Shown: piece after piece, positions 1-23,056 of the stretch
How positions within the stretch are numbered: position 1 is the first letter of the stretch
Layout of the letters: every line of letters begins with the position of its first letter
NCBI GenBank assembly: GCA_028818995.1
Contig: JAPPMR010000363.1
Coordinates: 1 to 23,056 of the forward strand
Length of the DNA: 23,056 nt
From: Candidatus Poribacteria bacterium
Lineage (GTDB): Bacteria > Poribacteria > WGA-4E > WGA-3G
Reading direction: 5' to 3'
Translations under genes and position numbers: made by a program
Notes under the pieces: generated by a model
What the model was told of the DNA's origin: nothing
Database searches by the model: none
What the model saw: the letters and a program-made list of their open reading frames with translations, nothing else

Positions 1-387
1 AGTAGTGAATCGTCTGTCAATCCCAATTTCACTCCGATGCCGACTGAAGAATTACCCGAAACTGAGGTATTTGCTGGGATGCAGGTGCAAAAATTGACAC
101 CAGAACTTGCAAAACGATATGGACACCAGGACGAAACAGGTGTTATCGTGATGAAGGTTGAGGCGGATAGCGAAGCAGCGGAAAATGGTATTCAAAAAGG
201 GACTCTCATCAAGGAAATTGATTATAATCCCATTGAAAACCTGAAAGACTACGAAAGAATCGTTGAAAAGTTGGAAGAAAGCGGTGAAAAGTTCGCATTC
301 GTTTATGTCAAAGACCTGAACCACCGCGGTAATTATTTTACATTGAAAATTGATCCTGAAAAAAAGAATAATCCCGAAGACCGGTAG
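1..387 (+). CDS. HtrA/DegP-type serine protease, C-terminal PDZ domain (5' partial)
   Basis: The reading frame is open from the first base to a TAG at 385-387, so only the C-terminal 128 residues are in the window. The part seen is one PDZ domain of the kind found at the end of DegP/DegQ periplasmic proteases: the stretch around 'LTPELAKRYG' followed by 'GVIVMKVEADSEAAENGIQKG' style sequence matches the second PDZ domain, whose job is to bind exposed C-termini of misfolded proteins and to assemble the protease oligomer. The catalytic His-Asp-Ser domain is not visible and must lie upstream, so protease activity cannot be judged here. The tail is charged (KNNPEDR). A PDZ domain of another periplasmic protein is a less likely alternative. 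A strong terminator follows 24 bases after the stop. Confidence 0.82.
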   Translation, partial: SSESSVNPNFTPMPTEELPETEVFAGMQVQKLTPELAKRYGHQDETGVIVMKVEADSEAAENGIQKGTLIKEIDYNPIENLKDYERIVEKLEESGEKFAFVYVKDLNHRGNYFTLKIDPEKKNNPEDR

Positions 388-410
388 GTTGATGTGTAGA
401 CTCTAAATTA

Positions 411-474
411 AAACTTGAAGGATAGCCGTTTTTGTGATACACTTCTCAAAAAACGGCTATCCTTCAAGTTTTTT
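411..474 (+). terminator. Intrinsic terminator, perfect 23-bp stem
   Basis: Bases 411-433 and 449-471 are exact reverse complements, with a 15-base loop (434-448) and a run of six T at 469-474. The left arm starts with AAA, so the structure could stop transcription from either side. It closes the HtrA-like gene. The T-run touches the AAGAGG ribosome binding site (475-480) of the dehydrogenase gene. Confidence 0.9.
415..443 (+). promoter_or_regulatory. Sigma70-type promoter inside the terminator hairpin
   Basis: TTGAAG (415-420), a 17-base spacer and an extended -10 TGATACACT (435-443) give a good housekeeping-type promoter. The start point would fall near 449-451, inside the loop or right arm, so the new transcript would lack the left arm and could not form the terminator. 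This explains how a gene placed 17 bases after a terminator can be expressed. Seen from sequence only. Confidence 0.5.
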
Positions 475-490
475 AAGAGGTTTGAGTTTC

Positions 491-1492
491 ATGAAAGGAC
501 AACGGGTTATTTGGCCGGATCGCGCCAAAGTTGATATAGAGACGTTTGATCTACCCACTATCAAGGATGATGAAGTTCTGGTGGCAACGGAATGTACGCT
601 TATCAGTCCCGGCACAGAACGAGCTTTTTTGTTAGGCCTCCCGAATGCAAGAGGCAATTATCCTTCTCGTCCCGGCTATAGTAATATTGGTAAAGTGGTA
701 GAGGTCGGCAAAAATGTCAGCGGGTATGTGGTAGGAGATCGCGTCGCTACAACGCAGGGACACACCAGCCATTATGTAGCATCACCAAGTCGTTTACTAA
801 AGCTAGAACCGTCTGACGCGCCAGCCGAAGAGATGGTCTTTTTTAATCTCAGCGCGATTGCACTACAAGGGGTGCGGAAAGCACAGATAGAATTGGGAGA
901 AGCAACGTTAGTTTTAGGACAAGGACTTATCGGGTTACTTGCGTTGCAACTCTCAAAACTGAGCGGGGCAATCCCTATAATTGCAGCGGATTTAACCGAT
1001 AGTCGACTTGAACTTTCTAAGAGTATTGGTGCAGACCACACACTCAATCCTGAAGATACAGATTTTTCCGAACGGTTAACGGGTGCTACAATGGGCAAGG
1101 GGCCAACAGTCGTTATTGAAGCAACGGGGCATCCAGATGCAATTAGCACTGCGTTAGCTGTGGCAGGCTGGGGAGCGCGGGTTGTGCTGTTAGCAAGCAC
1201 ACGCGGTGAAACGCCAAGCGTTAACTTTTATCGGGATGTACACAAAAAAGGGCTTATGCTTTATGGCGCGCACAACTCAATACGCCCGCGTCAAGAGTCA
1301 TCCCCGAATTTCTGGACAAGTGAAGATGACAGTCGTTTGATGTTGTCACTTATCGCACAGAGACGTTTTATTGTTGCACCTATGATTAGTCATCGGGTGC
1401 CAGGACACGATGCTCCAAAGGCATATCAACTGCTTATGGAATGGAATCCCGGATTACTTGGTGTTGTTCTTCAGTGGAACAGTGATATGTAG
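491..1492 (+). CDS. Zinc-type MDR dehydrogenase-like oxidoreductase
   Basis: The 333-residue protein belongs to the medium-chain dehydrogenase/reductase superfamily. The start ATG at 491 follows AAGAGG at 475-480 with a 10-base gap; a longer in-frame reading from GTG 434 would translate the terminator loop and arm and is rejected. Residues 1-110 form the GroES-like catalytic domain with the 'C35-T-L-I-S-P-G-T-E' motif; the Rossmann NAD(P) motif G143-Q-G-L-I-G148 begins the cofactor domain. The usual G-H-E zinc motif is replaced by P-G-Y-S-N-I-G, and the four-cysteine structural zinc lobe is absent, so it resembles the divergent MDR branch that includes BchC-like and sugar-type dehydrogenases. 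The substrate cannot be read from the sequence. EF-G starts 30 bases downstream, so the two may share a transcript. Confidence 0.8.
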   Translation: MKGQRVIWPDRAKVDIETFDLPTIKDDEVLVATECTLISPGTERAFLLGLPNARGNYPSRPGYSNIGKVVEVGKNVSGYVVGDRVATTQGHTSHYVASPSRLLKLEPSDAPAEEMVFFNLSAIALQGVRKAQIELGEATLVLGQGLIGLLALQLSKLSGAIPIIAADLTDSRLELSKSIGADHTLNPEDTDFSERLTGATMGKGPTVVIEATGHPDAISTALAVAGWGARVVLLASTRGETPSVNFYRDVHKKGLMLYGAHNSIRPRQESSPNFWTSEDDSRLMLSLIAQRRFIVAPMISHRVPGHDAPKAYQLLMEWNPGLLGVVLQWNSDM

Positions 1493-1522
1493 GAATACTC
1501 TCAGTTACTTCAAAGGAAATAG

Positions 1523-3628
1523 ATGGCACGCGAATATCCAATAGAAAACGTCCGCAACATCGGTATTGCAGCGCACATTGATGCAGGCAAAACAACCACA
1601 ACTGAACGGATTCTCTTTTATACAGGCAAAAAACATAAAATCGGCACAGTAGACGATGGCACCGCTGAGATGGATTGGATGGTACAGGAGCGGGAACGCG
1701 GTGTAACAATCACTGCCGCCGCTACAACCTGCTTCTGGCGAGACCACGCGATCCATCTGATTGATACCCCAGGACACGTTGATTTCACCGTAGAGGTTGA
1801 ACGTTCATTACGGGTTTTAGATGGTGCTATTGCCTTGTTCTGTGCAGTCGGTGGTGTAGAACCGCAATCCGAAACGGTGTGGAATCAAGCGGAACGCTAC
1901 CAAATACCGCGTATCGCATTCGTCAATAAGATGGACAGGGTTGGCGCAAATTTCTCTCGTGTGCTTGAGATGATGGACGAACGATTTGGCACGAACCCCG
2001 TGCCGTTACAGATACCGCTCGGTGAAGGACGCGATTTTGTGGGTGTGGTTGATCTTATTTCAATGAAAGCCATTCATTGGAATGAGACTGACCAAGGGAA
2101 GACATACCAAGAAGTAGATATCCCACCGGAATTCCACGAGGCAGCGAACGCTGCACGTGAATCTCTTGTTGAAAATGTAGCGTCTGAAGATGATACCCTA
2201 CTTGAAAAATATCTTGAAGGCAATGAGATCACCGCACCCGAATTAATAGGGGGCATTCGGAGTGCTACGTTGAAAGGGAGTTTAGTGCCAATACTGTGCG
2301 GAAGTTCCCTAAAAAATCAGGGAGTTCAGCCGCTTCTTGATGCGGTTATTGATTTCTTACCCTCCCCAATTGATGTGCCACCTATTGAAGGTGAGATTCC
2401 AAAAACTTCTAAAAGAAAATCCTCTAAACGTGATTCTTCTGACACTATAGATAAAGTAATTCGTCAAGCAGACGATACCGAACCCTTTTCCGCATTAGCG
2501 TTTAAGGTTGCAAGCCATGACACCGTAGATAAACTGGTGTACTGCCGCGTCTATTCTGGCACGCTCAAACGGGGTGCAGTTGTTTATAACGTGGCGACAG
2601 AGAAGCGGGAGCGAGTCAATCGTATTCTACAGATGCACGCTAATAAAGAGGCTACGTGTGATGCCGCTTATGCGGGTGATATTGTAGCGCTCGTTGGCAT
2701 GCGCAGCACAAAAACGGGACACACTTTAAGTGAAGTTGACCACCCATTATTACTGGAATCAATTGAATTTCCGCCGCCGGTTATCTCTGTTGCGATTGAA
2801 CCTGAACGCGCCAGTGACACGGACGCATTGGAGGAAACGCTTGAAAAACTGATGGACGAAGACCCAACGTTTACCGTCGGTATTGATAAGGAGACGGGAC
2901 AACGGATTATCTCTGGCATGGGGGAACTCCATTTAGAAATACTTACTGACCGCATGATCCGCGAGTTCGGTGTGAACGCGCGGGTTAGCAAGCTGCAGGT
3001 GGCGTATCGTGAGACGATTCGCACGACTGCAGAAGCACGTGGCACACATATCCATAAAACGGATGAAGAGGGCATTTACGGGGATGTGGTGCTTACTGTC
3101 GCACCGTTGGAACGAGATGAAGGATTTCAGTTTGAGGACAGAACCGATGAAACACAAATTCCGCGGCAGTACATTCCGTTCATTGAGAAGGCTCTTGAAG
3201 GCTCGATGGGAACTGGCGCGCTTATGGGATACGCACTGCAAGACATTAAGGTGACACTTACTGGTGGTTCTACCCATTCCACTGATTCATCAGAGGTGGC
3301 GTATGAGGCGGCGGCTGTGCTTGCTTTTGAAAAGGCTGTTAGGCAGGCAAATCCGTTACTTCTTGAACCGATTATGCAGATACATATTACTGTGCCAGAT
3401 GAACACGTTGGGAAGGTAATCGGTGACCTCAATTCACGCCGTGCACAAATCAACGAAACAACTTCTCAAGACACATCTAACGTCATCAATGCCATTATCC
3501 CATTAGCAGAAACGTTTCAATATACAACGCGGCTTCGTTCCATGACACAAGGACGCGGTACGTTTACATTGGAGTTTTCACATTACGATGTAGCACCATC
3601 GTCTGTCGGCACATCAGGAACAACCTAA
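1523..3628 (+). CDS. fusA: Elongation factor G
   Basis: This 701-residue GTPase moves tRNAs and mRNA through the ribosome and, with RRF, helps to split ribosomes. The ATG follows AAAGGA (1512-1517). The G domain has the P-loop A17-H-I-D-A-G-K-T-T, switch I 'RERGVTIT', 'DTPGHVDF' and 'NKMDR'. Domain II carries '[10 protein letters not shown]', domain III 'GMGELHLEI', domain IV residues about 490-610, and domain V '[10 protein letters not shown]'. Two features are unusual. A Lys/Arg/Ser-rich linker (about 294-321) replaces the short linker between the G domain and domain II. In domain IV the common 'GGRGQYGH' loop reads E-E-G-I-Y-G-D (515-521), although His585 of the decoding-centre loop (E. 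coli His583) is kept. It could be the main EF-G or a second paralogue specialised for recycling; no str operon genes (rpsL, rpsG, tuf) are next to it, which leaves this open. Confidence 0.93.
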
Positions 3629-4036
3629 TCAAGATTCGCTAAAAACTTCCATCCCTGCAGACCCATCTGCAATTTTGCGAATCTGTTTCTCAAAACCGGG
3701 TGGTGAAAGCGTCCATGTAATCCAGAGCGGTTCATCGCCTGTGTTGACAAAGCGATGCTCAACGTTGGGTGGAAGATAGATTACCGTACCGGGTTTCAAC
3801 TCTGCCACCTCATCATCAACAAACGCCTTGCCTTTTCCACCAAACACAAAAATAATCTCCTCTGCTTCACTGTGTGAGTGCATCGGAATTTCGCTATGCG
3901 GGTCAATTTCCTCTAATCCCATTGCGAAGTGTTCTGTATTCCGAATATTCGGTTCAATGAGTGTATACAGTGTTCGTGGGGCCTCGCCTTCAATCCGAAC
4001 GACTTCGGCATCTTCTTTGTGATAGATGTATTTCAT
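3629..4036 (-). CDS. Small cupin-domain protein
   Basis: A 135-residue single-domain cupin (double-stranded beta-helix fold). The start is the ATG at 4036-4034, because AAGGAGG lies just upstream (complement at 4041-4047); an earlier GTG would translate the ribosome binding site. Motif 1 is 'H-S-H-S-E-A-E-E...G-G' and motif 2 is 'P-P-N-V-E-H-R-F-V-N', so all metal-ligand positions (His, His, Glu, His) appear present. Such proteins bind Fe, Mn, Ni or Zn and act as isomerases, dioxygenases or sensors; the reaction cannot be told here. Its stop codon directly abuts the EF-G stop codon on the other strand, with no base between. The dispersed repeat at 4074-4153 separates it from the upstream propeller gene. 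Confidence 0.85.
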   Translation of the reverse strand: MKYIYHKEDAEVVRIEGEAPRTLYTLIEPNIRNTEHFAMGLEEIDPHSEIPMHSHSEAEEIIFVFGGKGKAFVDDEVAELKPGTVIYLPPNVEHRFVNTGDEPLWITWTLSPPGFEKQIRKIADGSAGMEVFSES

Positions 4037-4073
4037 TTTTCCTCCTTGCACAAAAATCTACCTATAAATAGTT

Positions 4074-4153
4074 GTAAAACACATAATTACTAACACACTG
4101 TATGGTAGGCGCGGTTTGAAACCGCGCCTACAGAGAGTATTTACATATTTTAG
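4074..4153. repeat. Dispersed palindromic repeat, copy A
   Basis: The core is a perfect palindrome with 13-bp arms (4105-4117 and 4119-4131) around a single G. The flanks resemble copy B at 6731-6810: a left box GTAAAACACATAATTACT (copy B differs at one base in this box) and a right box with AGAG...ACATATTTTAG. The core sequence itself differs between copies, but the differences are paired (GCGCGG against GTGCGA, with matching changes in the other arm), so the ability to form a hairpin is kept. Confidence 0.85.
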
Positions 4154-4191
4154 ATTTAACTATAATTCTATGGATAGTGTAGTTCTCACTA

Positions 4192-5583
4192 TTAAGCAAA
4201 CCAATAGGAATATAAACTTGCATCTTTCAATTGAAACTGTAACCGCACTTCTCTCCCTTTTATGGCATCCAACGGACGACTAAAATTAACAGCAGTCTCC
4301 AATTCATCTCCAGTAATTCGTTCAGACGTGTAATTCTCCAAAGGTGTTCCCATATCATCAGCAACTGCGACAACAACGTAGCCTCGACTTGCGTCAACGT
4401 TGAGGTTTAGGTCTTTGCCATCAAGCGTCAAAGGTTTTGTCAGCATATATCCTTCCGTTTCTCCAGCATCAAGCGAGACGAAACCATCACGTCGTAATGT
4501 CGCAAGTCCCAGCATAGATTTGTGTTTACGTTCAACCTGCTTGAATTTTCTGCCGGTATGTGGTCCGTTCACACCACCATAATAGAAATAGAGTTGGTCA
4601 TTATATGTGATAAAATTCTGACTGATACGCACCATGCCATCTTCCCAACTCCCTTTCTCTCCAAGCGTCAGAAAAGTTTGTCGGTCTAAAACCCGTTGCC
4701 AATTGATTCCATCACGACTGGTTGCCAATGATGTGTCAATAGTGCCATCAACACCCTCACGATAAATCCAGATCATACCAAGATAGATGCCTTCATAGAT
4801 ATTAATCGGCATACCATAAATTTGCGTGCTACCTTCATCAAATTCATCGCATTCAAGTACCAGTTTTGGTTCGCTAAAGTGAATGCCGTCACTACTTTCC
4901 GCACGTGCCGTTTTGCGTCCACCAGCCCCGAATCGACCGAATACAACGTACTTCTGTATTTTTGGGTCCCATACCAATGATTGTGTCGTGTCGCTACCAA
5001 GCGAAATGACAGGATTGTTCTCGTAATTTGTCCAATGAACGCCATCAGGTGAAAATGACATCCACATACCGTCCCCTTCTCCATGCCCCCAGATTGTGCG
5101 TCCTTCATGCTGAATAAACGTATCAATTCCCCCATGCTCCCAATAAAAACCTTTGTAACGACGATCAGGATCCGTTTCATTTTCATCGTAGAGGACAGCC
5201 ATACCCTCACAGTTTGTTCGTCCGACATCAATTAGATTGTTCTCGGTGCTGCCAGCAAAATCGACCTGATTTAGAATCGGTTTTTCCCAATGCACACCGT
5301 CAGTTGAAGTTGCATAAGCAAGCAGCGTGATATTACCAAGTGCCTTGCGTTGACGCACCTCTACCATGCCATCAACATAAGGACCCGTGAGATACCACAT
5401 TTTGAAAAGCGAATCCTGTGGGTCGTAAAGGACTGTGCCGTAGAGCGATGCGACACTCTCCCACGGGTTCTCACCTCGCAAAATAGGATTTTCTGGGTAC
5501 CGTTCAGGTTGGTGCATCCGACGATAAAGCCCTTCAATTCGAGTAATATGATGCATGTCTAAAAAGAGATAACGATGTTCCAT
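4192..5583 (-). CDS. Five-bladed beta-propeller protein, GH32/GH43-like
   Basis: The 463-residue protein shows four spaced blade motifs of the form S-x-D-G-x-x-W/F: 'STDGVHWEKP', 'SPDGVHWTNY', 'SSDGIHFSEP' and 'SRDGINWQRV'. This pattern, with 'DPQDSLFKMWY' and 'WDPKIQKYVVFGR', is typical of the glycoside hydrolase clans that share a five-bladed propeller (GH32, GH43, GH68 and relatives). The last 90 residues look like a beta-sandwich tail. No signal peptide is visible, so a cytoplasmic location is likely. The ATG at 5583-5581 follows an AGGAA-type site. It starts 28 bases after the P1 peptidase stop, in the same direction, so it is probably the last gene of that operon. The substrate and the acid/base residues cannot be assigned with confidence. 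Confidence 0.78.
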   Translation of the reverse strand: MEHRYLFLDMHHITRIEGLYRRMHQPERYPENPILRGENPWESVASLYGTVLYDPQDSLFKMWYLTGPYVDGMVEVRQRKALGNITLLAYATSTDGVHWEKPILNQVDFAGSTENNLIDVGRTNCEGMAVLYDENETDPDRRYKGFYWEHGGIDTFIQHEGRTIWGHGEGDGMWMSFSPDGVHWTNYENNPVISLGSDTTQSLVWDPKIQKYVVFGRFGAGGRKTARAESSDGIHFSEPKLVLECDEFDEGSTQIYGMPINIYEGIYLGMIWIYREGVDGTIDTSLATSRDGINWQRVLDRQTFLTLGEKGSWEDGMVRISQNFITYNDQLYFYYGGVNGPHTGRKFKQVERKHKSMLGLATLRRDGFVSLDAGETEGYMLTKPLTLDGKDLNLNVDASRGYVVVAVADDMGTPLENYTSERITGDELETAVNFSRPLDAIKGREVRLQFQLKDASLYSYWFA

Positions 5584-5611
5584 GTGTAAGTTCCTAACAT
5601 CTGATTAACGA

Positions 5612-6886
5612 TCAACGTCCATACGCTTTCATCACCTGTTTCAACTTGTCCAAAGGTATAGCCTGCATTGTCCGACCATTACGTCCCGTCGTTGTTGTTG
5701 CCATTGTCATTGAATTGATAACTGCCTCCTCAGTCGCCTCAATCGCTGCCTCAAAAAGCAAACTCAGACGTCTATTAACGACCATCTGAATCTGGAAAGT
5801 GCCGCTTTCAGTACTGCTCGGAAAAACGTTTGCAGTTGAAAATGCAATCACGAACTCACCACTGCTATCTGTGCTCGGCGTGCCTGTGCGGGCAAGACCG
5901 TGTGTTGCGCGGATTGCCAACTGCTTCAACTGACGGTGTGTCAATGGTGCGTCCGTTGCAATAACAATAATAAACGATCCATCCCTGCCCGGTTTCAATT
6001 GATCATCTTCCAATGCCTTACCGACAGGTACGCCATCAATGCGCAATTGGTGTCGTCTGCCACCGTTAGAGTTGACCAACACACCGACTTTCCATCCGCC
6101 TCTGTTTTGTGGTAGAATACGCGAAGCAGTGCCGATGCCCGCCTTGAACCCGTAGCATCGCATGCCTGTGCCACTACCGACACAACCCTCTGATACTGGA
6201 CCAGATTTTGCCATTTCAATTGCCTCAATCGCATGTTCCGGTTTAACATGAAGTCCGCTGATGTCGTTCAAACCACCATCATAACATTCTGCAACAATCG
6301 GGAGAATAATGTTATCGTCAGGGTATCGGTTTACAATGTATCGCACAACGCCATCGTGAACGGCACCAACACTCAGCGTATTTGTCAGCAAGATAGGAGA
6401 TTCAATCCAACCCGCCTGATTAATTCGGGCAATACCGGTGGCTTCACCGTTGCCGTGGATAGTATGTGCCGCGCCGAACAACCGCACCTTCCAAATATCA
6501 TCGTGTGGAAGGATTGCCGTAACACCAGTGCGAATTGAATCGCCTTCGTTTAGCGTAACGTGTCCGACTTTGACACCGGGAACGTCGGTGATAGCATTGT
6601 GTTCACCAGTAGGAAGCGTGCCTATGTGGATACCGAGTTCTCGTGCCCGCGTTCTCGGAGCCTCTGCATCCGCAAAACTTAGGATCTGTACCAAAAATGC
6701 ACAGATAGTCAAAAAAATAAAGATTTTTTGGTAAAACGCATAATTACTTGTACGTTGGTGTAGGTGCGATTTTAAATCGCACCTACCAGAGTGTATGCAC
6801 ATATTTTTAGGTTTTATTAAAAAGTGCGTGAAAGAGGCAGGAATTCCTATCTGAGATTTTTTAATGGATGTAATATATGTGTTCAT
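5612..6886 (-). CDS. P1-family peptidase (DmpA/BapA type), N-terminus uncertain
   Basis: The conserved part is an N-terminal nucleophile hydrolase of the DmpA aminopeptidase / beta-peptidyl aminopeptidase family. Seen motifs are 'NAITDVPGVKVGHVT', 'GGLNDISGLHV', 'GVLVNSNGGRR', 'PGRDGSFIIVIATDAPL' and 'SSGEFVIAFSTAN'. In DmpA the proenzyme cuts itself before a serine in a G-S pair; here that pair is Gly303-Ser304 (numbered from 6886). A hydrophobic segment before 'SFADA-EAP' suggests export. The start is doubtful. ATG 6886 overlaps the DUF4416 stop as ATGA, which favours coupled translation, but the first 50 residues then read through the repeat at 6731-6810. A second possibility is ATG 6741, which gives a classic signal peptide only if one base is added to the seven-A run at 6711-6717. 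Family assignment is firm; start and integrity are not. Confidence 0.85.
   Translation of the reverse strand: MNTYITSIKKSQIGIPASFTHFLIKPKNMCIHSGRCDLKSHLHQRTSNYAFYQKIFIFLTICAFLVQILSFADAEAPRTRARELGIHIGTLPTGEHNAITDVPGVKVGHVTLNEGDSIRTGVTAILPHDDIWKVRLFGAAHTIHGNGEATGIARINQAGWIESPILLTNTLSVGAVHDGVVRYIVNRYPDDNIILPIVAECYDGGLNDISGLHVKPEHAIEAIEMAKSGPVSEGCVGSGTGMRCYGFKAGIGTASRILPQNRGGWKVGVLVNSNGGRRHQLRIDGVPVGKALEDDQLKPGRDGSFIIVIATDAPLTHRQLKQLAIRATHGLARTGTPSTDSSGEFVIAFSTANVFPSSTESGTFQIQMVVNRRLSLLFEAAIEATEEAVINSMTMATTTTGRNGRTMQAIPLDKLKQVMKAYGR
6731..6810. repeat. Dispersed palindromic repeat, copy B
   Basis: A perfect palindrome with 13-bp arms (6760-6772 and 6774-6786) around a single T, with the same left and right boxes as copy A at 4074-4153. 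It lies inside the open frame of the P1 peptidase gene, in the stretch before the hydrophobic export segment, so it either adds residues to the protein or marks its 5' untranslated part. Confidence 0.85.
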
Positions 6887-7413
6887 GCGTTGAGTTGCTC
6901 TCTATAGATTGTGCGAATGTGATTAAAAATTGCGATATAAGTAGGGGAACGATAGTCCGGGTACGTCCATTCCCACGGTTGGAACGTTTTACGATAAAAA
7001 CGGAGTGTTATCTCTGCATAAATGCCGTCACGGAGGTAGATACGGTGGGCGTGGTCCTTAGTTGACGCAAGCACTAACTTTGCCATGCAGACGTAACCTA
7101 CATCTAAATTGACCCGCCGCCGTGAAGTGTCTTTTTCTACGAATGCTTGTTCTACCTGATTTGTAAACAACTTTCTATCTGCCAATGTCCCTGCATCAAT
7201 TAGTTTTTCAAAACTGATAAATTGCCGTTGAAGTCCCTTCCCCATCTCTGCCTCGTAGTAATTTGTGCTGGTAAAAGGTAAAAGTTCGCTGGTATAGTCA
7301 ATCGAACCGAATTGGTCTGTCAATTGCTGATAGACCTTCGGCAAAATTAGTGGTTTTGCTATCAGAACGCCCATAATCGCTTTGACAGGTAGTCGTTCTA
7401 TTAGTGTTCCCAT
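6883..7413 (-). CDS. DUF4416 family protein
   Basis: A 176-residue protein that matches the DUF4416 pattern along its length: 'PVKAIMGVLIAK' at the start, 'FGSIDYTSELLPFTSTNYYEAEMGKGL', 'FISFEKLIDAGTLADRKLFTNQ', 'RRRVNLDVGYVCMAKLVLASTKDHAHRIYL' and 'GIYAEITLRF', then 'WTYPDYRS'. The function of this family is not established. No signal peptide or membrane segment is seen. The start at ATG 7413-7411 has only a weak ribosome binding site. It is the first gene of the minus-strand group and overlaps the P1 peptidase start by ATGA. It is divergent from rpoB, whose promoter lies about 120 bases away on the other strand. Confidence 0.88.
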   Translation of the reverse strand: MGTLIERLPVKAIMGVLIAKPLILPKVYQQLTDQFGSIDYTSELLPFTSTNYYEAEMGKGLQRQFISFEKLIDAGTLADRKLFTNQVEQAFVEKDTSRRRVNLDVGYVCMAKLVLASTKDHAHRIYLRDGIYAEITLRFYRKTFQPWEWTYPDYRSPTYIAIFNHIRTIYREQLNA

Positions 7414-8221
7414 AATTCACGTGTAACAGACAATTTTAGGATATTTGCGACATTTCGACGGAAATTTTATCTTAATTAGCGCAAAATGTATACCCAAATT
7501 GAAAAATATACAATTTTCTGCGTTTTTTCTTGACATTTTTGTAAACCTTAATGTATAATTATACGTTACGCCTTCAAGAAGTTATAAAAGAGCGTGTGTT
7601 TTATTTAAGGGTGACTTTAGGGAAGTATATAACTTCTTTAAAAAATAGGCAACTGTTTTTAAAATTAAAATGAAGAATGTTGATAAGTGTTGGGTGTTGT
7701 GCCACATGTTGTCAAGTACTTTGCATGCTTTTTTTGAGATGTGTGAGGTCAAGTGTTTTCTCGCGCCTACTACCTGATAGTGAACGATAAATTGTACGCA
7801 TCGCGTTCACTTCATGGACCAACTGCTGAATAGAGGGACTGAGGCAACAAAAAAGGCAAATCCTTAACTATGAACCTCAACATCAAAATCATTGATATTC
7901 TGTCTTCTGCGAATTCGTATTCTCTTTAAAGAATAACTGAATCCAACACAAATTGTTAGTTGTGTAAACCGGTATATTGCCAACTATTCGCAATTCAACA
8001 GAATGTTTACTACCCCAAGCAGCATTGCACATTTAAGCACAGAAACAACAGAAATCGTGAAGTAGACCCAATAACAAGTAGTGAGAATAGTTTTCAAGTA
8101 TCTGTTATCGGTAAAGACCTCTTTCTGATAACAGAAAATATTTCTCTGTAAACGAGTTCGGTGCAGCAGCCTAATCGGACAAACCTTCAACCCATCCGCG
8201 ATCCACGCAAGGTGAAAATTT
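7414..8221. promoter_or_regulatory. Non-coding region with long structured rpoB leader
   Basis: These 808 bases hold no convincing gene. rplJ and rplL, the usual upstream neighbours of rpoB, are absent. Downstream of the promoter the predicted leader contains several inverted repeats: an 11-bp pair AAGAAGTTATA at 7576-7586 with 7628-7638, an 8-bp pair at 7779-7786 with 7804-7811, a 6-bp pair at 7918-7923 with 7930-7935, and a 9-bp pair TCTGTTATC at 8101-8109 with 8127-8135. The last overlaps two smaller alternative hairpins (TTTCTG with CAGAAA around 8122-8137, and AGAAA with TTTCT around 8133-8145), so only one of the three can form at a time. None has a clear T-run terminator. It matches no riboswitch that I recognise. 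rpoB has an AAGGTGA site at 8209-8215. Confidence 0.55.
7530..7559 (+). promoter_or_regulatory. Near-consensus sigma70 promoter for rpoBC
   Basis: TTGACA at 7530-7535 and TATAAT at 7554-7559 are both perfect consensus hexamers, with an 18-base spacer. The expected start point is near 7566. No other strong promoter was noticed between here and rpoB, so it probably drives rpoB and rpoC through a leader of about 650 bases. Confidence 0.8.
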
Positions 8222-11200
8222 ATGCCCAATACTACTAAAACTAATGGAAGTGCATCAGCGTTACGACAACGTGTCTCCTTTACCAAAACTTCATCGGCAC
8301 TTGAATTACCCGACTTAATTGAGACCCAAAAGCGATCCTATGCCGCATTTATGCAGCGTTTTGTCTCAGAAAATGAACGCGAGCCAAAGGGACTTCAGGC
8401 GTTGTTCAAGGAAGTTTTTCCGATTTATGATTTTAAAGAGACCACAAGTCTGGAATTTGTCAGTTACACGCTCAGCCCACCGATACACGATCTTTCGGAT
8501 TGTCAGGCACGCGGACTGAACTATCAGGTGCGGTTACAAGCTCGTCTGATGTGTGTCGAACGCGAAAAAGATGATGACACAGGGCAGACGCGTGTTTTAG
8601 ATATTACTGAATCTGATGTTTACCTCGGCGATATTCCGTTGATGACTGAAAATGGAACTTTTATCATCAATGGTTCTGAACGCGTGATTGTCAATCAGTT
8701 ACATAGATCCCCTGGTGTTATTTTTCTTGATAAATCACATGCATCAAGTGTGCAAAAACTCCCAACAGGACAGATAATCCCCTACCGTGGTGCCTGGATA
8801 GAGTTTGAATTCGATTCAAAGGATTGCATCCACGTCCGATTAGACCGAAAGAAAAAACTATTAGCCACCGTGTTATTACGGGCACTCGGTTGGTCAACAG
8901 ATGCGGAAATCCTCAAACTTTTCAGCAGCACAGAGATCGTTCCGATGACACAAGATGTTATCGGACGTGTTATCGCTGAACCTGTGGTTGATACCGATTC
9001 CGGTGAAGTGCTGCTTGAAGCAAACACAAAGTTGTCTGAAATAGAATTTGATCGACTCACTGAGGCTAAGGTGTCAGAGGTAGAAGTGTTGGTGGAATCA
9101 GATGAACAAGAACTCCGATATTTGCGGAATACCCTCTCGCGTGACACGGTCAAAGCTTATGCGGGGGGAACATTGCAAGAGGGCGCACTGCTTGAGATAT
9201 TTCGCACCTTAAGACCTGGTGATGCGCCGACACGCGAAGCAGCGACAGCTTGTTTGGAACGTCTCTTCTTTGATGGTGCACGCTATGACTTAGGCATCGT
9301 TGGAAGATATAAAGTCAATTCAAAATTTAGTGACATGTCCATCTATCTTGATGAATCTGGAGAGATACCATCAGAAGATATGAAGGTGCTTCGCAAAGAG
9401 GATATTGCTGCTACCTTGCAATACCTTATGGATATCCGAAATGGATACAGAGAGGTAGATGATTTAGACCACCTCGGCAATCGACGGGTGCGTGTGATCG
9501 GAGAACTTCTTGAGAATCAATTCCGTATTGCACTCCTACAGATGCGTAGGGCAGCACGAGAGAAATTGAGCACCACTACCGACGCGCAGCTCAAGAATCC
9601 TAAGAATTTGGTCAATCCGAAGCCACTCATGATGTCACTCCGAGAGTTTTTTGGGTCTAATCAACTTTCTCAATTCATGCAACAGATTAATCCGTTGGAT
9701 GAACTCACCCATAAACGGCGTATTTCGGCGATCGGTCCCGGTGGATTGCATCGTGACCGTGCCACCGCAGCGGTGCGAGATGTCCATCGCACGCATTATG
9801 GACGTGTCTGTCCATTAGAAACACCTGAGGGCCCCTCTATCGGTCTCATCGTTTCCTTAGCAACTTTTGCACGGGTTAACCCGTACGGATTTTTAGAAAC
9901 ACCGTACCGTGCTGTTCGTAAAGGCAAAATTACCAAAGATGTTGAATATTTAACAGCAGATGCAGAGGACAAGTACCACATTGCGCCTGCAGATGCAATC
10001 TCTTCTGGCAACAAAACAAAAGCACTTCGCAGCCGAAAGGGGGAGGAAGTGCTTGACCGTGATCTCAATGAGATTGACTACATAGGCATTGCCCCGCAAC
10101 AGATTGTTGGTGTTTCCGCGTCGCTCGTGCCTTTTTTAGAGCATGAAGACGCTAACCGTGCGCTAATGGGGGCTAACCACCAGCGACAAGCTGTACCGCT
10201 AATTCGTCCAGAGGCACCGTGGGTTGGTACCGGTATGGAACATCGCGCTGCGCGTGATGCGAATGCCATGGTCATCGCACAACGTGGGGGTGTCGTTTCC
10301 AGTGTTGATGCCGAAGAAATCCTAATCCGGACTGGACAAGCGCTTCATCTTGAAGAAGGTGAGCATGCTTTCAGTGAAATGGGATACGATGTCTATAAAC
10401 TAAAAAACTTCAAACGGAGTAACAGCGGCACTTGTATCCACCAGCGCCCACGCGTGGATATCGGAGATATTGTAGAAGCAGGCGATGTTATTGCCGATGG
10501 CACTGCAACTGAAGGTGGTGAACTCGCACTCGGAAGAAATGTACTTTGCGCTTATATGCCGTGGGGTGGACATAACTTTGAGGACTCAATCCTTATCAGT
10601 GAGTCGCTTATCAAGAATGATACATTTACCTCTATCCACATTGAAGAATTTGAAGTCGCCGCAAGGCAAACAAAGATGGGAGACGAAGAGATTACCCGCG
10701 ATATTCCAAATATGTCTGCCCGAAGTCTCGCACAGCTGGATGACGAAGGAATCATTCGAATAGGTAGTGTCGTAGGAACCGGCAGTATTCTTGTTGGAAA
10801 GATCTCACCGAAAGGGGAAAGTGAATACGGGCCCGAAGAGAAACTGTTACGCGCGATTTTCGGTGAAAAAGTCAAAGAGGTCAAGGATGCTTCTGCCTAC
10901 ACCCGTCCAGGCGTAGAAGGCGTTGTCATTGACGTAAAGGTTTTCTCTCGCCATGCTACACCAAATAGCGAGCGAACCGAATGGCGACAAGAGGCACTTC
11001 GCAAACAAATTGAACAGACGTGGCAGGAACAGTGTGCACAAGTCTCTGAACGTTTGACTGAAGAACTACGTGAAACTTTGGTCAACAAAGAACTCGCGTA
11101 TCCTACGACCTTCGAGAATGATGAAGAAACTGAAGGCGAAGACAACGCTGAGTCACCAAAGCAGTTAGAAGCAGGTGACGTGTTGACACGTGAATATCTT

Positions 11201-12247
11201 GATGCACTGTCGCGAAATGACCTTGAAGCACTTCAGATTACAGATGTAGATGCAGTCTCTTACATCAAGAACCTTCAAGAACTCGCTACCGGTAGGATTA
11301 ATGCCTATACGCAGGAAAAAGATGACGCGTTAGAGAAACTTGATGCAGGTGAAGAGTTGAAACCGGGAGTTTTGAAACTGGTCAAAGTCTATGTTGCAAG
11401 TCGTCGTCCGATCTCCATCGGTGATAAAATGGCAGGACGCTACGGAAACAAGGGTGTTGTTGCAAAGATTCTGCCCGAAGAAGATATGCCATATCTACCA
11501 GATGGATCCCCTGTTGATATTGTTTTAAATCCTCTTGGCGTGCCTTCTCGGATGAATGTTGGTCAGATTCTTGAAATACATTTAGGTCTGGCATGTAAGG
11601 AACTCGGTTTACATGTTTCCTCACCTGTATTTGACGGTGCTACCGAAGAAGAGGTGTTCGACATGTTGGCAAAAACAGGTTTACCTGAAAAAGTTAAACA
11701 GACCGGCAAAAGTGTGCTTTACGATGGACGCACTGGTGAACCGTTCGGACAGGAAGTAACAGTTGGTTATGTTTATTTTCTAAAGTTGAATCACCTCGTT
11801 GCAGATAAAATGCACGCACGTTCAACCGGATCATACTCTCTGGTGACACAGCAGCCATTAGGTGGTAAAGCACAACACGGAGGACAACGGCTCGGTGAAA
11901 TGGAAGTTTGGGCATTGGAAGCTTACGGTGCAGCCCACACACTGCAAGAGATGTTGACTATCAAGTCGGACGATGTAAAAGGCAGGACCAAAATTTATGA
12001 ATCTATTGTAAAGGGGCAAAGTCCCTTAAAACCCGGCACCCCTGAATCTTTCAACGTGTTGGTGCGAGAATTACAGAGTCTTGGCTTAAATGTGGAGTTG
12101 TCTGAAGGCGATCCTGCGGATGTTGACTCAGAACAAGTAGGACTCCATGAAGCAGAATTCCCACTCTTACACACATTAGATACAATGGAACCCATAGATG
12201 AAGAACCAACCCTAAAACTCACTTGGGACACCGATGATGCTGAATAA
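8222..12247 (+). CDS. rpoB: RNA polymerase subunit beta
   Basis: At 1341 residues this is almost the same length as E. coli RpoB (1342) and it can be followed from end to end. It forms one pincer of RNA polymerase and part of the active site. Visible landmarks are 'GTFIINGSERVIVNQLHRSPG', the fork/rifampicin region at residues 479-510, 'GRVCPLETPEGPSIGLI', 'GHNFEDSILIS', 'SIGDKMAGRYGNKGVV', 'GVPSRMNVGQILEIHLG' and the C-terminal 'GGKAQHGGQRLGEMEVWALEAYGA'. Lineage insertions in the positions of E. coli SI1 and SI2 appear to be present. In the rifampicin pocket Gln487, Ile489 and Asp493 stand where E. coli has Asp516, Asn518 and Ser522, while His497 and Ser502 (526 and 531) are kept. It is followed by rpoC after 114 bases. 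Confidence 0.98.
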   Translation: MPNTTKTNGSASALRQRVSFTKTSSALELPDLIETQKRSYAAFMQRFVSENEREPKGLQALFKEVFPIYDFKETTSLEFVSYTLSPPIHDLSDCQARGLNYQVRLQARLMCVEREKDDDTGQTRVLDITESDVYLGDIPLMTENGTFIINGSERVIVNQLHRSPGVIFLDKSHASSVQKLPTGQIIPYRGAWIEFEFDSKDCIHVRLDRKKKLLATVLLRALGWSTDAEILKLFSSTEIVPMTQDVIGRVIAEPVVDTDSGEVLLEANTKLSEIEFDRLTEAKVSEVEVLVESDEQELRYLRNTLSRDTVKAYAGGTLQEGALLEIFRTLRPGDAPTREAATACLERLFFDGARYDLGIVGRYKVNSKFSDMSIYLDESGEIPSEDMKVLRKEDIAATLQYLMDIRNGYREVDDLDHLGNRRVRVIGELLENQFRIALLQMRRAAREKLSTTTDAQLKNPKNLVNPKPLMMSLREFFGSNQLSQFMQQINPLDELTHKRRISAIGPGGLHRDRATAAVRDVHRTHYGRVCPLETPEGPSIGLIVSLATFARVNPYGFLETPYRAVRKGKITKDVEYLTADAEDKYHIAPADAISSGNKTKALRSRKGEEVLDRDLNEIDYIGIAPQQIVGVSASLVPFLEHEDANRALMGANHQRQAVPLIRPEAPWVGTGMEHRAARDANAMVIAQRGGVVSSVDAEEILIRTGQALHLEEGEHAFSEMGYDVYKLKNFKRSNSGTCIHQRPRVDIGDIVEAGDVIADGTATEGGELALGRNVLCAYMPWGGHNFEDSILISESLIKNDTFTSIHIEEFEVAARQTKMGDEEITRDIPNMSARSLAQLDDEGIIRIGSVVGTGSILVGKISPKGESEYGPEEKLLRAIFGEKVKEVKDASAYTRPGVEGVVIDVKVFSRHATPNSERTEWRQEALRKQIEQTWQEQCAQVSERLTEELRETLVNKELAYPTTFENDEETEGEDNAESPKQLEAGDVLTREYLDALSRNDLEALQITDVDAVSYIKNLQELATGRINAYTQEKDDALEKLDAGEELKPGVLKLVKVYVASRRPISIGDKMAGRYGNKGVVAKILPEEDMPYLPDGSPVDIVLNPLGVPSRMNVGQILEIHLGLACKELGLHVSSPVFDGATEEEVFDMLAKTGLPEKVKQTGKSVLYDGRTGEPFGQEVTVGYVYFLKLNHLVADKMHARSTGSYSLVTQQPLGGKAQHGGQRLGEMEVWALEAYGAAHTLQEMLTIKSDDVKGRTKIYESIVKGQSPLKPGTPESFNVLVRELQSLGLNVELSEGDPADVDSEQVGLHEAEFPLLHTLDTMEPIDEEPTLKLTWDTDDAE

Positions 12248-12257
12248 TCATCAGCCA

Positions 12258-12336
12258 TCGGTTATCAGTATTCAGTTTTCAGAAAGAGTCAATTGAGAAG
12301 ACGACTCTTAACTGATAACTGACTACTGATAACCGA
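12258..12336. repeat. Long imperfect inverted repeat between rpoB and rpoC
   Basis: The left arm 12258-12290 and right arm 12303-12336 pair over about 33 bases with a few mismatches, around a 12-base loop. Each arm is itself made of 7-base units: in the right arm AACTGAT, AACTGAC, TACTGAT, AACCGAC follow one another. There is no T-run, and rpoC follows with a good AAAGGAG site at 12347-12353, so an RNA hairpin for processing, stabilisation or pausing is more likely than a full terminator. Confidence 0.8.
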
Positions 12337-12361
12337 CAACTATATAAAAGGAGTAGAAAGA

Positions 12362-15300
12362 ATGGCAGACAAAGAAAATCGATTTAATCGTATCTCTATC
12401 AGTATCGCCTCGCCTGATCAGATAAAAGATTGGGCAAAACGGACATCTTGTAGACGCAGGAATCCAGCAAGTGATGCTTGGTCGTGTCCCGAGAAAGACA
12501 CCTGTGATTGCGGCGAAATCAAAAAGGCTGAAACGATTAACTACCGTAGTTTTCGTCCTGAACATCAAGGTCTATTTTGTGAAGCCACATTTGGCCCGCA
12601 AAAAGATTTTGAGTGCAGTTGCGGTAAGTATAAACGGATTAAGCATAAAGGTCTTATTTGTGACCAGTGCGGGGTTGAGGTGACAAAATCACAAGTTCGA
12701 AGAGAACGGCTCGGTTACATCAAACTTGCCACCCCTGTTTCCCATATATGGTTTTTCAAAGGTATTCCATCGAGACTAGGCACGTTCCTTGAACTTGCTT
12801 CCCGACAAGTTGAGCGCGTTCTCTATTTTGAAGCGTTCATTGTCACAGAGGTCATTGATGATAGTTGCGGTTTAGCTGAAAAAGATATACTTACGGAAGC
12901 GGAAGTGAGTGCTAAGCTGCGTGAGCATCCAAACTCGTTCCGAGCAGGAACGGGTGCTGAGGCAATTCAGGAACTCCTACGCAAAATTGATTTGCCAGAA
13001 GATGTAAAAAAGTTTACAGAAGAACTTGAGGCAACTTCCAGTCACCAGAAAAAAGTTAAACTCTCAAAGCAGCTCAAGATGGTGGCTGGTTTTGACAAAG
13101 CAGAGATGCATCCTGATTGGATGATTCTTGATGTGCTTCCTGTGATTAGCCCTGATCTTCGCCCTTTAGTTTCACTGGAAGGGGGTAGATTCGCAACGAG
13201 TGATCTCAACGATCTATATCGCCGCGTAATTAACCGAAACAACCGACTGCAAAAACTTATTGATCTTCGATCTCCCGAAGTTATTCTCCGAAACGAAAAG
13301 CGGATGCTCCAGGAATCCGTCGACGCGTTTTTGGATAACGGCAGACATGGGCGTCGCGTGACCGGACCCGGTAAACGTGCCCTCAAATCCTTATCCGACA
13401 TCCTCAAAGGTAAAGTTGGACGTTTCCGACAAAACCTCCTCGGAAAACGAGTTGACTATTCAGGTAGAAGTGTTATTGTTGTCGGTCCCGAACTTGAGCT
13501 CCACCAGTGTGGGGTACCTAAATTAATGGCTGTTGAACTTTTCAAGCCATTTATTATTGAAAAACTTTTGACATCTGGAAAAGTGCAGACTATCAAACGT
13601 GGAAAATATTTGACTGAACACGTAACACCGGATTCACCGGTTTGGGAAGCATTAGAGGAAGTTATCGCTGACCATCCGGTTTTGTTAAATCGTCCGCCGA
13701 CACTTCACAGACTCGGAATTCAGGCGTTTATGCCTGTTCTTGTTGAAGGGAAGTCAATTCGGATTCCACCGCTTGTTTGTAAGGCGTTCAATGCTGATTT
13801 TGATGGTGACCAGATGGCAGTTCATGTGCCGCTATCTATTGAGGCACGGGCAGAAGCGAAAATGTTACTGCTCAGTAGTGGTAATATCCTCAAACCTTCA
13901 CACGGTGAACCGATTACAGTGCCGGAACTTGATATGATTTTAGGCGCAAGTTTTCTAACAAAGGCACTGCCAGAACACCAAGAACGAGCAGCACAACTTC
14001 ATGCTGCATACACCGAAAAATCGGAAGATGCCGAGTCAAATAATGTTTTCGCATCACTGGAAAGTGAAGCATGGGCGAAGCGCCGTTTTACATCTGTAGA
14101 TGAGGTGACACACGCACACGGGTGTGGCACGCTTAAACTACATGATTCAGTTCTACTGTTTTTCAAAGAACATCACGAACCGATCCTCACAACCGTCGGA
14201 CGTGTTATTTTCAATGAGGTTCTTCCACATACAAATGGAACTGCCTCGCTCACTTGGAAAGATGAGACTACGGGGCTTGAATTGCCGTTTTTCAATGAGG
14301 AAGCACGTAGCAGACGTTTGTCGCAACTTGTCAAACGCTGTTTCAACGAACTCGGTACCGCAGAAACTGTATCACTGTTAGATCGGTTACAGAAACTTAG
14401 TTTTGAATACGCTACTCGCAGTGGCATTTCTCCCGGTATAAAGGATTACTTGATACCGCTTGACAAAACGGATATCCTTTCTGAGGCAAGTAAACAAATT
14501 CAGCGTTTAAGCGAGGAAGAAAACCTTGAGGCAGAGGAATTAGAGAACCAGAAGATTCGGATATGGTATGATGCTGTTGAAAAAATTGAAGAGACAATGT
14601 TTACTGAACTTCCGACGACAGAAACGTATCTGGTTGAACAAAATAAAGAGGTGGAAGGGTTTAGTCCGGTGCATCTGATGGCAGATAGTGGTGCCCGCGC
14701 ACGCAAAAATCCTTTCATACAAATTAGTGCTATCGTTGGATTGAAGTCTAAACAGAGTGGTGAGATTCTGTCTACGCCGATCCAATCTTCTTATCGCGAA
14801 GGTTTGGATGTACTTGACTACTTTACCTCAACCTATGGGTCACGGAAAGGGTTGGTGGATACCGCTATGAAAACCGCGGCCTCTGGATACCTTACGCGGA
14901 AACTGGTTGATGTAGCACAAGATGTGATGATCACTGAGGAGGATTGCGGAACAACACACGGAATCCTTAAATTTACTACAAACGCTGGCTCTATCAGCTT
15001 CAAAATTAGTGGTCGTGTTGCTGTGGAACCTGTAATACATCCCACAACAGAGGAAACGCTGCTTGAAAGTGATACACTCATTACACCGCAGATGGCAGAA
15101 ATTATTGAGATTGCTGAAGTCCCGAGCGTTCGAGTCCGATCTATACTCACTTGTGAGGCAGAGAAAGGTGTCTGCGCTGCCTGCTACGGCGCTGATTTAA
15201 CATCCGGACGACTCGCCAATGTTGGAGAGGCTATCGGCATCATCGCAGCGCAATCTATTGGTGAACCCGGGACACAGTTGACAATGCGTACCTTCCATAC

Positions 15301-17980
15301 AGGTGGTGTGGTTGAAGATATGAGTGAACGCCTTGCACGTAAGATTCTCGCGAAGGCTACCGGAAAAGTACGGTTTCGTGACTTCATTCCTGGACGCACC
15401 GTCCATGAAAAAGACGGACTCTGGATTGTAGAACAGGTTGCTGAACACCTTGACCAACCTAAATATAAGGTTAAGACCGTCCAACACCCAGAATGCAAGC
15501 TACAACCTGATGAACTTCTCACAGAGAAACAGTACCAAGAAAATATTGAGCGCTTTCCTGGGTTTGAGGTAGAACCTATTGCCTATGAGGTTGTCAAAGT
15601 AACCCGTCCAGATGTCGTTGAGGCAAACGGTGGAGCAGATTTCCCGCTGCAAGAAGGACAGTATCTAACTGAACAAGAATACAACGCCTATTTTCACAAA
15701 TTCTCACCGTTCCGATGCTCTGAACCGCACTATCGTGTGAAAAGTGTGAAGCATCCGAAGACTTCTCTGAAGGAAGGTACACTGCTGACAGAAAGCGAAG
15801 CGGAAACATGGCGTGCCGAAATTCGACCGTTTGACGGTGAATGGGTGTATGAAACCAAAGAGGGTGCTATCCTTACTGAAAGTGAATATCTACAGAAGCA
15901 GAACAGTGTTAAAGCGGAGATGAAGTATCAGATTCAGAGGGTAACGCATCCGAGTTGTCCGTTTAAGGAAGGGAAGCTACTTTCGCCAGACGAAGAGAGT
16001 CAGTACCATATGGAACTTGATGAACCGGTATATACCGTTACAGAAGTCAGCGACGGTATTGACTTAACTGTGGATCAAGAATTGACTGCTGCAGAATTTC
16101 GACGCGCACAGGAGACGTTTAGAACATTTGACGTACAACGCCCATCAACGCAGTTGTATCGTGTTACACAGGTCATGCACCCTGAATGTCCGCTAAGGGC
16201 TGACGAACTTATTGAGGCAGAAAAATTAGAGACGCTTCGAGATAAATTCAGCGGGTTTACTGCAGAGCGCCTTAAATACCGAATCACTGCTGTGCATCAT
16301 CCGGTTTGTAAGCTGGAACCTGAAACACTGCTCACCGAAAATGAGAAAAAAGCAGTATTGAAGGAATTCCCCGGTTTTGAGGTTGATGTCACTAAGAATG
16401 AAGAAGGTTTTGAGGTTGAACGGCTCTACCGCATTACTGCCTCACATCATCCTGAATTTCCTGTTGCTGTTGATGAATTCATCACGCAATCGGAGTCCAA
16501 TCGATATCGACGAAACTATAAGGGATTTGATTTTGAGAAGCTTTACCTTCATGTACCTGAAGGCTCTGAAACTGAGGAGACTTTGACAGAAGCGGACTAC
16601 AAGGCACTTGTTAAACAGCATCGAGACACGGATGCGCCCCCACCTAACATAAAACTGGTGTATCACGTCCTTGATGTTCATCACACCGAGTGTCCTTTTA
16701 CTGCTGGACAACGAATTGATGAGGAGGAATATAAACGCGCACAACGGCTTTATAAAGGCTTTGATACTGAACGGGCTTTTAAGGTAACAGGTGTATCTGA
16801 AACCGATTCCGAAATCGCTGTAGGCGATATTCTCAGTGATGCCGACTATAAGAAAGAATCGGCTTCCACTTCAAAAAATACCTATCGAGTGACGAAGGTG
16901 ATACACCCGAACTGTACGCTTACTATTGATCAAGAGTTGAAAGACTGGGAATATGCAACTGCCCTTGAACAATATGCAGGTGTTGATATAGATGGCTTAA
17001 TTGAAACCTTCCGAATAGATATTGATATTGTAGGCGGTGGAAGCGTATCACACCTTATTCCCGCTGGCTACTCAGTCTCTGTTAAGGATGGACAAAGCGT
17101 TAAAGCACAACATTCGTTGGCAGAATTGCAGGAGAAAACTACTAACCTTGACATTGTTGCCGGTATCCCGCGTGTGACAGAGCTTTTTGAAGCACGGCGT
17201 CCGAAACGCGAAGATGCCGCTGAAATTGCTGAGATTGATGGGCATGTGCAACTCACTGGACAAAAAGCGGGGGTACCCCAATACCGAATCGTAGATGGTG
17301 CTACCAAAAGTCGTCTATATTCGATCCCGGATGAGAAGCGACGGGTTGACGATGGTGACTGGGTCAAAGCAGGAGAACCTCTAACGGATGGATATCTCAA
17401 TCCACACGATATCCTTGCCATTGGTAGAACTACCCTTAACGGGCATTCTCTTGAAGGTGAAGAAGCACTTTGGGCATACCTTGTGGATGAGGTTCAGGCA
17501 GTTTATCCGACCAACAACATTAACGACAAACATGTAGAAGTCATTGTCCGGCAGATGCTGCAAAAAATACGCATTCTGACTGTTGGAGATACAAAGTTCT
17601 ACGCGAACGATGAAGTCAGTCGACACAAATTCCACGCGGAGAATAGACGTGTTGAGCAAGACGGCGGCACTCCCGCAACAGGTGAGCCTGTCTTGCAGAG
17701 CATTAGTAAGGCATCGCTCAGTACGGATAGTTTCATCTCTGCGGCGAGTTTCCAACAGACACCCAAGGTCCTCACCGATGCCGCTGTTGAAGGGCAAACG
17801 GATATGCTTACAGGTCTAAAGGAAAACGTTATCCTTGGACGCCTCATTCCCGCAGGTACGGGGTTCTCTGAGTGGCAGGAACTTGAAGTTTCCCGGGATG
17901 CAATTGATAATCCGGAACCAGAAGAACTACCTGAACCGGTTGCTGAACCTGAATTGATTGTTGAGACGGTTGAGGAATAA
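12362..17980 (+). CDS. rpoC: RNA polymerase subunit beta-prime with giant trigger-loop insert
   Basis: The catalytic subunit of RNA polymerase, 1872 residues against about 1400 in E. coli. In order: an N-terminal insert with Cys30, Cys42, Cys48 and Cys50 that E. coli lacks; the zinc ribbon Cys85, Cys87, Cys100, Cys103; 'GKRVDYSGRSVIVVGP'; the magnesium motif N-A-D479-F-D481-G-D483; the F-loop at 778-796, strongly altered; the bridge helix 'GSRKGLVDTAMKTAASGYL'; the second zinc site Cys862, Cys931, Cys938, Cys941; and the trigger loop first half M975-R-T-F-H979 (E. coli Met932 and His936). After Gly982 the loop is interrupted until about 1594, where 'NLDIVAGIPRVTELFEARRPK' resumes. The insert begins and ends with pieces like the sandwich-barrel hybrid motif of other SI3 inserts and encloses a repeat array. 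The C-terminal 20 residues are rich in Glu and Pro. No stop or frameshift is seen, so the gene looks functional. Confidence 0.97.
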   Translation: MADKENRFNRISISIASPDQIKDWAKRTSCRRRNPASDAWSCPEKDTCDCGEIKKAETINYRSFRPEHQGLFCEATFGPQKDFECSCGKYKRIKHKGLICDQCGVEVTKSQVRRERLGYIKLATPVSHIWFFKGIPSRLGTFLELASRQVERVLYFEAFIVTEVIDDSCGLAEKDILTEAEVSAKLREHPNSFRAGTGAEAIQELLRKIDLPEDVKKFTEELEATSSHQKKVKLSKQLKMVAGFDKAEMHPDWMILDVLPVISPDLRPLVSLEGGRFATSDLNDLYRRVINRNNRLQKLIDLRSPEVILRNEKRMLQESVDAFLDNGRHGRRVTGPGKRALKSLSDILKGKVGRFRQNLLGKRVDYSGRSVIVVGPELELHQCGVPKLMAVELFKPFIIEKLLTSGKVQTIKRGKYLTEHVTPDSPVWEALEEVIADHPVLLNRPPTLHRLGIQAFMPVLVEGKSIRIPPLVCKAFNADFDGDQMAVHVPLSIEARAEAKMLLLSSGNILKPSHGEPITVPELDMILGASFLTKALPEHQERAAQLHAAYTEKSEDAESNNVFASLESEAWAKRRFTSVDEVTHAHGCGTLKLHDSVLLFFKEHHEPILTTVGRVIFNEVLPHTNGTASLTWKDETTGLELPFFNEEARSRRLSQLVKRCFNELGTAETVSLLDRLQKLSFEYATRSGISPGIKDYLIPLDKTDILSEASKQIQRLSEEENLEAEELENQKIRIWYDAVEKIEETMFTELPTTETYLVEQNKEVEGFSPVHLMADSGARARKNPFIQISAIVGLKSKQSGEILSTPIQSSYREGLDVLDYFTSTYGSRKGLVDTAMKTAASGYLTRKLVDVAQDVMITEEDCGTTHGILKFTTNAGSISFKISGRVAVEPVIHPTTEETLLESDTLITPQMAEIIEIAEVPSVRVRSILTCEAEKGVCAACYGADLTSGRLANVGEAIGIIAAQSIGEPGTQLTMRTFHTGGVVEDMSERLARKILAKATGKVRFRDFIPGRTVHEKDGLWIVEQVAEHLDQPKYKVKTVQHPECKLQPDELLTEKQYQENIERFPGFEVEPIAYEVVKVTRPDVVEANGGADFPLQEGQYLTEQEYNAYFHKFSPFRCSEPHYRVKSVKHPKTSLKEGTLLTESEAETWRAEIRPFDGEWVYETKEGAILTESEYLQKQNSVKAEMKYQIQRVTHPSCPFKEGKLLSPDEESQYHMELDEPVYTVTEVSDGIDLTVDQELTAAEFRRAQETFRTFDVQRPSTQLYRVTQVMHPECPLRADELIEAEKLETLRDKFSGFTAERLKYRITAVHHPVCKLEPETLLTENEKKAVLKEFPGFEVDVTKNEEGFEVERLYRITASHHPEFPVAVDEFITQSESNRYRRNYKGFDFEKLYLHVPEGSETEETLTEADYKALVKQHRDTDAPPPNIKLVYHVLDVHHTECPFTAGQRIDEEEYKRAQRLYKGFDTERAFKVTGVSETDSEIAVGDILSDADYKKESASTSKNTYRVTKVIHPNCTLTIDQELKDWEYATALEQYAGVDIDGLIETFRIDIDIVGGGSVSHLIPAGYSVSVKDGQSVKAQHSLAELQEKTTNLDIVAGIPRVTELFEARRPKREDAAEIAEIDGHVQLTGQKAGVPQYRIVDGATKSRLYSIPDEKRRVDDGDWVKAGEPLTDGYLNPHDILAIGRTTLNGHSLEGEEALWAYLVDEVQAVYPTNNINDKHVEVIVRQMLQKIRILTVGDTKFYANDEVSRHKFHAENRRVEQDGGTPATGEPVLQSISKASLSTDSFISAASFQQTPKVLTDAAVEGQTDMLTGLKENVILGRLIPAGTGFSEWQELEVSRDAIDNPEPEELPEPVAEPELIVETVEE
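15464..17008 (+). repeat. Array of ~13 degenerate protein repeats inside RpoC
   Basis: Codons 1035-1549 of rpoC encode successive units of 27-50 residues. The fullest units run Y-[RK]-[VI]-x-x-V-x-H-P-x-C-x-L, then L-T-E-x-E, then [FY]-x-G-F-[DE]. Clear unit starts are YKVKTVQHPEC, YRVKSVKHPKT, YQIQRVTHPSC, YRVTQVMHPEC, YRITAVHHPVC, YRITASHHPEF, YHVLDVHHTEC and YRVTKVIHPNC. Weaker or shortened units lie between them. The DNA of the units I compared is clearly not near-identical, so the array is old and is not a recent slippage product. I do not recognise this repeat as a named family. Confidence 0.9.
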
Positions 17981-18004
17981 CCTCCCGGATGCCGAATTAC
18001 TTGT

Positions 18005-18030
18005 AGGGCGAGGTCTATGTGCCTCGCCTT
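18005..18030 (+). terminator. GC-rich palindrome after rpoC, possible terminator
   Basis: GGCGAGG (18007-18013) pairs with CCTCGCC (18022-18028) around an 8-base loop and is followed by TTATTT. It lies 24 bases after the rpoC stop. The T-run is poor. The preceding GAATTACTTGTAGG resembles the flank of the dispersed palindromic repeats (ATAATTACTTGTA in copy B), so it may be a third, diverged member of that family that also serves as the end of the rpoBC transcript. Confidence 0.5.
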
Positions 18031-18083
18031 ATTTCGTTAAGATGCTAATTACTTGGAAATCTTTATTATCGTGAATTATTAAA

Positions 18084-18310
18084 ATAATACCAATTCTAAT
18101 AAATACTCTCTCATTAAGAGATTCAACAGTTATTGTCTGCTGAACGGACCTTTTTTCTGTAGGAGCAACCTCCTGGTCGCGACCTCCGAATCGCGACGAA
18201 ATGCTTGATAGTCGGAAATCAGAGTTCCCTCCCGCATCATGCCAAATGTGCATTTGGCACCTCTTACATTTCTTTTCAAATGAGAAAATAATTTATAGAA
18301 TTGGTATTAT
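18084..18310. mobile_element. MITE-like element with ~35-bp inverted ends
   Basis: The ends ATAATACCAATTCTA (18084-18098) and its exact complement (18296-18310) are perfect over 15 bp. Allowing one extra base, the match continues inward (TAAAT, then CTCTCATT against TTCTCATT) to about 35 bp. The 227-bp interior has no gene but holds a hairpin GTCGCGA/TCGCGAC (18176-18197) and a 9-bp palindrome TGCCAAATG/CATTTGGCA (18240-18259). A TA pair stands near each edge, which would fit an IS630/mariner-type target, but this is uncertain. The right end covers the fumC stop codon. Confidence 0.7.
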
Positions 18311-19698
18311 AGATTTGGTGTAACCATCTCACGCGGTACAACAAGCGCATCAAACTCCTCTGCTGTTAACATACCCTCTTCAACCGCTACCTCGCGAAGT
18401 GTAGACCCTTCCCGATGTGCCTTCTGTGCCAGTTTTGCCGCCGCATCGTACCCTATCCGTGGTGTCAACGCTGTCACCAACATCAAAGATGCTTCCAGAT
18501 AACCAACAATTACCGATGTATTTGCTTCGATCCCAACAACGCAATGCTGACGGAACGCATCACACGCATCGGACAACAAGCGAATAGATTGCAAACTGTT
18601 AAAAGCAATCACAGGCATAAAGACGTTCAGTTCAAAGTTACCAGCACTGCCAGCGAGTGAAATCGTGGTGTCATTGCCAATCACCTGTGCACAAACCATT
18701 GTCATCGCCTCACACTGAGTTGGATTGACTTTCCCAGGCATAATGGAACTTCCCGGTTCATTCTCCGGCAAAATCAATTCACCGATACCACATCGGGGAC
18801 CGCTACCTAACCAACGAATGTCGTTGGCAATCTTATACAATGCACAAGCGAGCCGTTTCATTGCGCCGCTTGCTGATACAAGCGCGTCTCGGCTTCCCAA
18901 CGCTTCGAACTTATTCGGTGCACTCACAAATGGATGTCCAGTACGTTCAGCAATACGAGATGCTACCGCGTCCGCGTAATCAGGATGTGTATTCAATCCA
19001 GTTCCGACTGCTGTGCCACCGATCGGAAGTTCATAAAGATGTGGCAAAGTGTTTCTAATCGCTTCTTGTGCATGTGCTATCTGCTGCACATATCCACTGA
19101 ATACTTGTCCTAATGTCAAAGGTGTAGCGTCCATCAGATGCGTCCGTCCTGTTTTTACAATGTCCGAAAATTCCTGCGCCTTATCTTCCAACGCACTTTG
19201 TAGCGCCGCAGCAGCGGGCAACAAACGTTCAACGCATTGCGTCACAACCGCTATGTGAATAGCAGTCGGAAAAACATCGTTCGTTGACTGCGAACGGTTC
19301 ACATGGTCATTCGGATGCACAGGGGATTTCATGCCGCGATTGCCACCTGCCAGTTCATTCGCACGGTTTGCGATAACTTCGTTGATATTCATGTGTGTTT
19401 GTGTGCCACTGCCAGTTTGCCAAATCCGAAGTGGGAATTGGTCTGCCAGATCGCCATCAGCAACTTCATCTGCAGCACGGCAGATAAGATCTGCGATTTC
19501 TGGGGTAATCCCTTCAAGTTCAGTATTGACGGTAGCAGCTGCATGCTTAATGATAGCAAGTGAGCGGATGAATGTCGGTGGAAAATGTTCGTTTCCAATG
19601 TCAAAATTGAGATGCGCGCGCTGTGTCTGTGCACCCCAGTATGCTTCCTCAGGCACCTCTACATCACCTAAACTGTCTTTTTCTATTCGTGTTTTCAT
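18307..19698 (-). CDS. fumC: Fumarate hydratase, class II
   Basis: A 463-residue member of the fumarase/aspartase superfamily that converts fumarate and L-malate in the citric acid cycle, without an iron-sulfur cluster. Key motifs are '[17 protein letters not shown]', '[11 protein letters not shown]', '[15 protein letters not shown]' with His187, '[11 protein letters not shown]' and the family signature G316[10 protein letters not shown]326, where Ser318 is the catalytic loop serine (Ser318 in E. coli FumC). Length and motif positions match FumC rather than aspartase closely. The start ATG at 19698-19696 follows AAGAGGAA; an in-frame TTG one codon earlier is less likely. It has its own consensus-like promoter. 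Its stop TAA (complement of 18307-18309) lies inside the end of the MITE-like element. Confidence 0.96.
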
Positions 19699-19747
19699 CA
19701 AATTCCTCTTATTTTAAAATAATTGCGGTTTATGTTTAGCGAATTCA

Positions 19748-19776
19748 ATTTTAATGCAAAAACAAGCAAGTGTCAA
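19748..19776 (-). promoter_or_regulatory. Sigma70 promoter of fumC
   Basis: On the minus strand TTGACA (complement of 19771-19776), a 17-base spacer and TAAAAT (complement of 19748-19753) give a near-consensus promoter, with the start point expected near 19741, about 43 bases before the fumC ATG. Confidence 0.8.
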
Positions 19777-19833
19777 GCGGTGCGTTTTTATAGTTGCAAA
19801 ATTTATTAGCGTATTTTCATTAAACGACTTCTT

Positions 19834-19902
19834 TGTAGGAACGAACTCCATCTTAAGATTTTTCCAAATCCGCGTAATCTGTGTAATCCGTGCAAATCCG
19901 CG
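19834..19902. repeat. Short interspersed and 9-bp tandem repeats in the fumC upstream region
   Basis: The 367-base gap between the divergent fumC and aldolase-like genes holds their two promoters and these repeats. TGTAGGAACGAACTCC (19834-19849) resembles TGTAGGAGCAACCTCC inside the MITE-like element (18159-18174). Then four 9-base units follow one another: AATCCGCGT, AATCTGTGT, AATCCGTGC, AAATCCGCG (19867-19902). No gene is seen here. Confidence 0.65.
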
Positions 19903-19990
19903 ATTCAGAAGAAAAGCAATGATTCCTAATTAACATATTCCAAATCTAACTTTTAACAAAATACTTGCAAACTCAATTCAGCGATTTAAC

Positions 19991-20019
19991 TTGCCAAAGC
20001 CGCTGAAACATGGTATATT
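19991..20019 (+). promoter_or_regulatory. Extended -10 promoter for the aldolase-like gene block
   Basis: TTGCCA (19991-19996), a 17-base spacer and TGGTATATT (20011-20019, extended -10) precede the gene by about 45 bases. It probably serves the three same-strand genes up to 22786. Confidence 0.7.
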
Positions 20020-20065
20020 TTAATATAAAGTATCTTGAATAGAGATTTATACCCAAAAGGCACAA

Positions 20066-21145
20066 GTGGTATCAACATTAATCAATCCGTACTTGACGCA
20101 TCAGCAACCGCCGCCAGCGCACAGTTACCTATATCGTCAGTGGTGTGCAAGAGGTTATCAACCGGGTCTTCATCCTATTTCGCCTGATAGCGAATTAGGC
20201 ACATGTATTGGTCAGATGGGATGGGTAGGCGCACATGCCCACGCCCACGACTACTTATGGGCTTCAGCAGGTAACATGGGGGTGATACTATCAGAACCAG
20301 TAGATGCGAAATGCCTTATCACCTATGAGGATGCACCGCGGCACGCTTTACCTGCGGCAATTGTTGTGAAGGGGTTAGCTGGTAGACATGTGCTTTTGAC
20401 TAAATCTGGGTCTCGGTTGGACCTGATAGGTATAGAGCATCCCGCACTAAATCTAACGGTTATTGAAGTAGAACCGGATGGAACACATTATCGGATGCGT
20501 TTTGGTACGCAAACACAGTCTGAGATGAATAATTCTACGGAGGCGGAAAATGCCTCACAGTCTTGTGTGCCAACAAGTGAAATGTTTCATTATCTCCTAA
20601 TTTTTGAGCAACTTGAAAAACACGGATTTCAAGCATTAGTCCACTTGCAGCCGAAGTTTCTAAACCTAATCTCACGTACAGAACACGGCCATCCTGATCG
20701 TTTTTACAGTTTTCTAAAAGGGTATGAACCGGAAACGCCAATTATTTATGATGCATCTGGTGGGATTGGATTTGTTCAGGAACGGGTGCCAGGAATACCA
20801 GAATTATCTTATGAAAGTTTGCGGCTCTTTGAAAACGGTTCCGAACCGATGCGCCATATCCTTTACTGGATTGGGCATGGGACTTTTTCACGGGGGACAG
20901 ACCTTTTAGATGCATATAAACACGCTGAGTACTTTGAAGCGGTAGCCCGAATGGCATGGGAGGCAAATCAAAAGCAAGTATCAGCAGAAGCATATAGCGA
21001 AGAAATTGTCAACTGTATCCTCCGTGAATTTAACGCCAACCGAAGTCAGTCTACAGATGAGTCCGCAGAACAGCATGACCCTACAGTACTATTAGACGTT
21101 GAACCAGATAACCGCACACCGGATAATCTATATAACTATCCATAA
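20066..21145 (+). CDS. Class II aldolase/adducin-like protein with altered metal site
   Basis: A 359-residue protein. It starts at GTG 20066, five bases after AAAAGG. The fold is indicated by 'SAGNMGVIL' (family 'GNIS'), 'VLLTKSGSRLDLIG', 'PTSE172MFHYLLIF', 'ALVH193LQPKF' and 'GH271GTFSRGTDLLDAYKHAEYFEAVARMA'. In fuculose- and rhamnulose-phosphate aldolases three histidines bind zinc, in an H-T-H motif and a later G-H-G; here the second histidine is Gln195, while His193, His271 and the Glu172 equivalent are kept. Metal binding may therefore be changed or lost, as in adducin. Extra residues about 155-170 are polar and the last 40 residues are acidic and likely disordered. No signal peptide is seen. 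The substrate is unknown. It is followed after 64 bases by the coiled-coil gene. Confidence 0.72.
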   Translation: MVSTLINPYLTHQQPPPAHSYLYRQWCARGYQPGLHPISPDSELGTCIGQMGWVGAHAHAHDYLWASAGNMGVILSEPVDAKCLITYEDAPRHALPAAIVVKGLAGRHVLLTKSGSRLDLIGIEHPALNLTVIEVEPDGTHYRMRFGTQTQSEMNNSTEAENASQSCVPTSEMFHYLLIFEQLEKHGFQALVHLQPKFLNLISRTEHGHPDRFYSFLKGYEPETPIIYDASGGIGFVQERVPGIPELSYESLRLFENGSEPMRHILYWIGHGTFSRGTDLLDAYKHAEYFEAVARMAWEANQKQVSAEAYSEEIVNCILREFNANRSQSTDESAEQHDPTVLLDVEPDNRTPDNLYNYP

Positions 21146-21209
21146 TACTCTTAACCTTGAAACGACTCCATACCATATTAGATACTAAGATTTGCGAGGG
21201 AGATATTTA

Positions 21210-21674
21210 ATGAAAGAAACACCACAACCACCTGTGATTGAAGAAGAAGCACAACAGACAAAACCGCAAAACTTAGAATCCTATCTTAGGGACAGTATCT
21301 TTGGAGATGATTTTCGTAATTACAATGAGAAAATTGAGAGGTTGACCCAAGAACTTGAAAACGTTCAGCAGAGTCTTGTTGACGTTGAAACGAGATTGTT
21401 GAAGGAAATAGCAGATGTTAAAACACAATACGGTGACATACCAGACAACATAGCGCAGCGCGTTGACAATCGTATTGACGAATTGATTAGCCGTAGTGAA
21501 AACGATCTTGAAAAATTGTCAATGCTCATCAATGAGTTTGCAACTGATTTTCAGGCACAAATTGACGGACTTCGCACAGAAACGCAAATGCTCCAAAATG
21601 ACGGTCAGTCTGATCGACAAGCACTCGCGAATGCTCTGATAGCAATCGGCACGCAACTAAAAAAAGAATCATGA
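21210..21674 (+). CDS. Acidic coiled-coil protein, function unknown
   Basis: A 154-residue protein without a family that I can name. The ATG at 21210 follows GAGGGAG at 21197-21203; a TTG six codons earlier is less likely. Residues 1-25 are rich in Pro, Glu and Gln and probably disordered. Residues about 35-125 have heptad spacing of Leu, Ile and Val with many Glu, Lys and Gln ('IERLTQELENVQQSLVDVETRLLKEIADVK'), which predicts a long helical coiled coil. No membrane segment or signal is seen. Its stop overlaps the next start as ATGA, so the two genes are probably translated together, and the protein may work with the CapA-like product, though that one appears to be exported. Confidence 0.75.
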   Translation: MKETPQPPVIEEEAQQTKPQNLESYLRDSIFGDDFRNYNEKIERLTQELENVQQSLVDVETRLLKEIADVKTQYGDIPDNIAQRVDNRIDELISRSENDLEKLSMLINEFATDFQAQIDGLRTETQMLQNDGQSDRQALANALIAIGTQLKKES

Positions 21675-22786
21675 AAAGCACTACATATTACCTCATTTTT
21701 GTTTTTCTACTTATACCGTTTGGCATTACATTAGCAGCATCACCTCCCGCCTCGGACTTAGGCACCGAAGAAATTTCCATCGTGGCTATTGGCGATATAA
21801 CAATCGGAAGCAACTTAACACCACTCATTGAACGGCAGGGAGCAGGCGTGTTTTTTGAAGGCACAGCCTCGGTTATTCAATCAGCGGATGTTGCCACAGT
21901 GTCCCTCAACACCAGCATTTCAGACAGAGGAGAGCCAGACCCAAAGCAAGAACTGCGTTTCCGCGCTGCCCCCGGACTTGCACGCGCACTCGCAAATGCT
22001 GGGTTTGATGCGGTTTCGTTAGCGACACCACATATTATGGATTTTGGAATCGAAGCACTTGAAGATACAGTAACCAATTTGGAGTGGTACAACGTTAAAT
22101 CAATAGGTGTCGGAATTTCACCTGCAGCAGCAAATGCGCCTGCATGGTTGGACGTGAACGCTAAAAAAATCGCCCTATTCGCATATTTGCGCGGGAATGA
22201 ATTCAATATGGCATCGTTAGACCCTGTCGCTTCTGCTGCCTATAGCCAAATGGTCCGTGCTGTTCAAGAGGTAGATGATGCTGCAGAACTTGTCATCGTC
22301 TGGTTACATTGGGGGAAAAGGGATGCAGAACCGGCAACACAACAAGCGAGTATTGGACGCCAACGCATTTTTGCCCAAGCACTTATTGATGCTGGTGCTG
22401 ATCTGGTTTTATGTCAACAACTCCATACACTTGGTGGGATTGAACTCTACAATGGGAAACCGATTGTTTATAGCCTTGCAGATTTCATCTATGATACCTA
22501 TTCATTACAGCATGCGCGTACAATTATTCCCAAAGTAACTTTTGGAGAGGGAACTCTTAAATCTATTGAATTAATACCTATTTTAGTAGATAAACAGGGA
22601 CAGTCAATTCCTCAACCGAGCCTTCTCAAAGCCAAAGATGCTTCCGCAGAGGCTACCGATAAAAAATTAGAGGAATCTGCCATAGAGACATTGCAGAGTT
22701 ATCAAAAACGGTGCGCTGAACTCAATACAGAAGTAATTATTGAAGGAGAACGCGGATGGATCAACAGTATAGATAAATCCCAGTAG
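21671..22786 (+). CDS. CapA-like (PGA synthesis family) exported protein, active site degenerate
   Basis: A 371-residue protein with a signal peptide (MKSTTYY, then a hydrophobic run ending at 'TLAAS'). The rest follows the CapA metallophosphatase-like domain: 'IVAIGD42ITIGSN', 'SLNTSISD' in place of the N-L-E motif, 'ATPH121IMDFG' in place of A-N-N-H-x-x-D, 'WLH213WG', 'GADLVLCQQLH252TLGG' in place of G-H-H-P-H-V, and 'GKPIVYSLADFIYD' for 'YSLGNF'. CapA proteins take part in poly-gamma-glutamate capsule formation or related cell-envelope work. Several expected metal or catalytic residues are missing, so it may not be an active enzyme. No capB or capC gene is next to it. The start overlaps the preceding stop by four bases and has no clear ribosome binding site of its own, which fits coupled translation. 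Confidence 0.82.
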   Translation: MKSTTYYLIFVFLLIPFGITLAASPPASDLGTEEISIVAIGDITIGSNLTPLIERQGAGVFFEGTASVIQSADVATVSLNTSISDRGEPDPKQELRFRAAPGLARALANAGFDAVSLATPHIMDFGIEALEDTVTNLEWYNVKSIGVGISPAAANAPAWLDVNAKKIALFAYLRGNEFNMASLDPVASAAYSQMVRAVQEVDDAAELVIVWLHWGKRDAEPATQQASIGRQRIFAQALIDAGADLVLCQQLHTLGGIELYNGKPIVYSLADFIYDTYSLQHARTIIPKVTFGEGTLKSIELIPILVDKQGQSIPQPSLLKAKDASAEATDKKLEESAIETLQSYQKRCAELNTEVIIEGERGWINSIDKSQ

Positions 22787-22947
22787 GCAATTTTGAACAG
22801 TGAATTATCCAAAGAGTTTTAGGGTTATTTAGTTTTAAGAATTTTTTTTGTTGATATGTATTACTTAGAGTTATAGTGTAGGCAGGTAAAATTTACGCGA
22901 AAACCATAGGTAAAAATAAGTCCTATCTGAATATGAGTAACTGCTTT

Positions 22948-23036
22948 AGTCCCGTATGAAGATTAATTTATTAATTCGGTAATTTTTCATTATGCATATT
23001 TGGAACATTTTAAGTGATCTTCAGTCCCGTAGGGAC
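22948..23036. repeat. Short repeats with a GTCCC-GTA-GGGAC palindrome
   Basis: The 270 bases after the CapA-like gene contain no gene that I can support. AGTCCCGTA occurs at 22948-22956 and again at 23023-23031; the second copy continues into a small palindrome (23024-23036). The surrounding DNA is AT-rich and includes a run of eight T near 22840-22850 without a clear stem. Confidence 0.5.
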
Positions 23037-23056
23037 GATATGTTTATAGCAGCGCG

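What the first reader, a model, noticed from the sequence alone, without database searches (positions are those of the whole stretch)
15305..17140. Trigger loop of RNA polymerase interrupted by ~610 residues containing a 13-unit repeat array
The RpoC reading frame is unbroken and keeps all catalytic motifs, but between Gly982 and Asn1595 the trigger loop is interrupted by about 610 residues. E. coli SI3 sits at the same place and is about 190 residues. The insert starts with 'GKVRFRDFIPGRTV' and ends with 'LIPAGYSVSVKDGQSVKAQHSL', which look like the two edges of a sandwich-barrel hybrid domain. The repeat array (1035-1549) lies between them, so this looks like an insertion inside an insertion. 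The trigger loop must fold and unfold in each nucleotide addition, so a domain of this size on it should affect speed, pausing or contact with other factors. The repeated architecture suggests an extended arm that could reach outside the secondary channel and bind a partner such as a ribosome, a nucleic acid or a regulator. The insertion is seen; the role is inference.
Basis: partly seen in the sequence, partly recalled or inferred. Interest (0 to 1): 0.86.

Follow-up and report, generated by a model that had tools for sequence, protein, structure and literature searches.

The report
Clamp-toe repeats in polymerase trigger loop
In one family of uncultured bacteria the part of RNA polymerase that opens and closes with every added nucleotide carries a large extra region built of about 13 worn-down relatives of a small piece of the polymerase's own clamp, so even this essential and conserved machine can apparently still grow large new parts.

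The parts
12362..17980 (+). rpoC, RNA polymerase beta' subunit, 1872 aa
   Evidence: open frame; TIGR02386 1427 bits
12824..12964 (+). clamp toe / small left claw (beta'-bD2), residues 155-201; the domain to which the repeat is related
15281..15307 (+). trigger loop N-terminal part, TMRTFHTGG, residues 974-982
15323..15463 (+). N-terminal edge of the host SBHM domain, residues 988-1034 (GKVRFRDFIPGRTV...)
15464..16996 (+). 13-unit clamp-toe-like array, residues 1035-1545
15464..15583 (+). unit 1 (residues 1035-1074), best conserved unit across genera
15584..15730 (+). unit 2 (1075-1123)
15731..15841 (+). unit 3 (1124-1160)
15842..15925 (+). unit 4 (1161-1188), short, degenerate
   Evidence: 10.0 bits, best shuffle 7.8
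15926..16030 (+). unit 5 (1189-1223)
16031..16156 (+). unit 6 (1224-1265)
16157..16276 (+). unit 7 (1266-1305)
16277..16426 (+). unit 8 (1306-1355)
16427..16540 (+). unit 9 (1356-1393)
16541..16660 (+). unit 10 (1394-1433), degenerate
   Evidence: 8.2 bits, best shuffle 7.0
16661..16777 (+). unit 11 (1434-1472)
16778..16882 (+). unit 12 (1473-1507), degenerate
   Evidence: 8.1 bits, best shuffle 7.7
16883..16996 (+). unit 13 (1508-1545)
16997..17134 (+). C-terminal edge of the host SBHM domain, residues 1546-1591 (FRIDIDIVGGG...LIPAGYSVSVKDGQSVKAQHSLAEL)
   Evidence: AF2; VIA
17156..17188 (+). trigger loop resumes (VAGIPRVTELF), from residue 1599
8222..12247 (+). rpoB, 1341 aa; no repeat unit detected here, unlike rpoB of the g2 and g3 genomes read

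Best explanation
What it is (well supported, about 0.9): a lineage-specific SI3 in which a single SBHM domain, equivalent to the second SBHM of E. coli SI3, has been opened between two strands and filled with 13 tandem, diverged relatives of the beta' clamp toe (sLC, beta'-bD2). An array stands at this site in all three genera of this Candidatus Poribacteria family, so it probably formed before they split. Related units also sit in RpoB (before SI1 and, in one genus, in SI2) in two genera, and elsewhere in RpoC in some species. How it works (inference, about 0.4): the array folds into a chain of strand-strand-helix-strand units that leaves and returns to the SBHM, which by analogy with E. coli stands near the mouth of the secondary channel. 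I propose that it docks on the outside of the polymerase as a built-in structural module: it occupies the Gre/DksA side of an enzyme that lacks those factors, steadies the trigger loop, and braces lobe, rim and clamp, much as Si3 does in cyanobacteria. Shown: position, host domain, relation of the unit to the clamp toe, distribution, purifying selection, absence of Gre. Inferred: direction of copying, docking, shielding, and any effect on speed, pausing or promoter complexes.
Against: The hhalign match covers 23-26 of 37 columns. PDB sequence E-values (0.21-1.2) and Foldseek E-values for the 3-unit model (1.8 or more) are individually not significant, and VIA Z (5.6 at most) is below 8, where the tool warns of mere common arrangement. 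By structure the unit resembles bD7 slightly more than the toe; by sequence it does not match bD7. Gre is also absent from Poribacteria with ordinary SI3, so the array did not arise as a direct trade with Gre. In cyanobacteria Si3 did not affect catalysis under the conditions tested (PMC10802570). Outside Poribacteria the unit profile scores the toe weakly (median 3.6 bits).
Confidence: 0.5

Rival explanations
1. Recruitment arm: each unit keeps a protein-docking face of the clamp toe, and the array multiplies docking sites for sigma region 2, a Crl-like activator or another factor, as a partner-binding platform.
For: Crl is described as tethering sigma S to the beta' clamp toe (one passage of PMC9974103). 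Cyanobacterial SI3 contacts sigma 2 (PMC10120043). Several units hold strongly conserved positions.
Against: Another study found the Crl-clamp contact very small (~85 A2) and of marginal or partial importance (PMC6917491 passages). No partner found. Units 4, 5 and 12 are poorly conserved.
Confidence: 0.2
2. Mostly neutral growth: with Gre and DksA absent, the loops around the secondary channel tolerated insertions. Tandem duplication, ectopic copying and nuclease-domain insertion enlarged them, and selection now only keeps the arm folded.
For: The sites vary: BEAN, rim-helix region, bD7, beta SI1 and SI2. Nuclease domains sit in some arrays. Family f3 has a ~200-aa insertion without unit matches in the same SBHM.
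Against: Array dN/dS is 0.11; unit 1 and others are conserved across three genera; within genus g1 the gap length is almost constant (625-627 in every g1 locus measured).
Confidence: 0.25
3. The arm binds nucleic acid or the ribosome.
For: None beyond size and position; no call tested it.
Against: Net charge -34 over 511 residues makes nucleic-acid binding unlikely.
Confidence: 0.05
4. The array is the relic of an intein or homing element.
For: MTES_1575 endonuclease domains lie in frame in RpoC of some relatives, next to units.
Against: No nuclease or splicing family in the window's insert or RpoC; no splicing family in P0014, P0073 or P0086; the units match the clamp toe.
Confidence: 0.03

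Closest known systems
E. coli-type SI3 (two SBHM domains in the trigger loop; type 4 beta')
   Same: Same insertion site; the host SBHM matches E. coli SBHM-2; sister Poribacteria families appear to have this type (by eye)
   Different: The first SBHM is missing and the second is split by 511 residues of another domain family
Cyanobacterial Si3 (8-9 SBHMs, 630-645 aa; PMC10120043, PMC10802570)
   Same: Giant trigger-loop insertion, multi-copy module, Gre-less bacteria
   Different: Its repeats are SBHM; here they are clamp-toe (sLC) units inside one SBHM. Some relatives here have longer gaps (853-856 in L112 and L113; up to 1,062)
sLC / small left claw domains (beta'-bD2, beta'-bD7; PMC11515920)
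   Same: Unit sequence (bD2) and, more weakly, predicted fold (bD2 and bD7)
   Different: Tandem array, in the trigger loop and in beta, rather than one copy at each of two conserved sites. PMC11515920 mentions rare variants with sLC insertions at other sites, in Firmicutes and the DST group
BEAN (beta-beta' module) insertions in RpoB and RpoC (PMC11515920)
   Same: A domain family shared by beta and beta' insertion sites
   Different: Unit profile does not match BEAN (hhalign 5.5%)

Membership tests
SI3 (trigger-loop lineage-specific insertion) | Insertion between the trigger-loop halves of beta' | tested here: met
SI3 (trigger-loop lineage-specific insertion) | Contains an SBHM/HABAS domain | tested here: met
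Cyanobacterial-type Si3 | Repeat made of SBHM domains | tested here: not met
   RpoC windows outside the clamp toe score at most 13.0% against the unit profile (the 80 loci are not cyanobacteria); AF2 gives strand-strand-helix-strand units; no cyanobacterial Si3 among the 7 PDB sequence matches
sLC / clamp toe domain (unit level) | Sequence profile match | tested here: met
   hhalign 96.8% / 96.2% without Poribacteria; 0 of 200 shuffles reach 50%; 23-26 of 37 columns matched
sLC / clamp toe domain (unit level) | Same fold | tested here: inconclusive
BEAN domain | Sequence profile match | tested here: not met
   hhalign 5.5%; at most 11.0% for the BEAN windows in the scan
Intein | Splicing (Hint) domain | tested here: not met
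   no Pfam family in the insert; none of that kind in P0014, P0073, P0086
Gre/DksA-shielding module | Covers the secondary-channel factor site | not testable with these tools
   the beta' subunit exceeds the 1200-aa folding limit; model coordinates not available

The most novel reading that the evidence does not exclude
The clamp toe has behaved as a proliferating building block inside one essential complex: copied from the beta' clamp into the trigger loop, then to the beta lobe (SI1), SI2, BEAN and bD7 sites, giving a jacket of self-similar modules round the secondary channel that takes the place of Gre and DksA, and doing so at family level, long after insertion into RNA polymerase is thought to have tapered off.
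Probability: 0.3. Interest if true: 0.92.

Novelty: new variant of a known kind. Interest (0 to 1): 0.78.

Why it matters
It is a second lineage, besides cyanobacteria and their plastids, with a giant trigger-loop insertion, built from a different domain. PMC10802570 (Discussion) suggests the absence of Gre/DksA may be linked to Si3 acquisition, with a trade-off that 'remains to be fully understood'. Poribacteria suggest an order of events: Gre was found in 0 of 84 held genomes, including families with ordinary SI3, so its absence is probably older than the array. It also bears on the view in PMC11515920 that domain insertion into RNA polymerase tapered off after early evolution: here large in-frame growth is specific to one family. 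The source domain is identified, so the role of the array can be tested directly with an array-deleted enzyme.

Tried and rejected
BEAN (beta-beta' module) was my first guess for the repeat and failed: hhalign 5.5% against 96.8% for the clamp toe. An intein reading of the ~400 extra residues in RpoC of G009 (L117) was dropped: by eye there are no splicing motifs, the region holds an MTES_1575 match and four unit matches, and the similarly laid-out P0014 shows no splicing family; L117 itself was not scanned with Pfam. That Gre was lost in exchange for the array was dropped, because PF03449 is absent in 84 of 84 genomes and PF01272 has one match, below its cut-off, in 84. That the repeat is confined to RNA polymerase was dropped: of the seven genomes whose matches are listed in full (six of f1), one (G083) also has units in a separate 851-aa protein; for the other genomes the match lists were cut short. 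Foldseek on the whole model gave nothing at E 0.001 or better. Unit-by-unit best matches between genera are only partly collinear: of the 11 window units detected there, five fall on the same rank in L111 (1, 3, 6, 8, 11) and one (1) in L112, so 'the array predates the genera' rests on the shared site and a few units. My first end-anchor patterns missed many relatives; the counts given are, which still left out 6 of 91 (P0057, P0067, P0069, P0074, P0090, P0091). In one search one distant row, P0081, fell into the g1-type set by my labelling; only the g2/g3-type figures are quoted.

Full report
THE OBSERVATION. RpoC is encoded at 12362-17980 as one open frame of 1872 aa and is a clear RpoC (TIGR02386, 1427 bits). 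The trigger loop starts normally (TQLTMRTFHTGG, Gly982 at nucleotide 15305) and resumes at LDIVAGIPRVTELFEARRP, 625 residues after TMRTFH. Pfam finds no family in the insert. Thirteen units of about 40 residues (28-50) cover residues 1035-1545. In leave-one-out HMM tests each unit beat all 200 of its shuffles, three of them narrowly. Mean identity between units is 26%, and no tandem repeat is reported in the DNA there.

SOURCE. That protein search scored only the 7,989 candidates sharing most words and only proteins of similar length, so it does not exclude the repeat elsewhere. The window's own assembly is not held; the nearest held genome is G001, whose RpoC is 97% identical.

DISTRIBUTION. 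Of 84 held genomes of the phylum, 66 match the unit profile at E 0.001 or better: 55 of 58 in family f1 with 8-19 matches each; 11 of 11 in f2 and f4 with exactly one each; 0 of 3 in f3 (one of them has a match at 0.0014); 0 of 12 in the others. The f1 misses are G004 and G008, in which RpoC itself was not found, and G069, not checked. In the six f2/f4 genomes whose RpoC I read (L118-L123), the one match is the clamp toe. In f1, RpoB of the g2 and g3 genomes read (L111-L115) has 3-5 units before SI1; the three g2 ones also have 2-3 in SI2; g1 RpoB (window, L116, L117) has none. Among 85 of 91 RpoC proteins with both anchors, the SI3 unit count at 8 bits or more is 8-12 in 83 and 15 or 17 in two; the threshold hides the degenerate units, so these are lower bounds. 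The trigger-loop gap runs from 622 to 1,062 residues, and 7 of 85 exceed 665; the longest (P0073) includes a nuclease domain. L112 and L113 (g3) have gaps of 856 and 853. Units also occur between the DFDGD motif and the trigger loop in 6 of 85 and after the trigger loop in 1 of 85. The two papers on cyanobacterial Si3 give 630 and 645 residues and call it the largest; one adds that the SI3 of higher-plant plastids is about 160 residues larger.

SELECTION. Nei-Gojobori dN/dS among genus g1 (14 sequences, 91 pairs; only pairs with dS between 0.05 and 1.5 counted) has median 0.114 in the array (17 pairs), 0.118 in the SBHM edges (43), 0.043 in the N-terminal core (24) and 0.035 in the C-terminal core (35). 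The array is constrained, less tightly than the core. Across 25 g2/g3-type rows unit 1 is best conserved (53% identity to the window), units 4, 5 and 12 least (14-23%). The array has net charge -34.

SECONDARY-CHANNEL FACTORS. GreA_GreB_N: 0 of 84 genomes (controls ring in 9 of 14). GreA_GreB C-terminal domain: one of 84, below the curated cut-off. DksA-type zinc finger: 6 of 84, of which 1 of 58 in f1 and 0 of 14 in f2-f4. Cyanobacteria also lack Gre (PMC7026648 abstract; PMC10802570 Discussion), and their Si3 shields the Gre/DksA site. In Poribacteria the absence of Gre extends beyond the array and so is likely older.

MECHANISM. Shown: the array is hosted by an SBHM like that of E. coli SI3, is family-wide, is under purifying selection, and lies in an enzyme from a lineage in which Gre was not found. 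Inferred: it docks on the polymerase and serves as a built-in module round the secondary channel. The cyanobacterial work offers two precedents, an SI3-sigma arch that stabilises open complexes (PMC10120043, abstract, passages and Discussion) and an Si3 that shields the channel without affecting catalysis under the conditions tested (PMC10802570). A clamp toe can contact a regulator: Crl is said to tether sigma S to it (PMC9974103, one passage), though PMC6917491 (passages) finds that contact small.

LITERATURE. Judged by titles and starts of abstracts, no listed paper describes this array: Poribacteria with RNA polymerase and rpoC (2 of 2 listed); Poribacteria, insertion, beta subunit, RpoB, three of five terms (15 of 3,713 listed, none containing 'Poribacteria'); SI3, Gre, Poribacteria, five of six terms (10 of 50 listed); SI3 and lineage-insertion searches (18 of 18, 20 of 25, 15 of 48 listed). 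PMC11515920 does not contain 'Poribacteria' in its main text; its supplements were not seen. Only open-licence papers are held, so this is not proof of absence from print.

Noticed in passing
L117 (G009) RpoC; P0011, P0014, P0073, P0086, P0089: MTES_1575 (PF18741)-type endonuclease domain in frame inside RpoC, next to or within repeat units, at BEAN or SI3 sites; over the cut-off within RpoC-sized frames in 3 of 84 held genomes (G009, G034, G064). G064's frame was not read.
   Followed up: partly
L116 RpoC ~700-1150; P0004, P0066, P0028: 340-430 extra residues, helical-looking by eye, near window residue 700-722, which by my reading is the rim-helix region where Gre and DksA would bind.
   Followed up: no
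L111, L114, L115 RpoB SI2 (~325 aa); P0101: SI2 of the g2 genomes read holds repeat units and a stretch that by eye resembles the HsdR N-terminal domain; Pfam finds no such domain in L111 but HSDR_N_2 just passes its cut-off in P0101.
   Followed up: partly
L147:2062-4617 (G083): 851-aa protein outside rpoBC with four unit matches, a HSDR_N_2 match below its cut-off, and TPRs.
   Followed up: partly
L129, L130 (family f3): Separate ~200-aa insertion without repeat units, inside the same second SBHM of SI3 but at a slightly different point.
   Followed up: no
window 12310-12341: 14-bp tandem repeat, 2.3 copies, in the rpoB-rpoC gap just before the rpoC start.
   Followed up: no
P0077, P0086, P0088 residues ~150-300: The clamp-toe region carries two unit matches in tandem, a possible intermediate of the duplication.
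   Followed up: partly
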